Positions 1 to 42,277 of a stretch of 42,277 bases of DNA are shown in pieces. How positions within the stretch are numbered: position 1 is the stretch's first letter; each line of letters opens with the position of its first letter. Source of the stretch: Eubacterium sp. Lineage in GTDB: Bacteria > Bacillota > Clostridia > Lachnospirales > Lachnospiraceae. A program made the position numbers and the translations under genes. The notes under the pieces were generated by a model. That model searched no databases. It saw only the letters and a program-made list of their open reading frames with translations, and was not told where the DNA came from. The stretch covers positions 1 to 42,277 of the forward strand of contig JAEFAB010000051.1 of NCBI GenBank assembly GCA_016292095.1. The letters run 5' to 3'.

Positions 1-40
1 CGCGATGTGTGTGGCTGAACGTAGTTTCAGCACAGAGCGC

Positions 41-523
41 TTATTTAATAAGTCCCAACTTTTTCATTTTCTCTACAATCTTTTCCGGTGAGGTCATCGG
101 TGAAAATCTCTCTACAACATTTCCCTGACGGTCCACCAAAAACTTTGTAAAGTTCCACTTGATCTTGCTTCCCAATGCTCCGCCCTGCTGTTTTTTTAAA
201 AATGTATAAAGAGGTTCTTCATTTTCTCCGTTTACTTCAATCTTCTTAAACTGTTTAAAAGATACATTGTATTTTGCCTGACAAAATGTTGCAATCTCTC
301 CTTCTGTCCCCGGTGCCTGATTACCAAACTGATTACATGGGAAGTCCAAAATCTCTACTCCCTGATCTTTATATTCGTCATACAATTTCTGCAATCCTTC
401 ATATTGTGGCGTAAACCCACATCCTGTAGCTGTGTTTACAATTAAAAGCACCTTACCTTCAAATTCCATTAAACTAACATCATTTCCAAACATATCTTTC
501 ACTGTGTAATCATAAATTCCCAT
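41..523 (-). CDS. Glutathione peroxidase family thiol peroxidase
   Basis: A 160-residue protein of the glutathione peroxidase (BtuE/Gpx) family, which reduces hydrogen peroxide and organic hydroperoxides in the cytoplasm. The three family blocks are visible: TGCGFTPQY near residue 35, with cysteine in place of selenocysteine as the peroxidatic residue; FPCNQFGNQ near residue 62; and KWNFTKFLVD near residue 122. Clostridial members of this type usually use thioredoxin rather than glutathione; that is family knowledge, not visible here. The ATG is preceded by AAAGGAG. The gene is alone, behind a strong promoter overlapped by two operator-like repeats, which fits an oxidative-stress gene under local repressor control. 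Length is normal. Confidence 0.93.
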   Translation of the reverse strand: MGIYDYTVKDMFGNDVSLMEFEGKVLLIVNTATGCGFTPQYEGLQKLYDEYKDQGVEILDFPCNQFGNQAPGTEGEIATFCQAKYNVSFKQFKKIEVNGENEEPLYTFLKKQQGGALGSKIKWNFTKFLVDRQGNVVERFSPMTSPEKIVEKMKKLGLIK

Positions 524-546
524 AATCTTGCTCCTTTCAAAATTAA

Positions 547-604
547 ATTGTATGCAATTTGTTTTCTTTGATTAGATTGTATGCAATTCAATTGTTTTTG
601 TCAA
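547..604 (-). promoter_or_regulatory. Peroxidase promoter with two MarR/OhrR-like operator repeats
   Basis: On the minus strand TTGACA (599-604) and TACAAT (576-581) are separated by exactly 17 bases, a near-consensus sigma-A promoter. A 13-base element (ATTGTATGCAATT on the plus strand) occurs twice as a direct repeat, at 576-588 overlapping the -10 box and at 547-559 just downstream, 29 bases apart. Its ATTG...CAAT ends resemble MarR/OhrR-family operators. The binding protein is not in this window. Confidence 0.72.
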
Positions 605-891
605 CACTTTTTTTTATTTTCTTCAATTTGGGGGATTTTATGCTTTTGAATTCACCTGTCAGAGCATATCTCTTCTTTTAGGTGGATTTTCCAAGAAAGT
701 GCACAAAAAAGCGCCACCTATAAACAAGCTTAAGTCAAAATAGGTGAAACATGATCTGTTTTTAGTAAAAAAGAACCACCTCATACGAGGTGGGTCCTAA
801 CTTTACTACTACCTTTGAACACTATTCCAAGAACAAAACCATTGAAGTGTTCTCTCTTAAATCATCAATTCATATAGACTATCATACGTAT
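605..891. other. Gene-free spacer with AGGTGG/CCACCT inverted repeats
   Basis: No convincing gene. The stretch between the peroxidase promoter and the next gene holds several copies of AGGTGG/CCACCT (near 681, 715, 776 and 788). The last pair forms a terminator. The pair near 681 and 715 could form a longer-range stem on either strand. Small ORFs crossing this area have no ribosome site and look like shadows. Confidence 0.4.
765..793 (-). terminator. Rho-independent terminator for the gene at 892-1383
   Basis: CCACCTC (776-782) and GAGGTGG (787-793) form a perfect 7-bp stem with a 4-base loop. On the minus strand it is followed by TTCTTTTTT. Confidence 0.75.
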
Positions 892-1383
892 CTACTGAAT
901 AACATACTTCTCTTCTACAAAATCAAACGGACATTGAACATAAACATATGTAATCTGCATTTTTTCATCGTCTATAATTGCATATTCATTGTTATCGCCT
1001 TCATGAAACATGTATACATATGCCGGTAACTTAAAATGTTTCTCATCATATTTTACGCTTGCATACTCATCCTTGATTTTTGATAATCGTTCTTTTTCAG
1101 CCTGATAAGAATTATCGTCATACTGATAGCTTAGATAAATATACTGCGAATCATCCAACAGGCTTTGCTCATATATATATTTATAATCAACAACCTTTGA
1201 ATTATCAATCTTTTCAGGAATTAACGCAACGGAATAATAAAATGTCCCCTTGTATTGACCCAAATCACTGGCAGAAGTTGTTTCGTATTTTTCAAAACTT
1301 GCAAAATATACAACCGCTGTAATCACCGGAATCAAAACAATAAGACCAATAATCGTAATATTCTTTCTATTTTCCTCCTTCAT
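892..1383 (-). CDS. Unknown membrane-anchored protein
   Basis: 163 residues, not recognised. Residues 9-28 form one hydrophobic helix after a charged start (MKEENRKN), so this is a single-pass protein with a C-terminal extracytoplasmic domain of about 130 residues, or an uncleaved signal anchor. The rest is rich in Tyr, Asp and Lys with no motif I can name. There is no lipobox cysteine. The ATG at 1383 is preceded by AGAGGTGATAAA, a credible ribosome site. The gene stands alone with its own terminator. The coding assignment rests on length, ribosome site and terminator placement; function is unknown. Confidence 0.65.
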   Translation of the reverse strand: MKEENRKNITIIGLIVLIPVITAVVYFASFEKYETTSASDLGQYKGTFYYSVALIPEKIDNSKVVDYKYIYEQSLLDDSQYIYLSYQYDDNSYQAEKERLSKIKDEYASVKYDEKHFKLPAYVYMFHEGDNNEYAIIDDEKMQITYVYVQCPFDFVEEKYVIQ

Positions 1384-1490
1384 TTTATCACCTCTTCTTT
1401 CCCCCTAGCTCGTTATCTTTTCTCACAATTTCATCATAGTCTATTTTTTAACATTTGTCTATGTTTTTTCTTTGCGAGCATTTTTCAACC

Positions 1491-1526
1491 ATAAAAAGAA
1501 GAGTCATTTTTATTAAACGACTCTTC
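1491..1526 (-). terminator. Rho-independent terminator for the gene at 1563-2228
   Basis: GAAGAGTC (1498-1505) pairs perfectly with GACTCTTC (1519-1526). On the minus strand the stem is followed by TTTTTAT. Confidence 0.75.
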
Positions 1527-1562
1527 CCAAATAACACGTTACTTAACCTCTTATAACATTTT

Positions 1563-2228
1563 TTATCTTCTTCGATATTGCGATACTCTTAACGGTGCAA
1601 GCAATCCATACCTGCCCGGCATTTTAGGCATTTTTTCCTTTTCAATTACCACATTGTTTTCCCGGAGGTAGTCATAGAATAATTCCGCATCCTCTCCCTG
1701 GATTGTGGCATAAAATAACGCAGCATAAGGGTCTTCATAATCTCCCATATCGTGAACGTAGATTATCTTTGTTTTTCGCATTGAGCAGACATTCACATGC
1801 ATCTTGCGATTTTCATAGTAAATATGACGATCTTTTGCACTAAAATCAAACGAACGTGTAGCCCAAGAGTTTTCATATACCCCATTTGCTTTCCAAATAA
1901 GATATACCGATAACGGAATAAGTATTATCACGCTGATGGCATCAATAACCAGCCCGACAAGTCCCAATATCGGACCAATCACCGGAGCAAAATTATCACT
2001 AATCCCCATTCCCACTGCAGCCATAGCAAAGCCTCCCATGAGTGCACTTGCTACCACAACCAGCGGGATAAATAGTTTCGAACCATCTCTGCTCATTTTT
2101 TCTCTATCTCTTACTTCTGCATTTACTAACATTACGCTACCATTTCCCCTAGCAGTCATCTCTTTTTCCGCCTGATTAGGTGGATTTCGTTGCAACACTC
2201 GCCCAAACAGCAAATAGAGAAGAACCAT
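1563..2228 (-). CDS. Unknown membrane protein, start uncertain
   Basis: Up to 221 residues, not recognised. Two strong hydrophobic stretches (about residues 53-75 and 80-112) with glycines between them suggest a helical hairpin membrane domain. A soluble C-terminal domain of about 110 residues follows (YENSWATRSFDF onward) and could be a PH-like or sensor fold. The frame runs upstream to a TGA with no good ribosome site. The first ATG (2228) lies inside the nrdD terminator stem, so translation may start at the internal methionines near 2159 or 2132, or the gene may be a 5'-truncated remnant. A good terminator follows it, so transcription at least is plausible. Confidence 0.5.
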   Translation of the reverse strand: MVLLYLLFGRVLQRNPPNQAEKEMTARGNGSVMLVNAEVRDREKMSRDGSKLFIPLVVVASALMGGFAMAAVGMGISDNFAPVIGPILGLVGLVIDAISVIILIPLSVYLIWKANGVYENSWATRSFDFSAKDRHIYYENRKMHVNVCSMRKTKIIYVHDMGDYEDPYAALFYATIQGEDAELFYDYLRENNVVIEKEKMPKMPGRYGLLAPLRVSQYRRR

Positions 2229-2252
2229 TTCGGCACGAAACGGTTCTTCTCT
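2216..2252 (-). terminator. Strong stem-loop terminating nrdD
   Basis: AGAGAAGAACC (2216-2226) pairs perfectly with GGTTCTTCTCT (2242-2252), and TTTCG/CGAAA extends the stem inside. It lies 27 bases after the nrdD stop. Only a short T-rich tail (ATTTG) follows on the minus strand, so it may act as a weak terminator or an mRNA 3' stabiliser. The far arm covers the first ATG of the downstream gene. Confidence 0.6.
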
Positions 2253-2278
2253 TTCAATTCAAATTCAACTACCACATC

Positions 2279-4471
2279 CTAAAGATGCAATACTCTTTCC
2301 TTAATTTCCTGAGTTCTTCCCTGATTCCAGAACTGTGTTCCGATGTATCCACAAGTACGACGGGCAACACTCATCTTGTCCTGATTTCTGTTTCCACAGC
2401 TTGGGCATTCCCAAAGAAGTTTTCCGGATTCTTCATCTTCCACAATCTGAATTTCTCCGTTATATCCACAGCATTCACAATAATCTGATTTTGTATTTAA
2501 TTCTGCATACATGATGTTGTCATAGATAAACTTCATCACTTCGATAACCGCTTCAATGTTGTCCTGAAGGTTTGGCACTTCAACGTAGCTGATTGCGCCA
2601 CCCGGAGATAATTTCTGGAATTCAGATTCAAACTTCAATTTGCTGAATGCATCAATTGGTTCTGTAACATGAACATGATAACTGTTTGTAATGTAGTTCT
2701 TATCTGTTACGCCCTTGATGACACCAAATCTCTTCTGGAGACATTTTGCAAACTTGTAAGTTGTTGATTCCATTGGTGTACCGTAAACAGAATAACTGAT
2801 GTTTTCTGCTGCTTTCCATTCAGCACACTTGTCATTCAACTTCTGCATTACCTGCAATGCGAACTGTTTTGCTTCCGGATCTGTATGAGATTTTCCTGTC
2901 ATACGTACACACATTTCATAAAGACCTGCATAGCCTAAAGAAATTGTAGAGTATCCGTTAAATAATAATTTATCAATTGTTTCACCCTTCTTTAAACGTG
3001 CCAATGCACCGTTCTGCCAAAGGATTGGCGCTACGTCAGAAGGTGTTCCCAACAATCTTTCATGACGGCAACGAAGCGCTCTGTGGCAGAGTTCCAAACG
3101 TTCTTCTAAAATCTTCCAGAATAAATCCATATCTCCGTTAGAAGAACAAGCCACATCAACTAAGTTGATTGTAACTACACCCTGGTTGAATCTTCCATAG
3201 AACTTATAGCTTCCGTCAGGTTTTCTCTGACTGTCTTCTACTGTTAAGAAGGAACGGCATCCCATACAAGTATAAACGTTACCGTTCTTCATCTGTTTCA
3301 TTACTTTTGCGGAAATGTAATCCGGAACCATTCTCTTTGCAGTACACTGTGCTGCAAGTTCTGTTAAATACCAGTACTTAGAATCCGGTGTTACATTGTC
3401 TTCATCTAATACATAAATAATCTTAGGGAATGCCGGTGTAATCCAAACGCCTTTTTCGTTCTTAACACCTTTCATTCTCTGCTTTAATGTTTCTTCAATA
3501 ATCGCTGCAAGGTCATCTCTGGTCTGTCCTTCCGGAACTTCATCCAAATACATAAACATTGTTACGAAAGGTGCCTGACCATTACAGGTCATCAGTGTAA
3601 TCAACTGATACTGGATTGTCTGAATACCACGATTGATTTCGTCTTTCAAACGTCTTTCCACAATCTGCTTTACCTGATCTTCTGTATAGTTCATTCCGAT
3701 TTCTTCGCTTTCAGCGATTACTTCTTTTGTAATCTTTTCTCTGGAAATCTGAACAAACGGAGCCAGATGTGAAAGCGAGAATGACTGTCCGCCGTACTGG
3801 TTACTTGCTACCTGAGCCACAATCTGTGTGGTTACGTTACAGGCTGTATAAAAGCTGTGCGGTGTGTCAATCTTTGTTTCTGAAATACATGTTCCATTCT
3901 GCAACATATCTTCCAAGTCAATCAAATCACAGTTATGTTCTTTTTGTGCAAAATAATCGGAATCGTGGAAATGAATAATTCCCTGTTCATGAGCCTGAAC
4001 AATATCTTCCGGAAGCAAAATACGTTTTGTTAAATCCTTGCTGACTTCTCCAGCCATGTAATCACGCTGAGTTGAATTAATTGTCGGATTTTTGTTAGAA
4101 TTTTCCTGCTTAACTTCTTCATTATTCTGATTAATTAATGAAAAGATTGTTTCATCTGTAGTATTTGCTTTTCTGGCAAGCTCACGGTTATAACGATAAC
4201 GCACATACTTCTGTGCAACTTCGTATCCACGCATTTCCATGATACCGCGTTCTACCATATCCTGGATATCTTCTACGGCTACAGCATGGTTTGCCTGCAA
4301 AATCTGAGATTCCACATTTTTTCCAACAGCACTGATCTGATATTCGTTCATCTTATAAATCGGATCAATCTCGTTGTTTGCCTTTCTAATAGCATTCAAA
4401 ATCTTGTTTACATCAAAAGTTACTTCTTCACCATTTCTTTTAATAACTTTTTGCACTTTCGTAGCTTCCAT
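2279..4471 (-). CDS. nrdD: Anaerobic (class III) ribonucleoside-triphosphate reductase
   Basis: 730 residues. Reduces ribonucleoside triphosphates to deoxy forms without oxygen, using a glycyl radical made by the NrdG activase. The N-terminus carries an ATP-cone allosteric domain (VIKRNGEEVTFDVNKIL). The C-terminus has a zinc site of two Cys pairs (CECC and CPSC near residues 680-700), then the glycyl-radical loop RTCGYIG at 705-711. A longer reading frame begins upstream, but the ATG at 4471 has AGGAGG 8 bases before it and starts just ahead of the ATP cone, so it is the start. Its promoter carries NrdR-type boxes. No nrdG lies next to it, which is unusual because the two are commonly adjacent. 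Confidence 0.97.
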   Translation of the reverse strand: MEATKVQKVIKRNGEEVTFDVNKILNAIRKANNEIDPIYKMNEYQISAVGKNVESQILQANHAVAVEDIQDMVERGIMEMRGYEVAQKYVRYRYNRELARKANTTDETIFSLINQNNEEVKQENSNKNPTINSTQRDYMAGEVSKDLTKRILLPEDIVQAHEQGIIHFHDSDYFAQKEHNCDLIDLEDMLQNGTCISETKIDTPHSFYTACNVTTQIVAQVASNQYGGQSFSLSHLAPFVQISREKITKEVIAESEEIGMNYTEDQVKQIVERRLKDEINRGIQTIQYQLITLMTCNGQAPFVTMFMYLDEVPEGQTRDDLAAIIEETLKQRMKGVKNEKGVWITPAFPKIIYVLDEDNVTPDSKYWYLTELAAQCTAKRMVPDYISAKVMKQMKNGNVYTCMGCRSFLTVEDSQRKPDGSYKFYGRFNQGVVTINLVDVACSSNGDMDLFWKILEERLELCHRALRCRHERLLGTPSDVAPILWQNGALARLKKGETIDKLLFNGYSTISLGYAGLYEMCVRMTGKSHTDPEAKQFALQVMQKLNDKCAEWKAAENISYSVYGTPMESTTYKFAKCLQKRFGVIKGVTDKNYITNSYHVHVTEPIDAFSKLKFESEFQKLSPGGAISYVEVPNLQDNIEAVIEVMKFIYDNIMYAELNTKSDYCECCGYNGEIQIVEDEESGKLLWECPSCGNRNQDKMSVARRTCGYIGTQFWNQGRTQEIKERVLHL

Positions 4472-4559
4472 CTTTCTCCTCCTAGAAACACACAATCGCC
4501 CTTAAAATAAGGGTTTTTCCTCGATCACACGGTTACTTTTATCATTTTTTCTTCAAAAA

Positions 4560-4616
4560 GCACTATATCTTGTGTTTGCAAAACGTATTATAGCACAATA
4601 TCTTCCATTTTGTACA
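4560..4616 (-). promoter_or_regulatory. nrdD promoter with paired NrdR boxes
   Basis: On the minus strand TGTACA (4611-4616) and TATAAT (4587-4592) are 18 bases apart. GCACTATATCTTGTGT (4560-4575) matches the published NrdR box consensus acaCwAtATaTwGtgt at all but about two positions. A second, half-degenerate copy, GCACAATATCTTCCAT, starts 33 bases away (4593-4608), close to three helical turns, as expected for paired NrdR sites. One box lies between -35 and -10 and the other just downstream of -10, so binding should block transcription. Confidence 0.78.
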
Positions 4617-4719
4617 GTGATAAATGCAACAAAAATGAAAAAAATTGTGCTATATTCTGAGATAAAAACGTTTTCTCCACGATAAAATCAAAAGAAAATA
4701 TTTTACAAAAAATTTTCAA

Positions 4720-6147
4720 TTATACTGCCGGCAATTCTTTTTCCATTCGACTGAATTTTTTAAACAAACTTCTTATCATAAGAAGGGATACAATTGCTGC
4801 CAGGCAATCGGAAATCGGTGCCGTATACATAATGCCGTCAATTCCCTCTCGTCCCATCTGAGTGAAGATAATCGGCATAACAATCAATAGCGGCAGGAAG
4901 AAAATAATCTGTCTGGTCAATGACAGAAACGCTCCCTTGTTCGGTTCGCCAATCGCGGTACAGAATGTTGAGGTGATTGGCTGAATTCCATTCAGGAATG
5001 TCATAAACAAAAAGATGCGAAATCCGTTTTCCGCAAAAGTATAGTACGCTTCGCTTCCCTGTCCGAACACACCGATAATCTGTCTTGGGAACAACTGAAA
5101 GATGATGAAGGCAATGGTTGATACTGTTGTATTAGTAATACATGCAATTTTATATGCCTGCTTCATACGATCAAACTTCTTTGCGCCTCTGTTAAAGGAA
5201 GCAATCGGCTGCATCCCTTGTGATACACCAATGCAGACTGAGAAATAAACCTGATTTACTTTCATAATAATTCCCACACAGGCTAACGGAATATCCTGCC
5301 CATAAGAAGACAATCCTCCGTAGTAGGTCAACGACTTGTTCAGCACAATCTGCACCACCATGATTGCCAGCTGGTTCAGACACTGCGCCATTCCCAAATG
5401 TAAGATTCTGAATACCACTTCTTTTTGCGGAATCAAATGTTTCTTTTCGATGTTTCCCGCTTTGTAGTTTTTCAGATAATAAACAACCATGCCAAAGGAA
5501 ATAATCTGACCGATAATCGTTGCGGCCGCAGCACCGGTCATTCCCCAGTGATTTCGCATAACAAAAATATAATCCAAAACCACATTGGTCAATGCACCTA
5601 CCAGGTTACATGTCATCGAGTATCTCGGGCTGCCGTCAGCACGGATTAGATGCGAACCACCTGCCGAAAGAATTACAAACGGGAATCCCAAGGCAAGGAC
5701 TCTGACATATTGCATTCCGTAACTCAAAACAGAATGCGCATCGGTAGAATTTGGTGCGCCAAACAATAACAGCATCGGTTTTAAGAACAATGATGCAACA
5801 ACTGCAATCACCACACCAACGGAAAACATCATGGTGATGGCATTGCCCACAAAATAGATTGCTTTCTTTTTGTTCCCGGCTCCCATATTCAGATTAAATC
5901 CGGAGGCCCCACCGATTCCAAAAGCCAGCGCCGTAGCAATACACAGCGTTGACAACGGAAATGCAATATTCGTTGCCGCGTTTCCCAATGGTCCCACAGT
6001 TCTTCCAATAAAGAACTGGTCTACAATATTATAAAAAGACATTACCAACATGGAAACAATACTCGGCACAGCAAACTGGCGGATCAGTTTTCCCACCGGA
6101 GCCGTTCCCAAAGGGTTCTTCTTCGTATCTTCCTGATTCATTTTCAT
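4720..6147 (-). CDS. MATE-family multidrug/toxin exporter
   Basis: 475 residues with about 12 hydrophobic segments. A MATE efflux protein, exporting cationic drugs or metabolites in exchange for Na+ or H+. The N-terminal signature is typical: PLGTAPVGKLIRQFAVPSIV, then YNIVDQFFIGR, and the internally repeated half begins near residue 240. It looks closest to the MepA-like branch. Either ATG (6147 or 6141) could be the start: AAGGA motifs lie 4-9 bases upstream of both. It is divergent from the hydrogenase gene, and the shared 155-base gap holds promoters for both. Substrate cannot be told from sequence. Confidence 0.92.
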   Translation of the reverse strand: MKMNQEDTKKNPLGTAPVGKLIRQFAVPSIVSMLVMSFYNIVDQFFIGRTVGPLGNAATNIAFPLSTLCIATALAFGIGGASGFNLNMGAGNKKKAIYFVGNAITMMFSVGVVIAVVASLFLKPMLLLFGAPNSTDAHSVLSYGMQYVRVLALGFPFVILSAGGSHLIRADGSPRYSMTCNLVGALTNVVLDYIFVMRNHWGMTGAAAATIIGQIISFGMVVYYLKNYKAGNIEKKHLIPQKEVVFRILHLGMAQCLNQLAIMVVQIVLNKSLTYYGGLSSYGQDIPLACVGIIMKVNQVYFSVCIGVSQGMQPIASFNRGAKKFDRMKQAYKIACITNTTVSTIAFIIFQLFPRQIIGVFGQGSEAYYTFAENGFRIFLFMTFLNGIQPITSTFCTAIGEPNKGAFLSLTRQIIFFLPLLIVMPIIFTQMGREGIDGIMYTAPISDCLAAIVSLLMIRSLFKKFSRMEKELPAV

Positions 6148-6224
6148 TCATCCTTTTCCTTTTTTTAGCACTAACTATAATAATACCTTTTCCCCTTTTA
6201 CGCCAGTATAATTTTATGTAAATT

Positions 6225-6269
6225 GTTTCATTCTGAAACTTGTATCCTTCTTCTCCCATATGTTATACT
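6225..6269 (+). promoter_or_regulatory. Hydrogenase promoter with inverted-repeat operator candidate
   Basis: TTGTAT (6240-6245) and TATACT (6264-6269) with an 18-base spacer form a likely sigma-A promoter. Immediately upstream, GTTTCA-TTC-TGAAAC (6225-6239) is a perfect 6-bp inverted repeat touching the -35 box, a plausible operator. It does not match Rex or PerR consensus as I know them. Confidence 0.5.
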
Positions 6270-6302
6270 GAGCAAAGAAATTTGATTAATAAGGAGAGCA
6301 TT

Positions 6303-7817
6303 ATGAGAGGTTTATATTCCAGCAAAGCCGAAATTCGACATAAAGTTTTTACAGAAATTGCTAAAATGGCATTTGAAGATGCCCCTCTTTCCAAAATAGA
6401 AGATTTACCTTACGAAATTGTTCCGGGTGAAATCGGGAAATATTACGATAACATCTTTTTGGAACGTGCAATTGTCGGAGAGCGTCTGCGAGCAACTATG
6501 GGGTTGCCGATTCGAAAAATGTCAGAACACGCACCACTCTCTGAGGGGATTGATGCCAGCGCTATTGACGAAAAGTATTATGACCCACCGCTCATTAACA
6601 TTATAAAATTTGCATGTCATGCATGCCCACATAATAAAGTCTATATTACCGATGCCTGTCAGGGATGTATTGAACATCCTTGTATTGAAGTTTGTCCAAA
6701 AGATGCGATTCATATGGAAAACGGTCGCTCGGTTATTGACCAGGAGAAATGTATTAAGTGCGGTAAATGCTTAAAGGCATGTCCATACAGCGCCATTATC
6801 AAACAGGAACGACCTTGCGTAAAAGCCTGTGGAATGAATGCCATCGGCAGCGACGAGTACGGACGTGCTGATATTGATTACGACAAATGTGTTTCCTGCG
6901 GAATGTGTCTGGTGAGCTGTCCGTTCAGTGCGATTGTTGATAAAAGCCAGATTTACCAGACTGTTCTGGCACTGAAAGGGGATATTCCTGTTTATGCTGC
7001 AATTGCACCTTCTTTTATTCATCAGTTTGGCAGCAAGGCAACACCGGAGTTGGTTCGGGCAGGATTAAAAGCTCTGGGCTTTGAAGATATGATTGAAGTT
7101 GCCGTAGGTGCAGACCTTTGTGCGATTCAGGAAGCCGAAGATTTTCTTACCAATGTACCGGAGAAGCAAAAATGGATGGGAACCTCCTGCTGTCCGGCAT
7201 GGTCTGTTATGGCAAAGAAAACATTGCCGGAATATGCAGATTACATTTCCATGTCACTGACACCAATGGTTCTGACTGCCAGAGTTATTAAGAAAGAGCA
7301 TCCACACAGTAAGGTGGTATTTATCGGACCTTGTGCCGCAAAGAAACTGGAAGCCAGTCGACGTTCCGTTCGAAGCGAAGTGGATTTTGTATTAACCTTT
7401 GAAGAAACTATGGGGCTTTTTGAAGCCAAAGGGATCAATGTAGAAAAACTGGTTCCGGATGAATCCATCCAACAGTCCAGTTCTTACGGAAAAGGCTTTG
7501 CTGCCAGCGGCGGTGTAGCCAAAGCCGTTGTGAAAGTAATTCAGGATATGGACCCTACCAGAGAAGTAAAAACCGTCAATGCCGAAGGTCTTGTGGATTG
7601 TAAAAAGATGCTGATGTTAGCAAAGGCTGGAAAATATGACGGATATCTATTAGAGGGAATGGCTTGTCCCGGTGGTTGTATTGGTGGTGCCGGAGTATTA
7701 AAGGAAGTGCGTCGTGCGCGGGTTCACCTGGAACACGATATGGAACGTTCGGAAAAGAAATCCCCTGATGAATCTGAATACATTCAGTATTTGGATTTGA
7801 TCACATCGGAAGAATAA
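6303..7817 (+). CDS. [FeFe] hydrogenase, group B-like, with ferredoxin domains
   Basis: 504 residues. Catalyses reversible proton reduction to hydrogen at an H-cluster. After an N-terminal helical region come cysteine-rich Fe-S segments: CHAC near 105, CQGCIEHPC near 119, then two 2[4Fe-4S] ferredoxin motifs (CIKCGKCLKACP at 150-161 and CVSCGMCLVSCP at 196-207). The H-cluster motifs follow: L1 TSCCPAW (294-300), L2 PCAAKK (343-348) and L3 MACPGGC (453-459), so all four ligand cysteines are present. TSCCPAW, where group A enzymes have TSCCPGW, suggests group B, whose physiological role is poorly known. The start at 6303 follows AAGGAG. HydEFG maturases are not in the window. It is cotranscribed with an ECF S component. 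Confidence 0.9.
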   Translation: MRGLYSSKAEIRHKVFTEIAKMAFEDAPLSKIEDLPYEIVPGEIGKYYDNIFLERAIVGERLRATMGLPIRKMSEHAPLSEGIDASAIDEKYYDPPLINIIKFACHACPHNKVYITDACQGCIEHPCIEVCPKDAIHMENGRSVIDQEKCIKCGKCLKACPYSAIIKQERPCVKACGMNAIGSDEYGRADIDYDKCVSCGMCLVSCPFSAIVDKSQIYQTVLALKGDIPVYAAIAPSFIHQFGSKATPELVRAGLKALGFEDMIEVAVGADLCAIQEAEDFLTNVPEKQKWMGTSCCPAWSVMAKKTLPEYADYISMSLTPMVLTARVIKKEHPHSKVVFIGPCAAKKLEASRRSVRSEVDFVLTFEETMGLFEAKGINVEKLVPDESIQQSSSYGKGFAASGGVAKAVVKVIQDMDPTREVKTVNAEGLVDCKKMLMLAKAGKYDGYLLEGMACPGGCIGGAGVLKEVRRARVHLEHDMERSEKKSPDESEYIQYLDLITSEE

Positions 7818-7828
7818 GGAGAGCTATT

Positions 7829-8392
7829 ATGAAATTAAATACAAAACAAATTGTAGTAACAGTACTTTTACTTGCTTTAAGTTTTTTAATTATACGATTT
7901 TTAAAAATTCCGGGATTGGAAGTAGCCGGCTACCGCATTTCGGCAAAAGATATCCTGATTAATCTCATTCTGATTATCGGAACCCTGTACTGCGGTATCT
8001 TCAGCGGCATCATTTTATCCATTATGGCTCCGATCATTTCCTTTGTGATTTCCAACGGAGGATTTATCGCATCGGTTCCTGCAATCCTTCCATGTATTAT
8101 GGCCGGAAATTTAATTTTGGTTCTTGCCGCATGGTTTATCAGCGGAAAGAAAAACGAATTAAATCTGTTCCCATTGGTTCTCGTAGCCGGAGCAGTTCTA
8201 AAATATCTTCTCATGAGACTTTTAGTAATCAGCTGGATTATTCCAACCTGGAAGTCTTCCATGACCAAAATCCAAATCAATACAGTGCAGAATATGTTCC
8301 ATATTGCTCCACTGTTTACCACACTCTTTGGCGTCTTTCTCGCCTGTGTGATTTGGCCTCCATTAAAGCTGGTTGTAAAAAAATCAAAATAA
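7829..8392 (+). CDS. ECF-type transporter substrate-binding (S) component
   Basis: 187 residues with five to six hydrophobic segments. The layout is that of small ECF transporter S components: an N-terminal helix, then YRISAKDILINLILIIGTLYCGIFSG, and a conserved-looking polar loop before the last helix. Such proteins bind a vitamin or other micronutrient and use a shared energising module encoded elsewhere. The ribosome site TAAGGAG overlaps the hydrogenase stop codon, so the two genes form a tight operon. I cannot infer the substrate; a cofactor or precursor linked to anaerobic redox metabolism would be a guess from context. Confidence 0.7.
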   Translation: MKLNTKQIVVTVLLLALSFLIIRFLKIPGLEVAGYRISAKDILINLILIIGTLYCGIFSGIILSIMAPIISFVISNGGFIASVPAILPCIMAGNLILVLAAWFISGKKNELNLFPLVLVAGAVLKYLLMRLLVISWIIPTWKSSMTKIQINTVQNMFHIAPLFTTLFGVFLACVIWPPLKLVVKKSK

Positions 8393-8397
8393 AAATT

Positions 8398-8427
8398 AAG
8401 AGGGATCGATTTTTATCAATCCCTCTT
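8398..8427. terminator. Bidirectional terminator between hydrogenase operon and mgtE
   Basis: AAGAGGGATCGAT (8398-8410) pairs with ATCAATCCCTCTT (8415-8427) across a TTTT loop with one wobble. T or A runs lie on both sides, serving both convergent units. Confidence 0.8.
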
Positions 8428-8442
8428 TTAAATTGCAAGTAT

Positions 8443-9930
8443 TTAATTTACCACTTTATCTAATCCCAATACGTTAATTAACAGAATCATGGACATTCCA
8501 TAATAAGTTATAACGGCAACCAAGTCATTCATGGTAGAAATCAACGGTCCGGATGCAACTGCCGGGTCTACCTTTAACTTGGTAAAGATAATCGGAACAA
8601 TAGCCCCTACGAAACTTGAGATAATCATTGCCACCCAAAGAGCACATCCGATACATCCTGCCATAGCAAATGCAGATGAGAAAATAAATCCCTTAATGAA
8701 ATGAATGTACATTCCGGTTACTACAAAGGAAATCAGTCCCACAATCAAACCATTACAGAAACCGATACGCATTTCCTTGAATACAAATCCAATCTGCTGG
8801 GATGTGGTCAGTTCTTCATCCATTAACACACGAATGGTAACCGCCAGTGTCTGAGTTCCTACATTTCCGGACATTCCCAAAATAACCGATTGGAAAAATA
8901 CAATGGTTGGAATGCCGGCAATGACGCCTTCAAAGGTTCCTGTCACTGTGGCAACAATCATTCCCAAAAACAGTAATACAATCAGCCACGGTGTACGCTT
9001 TCTCAAACTGGCCAACAATGGTTCTTCCAAATCTTCTTCTTCCGTCAAACCGGCCAACTTCGCGTAATCTTCACCCATCTCTTCATCGACCATCTCTGTC
9101 ATGTCCTGAGATGTGATAACACCTAAAATATGTTTTTCACTATCCAATACCGGAATGGAATCTTCCGAGTAATCTTTCAATTCTTCAATGACATCCGCAA
9201 TGGTTTCATGGTCATACACGAAAGGATAGGATGTTGTTACCAAGGATTCAAAATCATCATATTTTCTTGCCACAATTAAATCGGTCAAATCAACAGCACC
9301 GTAAAAAGTCCCATCATCTTTCAACACATATAATGTGGATATATTGTCGTTTTCTGCCGCCTGGCTTACCATGCTTTTCATTGCCTGAGGAATGGTAAGT
9401 CCCAACTCCAGTGTGACAAAATTCGTAGTCATCTTGCTACCGATTTCGTCATCACCGTAAGACTGAATCAAATCGATGTCTTCTCGGGCATCTTCTTCCA
9501 TCAACTGGATTAAAGCCTCGCTCTTTTCATCTTCCAGTTCTTCCAAAATGTCAACCGCATCATCCGGTTCCATATTTTCCAGAATGTCTGCAGCCAGCTC
9601 TTCATCCAATTCTTCAATGAACTCTTCCGGATCATCCAAATATGCAAAGATTTCCGAAACACGATCCAATCCTAACAGAGAATAGAGCTTTCTTCTTTCC
9701 TGACTGTCCAGTTCTTCCAAAACTGCCGCAATATCATTTTCATGATAATCGTCCAGTCGTTCTTTTTTATCTGCCGGCAATTCATCACTACGAATGATTT
9801 GCATAATTTCTTCTTCGTAATCTGCTCGTTCCGGCACTTCACTTTCTTCCACTTCTACAGCTTCCTGTAAAAGTTCTTCTTCTAACATATCTTCTGTCTG
9901 TTCTTCAATGTCTTTAAATTCTTTATTCAC
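8443..9930 (-). CDS. mgtE: Magnesium transporter MgtE
   Basis: 495 residues. Forms a dimeric Mg2+ channel whose cytosolic N and CBS domains close the pore when Mg2+ is plentiful. Visible order: an acidic N domain (about 30-170) with repeated ILE..D and DD helices, paired CBS domains (about 175-295, ending VITSQDM), the connecting helix, and five transmembrane helices from about residue 325. GNVGTQTLAV and the final helix with STMNDLVAVI are typical of the pore. A TTG at 9954 opens the frame, but GTG at 9930 (VNKEFKD) has GGAAGGGAG 7-8 bases upstream and is the better start. The gene is preceded by a structured leader with its own small ORF. Confidence 0.95.
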   Translation of the reverse strand: MNKEFKDIEEQTEDMLEEELLQEAVEVEESEVPERADYEEEIMQIIRSDELPADKKERLDDYHENDIAAVLEELDSQERRKLYSLLGLDRVSEIFAYLDDPEEFIEELDEELAADILENMEPDDAVDILEELEDEKSEALIQLMEEDAREDIDLIQSYGDDEIGSKMTTNFVTLELGLTIPQAMKSMVSQAAENDNISTLYVLKDDGTFYGAVDLTDLIVARKYDDFESLVTTSYPFVYDHETIADVIEELKDYSEDSIPVLDSEKHILGVITSQDMTEMVDEEMGEDYAKLAGLTEEEDLEEPLLASLRKRTPWLIVLLFLGMIVATVTGTFEGVIAGIPTIVFFQSVILGMSGNVGTQTLAVTIRVLMDEELTTSQQIGFVFKEMRIGFCNGLIVGLISFVVTGMYIHFIKGFIFSSAFAMAGCIGCALWVAMIISSFVGAIVPIIFTKLKVDPAVASGPLISTMNDLVAVITYYGMSMILLINVLGLDKVVN

Positions 9931-9935
9931 TATAA

Positions 9936-10078
9936 CTCTCCCTTCCGCACGCAAAAAAAATGCGTACTCTTATTACCTTCTCTCTTTGGTAATCAGGGCG
10001 CGCCTATAATGAAAACTATATCAACGAAAAATGAAACGGATGCACTGCGCCAGTTTCATTGATAGACTTTTCATTATA
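9936..10078 (-). promoter_or_regulatory. Structured mgtE leader RNA, possible Mg2+-responsive attenuator
   Basis: Reading the minus strand, the mRNA 5' of mgtE forms nested perfect stems. TATAATGAAAA (10078-10068) pairs with TTTTCATTATA (10015-10005); TATCAA pairs with TTGATA; ATGAAAC (10059-10053) pairs with GTTTCAT (10037-10031) over a 15-base loop. Next come the palindrome GGCGCGCC (9997-10004), a small ATTACC/GGTAAT hairpin, and an ACGCA-T7-TGCGT hairpin (9949-9965) just before the mgtE ribosome site. The GGCGC in the first loop could pair with the later GCGCC. I do not see the conserved M-box (ykoK) sequence. Control of mgtE by this leader is inference. Confidence 0.6.
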
Positions 10079-10111
10079 ATAATATCGCCCAAGACTGTCG
10101 CCACTATCCAT
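10016..10111 (-). CDS. Putative 31-residue leader peptide upstream of mgtE
   Basis: A short reading frame starting MDSGDSLGRYYY and ending HPFHFSLI, with AGAGG 8 bases before its ATG. It stops at 10016, directly before the 3' arm of the outer leader stem, so a translating ribosome would run through and melt the hairpin. This layout recalls leader-peptide control of the unrelated mgtA gene in enteric bacteria, where ribosome stalling or drop-off at low Mg2+ changes downstream folding. An overlapping frame starting MKWIVATV at 10116 is also open, but sits too close to the ribosome site. Coding status is unproven. Confidence 0.5.
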   Translation of the reverse strand: MDSGDSLGRYYYNEKSINETGAVHPFHFSLI

Positions 10112-10142
10112 TTCATTCACCTCTTTTCTATTCTTTTTCTTT

Positions 10143-10562
10143 TTAATCCTGCCATTTCAATATAGAAGAAATGCCATATGCAAGAGAAACAATGAATACC
10201 GTTCCTATTGCAAAAATGTTTACAGTCACATCATGTCCCAACGCAAATGTGTAAAGACCGACTGCTGTAAAAACAGAGATAATCGGACAATTAATCACAA
10301 TAATGCCATAGATTAATTCCCGAACTCTTCCATACCCTTCACGCTTTAAAAGACTAAAGCTGCTAAGGCCATGCAATGCTGTAAGCATTAACGGAATAAC
10401 AAATACTGCAAACCATTTGGAACGATACGCAGTAGGCATCCCACTCCAGTCAAAACTGGTAGCCATCTGTGCCGGAAGTTTATTCCAAAGTATTAATCCT
10501 GCAAAAATCGGCAGGATACATGTTAAACCTGTTACTAAAATAAACCCTTTACTGTGCTTCAA
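10143..10562 (-). CDS. DUF1648-type membrane protein
   Basis: 139 residues with four hydrophobic helices. The segment LPAQMATSFDWSGMP followed by a hydrophobic helix is the DUF1648 signature, shared with the N-terminal part of SdpI-like immunity proteins. The start is TTG at 10562, placed directly after the TAG of the upstream gene, with GGAGG inside that gene 8 bases before it, so translation is probably coupled. It is much shorter than full SdpI proteins and lacks their C-terminal half. Function is unknown; a role in envelope homeostasis or peptide immunity is only an analogy. Confidence 0.75.
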   Translation of the reverse strand: MKHSKGFILVTGLTCILPIFAGLILWNKLPAQMATSFDWSGMPTAYRSKWFAVFVIPLMLTALHGLSSFSLLKREGYGRVRELIYGIIVINCPIISVFTAVGLYTFALGHDVTVNIFAIGTVFIVSLAYGISSILKWQD

Positions 10563-10781
10563 CTATTCTTCCTCCAACGGCGGAACATCAACACATTCCT
10601 CATTTTTCACTTTTCCGGTTGCCCATGCACTTCCGACATCACATCTTCCGTGATGATGAACGGAAACCATTTCTCCTGCTTCCACATCTTCGGAAACACG
10701 AACACGAATTCTTCCGTCTCCTTTTGCAACTTTACCGTCAAGCATCGCGATTAAATCTTCAATTTCTTTTTCAGAAGCCAT
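10563..10781 (-). CDS. Small unknown protein (72 residues)
   Basis: 72 residues starting MASEKEIEDLIAMLDG at an ATG with AGGAGG 8 bases upstream. The upstream extension of the frame is not coding. No transmembrane segment. The core RIRVRVSEDVEAGEMV followed by HHHGRCDVGSAWATG is distinctive: three histidines and one cysteine could bind a metal, though nothing proves it. It lies 100 bases after the phosphatase gene, and its stop abuts the TTG start of the DUF1648 gene. Not recognised; probably a lineage-specific conserved protein. Confidence 0.7.
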   Translation of the reverse strand: MASEKEIEDLIAMLDGKVAKGDGRIRVRVSEDVEAGEMVSVHHHGRCDVGSAWATGKVKNEECVDVPPLEEE

Positions 10782-10881
10782 ACTGTTTTCCTCCTGTAAA
10801 TCGCACCCGGCATTCTCCGGGCAAAGCACACCAAAAGTTACTCCTTTGGTATTGTAACAAAACTTTTTGAGAAATACCACC

Positions 10882-11496
10882 TTAAATTTTATAAAAAACT
10901 TTATTTTCTTCCACCAGATGATAGCCTTCTTCATCCAGTCTGACAATAATCACTCCACAATTTGTCTGAAGCCCGCCGGACCAGAACTTTTCGATACTAT
11001 GCCCCAGAATATGACACATAATTGATTTATTCATAGCACCATGCCCTACAATCATAATCCGATCCAGTTCGTTTTTCTGCGGTTCAATAACCTGCTGCAT
11101 AAATTCTTTGGTTCTGCGACAAAGGTCTTCCAATTCTTCACCGCTTCCACTGGCACGATATTTTTCCGGCTCCGAAAAAAAGAAACGAAAATCCTGTGTT
11201 TCGTCCTTTTCCAATTCCGTTGCACATTGACCTTCGTAATCGCCAAAGTCAATTTCCTTCAAACGGTCATCTGTATCAATAGGGATTTCCCTCCCATTGC
11301 GAATCAACTCCGCAGTCTCATAAGCTCTCTTTAACGGGGAACTGTAAATTCGATCAAACGGAATGTCGCGAACCCCTTCACCGGTTAGTCTTGCCACCCT
11401 TCTTCCCGCTTCGTTTAGTTCTTTATCCACACTTCCCTGTAACTTTTTCTTTTCATTCCATGGCGTGGTACCATGACGTACAATATAAATTTCCAT
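10882..11496 (-). CDS. Histidine phosphatase family protein (phosphoglycerate mutase-like)
   Basis: 204 residues. Cytosolic phosphatase of the histidine phosphatase superfamily, clade 1. The catalytic RHG motif is at residues 7-9 (IYIVRHGTTPWNE). SSPLKRAYETAE carries the second conserved arginine, EIDFGDYEGQ the acidic residue, and VGHGAMNK the second histidine. The sequence suits broad CobC/PhoE-type phosphatases rather than glycolytic mutase, which is longer. It sits 8 bases after the amidase gene in the same direction. The true substrate cannot be assigned. Confidence 0.9.
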   Translation of the reverse strand: MEIYIVRHGTTPWNEKKKLQGSVDKELNEAGRRVARLTGEGVRDIPFDRIYSSPLKRAYETAELIRNGREIPIDTDDRLKEIDFGDYEGQCATELEKDETQDFRFFFSEPEKYRASGSGEELEDLCRRTKEFMQQVIEPQKNELDRIMIVGHGAMNKSIMCHILGHSIEKFWSGGLQTNCGVIIVRLDEEGYHLVEENKVFYKI

Positions 11497-11504
11497 AATA
11501 TTTC

Positions 11505-12275
11505 TTAGTAAAAGTTTTTGTATAATTCTTTTCTTCGATCCTGCTTCATTGGAAAAGCCTCTCGATATTCTTTTACGTTATCTTCCATTTCATAATATTT
11601 TACACCGGCATATTCATCCATGAAGAGTTCCACCTTTCCATCCGGCGCCACGATTTTTCCATGTCCGCAGTAAGTGGTCTGTCCCTGGGAGCCGGTACAA
11701 TTAATTCCCAAAAGATAGGATTGATTCTCTATCGCTCTTGCTTCCAACAGCACATCCCACTGGTGAATTCTTTCTTTCGGCCAGTTTGCTGCAACGATAA
11801 TTGCATCTGCTTCCTGAGAAAGTCGTTGATACAATTCCGGGAAACGCAAGTCATAACAAATCGTCATTCCAAACTTTATTCCCCGATAGTTGAAAAAGCT
11901 GATTGCCTGGCCTTTCACAAAATGCTGCTCTTCCCCTGCAAAGCTGAAAGGATGAAGTTTAATATAATCACCTAAGATTTTCCCCTCTTCATCCACCACT
12001 GCATAATGATTTTCGCTGTTTACTTTATATTCCACAAATCCGAAACCGATGGCGATGCGGTACTTCTTTGCCAAAGACTGCATATTCTTCAGCGTCTCCA
12101 AATGCTCATCGCCGGTTTTCTCCGTGTTCATGGAAAATCCCGTAAAGCTCATTTCCGGAAAAAGAATCAGTTCTGCCTGCTGCATGGCAGCCTCGGAAAT
12201 ATACCGTTCTGCCCGAATCAGATTTTTTTCTTTCTCTTCATATTCGATTTGAAACTGACACAATGCAATTTTCAT
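11505..12275 (-). CDS. Carbon-nitrogen hydrolase, omega-amidase-like
   Basis: 256 residues, a complete nitrilase-superfamily amidase. The catalytic Glu-Lys-Cys set is visible: Glu in LFPEMSFTGF, Lys in YIKLHPFSF, Cys in TICYDLRFPELY. The overall length and the C-terminal AFPMKQDRRKELY resemble the YafV/Nit2 omega-amidases, which deaminate alpha-ketoglutaramate or alpha-ketosuccinamate as metabolite repair; that assignment is by family resemblance. It sits between a LOG-family gene (17-base gap) and the histidine phosphatase gene (8-base gap), a cluster that could be a metabolite-repair operon. Confidence 0.88.
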   Translation of the reverse strand: MKIALCQFQIEYEEKEKNLIRAERYISEAAMQQAELILFPEMSFTGFSMNTEKTGDEHLETLKNMQSLAKKYRIAIGFGFVEYKVNSENHYAVVDEEGKILGDYIKLHPFSFAGEEQHFVKGQAISFFNYRGIKFGMTICYDLRFPELYQRLSQEADAIIVAANWPKERIHQWDVLLEARAIENQSYLLGINCTGSQGQTTYCGHGKIVAPDGKVELFMDEYAGVKYYEMEDNVKEYREAFPMKQDRRKELYKNFY

Positions 12276-12292
12276 AGACCGTTCCTCTTTTA

Positions 12293-12829
12293 TTAAAACT
12301 TAGAAATGTAGTCTGCCACTTCATCCATCTTTTCGGAAAACAGCAATTTATCCAAATCACTCTTTTCCATAAAACCTTCTTTTTCCATTAAAAGAAGCAA
12401 ATCTCTTAACGGCTGATAAAACCCTTTGGTGTCATACAACACACACGGTTTATTGATTTCTTGAATTCTGATAAACATAATGATTTCAGAAATTTCATCC
12501 AATGTTCCCGGTCCTCCCGGCAATGCAATAAACGCATCACTTAATTCAATCATTTTGTTTCTGCGCTCGCTCATACTGTGGGTATCAATAATCTCGGTAA
12601 TTCCGTCATGGCGCTGTTCCCGAATAAACAAAATATCCGGAATAACTCCAATCACCTTTCCTCCCAGTTCCAAAACAGTATTTGCCAGAACTCCCATCAG
12701 TCCCACATTACCTCCACCGTAAACCAGGGTATGTCCATTCTCCACAATCCATTTTCCGACAGTAATTGCAGCTTCTTCATATGCTTTATCTTTTCCTTTT
12801 GCTGCTCCGCAATATACTGCAATATTCAT
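12293..12829 (-). CDS. LOG-family nucleoside 5'-monophosphate phosphoribohydrolase
   Basis: 178 residues of the TIGR00730/LOG family. The nucleotide-binding motif GGGNVGLMG (about 39-47) and the catalytic PGGPGTLDE (about 103-111) are intact. Characterised members cleave cytokinin riboside monophosphates or AMP-like nucleotides to base plus ribose 5-phosphate; in non-plant-associated bacteria the role is thought to be nucleotide turnover or repair. The start has AGGAGG upstream, and this is the first gene of the five-gene group running down to 10143. Confidence 0.92.
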   Translation of the reverse strand: MNIAVYCGAAKGKDKAYEEAAITVGKWIVENGHTLVYGGGNVGLMGVLANTVLELGGKVIGVIPDILFIREQRHDGITEIIDTHSMSERRNKMIELSDAFIALPGGPGTLDEISEIIMFIRIQEINKPCVLYDTKGFYQPLRDLLLLMEKEGFMEKSDLDKLLFSEKMDEVADYISKF

Positions 12830-12960
12830 AGTTGTTCCTCCTAATTCACTTCCAGTTTCATAACCAGTTTATTCTATGTTCAAAAGAATTACTTTATGAA
12901 TTCCTTGATGCTCTTCTTCTATTTTACACGATTTTTCCGTGGAGTAAATAATCTATTAAT

Positions 12961-12998
12961 ACAATCATCGAAACTGCTTCGCTTGTTTCGATGATTGT
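12961..12998. repeat. Perfect 14-bp inverted repeat in a 289-base gene-free gap
   Basis: ACAATCATCGAAAC (12961-12974) and GTTTCGATGATTGT (12985-12998) pair perfectly around a 10-base loop. There is no U-tract on either strand, so it is not a classical terminator. The gap between the LOG gene (start 12829) and purC (stop 13119) otherwise holds only the purC terminator. Confidence 0.7.
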
Positions 12999-13054
12999 GT
13001 CACGGTCGCCAAATGTATGAAAACAAGCTTTCTGCATTTTCCTCGTCGTGTATA

Positions 13055-13090
13055 CAAAAAGCATTTGAAACACTCCGGTTTTCAAATGCT
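13055..13090 (-). terminator. purC terminator
   Basis: AGCATTTGAAA (13060-13070) and TTTCAAATGCT (13080-13090) form a perfect 11-bp stem. On the minus strand the stem is followed by TTTTG after the final T, typical of a Rho-independent terminator. Confidence 0.8.
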
Positions 13091-13118
13091 CTTTGTGAAT
13101 TCTGCGTTCTGCAGTTTT

Positions 13119-13988
13119 TTATAAATCTTTTCCTGTTAACATCTTGTATGACTGTAAGTATTTTTCAATAGTCTTGTCAACGATTTCCTGTGGAAGTTTC
13201 CAGTTATGTCCTTCGTTGCTCTTTAACCAGTCTCTTGCAAACTGCTTATCGAAAGATGGCTGTCCGTGACCCGGTTCATAAACATCTGCAGGCCAGAAAC
13301 GTGAGCTGTCCGGTGTTAACATTTCATCACCGATTACAATGTTTCCATCTTCATCTAAACCAAATTCAAATTTAGTATCTGCAATGATAATTCCTTTTTC
13401 TAATGCATAGTCTGCACATTTCTTATAAAGAGCAATGGTATAGTCACGAAGCTTTGCTGCGTATTCTTCACCTTTTCCCGGGAATTCTTTTTCAAGAACT
13501 TCGATACTCTTTTCATAAGATATATTTTCATCATGATCACCAATTTCAGCCTTTGTAGAAGGTGTGTAGATTGGTTCAGGAAGTTTGTCTGATTCCTGAA
13601 GTCCTTCCGGAAGTTTAATTCCGCAAACAGTACCGTTTTCCTGATAGCTAGCCCAACCACTACCTGTAATGTAACCACGAACAATACATTCGATTGGAAG
13701 CATCTGTAACTTTCTGCACATCATGCTGTTGCCGTCAAATTTATCCTGCTGGAAAAATTCAGGCATATCTTTTACGTCTACAGAAATCATATGATTTGGA
13801 AGAATATCTTCTGTCATATCAAACCAGAACTTTGACATCTGAGTCAAAACGGTACCCTTCTTTGTAACGTCATTATCTAAAATCACGTCGAAACAACTGA
13901 TTCTGTCTGTAGCTACCATAATAAGGTTATCACCATTATCATAGATTTCACGGACTTTTCCTTCTTTAATAGGCTTTAATTCTGTCAT
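13119..13988 (-). CDS. purC: SAICAR synthase (purine biosynthesis)
   Basis: 289 residues. Joins aspartate to CAIR in an ATP-dependent step of purine synthesis. Diagnostic segments: GKVREIYD at the N-terminus, DRISCFDV, IECIVRGYITGSGWASY, GDHDENISYE, ADTKFEFGLD and the ending MLTPDSSRFWPADVY. At 289 residues it is of the longer, ADE1-like form, not the roughly 237-residue form of E. coli and many Firmicutes. It is a single-gene unit here, away from other pur genes. The start follows AGAGGT. Confidence 0.97.
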   Translation of the reverse strand: MTELKPIKEGKVREIYDNGDNLIMVATDRISCFDVILDNDVTKKGTVLTQMSKFWFDMTEDILPNHMISVDVKDMPEFFQQDKFDGNSMMCRKLQMLPIECIVRGYITGSGWASYQENGTVCGIKLPEGLQESDKLPEPIYTPSTKAEIGDHDENISYEKSIEVLEKEFPGKGEEYAAKLRDYTIALYKKCADYALEKGIIIADTKFEFGLDEDGNIVIGDEMLTPDSSRFWPADVYEPGHGQPSFDKQFARDWLKSNEGHNWKLPQEIVDKTIEKYLQSYKMLTGKDL

Positions 13989-14030
13989 TTGTTTTACCTC
14001 TCTTTTAAATGATTTCTAACAATAGTTTCC

Positions 14031-14081
14031 TGTCACTTGCAGTGACAAAAAGAATTATAGCACGATTATTCAAGAAAACAA
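14031..14081 (-). promoter_or_regulatory. purC promoter and 5' leader inverted repeat
   Basis: On the minus strand TTGTTT (14076-14081) and TATAAT (14054-14059) are 16 bases apart. Just downstream, TGTCACT-TGC-AGTGACA (14031-14047) is a perfect 7-bp inverted repeat near the transcript start: an operator or a 5' hairpin. No purine riboswitch or PurR box was seen. Confidence 0.5.
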
Positions 14082-14099
14082 CCTTTGTTTTTGTATTCT

Positions 14100-14684
14100 T
14101 TATGAAATCACGCCCTTTATAAACACTTCCATCCCGATAAAGATAAGAATTGCTCCCCCAAGAATCATTGCTTTATTGGCAAACAGCATTCCAAACTTTT
14201 TCCCAACTTTTAATCCAAACATACAGATTACGAATGTAACCACCCCAATAATCAGACAGCAAATCACCACCCGTGGCACAGAATATCCCACAATGGTAAA
14301 TCCCACAGAAAGAGCATCAATGGATGTGGCAATTCCCTGAGCAAACAATGCCATCATCCCTACAACTTCCACCTCTTCTTCTGCTTCGTTCTTAATTCCT
14401 TCCACAAGCATTTTTCCCCCAATGATGCTTAACAGTATCAATGCAATCCAAGGAATGAATTTTTCTAACACCGAAAAATACTGTACGCCGGTATAGACGA
14501 GAATCCATCCAATGAGCGGCATCAGCAACTGGAATCCCCCAAAGGTTCCGGCAATCATCACCATCCGTTTTCTTCTCATCTTCGGTTCATTAAGCCCATT
14601 GCCTATAGAGACGGAAAAGGCATCCATTGCCAATCCTACTCCCAACAAAACACTGTTTCCATAAAACAACATCAACTCGTGCAT
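14100..14684 (-). CDS. mntP: Manganese efflux pump MntP
   Basis: 194 residues with six hydrophobic helices. Matches the MntP (YebN) family that exports Mn2+: the first helix carries GLAMDAFSVSIGNG, and the related second half has GIATSIDALSVGFT, giving the conserved Asp residues in helices 1 and 4. The frame opens at 14723, but the ATG at 14684 has AGGTGA 7 bases upstream and begins right before helix 1, so it is preferred. It is divergent from rsmF. I see no yybP-ykoY manganese riboswitch in the very short upstream gap. Confidence 0.9.
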   Translation of the reverse strand: MHELMLFYGNSVLLGVGLAMDAFSVSIGNGLNEPKMRRKRMVMIAGTFGGFQLLMPLIGWILVYTGVQYFSVLEKFIPWIALILLSIIGGKMLVEGIKNEAEEEVEVVGMMALFAQGIATSIDALSVGFTIVGYSVPRVVICCLIIGVVTFVICMFGLKVGKKFGMLFANKAMILGGAILIFIGMEVFIKGVIS

Positions 14685-14783
14685 TTCTTTCACCTGTCTT
14701 TCGTATGAAATCACTCTAGGCATTATAGCACAAGGTGTGATAGAATGTACAACAGTTTAGTACGAATCATTTAGGAGATTGCA

Positions 14784-16148
14784 ATGTTACCAGAGAAGTT
14801 TTTAGAACGAATGAAAGAAAACCTAGGAGATGAGTTCAACGCTTTTATGAAAAGCTATGACAATCCATCCTATAAATCACTGCGTCTTAACACCTTAAAG
14901 GTTGACCCGACGTTTCTCAATTTCATAAACGACTGGAACCTTGAGGTGGTTCCGTGGTGCAAGGAGGGCTACTATTATGATGAATCCCTGCAACCGGGGA
15001 AACATCCATACCACGAGGCTGGAATCTATTATATTCAAGAAGCCAGTGCTATGCTTCCTGCAGTTCTTTTAGATGCCAAACCGGGAGAAACCGTTTTAGA
15101 TTTATGCGCTGCTCCCGGAGGAAAGACTACAGAGATTGCTTCCTCCATGAAAGGACAAGGCCTTTTAATCTGTAACGAGATCATTCCAAGCCGTGCCAAA
15201 ATTCTTTCTGAAAATGTGGAGCGAATGGGAATTCAGAATACCATTGTAACCAACACAGATTCCGAAACATTGGCCCATAAATTTCCGGAGTACTTCGATA
15301 AGATCATGGTGGATGCTCCTTGTTCCGGAGAAGGAATGTTTCGTAAAAATACCGATGCCTGTGACGAATGGAGCCCGGAAAATGTTCAACTTTGCGCAGA
15401 CCGACAGTTGGAAATATTAAACAACGCCGCACTCATGTTAAAGTCCGGTGGCAGAATCGTTTATTCTACCTGCACCTTTGCACCGGCAGAAAACGAAGGA
15501 ACAGTCTGTACCTTTCTAAAAGCACATCCGGAATTTTCTTTGGTTTCTCCAAACCTTTCTCTCGATGTGTTTGATGGTGGCCATCCTGACTGGGTATCTT
15601 CCAGAAACCAGGAAGTCGCTGAGCACTGTATTCGCCTCTGGCCTCATCGCCTAAAAGGAGAAGGACATTTTGTTGCAGTGTTTGAAAAGCATTCAGAACC
15701 TGCTGATGTGCGAAAAGTGAAATCCGAAAAAGGACTCAATCCGAAAGAACTAAAAGATTATCTGTCTTTTGAAAAGAATTATTTAAACAAAAAGTTTCAA
15801 GGAACTTTTGTGAAATTCGGAGATCAGTTATATCTGCTTCCGAATAACGCTCCTGTGCTGAAAGGCATCAAGGTTCTTCGCCCGGGACTTCATTTAGGAA
15901 CATTTCTGAAAAATCGATTTGAACCATCTCACGCCTTAGCATTGGCTCTTTCCAAAGATGAAGTGTCTTTTTCTACTGAAATCGATTTGGAAACAGCAAA
16001 ACAATATTTGAACGGCCAAACATTTTCTGCAGACGGAGAAAAGGGATGGCACCTAATTACCGTAGACGGTTATTCTCTTGGTTGGGGAAAACTGGCCGGC
16101 GGCATTATGAAGAATCATTATCCAAAAGGATTACGAAAAAATTATTAG
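14784..16148 (+). CDS. rsmF: 16S rRNA m5C methyltransferase, RsmF/NOL1-NOP2 type
   Basis: 454 residues. Uses S-adenosylmethionine to methylate cytosine C5 in rRNA. The Rossmann core shows motif I LDLCAAPGGKTTEIAS (about 108-123), motif IV VDAPCSGEGMFRK with the release cysteine, and motif VI YSTCTFAPAENE with the nucleophilic cysteine. The N-terminal NusB-less extension and the C-terminal part, with a PUA-like ending near LGWGKLAGGIMKNHYPKGLRK, match the RsmF branch. GGAG lies 7 bases before the ATG. Single gene with its own terminator. Confidence 0.92.
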   Translation: MLPEKFLERMKENLGDEFNAFMKSYDNPSYKSLRLNTLKVDPTFLNFINDWNLEVVPWCKEGYYYDESLQPGKHPYHEAGIYYIQEASAMLPAVLLDAKPGETVLDLCAAPGGKTTEIASSMKGQGLLICNEIIPSRAKILSENVERMGIQNTIVTNTDSETLAHKFPEYFDKIMVDAPCSGEGMFRKNTDACDEWSPENVQLCADRQLEILNNAALMLKSGGRIVYSTCTFAPAENEGTVCTFLKAHPEFSLVSPNLSLDVFDGGHPDWVSSRNQEVAEHCIRLWPHRLKGEGHFVAVFEKHSEPADVRKVKSEKGLNPKELKDYLSFEKNYLNKKFQGTFVKFGDQLYLLPNNAPVLKGIKVLRPGLHLGTFLKNRFEPSHALALALSKDEVSFSTEIDLETAKQYLNGQTFSADGEKGWHLITVDGYSLGWGKLAGGIMKNHYPKGLRKNY

Positions 16149-16176
16149 GAGAACCATCAGGTTCTCCTAAATTTTA
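16147..16176 (+). terminator. rsmF terminator
   Basis: AGGAGAACC (16147-16155) and GGTTCTCCT (16160-16168) form a perfect 9-bp stem with loop ATCA, followed by AAATTTT. The stem overlaps the stop codon. Confidence 0.75.
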
Positions 16177-16370
16177 CCCTGCGCCTAACATTTCTAGAGT
16201 TCATAAGGTACACCGTCACTTCTTGTCTACCGAGAACATACCTTGCGCCTGACACTTTTTAAATTCATAGGGTACACCACAATTTTTCGCCTCCCAAAGG
16301 CATACCTTGCATTTTAAAAAATTCAATATATAGGGTACATCCCCAATAATAATCTAGTTCCCACACCTTG
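16175..16370. repeat. Degenerate 64-bp tandem repeat, three units plus a partial fourth
   Basis: Units begin at 16175, 16239 and 16303, spaced exactly 64 bases, each opening with TACCYTGC. The first two share TACCYTGCGCCTRACA and TTCATARGGTACACC; the third keeps TATAGGGTACATCC. A fourth start (CACCTTG at 16364) is cut short. No open frame spans all units on either strand. It fills the gap between rsmF and the next gene. Confidence 0.65.
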
Positions 16371-16408
16371 TCTTTGCAAAAAGCTCCCACTCACTGCCTA
16401 TATCCAAC

Positions 16409-16440
16409 AAAAAAAGTTGCGCCTCTGCGCAACTTTTTTA
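16409..16440. terminator. Bidirectional terminator
   Basis: AAAAAGTTGCGC (16411-16422) and GCGCAACTTTTT (16427-16438) pair perfectly around CTCT, with A and T runs on both sides. It overlaps the stop codon of the minus-strand gene that follows. Confidence 0.85.
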
Positions 16441-16917
16441 ATTCTGTACACGGTTCATATAGAAATCCCACTCAATAATCACTTTATCCGCTTTCACTTT
16501 TAAGGTGTAAGAATCGGCAGCCGTATTAAACTCACTTTCATCTACAAATTCCAAAGCCAGTCTGTAGCCTTCCTCTTCTTTTTTTACTTCATACAGATAC
16601 GCTCCGTCTACAGTTTTTAACAGAGCTGCAATTTCCTCTTCTGACAATTCCGTATCCGGCACTTCGTCAACCAGAACATCATCTGCATTATAATATTTAT
16701 ATCCGTCTTTCACTCCGGATAAGATTTTTCCACCAAGGAAACGAATTTCCGTTGTACCTGCATAACTTTCCGTAAAGTTTGTATTCTGTGAATTTTCCGG
16801 TTTTACAATCAGTGCTTCTACCTGTAAACGGATTCCTTCTTTTCCCACTTCTGCCTCAAATACCTGACAGTCTCTAAAGGAAAACTGTTCTATTTCATCA
16901 CTGGATTTAAATTTCAT
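16438..16917 (-). CDS. Unknown cytosolic protein (159 residues)
   Basis: 159 residues, no signal peptide or transmembrane segment, acidic. Predicted mixed beta strands: alternating hydrophobic patterns in GIRLQVEALIV, TEIRFLGGKIL, AYLYEVKKEEEGYRLALEF and YTLKVKADKVIIEWDFYM suggest a small beta-rich fold. I do not recognise a family. The gene ends in a strong terminator and is separated from the HTH gene by 72 bases, so it may belong to the same transcript as the regulator and membrane pair upstream. Function unknown. Confidence 0.7.
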   Translation of the reverse strand: MKFKSSDEIEQFSFRDCQVFEAEVGKEGIRLQVEALIVKPENSQNTNFTESYAGTTEIRFLGGKILSGVKDGYKYYNADDVLVDEVPDTELSEEEIAALLKTVDGAYLYEVKKEEEGYRLALEFVDESEFNTAADSYTLKVKADKVIIEWDFYMNRVQN

Positions 16918-16989
16918 TGTCTTTCTCCATCTTCAAAATTCTTTTCAACGAAATTTTATCAAGTGCCCCGAACCCTGTCAACCGTTCTT

Positions 16990-17181
16990 CTACTCCCAAA
17001 ACAATTCATCCAATGTTTTATTCAATACTTTACAGATTGCAATGCACAAGTTAATAGTCGGGTTATAGTCCCCTTTTTCAATGGCACTAATCGTCTGTCT
17101 GGATACACCAACCGCTTCAGCCAATTCCTGCTGGGATAAATCCATTCCGGCACGTGCAGCTTTTAATCGAAGATTCTTCAT
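16990..17181 (-). CDS. XRE-family HTH regulator
   Basis: 63 residues, almost only a Cro/C1-type helix-turn-helix: LSQQELAEAVGVSRQTISAIEKGDYNP carries the two recognition helices. This short YgzD-like type is usually an autoregulatory partner of the membrane protein gene next to it. It starts 2 bases after that gene ends and shares its promoter, which carries a repeated AAAATGTAAAA element. The second half (INLCIAICKVLNKTLDELFW) is the standard dimer-stabilising helix. Confidence 0.9.
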   Translation of the reverse strand: MKNLRLKAARAGMDLSQQELAEAVGVSRQTISAIEKGDYNPTINLCIAICKVLNKTLDELFWE

Positions 17182-17183
17182 AC

Positions 17184-17708
17184 TTACGCCTCCTCTTTTT
17201 TATCCATCCAAAACTTCACTGCCATCATAATTGTAAGTACAATAAAAAGGATACCAGTGAAAAGATTTAAAGAGCCATCCAGCAATTTCCCATCCTTAAA
17301 TGCTTTTCCCGCAGCACATTGAGCTCCACCACCTAAGAGGTTCACAACACCCAAAAGGGAAAATACAGCAAGGACTCTCTTTGGTTTTTCATTCAATGAC
17401 AAATATGCTTCTTTGAAAATACAAGTGATTGCAAATACCAAAATGCTAATAACAACTACCAAATAATGAAGTATCATTGACTCAAAGTATTTCGAAAGAA
17501 CATCATCGCAAATACCAATACCGATTGTTAAAAAGACCAATGTGAAAAATCCATATTTGTACGCTTTTCCCCGAATGGCTTCCTGTCGTTCATCATACGT
17601 ATTTTTCTGTTTACTGTCCTTTTTCATTAACCTCATGGAAACCGCCACAAGAAGTAATCCAAAAATAATTCCTACAACAACACCTAAATAATAATAATTA
17701 CTCTTCAT
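17184..17708 (-). CDS. Four-helix membrane protein paired with HTH regulator
   Basis: 174 residues with an N-terminal helix (residues 6-27) followed by a cytosolic loop carrying YDERQEAIRGKAYKYG, then further hydrophobic helices. The YDERQ loop is typical of small DUF2178/DUF3796-like membrane proteins that travel with XRE regulators in Firmicutes. Such pairs are thought to be sensory or homeostatic but are uncharacterised. First gene of the pair, with a near-consensus promoter upstream. Confidence 0.78.
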   Translation of the reverse strand: MKSNYYYLGVVVGIIFGLLLVAVSMRLMKKDSKQKNTYDERQEAIRGKAYKYGFFTLVFLTIGIGICDDVLSKYFESMILHYLVVVISILVFAITCIFKEAYLSLNEKPKRVLAVFSLLGVVNLLGGGAQCAAGKAFKDGKLLDGSLNLFTGILFIVLTIMMAVKFWMDKKEEA

Positions 17709-17748
17709 ATCAATCCCTCCTTAAAATCCAAATGTTATCTTTAATCAC

Positions 17749-17793
17749 AATATACTCTTGTTTTTACATTTTGTCAACTATATTTTACATTTT
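17749..17793 (-). promoter_or_regulatory. Promoter of the HTH/membrane protein pair with repeated operator
   Basis: Minus strand TTGACA (17772-17777) and TATATT (17749-17754) with a 17-base spacer. An 11-base direct repeat, AAAATGTAAAA on the minus strand, occurs at 17762-17772 and 17783-17793, 21 bases apart (two helical turns), one copy in the spacer and one upstream. A good candidate for autoregulation by the HTH protein. Confidence 0.6.
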
Positions 17794-17839
17794 TCTTTTA
17801 TCAAATGATTTTTGGTAACTAAATTATATATTGAACCAC

Positions 17840-17877
17840 AAAAAAAGGGGTATCTTGTTTTCTAAGATATCCCTTTT
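17840..17877 (-). terminator. mutY operon terminator
   Basis: AAAAGGGGTATCTT (17843-17856) pairs with AAGATATCCCTTTT (17864-17877) with one wobble. On the minus strand the stem ends in a run of T. Confidence 0.8.
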
Positions 17878-17883
17878 CTATTA

Positions 17884-18921
17884 TTATAAACATTTTTTAT
17901 ATGCGGTCGGCAATGCAATCGTCTCTTCCAAATCTCCTTCGGAAACCCAATTAAATTTCTTATTTTTCTCTTTGCACTGCACCACATAACATTGCATATG
18001 CCATTCAATATGAGTAAAAATATGCTTAACTTTTTTTGCCTTCTCAATGGAAACCGGCTTCAGGCTCTGTTCCGACAGCCACTCTTCAATTTCCGCTTTC
18101 TTCATTTTCTGTTCTACATTCGGGAATTTCCACAGTCCTGCCAACAGTCCTGTATCTTCTCCTTTTTCAATTGCCATTTCGTTGCCACAATGAAGCAGAA
18201 ATACAGTCTTGTCAATTTTCTTTCGCTTTGGTTTTTCTTTTTTTACCGGATACTGTTCCCAGGTATTGTTTTGATGTGCCCGGCACCCTTCCTTTAACGG
18301 ACATTCTTCACACTTCGGTGCACCGTTTGGTACGCAAATCATTGCCCCCAGTTCCATGAGGCTTTGCGTGAACTCGCTACACTGTCCCGTAGGGTATACT
18401 TTCTCCAGTTGTTCTGCAATTTCCCGACGGAACTTTTCATCCATAATATCCCGGCTGTTTTCTTCCAGTCGTGTAATTACACGAAGGACATTCCCGTCTA
18501 CCGCTGCTCTTGGTAAACCAAAGGCTATAGAACTGATGGACCCTACCGTATACTTTCCAATTCCCGGCAAAGATAACAGTTCTTTGTATTCCGTAGGGAA
18601 GTTTCCACCGTATTCATTGCAAACGATTTCTGCCGTCTTTTTTAAGTTTCTGGCACGGGAATAGTACCCCAGGCCTTCCCACAGTTTTAACACCACTGCT
18701 TCTTCGGCATTTGCCAAATCCTGAATTGTCGGCAATGCTTCCATAAAACGGTTAAAATATGCAATGACCGCATCCACTCGTGTCTGCTGCAGCATTATTT
18801 CCGAAACCCAAACCCGGTAGGGATCTGCATTTTCTCTCCACGGAAGAACTCTGGCATTCTTCTTATACCAGTTCAGTAAGGGTTCTACAATCCATTGATA
18901 CTGTTCATTCTTATAATTCAT
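17884..18921 (-). CDS. mutY: Adenine DNA glycosylase MutY
   Basis: 345 residues. Removes adenine mispaired with 8-oxoguanine. Catalytic Glu41 lies in WVSEIMLQQT; the helix-hairpin-helix LPGIGKYTVG (119-127) and the following AVDGNVLRV give Asp142. The [4Fe-4S] cluster cysteines are C196, C204, C207 and C213, with seven residues between the first two instead of the six I recall for E. coli. The C-terminal NUDIX-like domain (about 235-345) that reads 8-oxoG is present but divergent. Its start overlaps the end of the upstream phospholipase-like gene by 11 bases, so translation is probably coupled. Confidence 0.95.
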   Translation of the reverse strand: MNYKNEQYQWIVEPLLNWYKKNARVLPWRENADPYRVWVSEIMLQQTRVDAVIAYFNRFMEALPTIQDLANAEEAVVLKLWEGLGYYSRARNLKKTAEIVCNEYGGNFPTEYKELLSLPGIGKYTVGSISSIAFGLPRAAVDGNVLRVITRLEENSRDIMDEKFRREIAEQLEKVYPTGQCSEFTQSLMELGAMICVPNGAPKCEECPLKEGCRAHQNNTWEQYPVKKEKPKRKKIDKTVFLLHCGNEMAIEKGEDTGLLAGLWKFPNVEQKMKKAEIEEWLSEQSLKPVSIEKAKKVKHIFTHIEWHMQCYVVQCKEKNKKFNWVSEGDLEETIALPTAYKKCL

Positions 18922-19729
18922 CTTGTTCTATCTTTCTACCTAAAAAATCTTTATGGAATTTTTCAGACAATGTTCCCCCATCTAACGCCTGACTGAAATT
19001 CTCAATCAATTCAACTCCCAATGGAACAGACTGCTCAGCCAATTCATAAAGATGGTCTGTTTGTTCCATACATTTTTCATTTCTATACGGGAAAATTGAT
19101 TGCTGATACATTCTGTCAAACCGGTTTTGTTTCTTCATTACAAAAGTCAAAGCCCCGCGTTTTAACGGTCCCGCAATGCGATAATAATTCTTCACTCTCT
19201 TCATGCGCTTTAATGCACTTTGTACTTTTACCGCCGTCATATCCTCATCATAAAATGGTTCCATACTTTCTGCCACTGAGATTTCTGTTGGAACCAGTTT
19301 CGACAATTTGAATTTATGCGGAATATTTTGGTCTTTTAACAACATCAGATAATCGAAATCACACTCGATTTCCGCATGACTGCAACCGGTTTCTTTCTGA
19401 ACTTTTCCAATGTATGGATGGCACTCGCTATCCAGCACAAAGTGTAAAATAAATCCCAGAGCATAACTGTACTGACGACTTTCTTTTCCATATTTCTTTA
19501 CCACATCCAATGCATGTTCCATAAACAAATAGGCATCCTGACGATGTAACTTATGTCCTTTTCTTCGGGTTTTATCTTCTTTTCTTTCTTTGTAAAAGAA
19601 TAAATAGTCCGGTCCCTGTAATCCGATTCGAAAGGACTCAAAATACTTTCTGATTAATTTTCTTTCATCTTTTGGCAACTGCTCCCATACCATATCGCCA
19701 AATTTTTCATGTGCATAAATTGATGGCAT
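18911..19729 (-). CDS. Zinc-dependent phospholipase C-like protein, copy 1
   Basis: 272 residues of the Zn_dep_PLPC (PF00882) type. The fold ligands are visible as MPSIYAHEKFGD at the start, GLQGPDYLFFY, HKLHRQDAYLFM, LGFILHFVLDSECHPYIG and CSHAEIECDFD: repeated His/Asp residues that bind zinc in this family. No signal peptide, so unlike clostridial alpha-toxin it should act in the cytosol, and the natural substrate is unknown. It is a tandem paralogue of the next gene upstream (27-base gap) and overlaps mutY by 11 bases. Confidence 0.85.
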   Translation of the reverse strand: MPSIYAHEKFGDMVWEQLPKDERKLIRKYFESFRIGLQGPDYLFFYKERKEDKTRRKGHKLHRQDAYLFMEHALDVVKKYGKESRQYSYALGFILHFVLDSECHPYIGKVQKETGCSHAEIECDFDYLMLLKDQNIPHKFKLSKLVPTEISVAESMEPFYDEDMTAVKVQSALKRMKRVKNYYRIAGPLKRGALTFVMKKQNRFDRMYQQSIFPYRNEKCMEQTDHLYELAEQSVPLGVELIENFSQALDGGTLSEKFHKDFLGRKIEQDEL

Positions 19730-19756
19730 CTTCCTGCTCCTTCCATTTCATTGATT

Positions 19757-20560
19757 CTATATCATATTCTTCCCATAAAAGTCTTTATGAAAAATCGGGG
19801 AAAGTTTTTTCCCTTCACAGGCATTGCTGAAATTTCCTACCAGAGCAATGCTCACCGGCACTGCCTGCTTTAACAAACGGTACAAATGCCCTGCTTCCTC
19901 TTTGCATTTCCGATTCAGTCGTGGGGACATAATATGTCCCTTGTACTTTTTATAATTGCCGGTAATAATCATAAGCATGCGCAATAGTCCTCTTTTCAGA
20001 ATCCCCGGTGCATAAAGCATTCTTTTAATGTAACACATCCATACCAGACTTTTTCTGATTTTCTTTTCAGACAGGTCCGGATAAAATGCCTTCATCGCTT
20101 TTACGGTTTCCCGATCCTTCGGAACTAGTTTTGCCAGCTTATATTTTTGTGGTTTGTACCCATCCTTAATCAATAATAACTGGTCAAAACATCCTTCCAC
20201 TTCTCCATGACTGCAACCGGTTTGTTCCATTGCCTGTGCCACGTAAGGATGACAAATTGTATCCAAGGAGAAATGACAGATAAATCCCAAAAGATAGCTG
20301 TACTGACTGCTGTCTTTTCCATAGTGTCTGATAATCCGTTGTGCTTTCTTCATAAACAGATAAGCGTCCCGGTGATGATAAAAATGTCCTTTTCTGATAA
20401 TTTTATTTCCTTTAAAGGCTCTGTAAAAAAACATAAAATCCGGTCCCTGCAGTCCGATTCGGAATGCTTGCGGATATCGATTGATAATCGCCTGTTCTTC
20501 TGGTGGTAATTGTTTTCTTACCAAGGCACCGAATTTTTCATGTGCATAAATTGCCGGCAT
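19757..20560 (-). CDS. Zinc-dependent phospholipase C-like protein, copy 2
   Basis: 267 residues, paralogous over its full length to the downstream gene: MPAIYAHEKFGA, GLQGPDFMFFYR, HFYHHRDAYLFM, LGFICHFSLDTICHPYV and CSHGEVEGCFDQ align block for block, and both end in a FHKDF motif. The same His/Asp zinc-site pattern is intact, so both copies look functional. No secretion signal. AAAGGA precedes the ATG. First gene of the operon leading into mutY. Confidence 0.85.
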   Translation of the reverse strand: MPAIYAHEKFGALVRKQLPPEEQAIINRYPQAFRIGLQGPDFMFFYRAFKGNKIIRKGHFYHHRDAYLFMKKAQRIIRHYGKDSSQYSYLLGFICHFSLDTICHPYVAQAMEQTGCSHGEVEGCFDQLLLIKDGYKPQKYKLAKLVPKDRETVKAMKAFYPDLSEKKIRKSLVWMCYIKRMLYAPGILKRGLLRMLMIITGNYKKYKGHIMSPRLNRKCKEEAGHLYRLLKQAVPVSIALVGNFSNACEGKKLSPIFHKDFYGKNMI

Positions 20561-20589
20561 ACACTGTTCCTTTCAACTTTCATTTTATA

Positions 20590-20623
20590 CAAATGGAGCA
20601 ACGCCTCATCAAGCGATGCTCCA
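20590..20623 (-). terminator. Terminator after the asparagine synthetase-like gene
   Basis: TGGAGCAACGC (20594-20604) pairs with GCGATGCTCCA (20613-20623) with one mismatch. A T-rich tail (TTTGTAT) follows on the minus strand. Confidence 0.65.
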
Positions 20624-20634
20624 TTAATTCCATT

Positions 20635-22173
20635 CTATCTTTTTTCAAAGTACTCGTCGTACCATACAAGGAATGTATAGATTGTCCAAACCTTTCTCCA
20701 CAAATCGGAGTCCCCTGCAACGTATTCATCAAAAATCTTATTGATTTCATCAACCTTAAAGAATTTCTCTGCAATATTACTCCGGAATTTTGCACGAACA
20801 TCCTGATTATATCTGCTGTCCGCCATCCAGATACGAATTGGTACGATAAATCCAAGTTTCTTACGGAATGCAATTTCTTCCGGAAGAACTTTTGCTGCTG
20901 CAGTACGGAATGCAACTTTGTTTTGTTCTTCATTCACCTTGTATTTTGAAGGCATTCTGGATGCAATATCAAAAATACGACGGTCTGTTAATGGCATTCT
21001 GATTTCCAGCCCTGCTGCAGTACTCATCTTATCAACATTTAAGTAAATGTCACCTTCCAACCAAATCTGAATATCCACGTTGGACATCTTTGCCAACGGA
21101 TCCAAATCTTCTGTTTCTGCATAGATATCTTTTACCAAATCAATTGGTAAAAGACCTTCTTTGTAGTTCTTCAAAATCTGCTTCTTTTCATCCTCTTTCA
21201 TAATGTTGGTATTTCCAACATAGAAAGTTTTCAGATTGTCTCCGTAACGTTCTGCATTACGATACATATTATATCCGCCAAAGAATTCATCGGCACCTTC
21301 TCCGGAGTAGCAAAGTTTTGTGTGCTTTGCTGTCTCATTGCAGGCAATCGTAAATGCAATTGCTGAAGCATCTCCTAACGGCTGTTCCATGTTGTACATT
21401 ACATAAGGTACGATTCCGAAATATTCTTCCGGTGTAATCAAGCATCGTTCATTTTCTCTGCCTAAAATATCAGCAGTCTTCTTTGCTAAACCGGATTCAT
21501 CAAAACGTTCATCCTCATATCCACAGGAACCGGTTCTCTTTGCATCAGACATTGCCAATACATAAGAAGAATCCACTCCTCCGGATAAGAAGGATTCCGC
21601 TACTTCGTTGTCTTCTTTTACTTCCGGGAAAATTTTCTGAATGGTTTCATGAATTTCATCCGCCCAATCTTCTAAAGATTTGCTTTCATCCGGATGGAAT
21701 TCCGGTGTGAAATAACGTTCAATCGTAATCTTTCCATCCTGCCAGATTAAATATCTGCCCGGAAGAAGTTTCTTAACACCTTTGAAGAAGGTATCTTCAC
21801 CTGCGACATAGGTAAGACTTAAATAAAGCTGAAGCATATCTTCATTCAATTCTTTTTCAAATCCATCCTGTTCCATAATCTGACGAATCATTGTTCCGTA
21901 AAGAAGCTTTCCGTCTTTTGTTTCATAATAATAAAATGGCTTTGTACCAAACTGATCTCTTAAACAGAATAATTTCTGTGCTTCATCATCCCATAATGCA
22001 AATGCAAACATTCCATGCATATGGTTTGCCATTTCTGTTCCCCAGGTCTCGTATGCCTTTACTAAAATCTGTGGTTCACGCTCTTCTCTGGAAAGTGTTT
22101 TATCAATTCCCAATTCATCGCATAATGCACTCCAGTTTCGAATGTGACCTCTGTATTCTTTTACTGTTATCAT
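20635..22173 (-). CDS. Asparagine synthetase-like protein lacking the glutaminase nucleophile
   Basis: 512 residues. The synthetase half is intact: PP-loop FLSGGVDSSYVL (about 199-210), CYSGEGADEFFGGYN, and a C-terminal helical region, so it should adenylate aspartate or a related acid. The N-terminal amidotransferase domain is incomplete. The protein begins MITVKEYRGHIRNW, matching the region near the NGEIYN block of normal AsnB, and lacks the Met-Cys-Gly start and the RGPD segment. The cysteine that hydrolyses glutamine is therefore absent. AAAGGA sits 7 bases before the ATG at 22173, and upstream codons hold no missing piece. It likely uses free ammonia, or has another acceptor as lasso-peptide cyclases do. 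It follows the YkgJ-type gene by 96 bases. Confidence 0.85.
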   Translation of the reverse strand: MITVKEYRGHIRNWSALCDELGIDKTLSREEREPQILVKAYETWGTEMANHMHGMFAFALWDDEAQKLFCLRDQFGTKPFYYYETKDGKLLYGTMIRQIMEQDGFEKELNEDMLQLYLSLTYVAGEDTFFKGVKKLLPGRYLIWQDGKITIERYFTPEFHPDESKSLEDWADEIHETIQKIFPEVKEDNEVAESFLSGGVDSSYVLAMSDAKRTGSCGYEDERFDESGLAKKTADILGRENERCLITPEEYFGIVPYVMYNMEQPLGDASAIAFTIACNETAKHTKLCYSGEGADEFFGGYNMYRNAERYGDNLKTFYVGNTNIMKEDEKKQILKNYKEGLLPIDLVKDIYAETEDLDPLAKMSNVDIQIWLEGDIYLNVDKMSTAAGLEIRMPLTDRRIFDIASRMPSKYKVNEEQNKVAFRTAAAKVLPEEIAFRKKLGFIVPIRIWMADSRYNQDVRAKFRSNIAEKFFKVDEINKIFDEYVAGDSDLWRKVWTIYTFLVWYDEYFEKR

Positions 22174-22269
22174 GTTGTATCCTTTCTTGAAACAGCCTTC
22201 GCTGTTCTTTTTTATATCCCATATAATAATAACCCTCCGGCATCTCATCTGCAAGAGGGGTTTCTCTCT

Positions 22270-22929
22270 TTATGAAAGATTTAATAGGTTTTTCACACGT
22301 TTCAATCTTTGGTAAAAATCTTCGTAAAAGTCTTCTCCATATGGTTCCATATAGAAGCTCCGAAGAATCAATGTAGATAAAATCTGTACCTGCTCTTGTG
22401 TTAAAGCACTGAGTTCCTCCTGACACACCGTCATAAAGGAATGCCACTCTCCAATATACTTTTCATAAGCATTTAAATTCGGTGTATCAATCCACTTCTT
22501 TACCTTTACTTTTCCCTTGTTTGCCACCGGACATTCGTGAACCTGAAGGAAATATCGGAAGCCTTCTTCTTCATAGACTCTTCCCAGTGGAAACATTCTG
22601 CAAATTCCCGGACGATACGGATGGACACTGCACCGTCCCTCCTTATTCAGGAAACCACAGCGTTCCTGTTCTCCCTTCATCTTTAGATTTGGAAGAATAA
22701 GTCCGTCTACCACGTTCAGTTCCACGGATTCCTCCAACAATCGCCGGAAATCCGTCTCCAATCCTCCGCACAAACGATAAATATCATAAGGGTCCAGCAC
22801 AATGGATTGTCCCATACCGCTACAGCAGGAAGAGCAGCCCTTACAATCGTGACAGTCTGCTCTTACCATATCATTTGCACAATATAATTTTCCATCTGAA
22901 ATATCTTTTAAATCAATGTTGCGTTTCAT
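22270..22929 (-). CDS. YkgJ-family Fe-S/zinc cysteine cluster protein
   Basis: 219 residues. The cysteine layout CHDCKGCSSCCSGMGQ near residue 29, then CGFLNKEGRCSVHPYRPGICRMFPLG, is the YkgJ cluster, thought to bind a metal or Fe-S centre. The start at 22929 (MKRNIDLKD) has AAGGA upstream; the longer frame is not needed. It lies 10 bases after the metal exporter gene. No specific biochemical role is established for this family. Confidence 0.88.
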   Translation of the reverse strand: MKRNIDLKDISDGKLYCANDMVRADCHDCKGCSSCCSGMGQSIVLDPYDIYRLCGGLETDFRRLLEESVELNVVDGLILPNLKMKGEQERCGFLNKEGRCSVHPYRPGICRMFPLGRVYEEEGFRYFLQVHECPVANKGKVKVKKWIDTPNLNAYEKYIGEWHSFMTVCQEELSALTQEQVQILSTLILRSFYMEPYGEDFYEDFYQRLKRVKNLLNLS

Positions 22930-22939
22930 TTCTTTTCCT

Positions 22940-24049
22940 TTAAAAATCGCTGATATCTGTGTCCAGGGTAATCTGTACATCATACTCCGGATACATTTCT
23001 CTTACTCGTTTTAAGATTTTCTCGTAGATTTCGTGACGGTCCTCTGCTTCAAAACTGATAACTACATCAAATCGCATTTCCATCGAAACATTATCAATGT
23101 GAAATCCATGCATCTGTAAAACATGTTCATAGGAAAAAATCATATCATCGATTGACTTCTTTATTTTCTGTACTTCTTTGTCCACGGTATTAATGGAGTA
23201 AATGCCAATGCCCTCCAACATTACACCGTGTTCCGCATATACTTTTTTCGCAATCGCTCTTTCCAAACGATCCAACTGACTAATGGTATAAGTATCCGGT
23301 ACTTCAATATGAACGGAACCAATCAGTTTGTCCGGTCCGTAATTATGAAGAATCAAATCATAGGCTCCATTAACATCTTCAAAGTCTGCAATAGTCTTTC
23401 GAACTTTCTGACTGATTTCACAATCCACACGTTCGCCGATAATCTGAGACAATGTTTCCCGAATCATATCAACCCCGGCCTTAATAATAATCACCGAAAT
23501 CACGGCACCCAGCCATGCCTCAATGGAAATTTTCCAAATCGTAAAAATAATTGCTGCAACCAGTGTGGAAGCGGAAATTACCGAATCCATCAACGCATCC
23601 TTTCCGGAAGCAACCAAGGCATCCGAGTTTACATTCTCGCCTACCTTTTTCACATAGAGTCCTAAAATGATTTTCGTCACTACCGCAACCGCAATAATAA
23701 TCATTCCCACCGGTTTATAATCCGGTGTCGTCGGATGAATAATTTTTCCAACCGATTTTTCCAACGCTGCAATACCGGCATAGAGAATAATAATTGAGAT
23801 ACTCAATGCACTGACATATTCAATTCGTCCGTGTCCCAAAGGATGTTTTTTATCAGGTTTTTTCTTTGCCAGTTTTGTTCCGATAATAGTAATGGTAGAT
23901 GACAGTGCATCACTTAAGTTGTTTACCGCATCCAAAACAATAGCAATAGATCCGGAAAGAAATCCGATAACTGCTTTAAATCCTGAAAGAAAAAGGTTTG
24001 TAATAATTCCAATGATACTGGTCCGTATAATTTGTTTGCTTCGTTCCAT
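22940..24049 (-). CDS. Cation diffusion facilitator, possible manganese exporter
   Basis: 369 residues: six N-terminal helices, then a long cytosolic domain. CDF-family metal exporter. HPLGHGRIEYVSAL is the conserved loop after helix 2. The transport site residues appear to be N43/D47 in helix 2 and D151/D155 in helix 5, instead of the Asp/Asp-His/Asp set of zinc exporters such as YiiP. An Asn or Asp in place of the helix 5 His is typical of Mn2+ CDFs (MntE group), so Mn2+ is the best guess. AGGAGG precedes the ATG. The C-terminal domain is longer than in YiiP. Confidence 0.88.
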   Translation of the reverse strand: MERSKQIIRTSIIGIITNLFLSGFKAVIGFLSGSIAIVLDAVNNLSDALSSTITIIGTKLAKKKPDKKHPLGHGRIEYVSALSISIIILYAGIAALEKSVGKIIHPTTPDYKPVGMIIIAVAVVTKIILGLYVKKVGENVNSDALVASGKDALMDSVISASTLVAAIIFTIWKISIEAWLGAVISVIIIKAGVDMIRETLSQIIGERVDCEISQKVRKTIADFEDVNGAYDLILHNYGPDKLIGSVHIEVPDTYTISQLDRLERAIAKKVYAEHGVMLEGIGIYSINTVDKEVQKIKKSIDDMIFSYEHVLQMHGFHIDNVSMEMRFDVVISFEAEDRHEIYEKILKRVREMYPEYDVQITLDTDISDF

Positions 24050-24058
24050 TGTAACCTC

Positions 24059-24436
24059 CTATCCCAACTGTTCCTCTAGAATTTCCACAGCATGCTTTAC
24101 ACAATCGTCACAGGAGCACAAAATCTTTCCTGTTTCAATTCCCTTCAGTTCTTTACAAATGGCCGAACCGGTCTTTTCCACAAATTCTTTGTAAATCGTC
24201 CGTGCTTCTTTTCCAACCGGTCTTCCCTGATACTTCAACATTCCAAGTACCATCTGGGCGCCGCATAATGCACCGCAATTTCCTTCCATACCACCCATAC
24301 CTGCTCCAAAAGCAGCTCCCAGGCTGCGCAATTCATCTTCCGTCATATTTAAACGGTCTGCATATGCTAACAGAACAGACTGACAACAGTTGTTTCTGCC
24401 CTGATTATATGCAACCGCCTGCTTTGCTCTTTCCAT
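24059..24436 (-). CDS. C_GCAxxG_C_C family protein
   Basis: 125 residues. The cysteine pattern NNCCQSVLLAYAD, GMGGMEGNCGALCGAQMVLG and a late CSCDDCVKHAVEIL is that of the C_GCAxxG_C_C (PF09719) family, presumed redox-active or metal-binding proteins common in anaerobes. No signal peptide. First gene of the run CDF exporter, YkgJ-type protein, asparagine synthetase-like protein, with a 9-base gap to the exporter. Function has not been established for the family. Confidence 0.9.
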   Translation of the reverse strand: MERAKQAVAYNQGRNNCCQSVLLAYADRLNMTEDELRSLGAAFGAGMGGMEGNCGALCGAQMVLGMLKYQGRPVGKEARTIYKEFVEKTGSAICKELKGIETGKILCSCDDCVKHAVEILEEQLG

Positions 24437-24470
24437 ATTTTTCCTCCCAATACTCTATTACTATAATATT

Positions 24471-24494
24471 GACCGCTTCCCGAAGGAAACGGTC
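24471..24494. terminator. Stem-loop after lipoprotein gene
   Basis: GACCGCTTCC and GGAAACGGTC pair with one wobble around CGAA (TTCG loop on the minus strand). A long U-tract is lacking, so termination strength is uncertain. Confidence 0.45.
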
Positions 24495-24502
24495 ATTCAT
24501 TA

Positions 24503-24964
24503 CTAATATCCTATTTTATCACAAAAAGCTTTAACATCTGATTCATATTTTTTATCCACATGAACATTTAAGAATGAATCTCCGATGTAACATATATAAT
24601 AATACTCATCTTTTACAATAATCTTATAGGATTCATAGTTTTTGGTATCTACGAAGGTAGCTCCTTTACCACCTGATGCTTTTTCGATTCGCTTTTTATT
24701 GCTCTCAAACATTTTCTTTGCACTGGAATCGCTATCAAGTGTGAAAAAGTAAACCTTCCAGCCTTTTTCGTCTACTGCCGATGTGGCTTTTAAAATGCTG
24801 GGATTATCAGAATACTCTTTCACAATATCACTGCATTTTAATCCGCTGCCTTCTGCCTGCGAAATAAAATCCTCAGTCGTGATTGCATCCTTCTTTTCAA
24901 CACATCCGGACATCATCAAAATCATTAATAATAGGGTCCCAAATAATAAAGTTTTTTTCTTCAT
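24503..24964 (-). CDS. Lipoprotein of unknown function, paralogue 1
   Basis: 153 residues with a lipoprotein signal: MKKKTLLFG, a hydrophobic core, then lipobox MMSGC with Cys21. The mature domain of about 130 residues begins with TEDFISQAEGSGL and contains GWKVYFFTLDSDSSAKKMFE and YYYICYIGDSFLNVHV. It aligns with the next lipoprotein upstream, giving a two-member family. GGAGG precedes the ATG. Anchored on the outer face of the membrane; role unknown. Confidence 0.8.
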   Translation of the reverse strand: MKKKTLLFGTLLLMILMMSGCVEKKDAITTEDFISQAEGSGLKCSDIVKEYSDNPSILKATSAVDEKGWKVYFFTLDSDSSAKKMFESNKKRIEKASGGKGATFVDTKNYESYKIIVKDEYYYICYIGDSFLNVHVDKKYESDVKAFCDKIGY

Positions 24965-25096
24965 AGACTGTCCTCCATTCCGTTCATTCTCTTACTAATA
25001 ACAATACATTGTTTTGAGAAAATAATCAAATATAATAACGTTTTTATTTCCAGATTTTTGACAATATTTTTTTGTTTTTTCATCACTTCACAGACA

Positions 25097-25130
25097 ATAA
25101 AAAAGGCAACGACAACCACCTGTCGATGCC
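25097..25130 (-). terminator. Terminator of second lipoprotein gene
   Basis: GGCAACGACA (25105-25114) and TGTCGATGCC (25121-25130) form a stem with one mismatch, followed on the minus strand by a T run. Confidence 0.8.
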
Positions 25131-25140
25131 TCTGTTTTTT

Positions 25141-25593
25141 CTAATATTTTAATGTGCTGACAAACGCCTCAATCTCCTCTTTATCTTCCGGTAACCCTTC
25201 AATGTACAAAACGGAATCTTCTATATAACTAACATAGATATACCGATTTTTATCCTCGAAATATCTCTTACAATAATTTCCTTTTTCAATATTCTTTTCC
25301 ATCTTTTCCGGTGCAACTTCTTTAAAACCTTTGGATTTTTCTTCAAACGTCTTTTTTGCATCTTCCGGTTCGGCATATTTATAAAACGAAACGTTCCATG
25401 ATTTTCCATATACTTCGATTACCGTTTCACTCTCATTTTCGCTCTCTATAATCGGACCTCCCGTATCGCGATTATCTTCTGCAACGGATATAAACTTATC
25501 TACCGAAGATGCATCTTTTTTTAACTGAAAACATCCTGTCAGAAATGCTGCCATCGTAATACAGGTTGCTACTAATGTATATCGTTTCTTCAT
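25141..25593 (-). CDS. Lipoprotein of unknown function, paralogue 2
   Basis: 150 residues, signal MKKRYTLVATCITMAAFLTGC with lipobox FLTGC (Cys21). The mature part resembles the downstream lipoprotein: VDKFISVAED against TEDFISQAEG, SWNVSFYKYAEPEDAKKTFEE against the matching segment, YIYVSYIEDSVLYIE, and a similar end. It has its own terminator, so it is transcribed separately. It is divergent from the aldo/keto reductase gene. Function unknown. Confidence 0.8.
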   Translation of the reverse strand: MKKRYTLVATCITMAAFLTGCFQLKKDASSVDKFISVAEDNRDTGGPIIESENESETVIEVYGKSWNVSFYKYAEPEDAKKTFEEKSKGFKEVAPEKMEKNIEKGNYCKRYFEDKNRYIYVSYIEDSVLYIEGLPEDKEEIEAFVSTLKY

Positions 25594-25738
25594 TGCTTTT
25601 CTCCTTTGTTTCTCTGCCCTATAGGATACTATACTTTTTTGAAAATATCAATTGAGTCAATTGTATTTTTCCACTGTAAGATATAGAATAAAAATCAAAG
25701 AGTATGTTGACGGAATAAATAGATTGGAGGATGAACCA

Positions 25739-26917
25739 ATGCAATATCGAAAAGACAAATACGGGAAGGATATTTCCATTTTAGGCTATGGGTGTATGCG
25801 TTTTTCCCGAAAGGGAATCGGCATCGATTTGGAAAAAGCCGAACAGGAAGTCATGTACGCCATCAACCATGGAGTAAACTATTTGGATACCGCCTATATT
25901 TATCCCGGAAGCGAAGCTGCTGTCGGTGAAATTTTAGAGCGCAATCATTGTCGTGATCAGGTAGCAATCGCAACAAAATTACCACAGTATTTGATTAAAT
26001 CCCGTGCTGCACTGGACAAGTATTTTAACGAGCAGTTGGAACGTCTGAGAACGGATCACATTGATTATTATTTAATGCATATGTTGACAGACATTGCTGC
26101 TTGGGAAAAGTTGAAAGCCTTAGGCATTGAAGATTGGATTTTTCAGAAAAAACAGGAAGGAAAAATCATAAATTTGGGATTCTCGTATCACGGGAACAGC
26201 GATATGTTTTTGAAAATCTTAGACGATTATCCTTGGGACTTTTGCCAGATCCAGTACAACTATCTGGATGAGCACAGCCAGGCCGGAAGAAAAGGTCTGA
26301 TGGCTGCTGCCGAAAAAAATATTCCGGTAATTATTATGGAGCCGTTGCGTGGCGGAAAGCTGGTTGGTCTGATGCCGGATTCCGGCAAGAAACTGATTGC
26401 AAATCATCCAAAACAATGGACTGCTGCCGAATGGGCATTTCGCTGGTTGTGGGATCAGCCACAGGTTACCTGCGTTTTATCCGGAATGAATTCCTTGGAA
26501 ATGGTGGAAGAAAATATTCAAATTGCATCTGAATGCGCAGTGGATGAATTCACCAAGGAAGATTTTGATTTTATTGAGCAGGTCAAAGGAGAAATTAATC
26601 AGAAGACAAAAGTGGGATGTACCGCTTGCGGCTACTGTATGCCATGTCCAAAAGGCATTGATATTCCTACTGCTTTTAAGTGCTACAATCAGATGTATAC
26701 AGAAAATAAAAAATCCGGTCGTTCGGAATATCTTCAGATTGTTGCCTTCCAGAAAGATATGGCTGATTTGGGCGCCTGCATCGAATGTGGAAAGTGTGAA
26801 AATCATTGTCCACAGCATCTCCCGATTCGAAAGCATATTAAAGAAGCAAGAAAGGCACTAACTCCGTTACGATACCGTCTGGCCGTAAAAATTGTCCGTA
26901 AATTCAAATTTTGGTAG
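25739..26917 (+). CDS. Aldo/keto reductase with C-terminal ferredoxin-like domain
   Basis: 392 residues (COG1453-like). The TIM-barrel N-terminal part keeps the reductase tetrad D50, Y55, K80 and H114 (YLDTAYIYPG, IATKLP, YLMHML). The C-terminus adds two cysteine clusters, CTACGYCMPCPKG and CIECGKCENHCPQH, for [4Fe-4S] centres, suggesting electron supply from ferredoxin or transfer to another partner. The frame opens at 25652, but the ATG at 25739 has GGAGG 8 bases upstream and starts at the usual family beginning. Single gene ending in a strong bidirectional terminator. Substrate unknown. Confidence 0.93.
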   Translation: MQYRKDKYGKDISILGYGCMRFSRKGIGIDLEKAEQEVMYAINHGVNYLDTAYIYPGSEAAVGEILERNHCRDQVAIATKLPQYLIKSRAALDKYFNEQLERLRTDHIDYYLMHMLTDIAAWEKLKALGIEDWIFQKKQEGKIINLGFSYHGNSDMFLKILDDYPWDFCQIQYNYLDEHSQAGRKGLMAAAEKNIPVIIMEPLRGGKLVGLMPDSGKKLIANHPKQWTAAEWAFRWLWDQPQVTCVLSGMNSLEMVEENIQIASECAVDEFTKEDFDFIEQVKGEINQKTKVGCTACGYCMPCPKGIDIPTAFKCYNQMYTENKKSGRSEYLQIVAFQKDMADLGACIECGKCENHCPQHLPIRKHIKEARKALTPLRYRLAVKIVRKFKFW

Positions 26918-26927
26918 TCCGAGGCAT

Positions 26928-26970
26928 AAAAATAAGCAAGCGTTTTTTATGAGCGCTTGCTTATTTTTTT
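26928..26970. terminator. Bidirectional terminator
   Basis: ATAAGCAAGCG (26932-26942) and CGCTTGCTTAT (26954-26964) pair perfectly with flanking A and T runs, serving the convergent reductase and SGNH hydrolase genes. Confidence 0.88.
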
Positions 26971-26973
26971 TAT

Positions 26974-28491
26974 TTATTTTTCTGTCAAATAATCCTTCAG
27001 CTTTTCTTCAAACTTTGGTGTCCACCATTTCACGTATCCTTCTTTGGTCGGATGAATTTGGTCTTTCATATATGTTTTATACTTTGCAGTTCCCAAAACA
27101 CTACTCATCTGGGCATCTCCCCACAAATCAACCAATCCAATTTCCCATTTTTCCACAACCTTGTACAATGCCTGTACCATAGCTCCGTAAGGTGCACTGT
27201 CGTATTTTGTTCCGGTATAGAAAACAACCGGACAATGCCATGTTTCTCTGGCATAGGCAATAATTGTTTCCATGGCTCCAATTACTGTTTTGTCATCAAA
27301 ATCTTTCATTAACATGCTCTCGGAAAGTGCCCCCAGCGGCTTATTCTGTGAAGCATCATTGGTTGACAACTGTACCACCAGCAAGTCAATCTTCGTATCC
27401 GGGTGGATATCTCGTTTCATTCGCGCCACATATGAGGTTGCATCTTCATTTACCAGAGTTGTTCCGGAAATTGCATATTTGTAACAGGTCGTATTCTTAT
27501 GACGATCCTGAATTGCATCTGCCATAGAGTATCCGTCAGAACCATAACCGTAAGTTACAGAGGAGCCAAGCCATACAATATTTTTACCGGACAAAACATC
27601 TGACGGGTCTGTGCTTTCATTTTTAATACTTCCGCCTTGATAACCTACTGCTACCTTTGTTCCCGCCTTATAAAGAGACATATTTCCAATCATTGGAAGA
27701 TTGGATGTGATTTTCTTTCCAACAATTTTTGAAAATCCCGGATTTCCGAGAACGGTAATGGTATCACCGCTTTTTAATGTTAATTCTTTTCCCATCAGAA
27801 ATCTTCCAAAGGAAAGGTCTGTTCCTTTCTTGATTCCTGCCGGAATGCAATAATGCTCTTTTCCGTTAACGGTAATAGAATACATGGATTCGCCGGCAAC
27901 ATAACTTGCCTTTCCGATTTCCAGGTAAACATCAAAAGTTCCGTCGATTCCTGAAGGAACCGTGTAGGTTGCTCCTGCTTCTGTTACCATTCCGGAAATC
28001 AGCCCCAGAGTCTTATCATAAACGGGAGTCTTGTATATCCCTTTTTCGCCGCCTCTCGTCAGTTTAGCAGAAGATGCTTTTAAAACTGCATCCGCCTTGG
28101 AATCATCTACTCTTTGAACCTTTGGTCCTGCTTTTTTCTGAACTTTAACAGTCAGTTTCAGCTTCTTGGTAGTGCTCTTGTTCGCTACTTTCAATTTCAA
28201 AGTTACCGTTACTTTTGCAGTTCCCTTTTTCAATCCCTTCACTTTGAATTTTGTTTTTGACACTTTGCTGACTTTAACAATTTTCTTTGATGAAGTCTTA
28301 AACTTTATCTGTTTAATTTTCTTTGCCTGAATGTTTTTTACGGAAATCTTTTTTGTACTTCCAACGGTAACCTTTACGGTCTTTTTCGACAATTTCACCG
28401 TTTTTGCATAAGTTTTATTGGAGACTCCTATACTCAATGCCATAATCATGATGGCAATCACCAGTTTTGCCACGTAATTCTTTTTTCCCAT
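26974..28491 (-). CDS. Secreted SGNH/GDSL hydrolase with Lys-rich Ig-like domain
   Basis: 505 residues. The signal peptide ends about at KTYA. Residues 30-125 form a very basic bacterial Ig-like domain (TVKVTVGSTKKISVKNI), a likely wall-retention module. A middle beta-rich domain follows, then a C-terminal SGNH esterase: block I WLGSSVTYGYG with the nucleophilic Ser, block III QLSTNDAS, block V DQIHPTKEG with the Asp-His pair. Probably deacylates extracellular glycans. The frame opens at a TTG (28515), but the ATG at 28491 before the signal peptide is preferred; AGGAGG lies somewhat far upstream (12-13 bases) and a closer AAGGA is also present. Convergent with the reductase gene. Confidence 0.88.
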   Translation of the reverse strand: MGKKNYVAKLVIAIMIMALSIGVSNKTYAKTVKLSKKTVKVTVGSTKKISVKNIQAKKIKQIKFKTSSKKIVKVSKVSKTKFKVKGLKKGTAKVTVTLKLKVANKSTTKKLKLTVKVQKKAGPKVQRVDDSKADAVLKASSAKLTRGGEKGIYKTPVYDKTLGLISGMVTEAGATYTVPSGIDGTFDVYLEIGKASYVAGESMYSITVNGKEHYCIPAGIKKGTDLSFGRFLMGKELTLKSGDTITVLGNPGFSKIVGKKITSNLPMIGNMSLYKAGTKVAVGYQGGSIKNESTDPSDVLSGKNIVWLGSSVTYGYGSDGYSMADAIQDRHKNTTCYKYAISGTTLVNEDATSYVARMKRDIHPDTKIDLLVVQLSTNDASQNKPLGALSESMLMKDFDDKTVIGAMETIIAYARETWHCPVVFYTGTKYDSAPYGAMVQALYKVVEKWEIGLVDLWGDAQMSSVLGTAKYKTYMKDQIHPTKEGYVKWWTPKFEEKLKDYLTEK

Positions 28492-28657
28492 ATTCCTTTC
28501 AATCCTCCTGAACAATATTTATTCTGTTTCATACTACCATAGTTTTTCCTTGTAAAAAAGTCATTTTTTTTGTATGATTGATGGTAGAGATTTTGATGAG
28601 AACGTGAAGAAATATCCCATATCCGTTTTTACGGATTTGAGAACAAAAGGAGACCGA

Positions 28658-29443
28658 ATGAATTACAGAATTTATGATAACCATTCCACAGAATGGGTTT
28701 TATTAATCCACGGATTAGGGGGAAGTATTGATACTTGGAAATATCAGATTGAAGACTTGAAAAAATACAATATTATTGCAGTTGACCTGGAAGGTCATGG
28801 TGGTTCTGCCTTCGACAGACACAAGCACTTACTATCCAGAACTGCCACCAGTATTTATAATATTTTGGAAGAAGAACAGATTGAACAGGTTCATATTATT
28901 TCTATGTCCCTGGGAACAATTGTTGCTTTGGAATTTACATATCTGTATCGGGAAAAAGTAAAATCAATTATTCTTGCCGGTTGCGTTGTTAACTTACACA
29001 TTGGCTATAAGACCTTACTTACTTTTGTGGAAGGTTTTAAATACATCATTCCCAAAAGATTTTTTTATCCAATGTTTGCCAACCTGATGATGCCGCGAAA
29101 AAATCACAAAAAATCCAGAGATTTCTTTATTAAAGAATCTTTAAAAATGAAATCTGTTGCTTTTAGAAAGTGGCTCGGCGAATACTTCAGGACACAGTTT
29201 AAATTAAAAAACTACATCAATGTTATCAAAGAGAATAAGTTACCGGTATTTTTAATCTCCGGTAAAGAAGACTACTTCTTTGTTCACAGTGCAAAACGAA
29301 CACAGAAAAAAATCAATGAAGCAACATTACAATTCATTGAAAAATGCGGTCATGTTTGCAGCATTGAACAGTATAAAATCTTTAATGATTTAGTGATTAA
29401 TTTTTTGAACGAATTAACGTTAAAAGAAAAAGCAAATGCTTAA
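28658..29443 (+). CDS. Alpha/beta hydrolase
   Basis: 261 residues. The oxyanion-hole segment LLIHGLGGSIDTW is at 16-28, the nucleophile elbow ISMSLGT gives Ser84, and the acid and base lie in SGKEDYFF and KCGHVCS. No secretion signal. AAAGGAG sits 7 bases before the ATG at 28658; the frame opening at 28574 has no ribosome site. Likely an esterase or lipase-type enzyme; the substrate cannot be inferred. Single gene with a clear terminator. Confidence 0.88.
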   Translation: MNYRIYDNHSTEWVLLIHGLGGSIDTWKYQIEDLKKYNIIAVDLEGHGGSAFDRHKHLLSRTATSIYNILEEEQIEQVHIISMSLGTIVALEFTYLYREKVKSIILAGCVVNLHIGYKTLLTFVEGFKYIIPKRFFYPMFANLMMPRKNHKKSRDFFIKESLKMKSVAFRKWLGEYFRTQFKLKNYINVIKENKLPVFLISGKEDYFFVHSAKRTQKKINEATLQFIEKCGHVCSIEQYKIFNDLVINFLNELTLKEKANA

Positions 29444-29457
29444 ATATCATAACGAAC

Positions 29458-29500
29458 AAAAAGCCATAGGAGAACAATCCTCTCCTATGGCTTTCATTTT
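29458..29500. terminator. Bidirectional terminator
   Basis: AAAGCCATAGGAGA (29460-29473) and TCTCCTATGGCTTT (29481-29494) form a perfect 14-bp stem, followed by CATTTTT on the plus strand. Confidence 0.88.
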
Positions 29501-29519
29501 TCTGTGAATTTATTATTCG

Positions 29520-29993
29520 CTATTGGATAATCTCTACCACTTCACCAATGTACATATCATGGGCATCATTATCCGCGTAGAACTGTGTTCTAATTTCGTC
29601 AGACATTAAATCCATATCCAGTCTCTGCATAAATAATTTTTTGCACACCAATGTTATTTCTGCTTCTTCAAAAGTAACTCCGTTTTCCAATATTTTTGCA
29701 TTGAGACCGGAGCCATTCATCTTATCCATATCACGTCCTGATTTTGTTCCTAAAACGCCTAATACTTCTTTATATTTTGCCGGATAAAAACTAAGGGTGA
29801 AATATTCTCCCTGATCCAGAAACTCATGAGTGTATCTTGATTCTCTCACATAAGCTGTAACAACCGGTTTGTTCCACAAGGTTCCCATTCCGCCCCAACT
29901 GATAGTCATGGTGTTAAATTTCTCTTTATTTCCTGCAGTCAATAAAGCCCATTCACTATTTAACTTATTAAAAATATCTACATTAAATTCCAT
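29520..29993 (-). CDS. Flavin reductase-like FMN-binding protein
   Basis: 157 residues of the flavin reductase-like (PF01613) family, split-barrel FMN binders. Typical segments: WALLTAGNKEKFNTMTISWGGMGTLWNKPV, which forms the FMN site, VRESRYTHEFLD and YFTLSFYP. ATG at 29993 has AAAGGAG 8 bases upstream; the longer frame to 30050 is not supported. Single gene. The electron donor and acceptor are unknown. Confidence 0.9.
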   Translation of the reverse strand: MEFNVDIFNKLNSEWALLTAGNKEKFNTMTISWGGMGTLWNKPVVTAYVRESRYTHEFLDQGEYFTLSFYPAKYKEVLGVLGTKSGRDMDKMNGSGLNAKILENGVTFEEAEITLVCKKLFMQRLDMDLMSDEIRTQFYADNDAHDMYIGEVVEIIQ

Positions 29994-30059
29994 TTTTTTT
30001 TCTCCTTTAGTCCGATTTCTTTCACACAAGATTGTACCATCATATTCCAAGAATGAAAA

Positions 30060-30074
30060 GTTTAACGTAAAAAC
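30060..30074. promoter_or_regulatory. Weak LacI-operator-like site
   Basis: GTTTAACGTAAAAAC resembles the TTTAACGTT elements at 35.1 and 39.8 kb but breaks the central symmetry. It lies upstream of the flavin reductase-like gene's probable TACAAT -10 box. Possibly chance in AT-rich DNA. Confidence 0.25.
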
Positions 30075-30100
30075 TACCCGGTAATGATACCGAGTAGTTT
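30066..30100 (-). terminator. Terminator of the glucanase operon
   Basis: AAACTACCCGGT (30071-30082) and ACCGAGTAGTTT (30089-30100) pair over 12 bases with one wobble. TT runs follow on the minus strand, 13 bases after the last gene of the operon. Confidence 0.82.
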
Positions 30101-30112
30101 CATATTTCTGTA

Positions 30113-32350
30113 TTATTTTATTTTCACCCGTTTTACTTTAGACCATTCTCCCCAGGTTTTCACTTTATTGTTCTTTTTGAATGCACGGGCCTTCACATAA
30201 AGAACTTTCGCCTTTACAAGTTTCTTTCCCGAAACCTCAAAGCGGTATTTGGAAAAACACTTTGTAATCGTCTTTGCTTTCTTAAATTTCCTGTTGGAAG
30301 ATATTTTTACCTGATAACCGCTGGCTCCGGAAATTTTCTTTAATGCCACCTTCGCGCTCTTGGCTTTCCGGTTCTTCTTTTTTATTTTTTTCACAACGGT
30401 TCTTCCTACTTTACATACAATCGGTTTCGTTGTAGTTTCCGCCGGAGTCATTCCCTTTACCGGAGCACTGATGACCTTATTGATTCCTGTTGGAATAACT
30501 ACTTTATAATCATTTCCCCGGTTCACTTCATTGGCAAATGTACTTTGAATACGACTTCCGTAAATCACATCGCCATATGGACAATTCGCATAGGTCAGTC
30601 CGTTATAGCGAATGCATTTTGTTGTGTTTTTATATTCGTACTTGATTACCGCTCCCGGATTATCACCGGAAGTCTGCTGTCCGTCCACACCGCATCCTAA
30701 AACAGAAGTATTATTGAAAACAATACCGGATGGGCTGTTAGAGATTTTAATCGCATCATGCTGTGCATTGTAAATATAGGTATTGTTAAACGTAATATTT
30801 TTTACTGCTCCTGAAATATCAATGGCCCCCAAAGGACTGTTCCAGGAATCAGATGCTGTTCCTGAACGGACAATGATATTGTTGGAAATTTCAATTCCTG
30901 TGTTTTTCGTATATTTATATCCATCGAAATTCGTATTCAAATGGATTCCTGACGCCATAAAGGTGTCGGCAATATAGTTGTTGTATACCTTATGCCCGTT
31001 TCCGCCGTATATGGCAATCGCACCTGCTCTCCAGATAAAATCAATGGTGTTATAGCAAAAGACATTATTTGACTCATCTTTTGCGCTTAAATAACTGTTA
31101 TTCCACATTGCAAGTCCATCATCTCCGTTGTTTCGAATAGAACAGTTGTATACCGTTGCGTTACTGGTTCCCTGACAGAAATTCACACCGTCAGCTAAAT
31201 TGTTGCGAATTCTGCAATTTGCAATTACCAATCCATCGGAATATTCCACCGGACTTGAATAATCTGCCAACCAGAATCCACATTCAAAATGTTCTTCCCA
31301 AACATCATGAATATAACACTGATTCCAAACATCTTTGAAACACTTATAATTAGCATTCTGATTATAGCGTGATCGAAGGCTGGAATTAATATACATATGA
31401 CAAAACTCTACATTTTTGGCACTGTTTCCGGAAATTCCACCTCTGCCGCTTGCAGAACTGGTGAATTGGATTTTTGTATGCCATACCCCGGCTCCGGTAA
31501 TCTTAATATCCGATGCATTGATGTTCCAAACCTGACCGATTCGATAAGTCCCCTCAGGAATATAGACATCTTTTCCGTCTTTCTTTGCCTGGGTAATACA
31601 TTTCGATATGGCACCATAATCATCATACTGGTCTGAACCGTCTGCACCGTAATCTGCGATGGAATAAGCGTTCACAGGTTTCTTAATTGCAGCCGGTACC
31701 TCTTCAATTTCAAGAAAATCCACGCCATATTCCAAAGAGTCCTTTCCGGAGTGCTGAATTCGAATAGTATCCCCTTTCTTTAACGGCTGATTCAATTTGA
31801 AATGTACTTCATCAAAGGCAAAGCAAGGAGTTGCTCCGGATACCGGCGTATCCTTTGGACTTCCTGATGGGTTTACCGAAGGATTTGGTGCTTCGAAATA
31901 CTGCCACATAAAGTAAGAAGTCAGTTCTACGGTCTGCACCTTTTTTCCGTTCACATAAACATCAACCGATCCCTGCTGTCCCATTCCGTCACTACTGTCC
32001 GGCATGGTAAATCGCATCGTTACTCCTGCCCCGCCGGTATTAACGGTCCACTGTGCATAAGCACCTTTCTTCGGTAATCGCACATAGGACTGTTCCGATG
32101 CCTGTGAGGCAATGTTGTTCTTTTCAAACTTTGCGGAAACTGCCAGCTTTGCTTCATTTCCCAAGGTTGCCGCCTTAGAATCATATCTTGTGTAAGGCAT
32201 TGTAGCACCGATTTTTTCCACTGCTGCATTTGCTTCCGGGATAGCGACTTGATCTGATGCACAGACTTTCGAAATTCCGGTCTCCATAAATGTTCCTCCC
32301 ATAATCAATGTTGTCGCCACTGTACAGACAATCACTTTCTTCCAATTCAT
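30113..32350 (-). CDS. Secreted beta-helix glycoside hydrolase, probable GH87 alpha-1,3-glucanase
   Basis: 745 residues. The signal peptide ends near VCAS (31). Residues 40-215 form a CBM6/35-like beta-sandwich (GSVDVYVNGKKV, YGVDFLEIEEV). Residues 228-620 are a right-handed parallel beta-helix opening with IADYGADGSDQYDDYGAI and TGAGVWHTKIQF. D387 (NNLADGVNF), D410 and D411 (NNGDDGLAMW) sit at offsets 0/+23/+24, the spacing I recall for the catalytic Asp triad of GH87 alpha-1,3-glucanases (mutanases). A Thr-rich linker leads to a strongly basic Fn3-like C-terminal domain (665-745), shared with the upstream protein and probably binding the cell wall. Last gene of the three-gene operon. Family assignment is from motifs and context only. 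Confidence 0.72.
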   Translation of the reverse strand: MNWKKVIVCTVATTLIMGGTFMETGISKVCASDQVAIPEANAAVEKIGATMPYTRYDSKAATLGNEAKLAVSAKFEKNNIASQASEQSYVRLPKKGAYAQWTVNTGGAGVTMRFTMPDSSDGMGQQGSVDVYVNGKKVQTVELTSYFMWQYFEAPNPSVNPSGSPKDTPVSGATPCFAFDEVHFKLNQPLKKGDTIRIQHSGKDSLEYGVDFLEIEEVPAAIKKPVNAYSIADYGADGSDQYDDYGAISKCITQAKKDGKDVYIPEGTYRIGQVWNINASDIKITGAGVWHTKIQFTSSASGRGGISGNSAKNVEFCHMYINSSLRSRYNQNANYKCFKDVWNQCYIHDVWEEHFECGFWLADYSSPVEYSDGLVIANCRIRNNLADGVNFCQGTSNATVYNCSIRNNGDDGLAMWNNSYLSAKDESNNVFCYNTIDFIWRAGAIAIYGGNGHKVYNNYIADTFMASGIHLNTNFDGYKYTKNTGIEISNNIIVRSGTASDSWNSPLGAIDISGAVKNITFNNTYIYNAQHDAIKISNSPSGIVFNNTSVLGCGVDGQQTSGDNPGAVIKYEYKNTTKCIRYNGLTYANCPYGDVIYGSRIQSTFANEVNRGNDYKVVIPTGINKVISAPVKGMTPAETTTKPIVCKVGRTVVKKIKKKNRKAKSAKVALKKISGASGYQVKISSNRKFKKAKTITKCFSKYRFEVSGKKLVKAKVLYVKARAFKKNNKVKTWGEWSKVKRVKIK

Positions 32351-32374
32351 TTTTCTTCCTTCCTCATAAGTGCC

Positions 32375-32412
32375 AATAAGATGGCAGCCACATTGTGAAC
32401 CGCCACCTTATT
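32375..32412 (-). other. Intercistronic stem-loop
   Basis: Minus strand AATAAGGTGGC and GCCATCTTATT pair over 11 bases with one wobble, between the 607-residue gene and the glucanase gene. No U-tract. Such stems often protect upstream mRNA, so the binding proteins may be made in larger amounts than the enzyme. Confidence 0.5.
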
Positions 32413-32419
32413 AAAAACA

Positions 32420-34243
32420 CTATTTTGTCATTTTAACTTTCTTAACTTTTGACCAAGCGCCATATACTTTTGTATTTTTTGCATTCAGTACATAAGCTCT
32501 TGCTTTAATAAATACTTTCTTTTTGTTCTTTAATTTCTTTGATTTAATCTTTACAGATACTTTCTTTACACTCTTTACAACGATTGCTTTTTGGTTCTTC
32601 TTTGCACTCTTATTTGAAGTGTAAACTGCAACTTCGTATCCCTTAGCTCCTTTTACTTTCTTTAAAGTTACTTTAATGCTCTTTGCTGATTTTTTCTTTG
32701 TTGCTTTCTTAACGACAGCCTTACCAGGTTTCTTAACTTCTGCTGCCTTAGTCGTTGTCTGTTTCTTTGTTGTGGTTTCAACAGGATTAATTACATCTCC
32801 TGATGAAAGATCTGCTGATTTTGAAAGTCTTGCCATACCGATTCTGAAATTAAACTCTTTTGGCTGTTCCCCGTAACCGGCATGCATATGAACTGAATTG
32901 TATTTTGAAATATCAATTCCTGATGCTTCCAAATCAATAACGATTGTTGTACCTTTTCCGCCATCCAATGGAATTTCGCTTCCATCAGCAGTTACAAAGA
33001 ATTTTGTCTGACCTTCAGGATTGAACCAGTAAGGTCCAGCCTTTTCCACATCATTTCCGTTTTCATCAACGAAGGAGAATTCAAAACGAACGGAAGCGAT
33101 GTCTCCTGCATAAGTTAAAATGAGATATTTGTATTCTGCTGTAGGCTCTTTTAATGTTGCAAATCCGAGATATTTGTATCCGGCTTTTACTGTAGGGAAG
33201 TTCTTAATCATTGAGCTCTGTCCGTTTTCATCACCGTTTAAGATTAAGTCATCTTCTCTACCCTGTCCTGATGTCTGAATTTCTTCTTCTGTTGTTTCTT
33301 CGTCAGTGGATTGTTCCTGAGTCTTTTCTCCTGCTTTTAATACCACGCTCTTCAATTCATAAGTAAATGCTTTATCTCCACCTGCATGTAAGTGAACAAA
33401 CTGTCCTGCTGTGTAAGAAACGCCTGTCTTTGCAAGATCGATTGTTACGGTAGTTTCTGTTTCTGCATTTAATACGATTGCAGAACCGTCTACTGTCTGG
33501 AATGTTCCTTCTGCATTATCTGAGAACCATGTAGTTGAAACATCATTCTGTAAACGAAGTGTGCTGATATCACCAACATATGTAATTTCTAAGATTGTAT
33601 AGTCTGATGTAACGGTATCAGGAATAGAAAATCCTCCCTGGTATGCATATCCTGCAGCAACTTCCTGAGGACCTGTAATATCCTGACCATCTTTTCCTAA
33701 CTGAAGTGGTACATCTGCAGGCTTTGTATCCTCAGCTTTTTTCAATTTTACACTCTTCAATTCATAAGTAAATGCTTCTGCCCCACCTGCATGTAAGTGA
33801 ACAAACTGTCCTGCTGTGTAAGAAACTCCTGTTTTTGCCAAGTCGATTGTCACGGTAGTTTCTGTTTCTGCATTCAATACAATTGCTGAACCGTCTACTG
33901 TCTGGAATGTTCCTTCTGCATTGTCTGAGAACCATGTAGTTGAAACATCATTCTGTAAACGAAGTGTACTGATATCACCAACATATGTGATTTCTAATAC
34001 TGTAAAGTCTGATGTAACGGTATCAGGAATAGAAAATCCTCCCTGATATGCATATCCTGCAGCAACTTCCTGAGGACCTGTAATATCCTGACCATCTTTT
34101 CCTAACTGAAGAGAAACTTCTGTTACTTCTTGTTCTCCACCTGCGATTTCTCCGTCTGCCTTTACCTGAATTCCTGCAAACCCGCCAAATGCCATTGCTG
34201 CAACGCAAGTATAAGCCACTAATTTTTTAAATGATTTTCTCAT
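32420..34243 (-). CDS. Secreted three-repeat protein of an unrecognised domain, likely glycan-binding
   Basis: 607 residues. Signal peptide 1-29 (VKA-D). Three copies of a domain of about 125 residues: copies 1 (45-168) and 2 (180-303) are nearly identical, offset by 135 residues; copy 3 (332-475) is more like the domain of the anchored protein upstream. Shared features: YxGxF or YLGFA start, TYxGDI, then WFSDN or WFNPEG with a conserved Trp-Phe (W104, W239, W406), DGS, TTVTIDL and a His-x-His (H149/H151, H284/H286, H452/H454). A Thr-rich linker (485-505) and a basic Fn3-like domain (520-607) follow. No enzyme motif is visible. I infer a carbohydrate-binding beta-sandwich serving the glucanase of the same operon. 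Confidence 0.75.
   Translation of the reverse strand: MRKSFKKLVAYTCVAAMAFGGFAGIQVKADGEIAGGEQEVTEVSLQLGKDGQDITGPQEVAAGYAYQGGFSIPDTVTSDFTVLEITYVGDISTLRLQNDVSTTWFSDNAEGTFQTVDGSAIVLNAETETTVTIDLAKTGVSYTAGQFVHLHAGGAEAFTYELKSVKLKKAEDTKPADVPLQLGKDGQDITGPQEVAAGYAYQGGFSIPDTVTSDYTILEITYVGDISTLRLQNDVSTTWFSDNAEGTFQTVDGSAIVLNAETETTVTIDLAKTGVSYTAGQFVHLHAGGDKAFTYELKSVVLKAGEKTQEQSTDEETTEEEIQTSGQGREDDLILNGDENGQSSMIKNFPTVKAGYKYLGFATLKEPTAEYKYLILTYAGDIASVRFEFSFVDENGNDVEKAGPYWFNPEGQTKFFVTADGSEIPLDGGKGTTIVIDLEASGIDISKYNSVHMHAGYGEQPKEFNFRIGMARLSKSADLSSGDVINPVETTTKKQTTTKAAEVKKPGKAVVKKATKKKSAKSIKVTLKKVKGAKGYEVAVYTSNKSAKKNQKAIVVKSVKKVSVKIKSKKLKNKKKVFIKARAYVLNAKNTKVYGAWSKVKKVKMTK
33344..34111. repeat. Near-identical internal duplication of about 363 bp
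   Basis: The DNA coding for domain copies 1 (33749-34111) and 2 (33344-33706) is almost the same base for base, including long identical runs, with a 405-base offset. The rest of the locus is not repeated at this level, so the duplication is recent or kept uniform by gene conversion. Confidence 0.85.
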
Positions 34244-34269
34244 ACTTAAACCTCTATCTTTCCAGGAAA

Positions 34270-35043
34270 TTATTCCTTAATTTTTCTCGAACCAATCAAT
34301 GCAACTGCTGCAACAGCCATACCGCCTAATGCAATGAAAATTGGGTATGTTACAGAACCTGTCTGTGGAGCATCTGTTGCACCACCTGCTGTTCCTGCTG
34401 TTCCTGTTCCCGAACTGTTTGCACCTGTTCCGGAACTGTCTTTGGAAGCACTGCTGCTATTACTTGATCCGGAATCAGATGAGCCTGAGTTCTTTTTGTT
34501 TTTAGACTTAGATGAACCGGAATCACCGCTTGCATTCGGATCACTTGTCTTAAATCTTGCATCAGTAATTGTAAAGGAACCTTCCTGCATATTTGGATCT
34601 AAGTAATGAAGATGCATTCCTCTGAATTCTCCAATATCAATTCCAATTGCAGCTAAATCCAATGTAATTGTAGTTTCTTTACTAGGTGTTAATGGAATTT
34701 CACTTCCGTCTACAGTTTTAAAGAATAAAGTCTGTCCATCCGGATTAAACCAGAATGGTCCTTCATTGGAATCATCTTCTCTGTTAAATTCAATTCTCAA
34801 ACAACTGATATCTCCCTTGTATGTAATCTGGAGATACTTATAATCTGATGTTGCCTCTTTTGTTGTTGCAAAACCAAGATATTTGTATTCTCCACCACTG
34901 GCCTTGTATTCTCCAATCAGTGAACTGGCTCCACCGTCTCCGTCCAGTACAATATCATCGGCTGCAAAAACCATTGTGTTCATAGTAAGTGTCATAGCTA
35001 ACACTCCGGCAATGGCTGCCATTTTCTTAAAAATTTTTCTCAT
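34270..35043 (-). CDS. Sortase-anchored surface protein with one unrecognised domain
   Basis: 257 residues from ATG 35043; a TTG at 35049 is also possible. Signal peptide 1-27 (VFA-A). One domain at 30-163 has the features of the neighbouring repeat protein: YKYLGFATTKE, TYKGDI, GPFWFNPDGQ (W98), DGSEIP, TTITLDL, HLH at 144-146. A Ser/Gly/Asn-rich spacer (165-222) spans the wall. The end is a sorting signal: APQTG (225-229), a hydrophobic stretch (about 233-250) and the basic tail SRKIKE. Such xPQTG motifs suit class B sortases, and one is encoded divergently 270 bases away. First gene of the operon. Probably displays the glycan-binding domain on the wall. Confidence 0.82.
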   Translation of the reverse strand: MRKIFKKMAAIAGVLAMTLTMNTMVFAADDIVLDGDGGASSLIGEYKASGGEYKYLGFATTKEATSDYKYLQITYKGDISCLRIEFNREDDSNEGPFWFNPDGQTLFFKTVDGSEIPLTPSKETTITLDLAAIGIDIGEFRGMHLHYLDPNMQEGSFTITDARFKTSDPNASGDSGSSKSKNKKNSGSSDSGSSNSSSASKDSSGTGANSSGTGTAGTAGGATDAPQTGSVTYPIFIALGGMAVAAVALIGSRKIKE

Positions 35044-35097
35044 TTTCAATCCACTCCTTATCCTCTTTTTACATTGATTTCCGTCCTAAACCCTGAT

Positions 35098-35158
35098 AGG
35101 TTTAACGTTCAACGTTTAACGTTAAACCTATGTTATCACGAGGGGATTTTTTTGTCCA
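35098..35158 (-). promoter_or_regulatory. Operon promoter with long palindromic LacI-type operator
   Basis: Minus strand TGGACA (35153-35158) and TAACAT (35130-35135) lie 17 bases apart. Directly downstream, AGGTTTAACGTT (35098-35109) and AACGTTAAACCT (35118-35129) are perfect 12-bp inverted arms. AACGTT occurs three times at exact 7-base steps (35104, 35111, 35118). The central-CpG form fits a LacI-family repressor, and the same core lies before the LacI gene at 39.8 kb. Confidence 0.75.
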
Positions 35159-35185
35159 CCTTCGTTTTCACTAAAAAACCGAATC

Positions 35186-35210
35186 TTTTTTGTGTACTTT
35201 ACACAAAAAA
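35186..35210. promoter_or_regulatory. 11-bp inverted repeat between divergent promoters
   Basis: TTTTTTGTGTA-CTT-TACACAAAAAA is perfectly symmetric, lying between the surface-protein promoter and the sortase promoter. A 3-base loop is tight for a hairpin, so it may be a protein site. Confidence 0.4.
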
Positions 35211-35252
35211 ACGTTTCGTTCTCACTTCTTTTTAAACAGTTCCTATATATTC

Positions 35253-35281
35253 TTGCAAAAAAAGACGGAACCTTTTATAAT
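35253..35281 (+). promoter_or_regulatory. Sortase gene promoter
   Basis: TTGCAA (35253-35258) and TATAAT (35276-35281) with a 17-base spacer, 32 bases before the sortase ATG. The palindromic operator lies more than 120 bases upstream, so the sortase may be expressed independently. Confidence 0.65.
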
Positions 35282-35313
35282 GCTTTTAAAATTGAATACA
35301 AAGGAGAACAAAA

Positions 35314-36834
35314 ATGGAAAAAAATCCAAAGAAAAAGCTACGGCGTATTCTGACTGTTTCTTCCATTTTTCTCTTTTTAGGTTGTGGATTTTTTCTCTTG
35401 TATTATCTGGTTCTTCAGCCCTATCATTCCAGAAAAGTCAATGAGAAATATCGAACTCTCTACTACTCCTATGAGAGCGTTGAAGAAACCACTGAAAAAA
35501 AATCCAAAAGCAAAAAGAAAGCGGAGCCTATTGATATCAATCCAGATCAGGATTATAAAAATAACGCCAAAGACGAAAATGGCGTTTTACTGAAATTTAA
35601 GAAACTGATTGGGTACAATGAAGATATTCGCGGGTGGTTAAAAATTCCCGGCACCAAAATCGACTATCCTGTTATGCAGGATTACCATGGTGGCGACTAT
35701 TACCTGGAACATGATTTTGAAGGGCACAAAGATAAAAACGGTTGCCTTTATTTAGACGGCCACAGTTCCATTGAAATCCCCAGTACGAATCTTGTAATTC
35801 ACGGTCATAATATGGATTCCACCCATATGATGTTTTACGAACTTCCCAATTATAAAAATCTGGAATTTTATCAAAAACATCCCGTCATTACCTTCGATAC
35901 CTTATATCAGAATTCCAAGTGGAAAATCATTTCTTTTATGAGGGTATCCGGCACGATGGAGAAAAACAAAAACTTCAATTATCTTACCGGGATATTTTAT
36001 GATAAAGAGGACTTTCGAAATTTCCTTTATGAAATTGAAAGTCGCTCTTTATATCATTGTCCTGTGGATGTCAATGAAAAGGATCATTTGCTGATGCTCT
36101 CCACCTGTTCTTATGAATTTGATAATTGCAGAACGGTTGTGGTGGCTCGCAGGCTTCGAAAGGGAGAAGATGAGAACGTAGAAACCAGTCAGGCATATCT
36201 CCGGAACAATGTTCTTTATCCTGATGAATGGTATCGTCAATACGGTGGAAAAGCACCGGTTCATACTACCTTTGCTGATGCCTTGGCATTTAATGAAATT
36301 GACTGGTATGACGGAAAGAAAAAAGGGGAATCCCCGATTGGTCAGCAATACACTGTTGAAAATCATTTGCTGTTTGAACTGACTTCCTTAGATACCGTAA
36401 AGTATATCGGTTCCAACGACAATACACTTTCCAAACTTGTAATTCCTGACAAAATCGAAGTGAACGGTCGAGTTTTTAATGTAACGGAAATTGCTTCCGA
36501 TACATTTTCTTCTATGACAAAGTTAGACACGGTATATATGAAGGGCGGGATTGCAGTTCTTCCGGAAAACCTTTTCCGAAAGTGTAAAAAACTGACTACC
36601 GTTGCTTTAGGCGCCGGCATCAAAGAAATCGGTGCAAAAGCATTTTATAATATTCCGCATCTCAGGAAGTTAACGATTTCGTCAAAAGAACTGACCCAAA
36701 TTGGTGAACAGGCATTTTGGAAGACCGATTCAAAAATAAAAATTTATCTTCCAAAATCCAAAGAAAAAGCTTATAAAAAATTATTGGAAGCAGCTTCTGT
36801 TCCAAAGACTGCTACCTACAAACAAAAAAACTGA
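35314..36834 (+). CDS. Class B sortase fused to BspA-like leucine-rich repeats
   Basis: 506 residues. One N-terminal membrane helix (12-35), a Lys-rich linker, then a class B sortase domain (about 95-282): WLKIPGTKIDYPVMQ, VIHGHNM with His165, MLSTCSYEF with Cys265 and CRTVVVARR with Arg273, the full catalytic set. After a connector, residues 370-480 carry LRR_5/BspA-type repeats (KLVIPDKIEVNGRVFNV, FSSMTKLDTVYMKGG, LFRKCKKLTTVALG). Typical sortases are near 250 residues and end after the Arg strand, so the repeat tail is an unusual addition that may choose substrates or dock on a surface glycan or protein. AAAGGAG precedes the ATG. Its neighbour is a ready-made xPQTG substrate. Confidence 0.88.
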   Translation: MEKNPKKKLRRILTVSSIFLFLGCGFFLLYYLVLQPYHSRKVNEKYRTLYYSYESVEETTEKKSKSKKKAEPIDINPDQDYKNNAKDENGVLLKFKKLIGYNEDIRGWLKIPGTKIDYPVMQDYHGGDYYLEHDFEGHKDKNGCLYLDGHSSIEIPSTNLVIHGHNMDSTHMMFYELPNYKNLEFYQKHPVITFDTLYQNSKWKIISFMRVSGTMEKNKNFNYLTGIFYDKEDFRNFLYEIESRSLYHCPVDVNEKDHLLMLSTCSYEFDNCRTVVVARRLRKGEDENVETSQAYLRNNVLYPDEWYRQYGGKAPVHTTFADALAFNEIDWYDGKKKGESPIGQQYTVENHLLFELTSLDTVKYIGSNDNTLSKLVIPDKIEVNGRVFNVTEIASDTFSSMTKLDTVYMKGGIAVLPENLFRKCKKLTTVALGAGIKEIGAKAFYNIPHLRKLTISSKELTQIGEQAFWKTDSKIKIYLPKSKEKAYKKLLEAASVPKTATYKQKN

Positions 36835-36864
36835 CCTGCAACTGCAAGTCAGTTTTTTTTTTTT
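36824..36864. terminator. Bidirectional terminator
   Basis: CTGACCTGC (36831-36839) and GCAAGTCAG (36844-36852) form a stem with a long T run after it and an A run before it. It overlaps the sortase stop codon and serves the convergent operon. Confidence 0.85.
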
Positions 36865-36866
36865 TC

Positions 36867-37493
36867 TTATTTATCGTCTGAATAAATCTCAAGTTCCGCT
36901 ATCTGTCCGGCATTTGCACCGGTATTCTTTGTAATTTCAACCTGTACAAACTGAGTCTTTACCTTACCGAAATCTTTCAGAACAATTTCGTTTCCTGTCT
37001 TTGGATCAAAATCATAATCCTTCTCCGGAACTAAATCAGTCCACTTCTTTCCGTCTTCACTGGTTTTCACGGACAAGGTCTGTGTTCTTGGTCCCCAAAT
37101 ACTGTCCGGGCACAAACCGATTCGAATAGTGTGAATATTGTAAGCTTTTGCCAGCTTCACGTTAATCTGGCTCGGACCTCCGGCAGCACCTTCCCAATAA
37201 GATGCTGATTCACGTCTTCCGTCAATGGCATTAGATGCAGGATATACATCCGTGTATCCATTATCGGTTGCCTTTCCCTTCAAAGCCACATTGGTTCCGT
37301 CAATTTTGGGAGAAACATATTCTTCCACCTTGAACAAGTCATTTTCTTCCGCTTCTTTCTGATCCGGTGCACTAACCACCTTCAGATTATTCTTGGATAC
37401 TTTTGCAGGAGATGAACCGATTACGATAACAATCTGCATTGCCAGTAAAACCACAGCAAGTATTATAATTGATACTATTCCTATTTTCTTCAT
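36867..37493 (-). CDS. Membrane-anchored F5/8 type C (discoidin, CBM32-like) module
   Basis: 208 residues. One N-terminal helix (residues 5-27) acts as an anchor. From about 68, a discoidin-type beta-sandwich: NVALKGKATDNGYTDVYPAS, NAIDGRRESASYWEG, INVKLAKAYNIHTIRIGL, a KTSEDGKKWTDL strand and a final FVQVEITKNTGANAGQIAELEIY. Such modules bind sugars and are common attachments of alpha-glucan-degrading enzymes. Here the module is a stand-alone protein 9 bases after the beta-helix gene, so it probably presents substrate to that enzyme at the membrane. AGGAGG precedes the ATG. Confidence 0.85.
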   Translation of the reverse strand: MKKIGIVSIIILAVVLLAMQIVIVIGSSPAKVSKNNLKVVSAPDQKEAEENDLFKVEEYVSPKIDGTNVALKGKATDNGYTDVYPASNAIDGRRESASYWEGAAGGPSQINVKLAKAYNIHTIRIGLCPDSIWGPRTQTLSVKTSEDGKKWTDLVPEKDYDFDPKTGNEIVLKDFGKVKTQFVQVEITKNTGANAGQIAELEIYSDDK

Positions 37494-37502
37494 AACGACC
37501 TC

Positions 37503-39113
37503 CTACTTTACTTCAATATTTTCAGTGGAAAGCGGATTGACTTCGAATCCTCCATCTTCCAATGACTTGATATTTTTGCCTTTAATTTTCAATCCCTTTA
37601 TGGTTACATTGGATACTTTATGTCCATCATCATACCCTTCCACTTTGGACGGAAGGAAATCATTTCCGTAAAGTACATTAAATCCATCAATGGTAATATC
37701 TGAAATCTGTCCTCGGTCTCTTGTTGCCGACCAGGATGAGTTCTGAACAATTCCTAAATCGATTAACTGCGGTGTTCCGTCGCCCTGTCCCACACTGGCA
37801 TCTTCAACCGTAATATTCTTGTACTTGATGTTTGTAACCAAAGCGTCATCTGCATTGTGGATTGACAATACCGGTTTATGGAAGTTGTGAAGGACTGTAA
37901 TGTCTTCAAACGTAATATCCTCAATTTTAGAGTTTTCCTTCTGACCTTTATTGGTCTCATATCCGATTTCCATAGACTGTGCCAAATCAGTCCAAATCTG
38001 CACATTCTTGAAACGAATATTTGTGCTGTTTTCATCATAGTTCTTTACAACCAAGGAATCATCCCAGCTACGAACAAAGCTGTTTTCCACCTTAAAACTC
38101 TTACAAGACTGTAAGGAGATTCCATCACCGTTTGGTCTGGAAGTAATGATCTTTAAGTTGTCTATTTTTCCTCCAATGGTGTCATAAGCCTGGAAACACC
38201 ATGCATTTGCATTTAATGCGCAAACGCCTTCTACGGAGACATTGGTACAATTATCAAATTTCAAAGGAATACGCGGAGTTCTTCCTTTCCATCCTCGAAT
38301 CATGGAACCGTCAATAATTCCACGTCCGTACACTTTTACATTGGATGCAAAGTTTGCATTAATAATTCCGTGTACAACCGCTCCACCGGAAATATATACT
38401 TTATCTCCGTCTTCTAATACAATATTTTCAATATTCCATTCTCCCGGTCCGATATACTTAACATTTTCGTCATCCGGACTCGGTGCGTCTTCATCAATTT
38501 CATTGGCAAAAATATGTACTGCTCGTTTTACGTTTTTATTAAATTCCACGGTATATGCATCCGGTGTATCAACATAAAATGTCACACGATGATTCTTTAC
38601 ATCAATTTCCGGTTTAATGTTGTATTTTAATGGTCTGACTGTAACCGCTTTAATATCAATATCCTTTACTTCCACAGTAATCTGTGCTGTTCCATCAAAA
38701 TCAAAATAGGTCATCGGTGTTCTTTCCTGGGCCGGATAATAATCTGTCTTCCATGTATGGGTGTTGTTTACATGTGTATCATAGACATAGCTCTCTTCCC
38801 CATTAACCATTACCTTAGTGTCCACACAATGAGTAATTGCATATTCTTCAAACTCTCGTTCATCTTCTGACAGGCTGTCGATATCTTCCTGTGTGGAATC
38901 CTGAAGTGATTTTGGTCCTTCATATAACACTACTTTACTCTTTGCAACGGCATTCCTGTTTTGCATATTCTCCACTGTTTTCGGGAGCTGTATTGCACTG
39001 TAGATAATTCCTACAACAAGAAAATACATTGCTACCCATCCAATAACAAATCCGGTTCTTCCGCCTAAGCGCTTGGACGTTGTTTTGGTTTCATTCTTTT
39101 TGTCTTTTACCAT
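37503..39113 (-). CDS. Membrane-anchored GH28/GH49-like beta-helix glycosidase
   Basis: 536 residues. N-terminal basic stretch and one helix (20-42), then an extracellular part. Residues 95-205 form the beta-sandwich often found before GH28/GH49 helices (VTVRPLKYNIKPEID, AYTVEFNKNVKRAVHIFAN). The helix starts at WNIENIVLEDGDKVYISGGAVVHG and GRGIIDGS. Candidate catalytic D330 (RPNGDGIS) and D351/D352 (RSWDDSLV) have the 0/+21/+22 spacing of GH28, but its GHG and RIK motifs are missing, so it is not an ordinary polygalacturonase; GH49 (dextranase) kinship fits the alpha-glucan context. Start ATG 39113 (GGAGG 8 bases upstream) overlaps the pgmB stop by 7 bases. Confidence 0.72.
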   Translation of the reverse strand: MVKDKKNETKTTSKRLGGRTGFVIGWVAMYFLVVGIIYSAIQLPKTVENMQNRNAVAKSKVVLYEGPKSLQDSTQEDIDSLSEDEREFEEYAITHCVDTKVMVNGEESYVYDTHVNNTHTWKTDYYPAQERTPMTYFDFDGTAQITVEVKDIDIKAVTVRPLKYNIKPEIDVKNHRVTFYVDTPDAYTVEFNKNVKRAVHIFANEIDEDAPSPDDENVKYIGPGEWNIENIVLEDGDKVYISGGAVVHGIINANFASNVKVYGRGIIDGSMIRGWKGRTPRIPLKFDNCTNVSVEGVCALNANAWCFQAYDTIGGKIDNLKIITSRPNGDGISLQSCKSFKVENSFVRSWDDSLVVKNYDENSTNIRFKNVQIWTDLAQSMEIGYETNKGQKENSKIEDITFEDITVLHNFHKPVLSIHNADDALVTNIKYKNITVEDASVGQGDGTPQLIDLGIVQNSSWSATRDRGQISDITIDGFNVLYGNDFLPSKVEGYDDGHKVSNVTIKGLKIKGKNIKSLEDGGFEVNPLSTENIEVK

Positions 39114-39751
39114 AATATTTCCCTCCATTGATTTACTGTGGCAAGATTTTCTGAATCATAATCAGCACCCAGTTCTCCATGATGTGGTCCCACGCCCAGA
39201 GATTTCATACCTCCGTTTTTTGCTGCTTCAACACCTGCTGCCGCATCTTCTACTACCAGACAGTCTTTTGGATCCAGTTCCAATTTCTTTGCCGCTACCA
39301 GAAATACTTCCGGATCCGGCTTTGATTTTGTCACATCCAGGCCACAACTGATTTTATCAATTAGTGGCAACAATTCTGTCTTTTCAAGAATTAACGGTGC
39401 GTTTTTGCTGGCAGAACCAACTGCTGTTAATATTCCCTTCTCCCGAAGCATCTGTAAAGTTTCCTTTGCTCCCGGAAGTAATGCCGAGGTGTCTAATTCA
39501 TTCAACATCTCCACATAATATCCATTCTTTCTGTCCGCCAGTTCTACTTTTTCTTCATCACTGTATTGGCGGTCGGATTTTTCCAAAACAACTTCCAAAG
39601 ATGCCATTCTGCTGACACCTCTCTGTCTGACATTATCTGCTCTTGTAAATGTTGTAATGCCCAATTCTTCTGCCAGACGTTTCCATGCCTGAAAATGTAA
39701 TTCATCGGTGGAGACAAGGACTCCATCCAAATCAAAAATTACTCCCTTCAT
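39107..39751 (-). CDS. pgmB: Beta-phosphoglucomutase
   Basis: 214 residues, HAD superfamily. Converts beta-glucose 1-phosphate to glucose 6-phosphate. DLDGVLVSTDELHF holds the nucleophilic Asp8 and acid/base Asp10. GVSRMASL is the substrate-specificity loop typical of beta-PGM, VGSASKNAP is motif II, KSKPDPEVF motif III, and VVEDAAAGVEAAKNGG motif IV. Family members work after GH65 inverting phosphorylases, and a GH65 gene lies on the other side of the LacI gene. First gene of the operon, divergent from lacI. Confidence 0.95.
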   Translation of the reverse strand: MKGVIFDLDGVLVSTDELHFQAWKRLAEELGITTFTRADNVRQRGVSRMASLEVVLEKSDRQYSDEEKVELADRKNGYYVEMLNELDTSALLPGAKETLQMLREKGILTAVGSASKNAPLILEKTELLPLIDKISCGLDVTKSKPDPEVFLVAAKKLELDPKDCLVVEDAAAGVEAAKNGGMKSLGVGPHHGELGADYDSENLATVNQWREILW

Positions 39752-39775
39752 TTTCTTTCTTACCTTTCTCTGCTA

Positions 39776-39829
39776 TTGCATTTTTTTATATAAATGATAA
39801 TATATAACTATATGATTTAACGTTTTACC
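39776..39829. promoter_or_regulatory. Divergent pgmB/LacI intergenic region with operator
   Basis: GATTTAACGTTTTACC (39814-39829) carries the TTTAACGTT core of the 35.1 kb operator. TTGCAT (39776-39781) and TAATAT (39798-39803), 16 bases apart, may form the regulator's promoter. The site would allow autoregulation and control of pgmB. Confidence 0.6.
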
Positions 39830-39844
39830 TCGAAAGGATTCACT

Positions 39845-40858
39845 ATGGTTACAATTAAAGATATCGCTGCTGCAACCGGAGTTAGTGCTACCACAGTATC
39901 TAACGTGATTAACGGAAAAACCGGTCGTGTATCAGCTCAGACGATTCAAAAGATTAACGAGGCAATTGAACAGCTTGGATATGTTCCAAATATGTCCGCC
40001 CGTTCTCTTGTTTCTCACTCTTCGAAAGTGATTGGTTTTATCAATCATGTCTTAACAACAAAGGGATCGAACTTTATGGAAGACCCTTTTCTTTCCAAAT
40101 TTTTAGGTATTTTGGAACAGGTTCTTCGTGAGAACGGTTATTACCTGATGATTCGAACAGCCGAAACACCGGAAGAAATTGAGTCATTTCTTCGTACCTG
40201 GGATATTGATGGCTTGTTCTTAGCCGGTATTTTCCAGGATGACTTTTTCGAATCCATTAAAGCCCAAAAGCTACCAACAGTTTTAGTAGATAGTTACGTT
40301 CACCAAAAAGACATTTGTAATGTTGGATTGGAAGACTTTGGCGGCAGCAATATGGCTACTAAATATCTCATCGAGAAAGGCCATAAGAAAATTGCTTTTG
40401 CCTCTCCGAAAATCCAAAACGGTGGTGTTTTAATGGAACGTTACCTTGGTTATAAAGCTGCTCTTACAGAAGCTTCCATCCCATTTGACCAGGAACTGGT
40501 TTTTGAATGTGGTATGGACTTAGAGCATACCCGCCAGATTGCTGATTATATTGTGGACCATCCTGATGTAACAGGAATTGTCACTACAGCGGATTTCCTT
40601 GCCGGAAATATTATGGCGAACCTGAACAAACGTGGTGTTCGTATTCCTGAAGATGTATCTGTGATGGGATTCGATGATTTAAATATCTGTACGATTATGA
40701 ATCCTCAGCTTTCTACCATTCATCAGGATATGGAATTGAAAGGACGACTAGCAGTGAAATTAATGTTAGAACTCCTGAACGGAGAAACACCAAATCCACC
40801 GGAAGTAATTCTTCCAACAACCATTGTAGAAAGAGATAGCGTAAGAAGCCTTCTTTAA
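39845..40858 (+). CDS. LacI-family transcriptional regulator of the glucan locus
   Basis: 337 residues. The N-terminal HTH reads IKDIAAATGVSATTVSNVING, followed by the hinge helix (NMSARSLVS), then a periplasmic-binding-protein-like effector domain (60-337) with GFDDLNICTIMNPQLSTI near the end, typical of LacI/GalR proteins. The effector is likely a sugar from the locus, for example nigerose or a phosphorylated product; this is inference. Located between pgmB (divergent) and the GH65 gene (convergent, 6-base gap). Confidence 0.93.
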   Translation: MVTIKDIAAATGVSATTVSNVINGKTGRVSAQTIQKINEAIEQLGYVPNMSARSLVSHSSKVIGFINHVLTTKGSNFMEDPFLSKFLGILEQVLRENGYYLMIRTAETPEEIESFLRTWDIDGLFLAGIFQDDFFESIKAQKLPTVLVDSYVHQKDICNVGLEDFGGSNMATKYLIEKGHKKIAFASPKIQNGGVLMERYLGYKAALTEASIPFDQELVFECGMDLEHTRQIADYIVDHPDVTGIVTTADFLAGNIMANLNKRGVRIPEDVSVMGFDDLNICTIMNPQLSTIHQDMELKGRLAVKLMLELLNGETPNPPEVILPTTIVERDSVRSLL

Positions 40859-40872
40859 GGCTTCTTATTTTA
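40843..40872. terminator. Bidirectional terminator between lacI and GH65 genes
   Basis: AAGAAGCCTT (40843-40852) and AAGGCTTCTT (40857-40866) pair perfectly around CTTT, followed by ATTTTATTT. The stem contains the stop codon of the regulator. Confidence 0.8.
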
Positions 40873-42277
40873 TTTCCTCAACACGGGCCTCTTTCTGATT
40901 GATTTCTATTTCGTATTTTTTATTTTCATAATGAATCCGGAATTTCATTCCTTCCCAATGCTTTGGAAGATTCGGTGCTACACTTACCCGATGATTTTCA
41001 CAGGATAATCCTGCAAAGCCACGAAGTGCCACCATATATGCCCCTCCTGCTGCTGCCGGATGGGTTCCTCCAATGTACACTAATCCTGCCCATTCTTTTC
41101 CACCACCCTGCAAATCGGCTGATGCTGATTTCATAAACAACGGAAATGCCTTTTCCGGCATATGACATCGACAGGCAAGCATTGCATACATACATGCACT
41201 TAAGGAAGAACCATGTTCTGTTCTTGGTTCATAGTAATTCCAGTTTTTCAGGAGTTGCTCTTCTGATACATCTTGTGGAAACAATGACAACCATGTAACC
41301 ACATCTGCCTGTTTAATAATCTGGGTATGACTTGCAACTCCGTAAGCCCCTCCCCAGTATTCCTTTGGATCCAGCAGTCTGCTTCGCACTTCTTCCACGG
41401 TAGTATCTTCCAAATCAAAATATCCGTCGAACTGTGGAATGATTCCCTGCTCATTTGGTTTCGGAATATATATTTTTTCATAGGCATCTCGGAAATTCTT
41501 CTTGAAGTTTTTCAGTTCTTTTTCTGACAACTGTTCTTTCAAAATTTCTGGATTCTCTTCTGCTTTTTCAATGGTATCAAGCGCAGCCTTGAAGCAGTAC
41601 TTTGCCATACGGTTTGTATATCCGTTGTTGTTTACCCTCTCATGATATTCATCCGGTCCGATGACATCATGGATTTCATAAACATCTTTTCCCACCTTCT
41701 GCTGCAATAAATCATAATAGAACTTTGCACATTCGATAATGGTATCGGCACCGCCTTCTTCCAGAATGGATTCGTCCAAAGTGAAATCAATGTATCGGCA
41801 AATACCATACACAACTGCTGCCGAAATATGGACCTGTTTATCCTTGAAATAGGTTCGCATCGGACGTTTTGTAAAAACATCTGTTACGTTATAATCAGAA
41901 CAGGCATCAAAACCGCCTTCCTGACTTTCCCACGCATAAAATGCTCCCTGATAACCATAACTTCTTGCCTTTTCTCTGGCACCTTCCAAAGTGTCAATGC
42001 GGTATCTCATTAAAGTCCTCGCTACCTTAGGATTCGTCATCAGAAAATAATCCAGCATAAACATTTCCGTATCCCAGAACACTGCGCCTTTATAGGTCTG
42101 TCCTGACAACCCGCGAGCTGCAATAGACATACTTTCTTCGTGTCGCGGTGCAATACTTGTTAAGTGATAACAGGAATAATTTAAAGCTTCCATGGACTTG
42201 TCATCTCCAAGGATTACCACTTCGGAATCTTTCCAGATTGTTTCCCAACACTCTTTATGTTCAAAGAGAAGTTTTTC
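40865..42277 (-). CDS. GH65 glycoside phosphorylase, C-terminal part (cut by window edge)
   Basis: About 470 codons; the frame stays open to the right edge, so the N-terminal domain lies outside and the GTG at 42220 is not the real start. The (alpha/alpha)6 barrel of GH65 is clear: HLTSIAPRHEESMSIAARGLSGQTYKGAVFWDTE at the start, GPDEYHERVNNNGYTNRMA with the general-acid Glu, EHGSSLSACMYAMLA, and the C-terminal beta domain VAPNLPKHWEGMKFRI. GH65 enzymes phosphorolyse alpha-linked glucosides (maltose, trehalose, kojibiose, nigerose), giving beta-glucose 1-phosphate. With beta-PGM and a putative alpha-1,3-glucanase nearby, nigerose phosphorylase is the best guess; the specificity loop was not decoded. 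Confidence 0.92.
   Translation of the reverse strand, partial: EKLLFEHKECWETIWKDSEVVILGDDKSMEALNYSCYHLTSIAPRHEESMSIAARGLSGQTYKGAVFWDTEMFMLDYFLMTNPKVARTLMRYRIDTLEGAREKARSYGYQGAFYAWESQEGGFDACSDYNVTDVFTKRPMRTYFKDKQVHISAAVVYGICRYIDFTLDESILEEGGADTIIECAKFYYDLLQQKVGKDVYEIHDVIGPDEYHERVNNNGYTNRMAKYCFKAALDTIEKAEENPEILKEQLSEKELKNFKKNFRDAYEKIYIPKPNEQGIIPQFDGYFDLEDTTVEEVRSRLLDPKEYWGGAYGVASHTQIIKQADVVTWLSLFPQDVSEEQLLKNWNYYEPRTEHGSSLSACMYAMLACRCHMPEKAFPLFMKSASADLQGGGKEWAGLVYIGGTHPAAAGGAYMVALRGFAGLSCENHRVSVAPNLPKHWEGMKFRIHYENKKYEIEINQKEARVEEIK

Follow-up and report, generated by a model that had tools for sequence, protein, structure and literature searches.

The window analysed here, 42,277 nucleotides long, is the whole of contig C70 from a 2.3-Mb, 91% complete genome, that of a gut bacterium probably of rumen origin, and its end truncates a GH65 gene. 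All genes listed by the initial annotation between positions 30113 and 42277 were found there, including a LacI-family regulator and a beta-phosphoglucomutase (bPGM), both confirmed by profile searches. Alpha-1,3-glucan, the polymer to which the locus had been linked, is a tough constituent of fungal walls and bacterial slimes.

Features of the locus, with coordinates in the window and the main basis of each assignment
Feature	Coordinates	Strand	Basis
GH87, putative secreted endo-alpha-1,3-glucanase; Lys-rich C-terminal domain at residues ~630-745	30113..32350	-	CatAgl_D1/D2, 5zru, Asp triad
M2, with three M modules; C-terminal domain Lys-rich and resembling that of GH87	32420..34243	-	Modules at 32813-33253, 33383-33685 and 33788-34087
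M3, single M module, Ser-rich linker, PxTG wall anchor	34270..35049	-	Modelled module; anchor kept in relatives
Three overlapping predicted LacI-type operators; the third is a perfect GTTTAACGTTAAAC palindrome	35100..35127		Sequence
Class B sortase with a fused BspA-type LRR region at its C-terminus	35314..36834	+	TIGR03064, LRR_5, STC
F5/8 type C binding protein, predicted membrane-anchored	36867..37493	-	PF00754, 8.6e-16; N-terminal hydrophobic stretch by eye
Beta-helix glycosidase, predicted membrane-tethered (GH28 profile, GH49-like fold)	37503..39128	-	PF00295, Foldseek, Asp335/356/357
bPGM	39107..39751	-	TIGR01990, 226.8 bits (cut-off 189.4)
Weak operator-like site in the LacI/bPGM gap	39815..39828		3 mismatches by eye
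LacI-family regulator, putatively of the regulon	39845..40858	+	LacI, 2.4e-16; Peripla_BP_3, 2.7e-30
GH65B, 3' part (470 codons), inverting alpha-glucoside phosphorylase, putatively nigerose phosphorylase; 5' part on C26	40865..42277	-	PF03632, junction, EEQSYA

The first enzyme had been assigned to GH87 from its Asp387, Asp410 and Asp411, and a profile search places it firmly in that family, with both Pfam domains above the cut-off of 27 bits (CatAgl_D1, 7.2e-40, 137 bits; CatAgl_D2, 5.4e-22, 78.6 bits). Residues 46-588 match the alpha-1,3-glucanase 5zru (E 2.2e-165, 555 bits), and the 3 Asp residues are invariant across an alignment of 13 GH87 proteins drawn from 9 genomes, with a spacing (23/24) equal to that of D1045/D1068/D1069 in the titles of the solved GH87 mutants 6k0p, 6k0q and 6k0s. 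Judged from sequence, the protein is a putative cutter of alpha-1,3-glucan. The likeness to 5zru lies in the catalytic domain, the comparison covering the crystallised part of 5zru alone, whereas the enzyme described here is tied to a phosphorolytic pathway. Its Lys-rich C-terminal domain has matches at 25 other places in the genome, M2 included, and a second GH87 gene lies elsewhere, unlinked to the locus.

Wall- and membrane-anchored proteins had also been proposed, and features read partly by eye bear this out: the signal peptide and C-terminal PQTG anchor of M3, the Lys-rich C-terminus of M2, and hydrophobic N-terminal stretches in the F5/8C protein and the second beta-helix enzyme. The Gram_pos_anchor profile scores M3 at 17.7 bits, below its cut-off of 20; a PxTG motif is nevertheless kept in 6 of the 7 M3-like proteins read in relatives, the seventh having ANTGS. 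Neither the M module nor the proteins that carry it gave a significant match in profile searches of Pfam, NCBIfam and the PDB. The predicted structure of the M3 module is a carbohydrate-binding module (CBM)-like beta-sandwich (pLDDT 90), and many CBM entries, along with adhesin, protease and capsid domains, are among the 50 structural matches listed, of which just 2 reach E <=0.001 (TMq 0.30-0.59). The M modules may hold insoluble alpha-1,3-glucan at the cell surface. The neighbouring sortase passes TIGR03064 barely (154.5 bits against a cut-off of 153.75), contains the STC cysteine motif and matches LRR_5 at 2.5e-15.

The second beta-helix enzyme is likewise present, but it scores as a member of the pectinase family GH28 (PF00295, 5.3e-12, 45.9 bits against a cut-off of 22.9), while its fold is nearest to GH49. 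The PF00295 match recurs in all 13 members of its family (best 2.9e-15), Asp335, Asp356 and Asp357 are invariant in 13 of 13, and an N-terminal helix spans residues 24-62. The best PDB match by sequence is an exo-polygalacturonosidase; by fold, isopullulanase comes on top (Foldseek, 2.7e-16), and the 7 best PDB matches are all isopullulanase or dextranase chains of GH49, Dex49A among them, with a beta-sandwich and a beta-helix. The enzyme has its fold in common with isopullulanase (1wmr, 3wwg) and dextranase (1ogm, 6nzs), with TM scores of 0.55-0.64 by query length, but differs from them in being membrane-tethered and shares only 14-17% identity. The GH49 Pfam profile is unmatched in the family (IPU_b_solenoid alone appears, in 2 of 13 members, best E 0.23), and a profile search of PDB sequences to E 10 listed 10 entries and no GH49 enzyme, so that the likeness to GH49 is one of fold alone. 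As for the adjacent F5/8C protein, matches to it in 42 of 80 GH87 loci were set aside, because 39 of them reach only 35-43% identity and may be different proteins; in L053 and L062 the match falls inside the GH87 protein itself.

The end of a second contig, C26, overlaps that of C70 by an exact 22 bp inside GH65B, with the reading frame unbroken. Extension beyond position 42277 had been suggested as a way of locating a transporter, and upstream of GH65B C26 indeed encodes a solute-binding protein (SBP), two permeases (P1, P2) and a second GH65 enzyme (GH65A); an ATPase gene was not found in the operon. That GH65B is a GH65 phosphorylase is well founded (PF03632, 3.2e-96): the general acid lies in GPDEY, and HGSSLS fits HxSSLS, the phosphate loop of GH65 phosphorylases. 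The narrower assignment to nigerose in the initial annotation is a prediction from adjacency and motif. GH65B reads EEQSYA and has neither the maltose phosphorylase motif KV[MF]NES nor the kojibiose phosphorylase motif EEAPxx, and no NCBIfam GH65 equivalog scored above its cut-off. The alpha-1,3-oligoglucan phosphorylase (oligoNP) has the six-position motif FAITQA (PMC8537180), at which GH65A reads YAIN-T here and FAIS-T in Lachnoclostridium phytofermentans KNHs2131: A392 and I394 are kept in both and position 64 in KNHs2131 alone, positions 402 and 585 differ, and 416 falls in a gap. A reading in which GH65B, lacking FAITQA in the loop-3 alignment, is not a nigerose phosphorylase was dropped after GH65A, with A392 and I394, had been found upstream and the pair compared with Cphy_3313 and Cphy_3314 of L. 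phytofermentans ISDg. A table in PMC8950772 gives the products of these consecutively numbered genes as nigerose and alpha-1,3-oligoglucan phosphorylases. In KNHs2131, GH65 is matched twice at E <=1e-20, by adjacent genes that represent one type each, and by species, adjacency and motif we infer that GH65B and GH65A are the counterparts of this pair.

Similar operators had been said to link the genes. A perfect GTTTAACGTTAAAC at 35114-35127 and its two overlapping variants agree with this, but the site in the LacI/bPGM gap is weak, although three relatives have perfect variant-centre sites in that gap. The window holds 4 matches to GTTTAACGTTAAAC at <=2 mismatches against 0.27 expected. In the genome as a whole there are three perfect sites, which precede SBP, the surface-protein/GH87 unit and the second, unlinked GH87; five relatives add 13, each upstream of SBP, M3 or GH87, so that all 16 lie upstream of regulon-type genes. 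No perfect CG-centred site was found in 2 of the 7 relatives searched (G024 and G007). Among 80 GH87 loci, the best of 461 relatives, 65, mostly from Paenibacillus and Cohnella, have no operator site, nor do 5 of the 19 loci chosen out of these 80 for resampling (first-order, 50 rounds). Sites precede GH87 genes in L039, L040, L046 and L047, with no GH65 gene in the stretch examined, and one-mismatch sites also fall inside genes in L199, L200, L202 and L031. The DNA put forward as a candidate LacI target is AGTTTAACGTTAAACT.

The order SBP-P1-P2-GH65A-GH65B-LacI-bPGM-GH28/49-like-F5/8C is the same in KNHs2131; of the 9 relatives whose GH65B reaches >=62% identity, 6 keep it. In G007, GH65A, LacI and bPGM are missing from the stretch read. 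Pseudobutyrivibrio RUI423 (L044) has SBP-P1-P2-GH65A-GH65B-LacI-GH87 uninterrupted. Across 397 genomes surveyed, the GH65B type is present in 7 of the 9 that encode GH87 (hypergeometric 1.5e-11, uncorrected for relatedness). Conversely, of 10 genomes whose GH65B reaches >=62% identity, 3 (G024, G241 and G355) lack GH87, and the phosphorolysis operon can therefore exist without it. Taken together, the gene order, the Cphy_3313/3314 pair and the placement of all 16 operators make the locus look like one LacI regulon that begins with capture of the polymer and ends at glucose 6-phosphate. The single pathway proposed in the initial annotation is supported, because the order is conserved in several genera, GH87 and GH65B co-occur, and the perfect copies of the shared operator lie on these genes.

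Other substrates have to be weighed against this reading. It is possible, if rather unlikely, that the polymer attacked is nigeran or a different mixed alpha-1,3/1,4-glucan, or else a branched mutan or alternan containing alpha-1,6 links; the other linkage would then be opened by the GH49-like enzyme. The second beta-helix enzyme is nearest in fold to isopullulanase and dextranases, which cut alpha-1,4 or alpha-1,6 links. Mycodextranases, cutters of mixed alpha-1,3/1,4-glucan, belong to GH87, as we read PMC11475409, so the polymer may be nigeran. Against a mixed glucan, an enzyme deposited as alpha-1,3-glucanase aligns along the length of the GH87 catalytic part, and motif or adjacency places both GH65 types nearest to alpha-1,3-acting enzymes. 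A locus for pectin or another polyuronide, to which the family-wide PF00295 match and the exo-polygalacturonosidase hit would point, is very improbable: the GHG histidine and RxK motif that are hallmarks of GH28 are unaligned, by eye, in profile alignments of the family to 8ikx and 7b7a, the fold points to isopullulanase and dextranases, and GH87 and both GH65 enzymes belong to alpha-glucan families.

We also consider it improbable, though less so than pectin, that GH65B acts as a phosphorylase of kojibiose or glucosylglycerol, the GH65-bPGM half serving another alpha-glucoside and its link to GH87 being one of shared regulation only. In the PDB it is matched best by 4ktp (glucosylglycerol) and 3wiq (kojibiose phosphorylase), it has E64 and E392 in common with kojibiose phosphorylase, a tree sets it beside BsGGP (a position made unsure by the long BsGGP branch), and in three genomes the operon occurs although GH87 is absent. 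Bsel_2816, however, is distantly related to kojibiose and nigerose phosphorylases alike according to PMC3899277, and nearness to it is therefore no argument against nigerose. GH65B moreover carries EEQ[ST][FY], as opposed to EEAP in kojibiose and EIGPHP in glucosylglycerol phosphorylase, and the GH65 pair matches Cphy_3313/3314 in species, adjacency and motif.

The LacI-regulon reading draws directly on the observed families, gene order, contig junction, operator distribution and co-occurrence. C70 very probably carries most of two transcription units, out of three that make up a LacI-controlled regulon serving growth on alpha-1,3-glucan, the substrate being mutan, fungal-wall glucan or nigeran. 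With the linked contig, the locus appears to provide for binding, cutting, import and fermentation of the polymer, apparently under one switch. In the scheme that we propose, all enzyme activities, LacI as the binder, its ligand, the M-module target and the role of the GH28/49-like enzyme are predicted. Surface proteins with M modules would hold the insoluble polymer, M3 being attached to the wall, presumably through the adjacent class B sortase, and M2 retained through its basic C-terminus. Secreted GH87 would convert the polymer into nigero-oligosaccharides, on which the tethered GH28/49-like enzyme and the F5/8C protein may act at the membrane before uptake by the ABC importer encoded on C26 (SBP, P1, P2). 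Inside, GH65A would phosphorolyse alpha-1,3-oligoglucans, GH65B would turn nigerose into beta-glucose 1-phosphate and glucose, and bPGM would convert the former to glucose 6-phosphate, with LacI binding GTTTAACGTTAAAC ahead of the SBP, M3 and second GH87 units.

No clostridial locus with this sortase-anchored layout had been known to the initial annotation; the layout is indeed new, but the kind of locus is partly described. According to PMC9061262, L. phytofermentans ISDg has the nigerose phosphorylase Cphy_1874 with the GH31_u1 enzyme Cphy_1877, an ABC transporter, a LacI regulator and a nearby GH87. The enzyme kinds are thus the same by the literature, and the nine-gene order is that of strain KNHs2131. 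In KNHs2131, unlike here, GH87 lies on a separate contig; the surrounding 20 kb gave neither a sortase nor an M-module match, and the genome gave no M-module match. The present genome (91% complete) gave no GH31 match, whereas 6 of 14 control genomes did. A putative mutan polysaccharide utilization locus (PUL) of Prevotella melaninogenica also combines GH87, surface glycan binding and dedicated import, but the portion of PMC13421300 at hand lists SusR, a TonB-dependent transporter, a SusD-like protein, GH97 and a GH71/99 type, and no phosphorylase, sortase or LacI.

Already known, then, are the enzyme kinds and the proximity of GH87 to nigerose phosphorylase in L. phytofermentans; new are the sortase-anchored layout, a regulon defined by its operator, a CBM-like module outside Pfam families and a membrane-tethered beta-helix enzyme that combines a GH49-like fold with a GH28 score. 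We tentatively suggest, as a joint proposal with somewhat more against it than for it, that the M modules form a new CBM family which recognises insoluble alpha-1,3-glucan and is presented by a dedicated sortase with an LRR domain, that the beta-helix protein founds a family intermediate between GH28 and GH49 and trims nigero-oligosaccharides beside the importer, and that these, with the GTTTAACGTTAAAC LacI regulon, make up a Gram-positive counterpart of a mutan PUL in several Lachnospiraceae genera. The M module and the GH28/49-like enzyme are two kinds of protein without an assigned function and candidates for alpha-1,3-glucan binding and cleavage, of relevance to fungal-wall turnover in the rumen and to mutan-degrading enzymes. 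Through one operator, an extracellular alpha-1,3-glucanase would be tied to an energy-saving phosphorolytic pathway in anaerobic Clostridia, and the pathway may therefore be recognisable in other genomes by the 14-bp palindrome.

The genes that the initial annotation had placed in a surface alpha-1,3-glucan utilisation locus were found in the window at the positions proposed for them. The assignment of the secreted enzyme to GH87 held, with Pfam matches to CatAgl_D1 (7.2e-40) and CatAgl_D2 (5.4e-22), and its residues 46-588 match the solved alpha-1,3-glucanase PDB 5zru at 2.2e-165. The suggested triad, Asp387, Asp410 and Asp411, is invariant in 13/13 aligned GH87 proteins and has the spacing of D1045/D1068/D1069 in the titles of solved GH87 mutants. 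Since GH87 also takes in mycodextranases, by one reading of part of PMC11475409, nigeran is a possible target polymer. GH87 ends in a Lys-rich C-terminal domain of ~110 residues, which is matched at 25 places of the genome besides GH87 itself, among them the surface protein M2; Pfam gave no match for it in either protein. A second GH87, with CARDB repeats, adjoins a GH76 that carries CBM6 and ricin-type domains, and an operator lies between the two, in front of GH87; the same pair occurs in the MAG RUG11188 (L047).

Coordinates of features in the genome and in related loci
Feature	Contig or locus	Position
GH87 gene	C70 (window)	30113-32350
Lys-rich domain (GH87; M2)	C70 (window)	about 30113-30460; 32429-32788
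M2 modules 1; 2	C70 (window)	33383-33685; 33788-34087
Class B sortase-LRR fusion (SrtB)	C70 (window)	35314-36834
Sortase-LRR fusion, relatives	L048; L050	4890-6776; 5407-7017
Second GH87 gene	L011 (contig C71)	4644-11471
Window-absent genes, relatives	L037; L038; L038	4452-5327; 4437-5312; 12343-14331
Perfect operator before SBP	C26	58875
Perfect operator before M3	C70 (window)	35114
Perfect operator before second GH87	C71	51843

The genome comprises 2.30 Mb in 74 contigs and is 91% complete; one of these contigs, C70, is the window in full. Contig C26 ends in 22 bases that also begin the window's reverse complement, an exact match within one open frame, and the phosphorylase gene GH65B read across both contigs is full (727-734 codons). 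Upstream of it, C26 carries the transporter that the initial annotation had sought beyond 42277, namely a binding protein (SBP; Pfam SBP_bac_1, 3.8e-29) and two permeases (P1, BPD_transp_1, 5.5e-14; P2, assigned by look), together with a second GH65 gene, GH65A. The join is supported by the Pseudobutyrivibrio MAG RUI423 (L044), in which SBP-P1-P2-GH65A-GH65B-LacI-GH87 lie on one contig, in a stretch without beta-phosphoglucomutase (bPGM), GH28L or M modules. The window order GH65-LacI-bPGM-GH28L-F5/8C-SrtB-M3-M2-GH87 is kept in RUG11188 and RUI373 (GH87 identity 85% and 84%); both MAGs add a gene between F5/8C and SrtB and a further one after GH87. Two genes of the related locus that have no counterpart in the window encode a 291-residue protein without a Pfam family and a 662-residue protein with Beta_helix_3 repeats. 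RUG11188 and RUI373 are the nearest relatives and carry codes that we take to be those of rumen projects. Other GH87 records give yak rumen for L039 and goat omasum for L041, and together with the codes this suggests a rumen origin.

Nine relatives have GH65B at >=62% identity, and in this set the complete order SBP-P1-P2-GH65A-GH65B-LacI-bPGM-GH28L-F5/8C is present in 6: G127 (L. phytofermentans KNHs2131, L043), G099, G156, G297, G206 and G024. Over the regions inspected in the other three, GH28L and F5/8C are missing from G241, G355 shows no bPGM and ends at a contig end, and G007 lacks GH65A, LacI and bPGM. Across 397 family genomes from 334 genera, GH87 is present in 9, the M module in 3, GH28L at >=50% identity in 9 (of 18 matching at E <=1e-20), and the GH65B type in 10 at >=62% and 2 more at 50-51% (of 43 matching at E <=1e-60). 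GH65B occurs in 7/9 GH87 genomes (hypergeometric 1.5e-11) and 9/9 GH28L genomes, and GH87 in 3/3 M-module genomes (8e-6), both values being uncorrected for kinship. The GH87 genomes without GH65B, G178 and G366, encode distant GH87 proteins (40 and 36%), and no GH87 was found in the GH65B genomes G024, G241 and G355. Both GH65 types also lie <=10 kb from GH87 in Caproiciproducens galactitolivorans and Candidatus Paenibacillus intestinavium (L067, L109).

Specificity motifs were read in CsKP numbering, verified at W391, E392 and T417. The mapping works, as it returned the published residues for kojibiose phosphorylase (EEAP) and also for maltose phosphorylase (K, V, F, N and S, with 416 in a gap). 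GH65B reads EEQSYA; EEQ[ST][FY]A recurs in 12 aligned rows of other genomes, which stand for 11 distinct genes with one duplicate entry, and EEQTYP in two more distant rows. Against the published alpha-1,3-oligoglucan pattern FAITQA, GH65A matches at A392 and I394 and differs at 402 and 585. A review table in PMC8950772 lists Cphy_3313 as nigerose phosphorylase and Cphy_3314 as alpha-1,3-oligoglucan phosphorylase. At E <=1e-20, the GH65 matches in KNHs2131 number exactly two, and these are neighbouring genes, one of each type. GH65A is thus probably of the Cphy_3314 type and GH65B of the Cphy_3313 type. In the tree, GH65B is separate from the kojibiose and maltose phosphorylases and has as its neighbour glucosylglycerol phosphorylase, a long-branched sequence of uncertain placement.

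By sequence, GH28L, the second beta-helix enzyme of the locus, is GH28 in 13/13 members. Its model (pLDDT 85.6) starts with an N-terminal helix, followed by a beta-sandwich and a beta-helix. In the fold search, isopullulanase and dextranases, which we take to be GH49, fill the first seven ranks (E 2.7e-16 to 1.4e-11); GH28 follows, and GH87 appears at ranks 25-27 and 29. Two GH28 motifs, the GHG histidine and RxK, have no aligned counterpart in GH28L, and Asp335, Asp356 and Asp357 are invariant. G007 encodes a relative of GH28L (41-43% identity) immediately upstream of its GH87 gene (L041).

The M module (146 residues, pLDDT 90.1) is a predicted eight-strand beta-sandwich without a Pfam family or a sequence relative in PDB. 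Its Foldseek matches (best E 5.3e-4, TMq <=0.59) include CBM11, 29, 65 and 8 and a mannanase binding domain, and also domains of a protease, of a viral capsid and of a gingipain adhesin. M-module proteins and a sortase of the SrtB kind precede GH87 in 5/80 loci, the best 80 of 461 relatives (L037, L038, L048, L049 and L050). The near-identity of M2 modules 1 and 2 suggests recent duplication. The class B sortase, encoded next to M3, carries a BspA-type LRR region as a C-terminal fusion, as it does in the two relatives tested.

The operator GTTTAACGTTAAAC occurs perfectly three times in the genome, and one mismatch adds two sites, each beside a perfect one; its backward control gave 1 forward and 1 reverse match at <=1 mismatch. 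The window holds four matches at <=2 mismatches versus 0.27 expected. In seven relatives, GTTTAANNTTAAAC gave 20 sites. All 13 with a CG centre (G127, 2; G099, 3; G156, 2; G297, 2; G206, 4) lie upstream of an SBP, M3 or GH87 gene. Counting the three in our genome, 16/16 perfect CG-centre sites belong to the proposed regulon; sites with one mismatch occur within genes as well. Of the 7 with other centres, 3 lie between LacI and bPGM (G127, G099, G206); the remaining 4, three of them in G024 and one in G297, are on other contigs. G007 had no GTTTAANNTTAAAC site and 3 in the backward control. A perfect site is present in 15 of the best 80 GH87 loci (of 461 relatives). These loci have 17 such sites, and by ORF starts the distance from each to the first gene of the GH87 unit downstream is 77-562 bp. 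Nineteen chosen GH87 loci held 16 sites versus a mean of 0.12 (largest 2) over 50 resamples, and 5/19 had none. That LacI binds the palindrome is suggested by its place in the operon and by the sites that three relatives have in the LacI-bPGM gap.

The pathway idea is already in print: the consulted part of PMC9061262 places a putative GH87 of L. phytofermentans near Cphy_1874, a nigerose phosphorylase, alongside genes for GH31_u1, an ABC transporter and LacI. Unlike that region, our genome (at its 91% completeness) has no GH31 match. A putative mutan PUL is described in Prevotella (PMC13421300, in part). For the sortase layout and the operator, no paper was found in open-licence PMC, covered mostly at listing level. 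Gene families, order, contig junction and operator distribution are observed directly, and we infer the activities, ligand and substrate of a pathway in which M2 and M3 would capture the polymer, GH87 would cut it, and trimming at the membrane would follow. The products would be imported by the ABC transporter, phosphorolysed by GH65A and GH65B and converted by bPGM to glucose 6-phosphate, the whole pathway being under putative LacI control.
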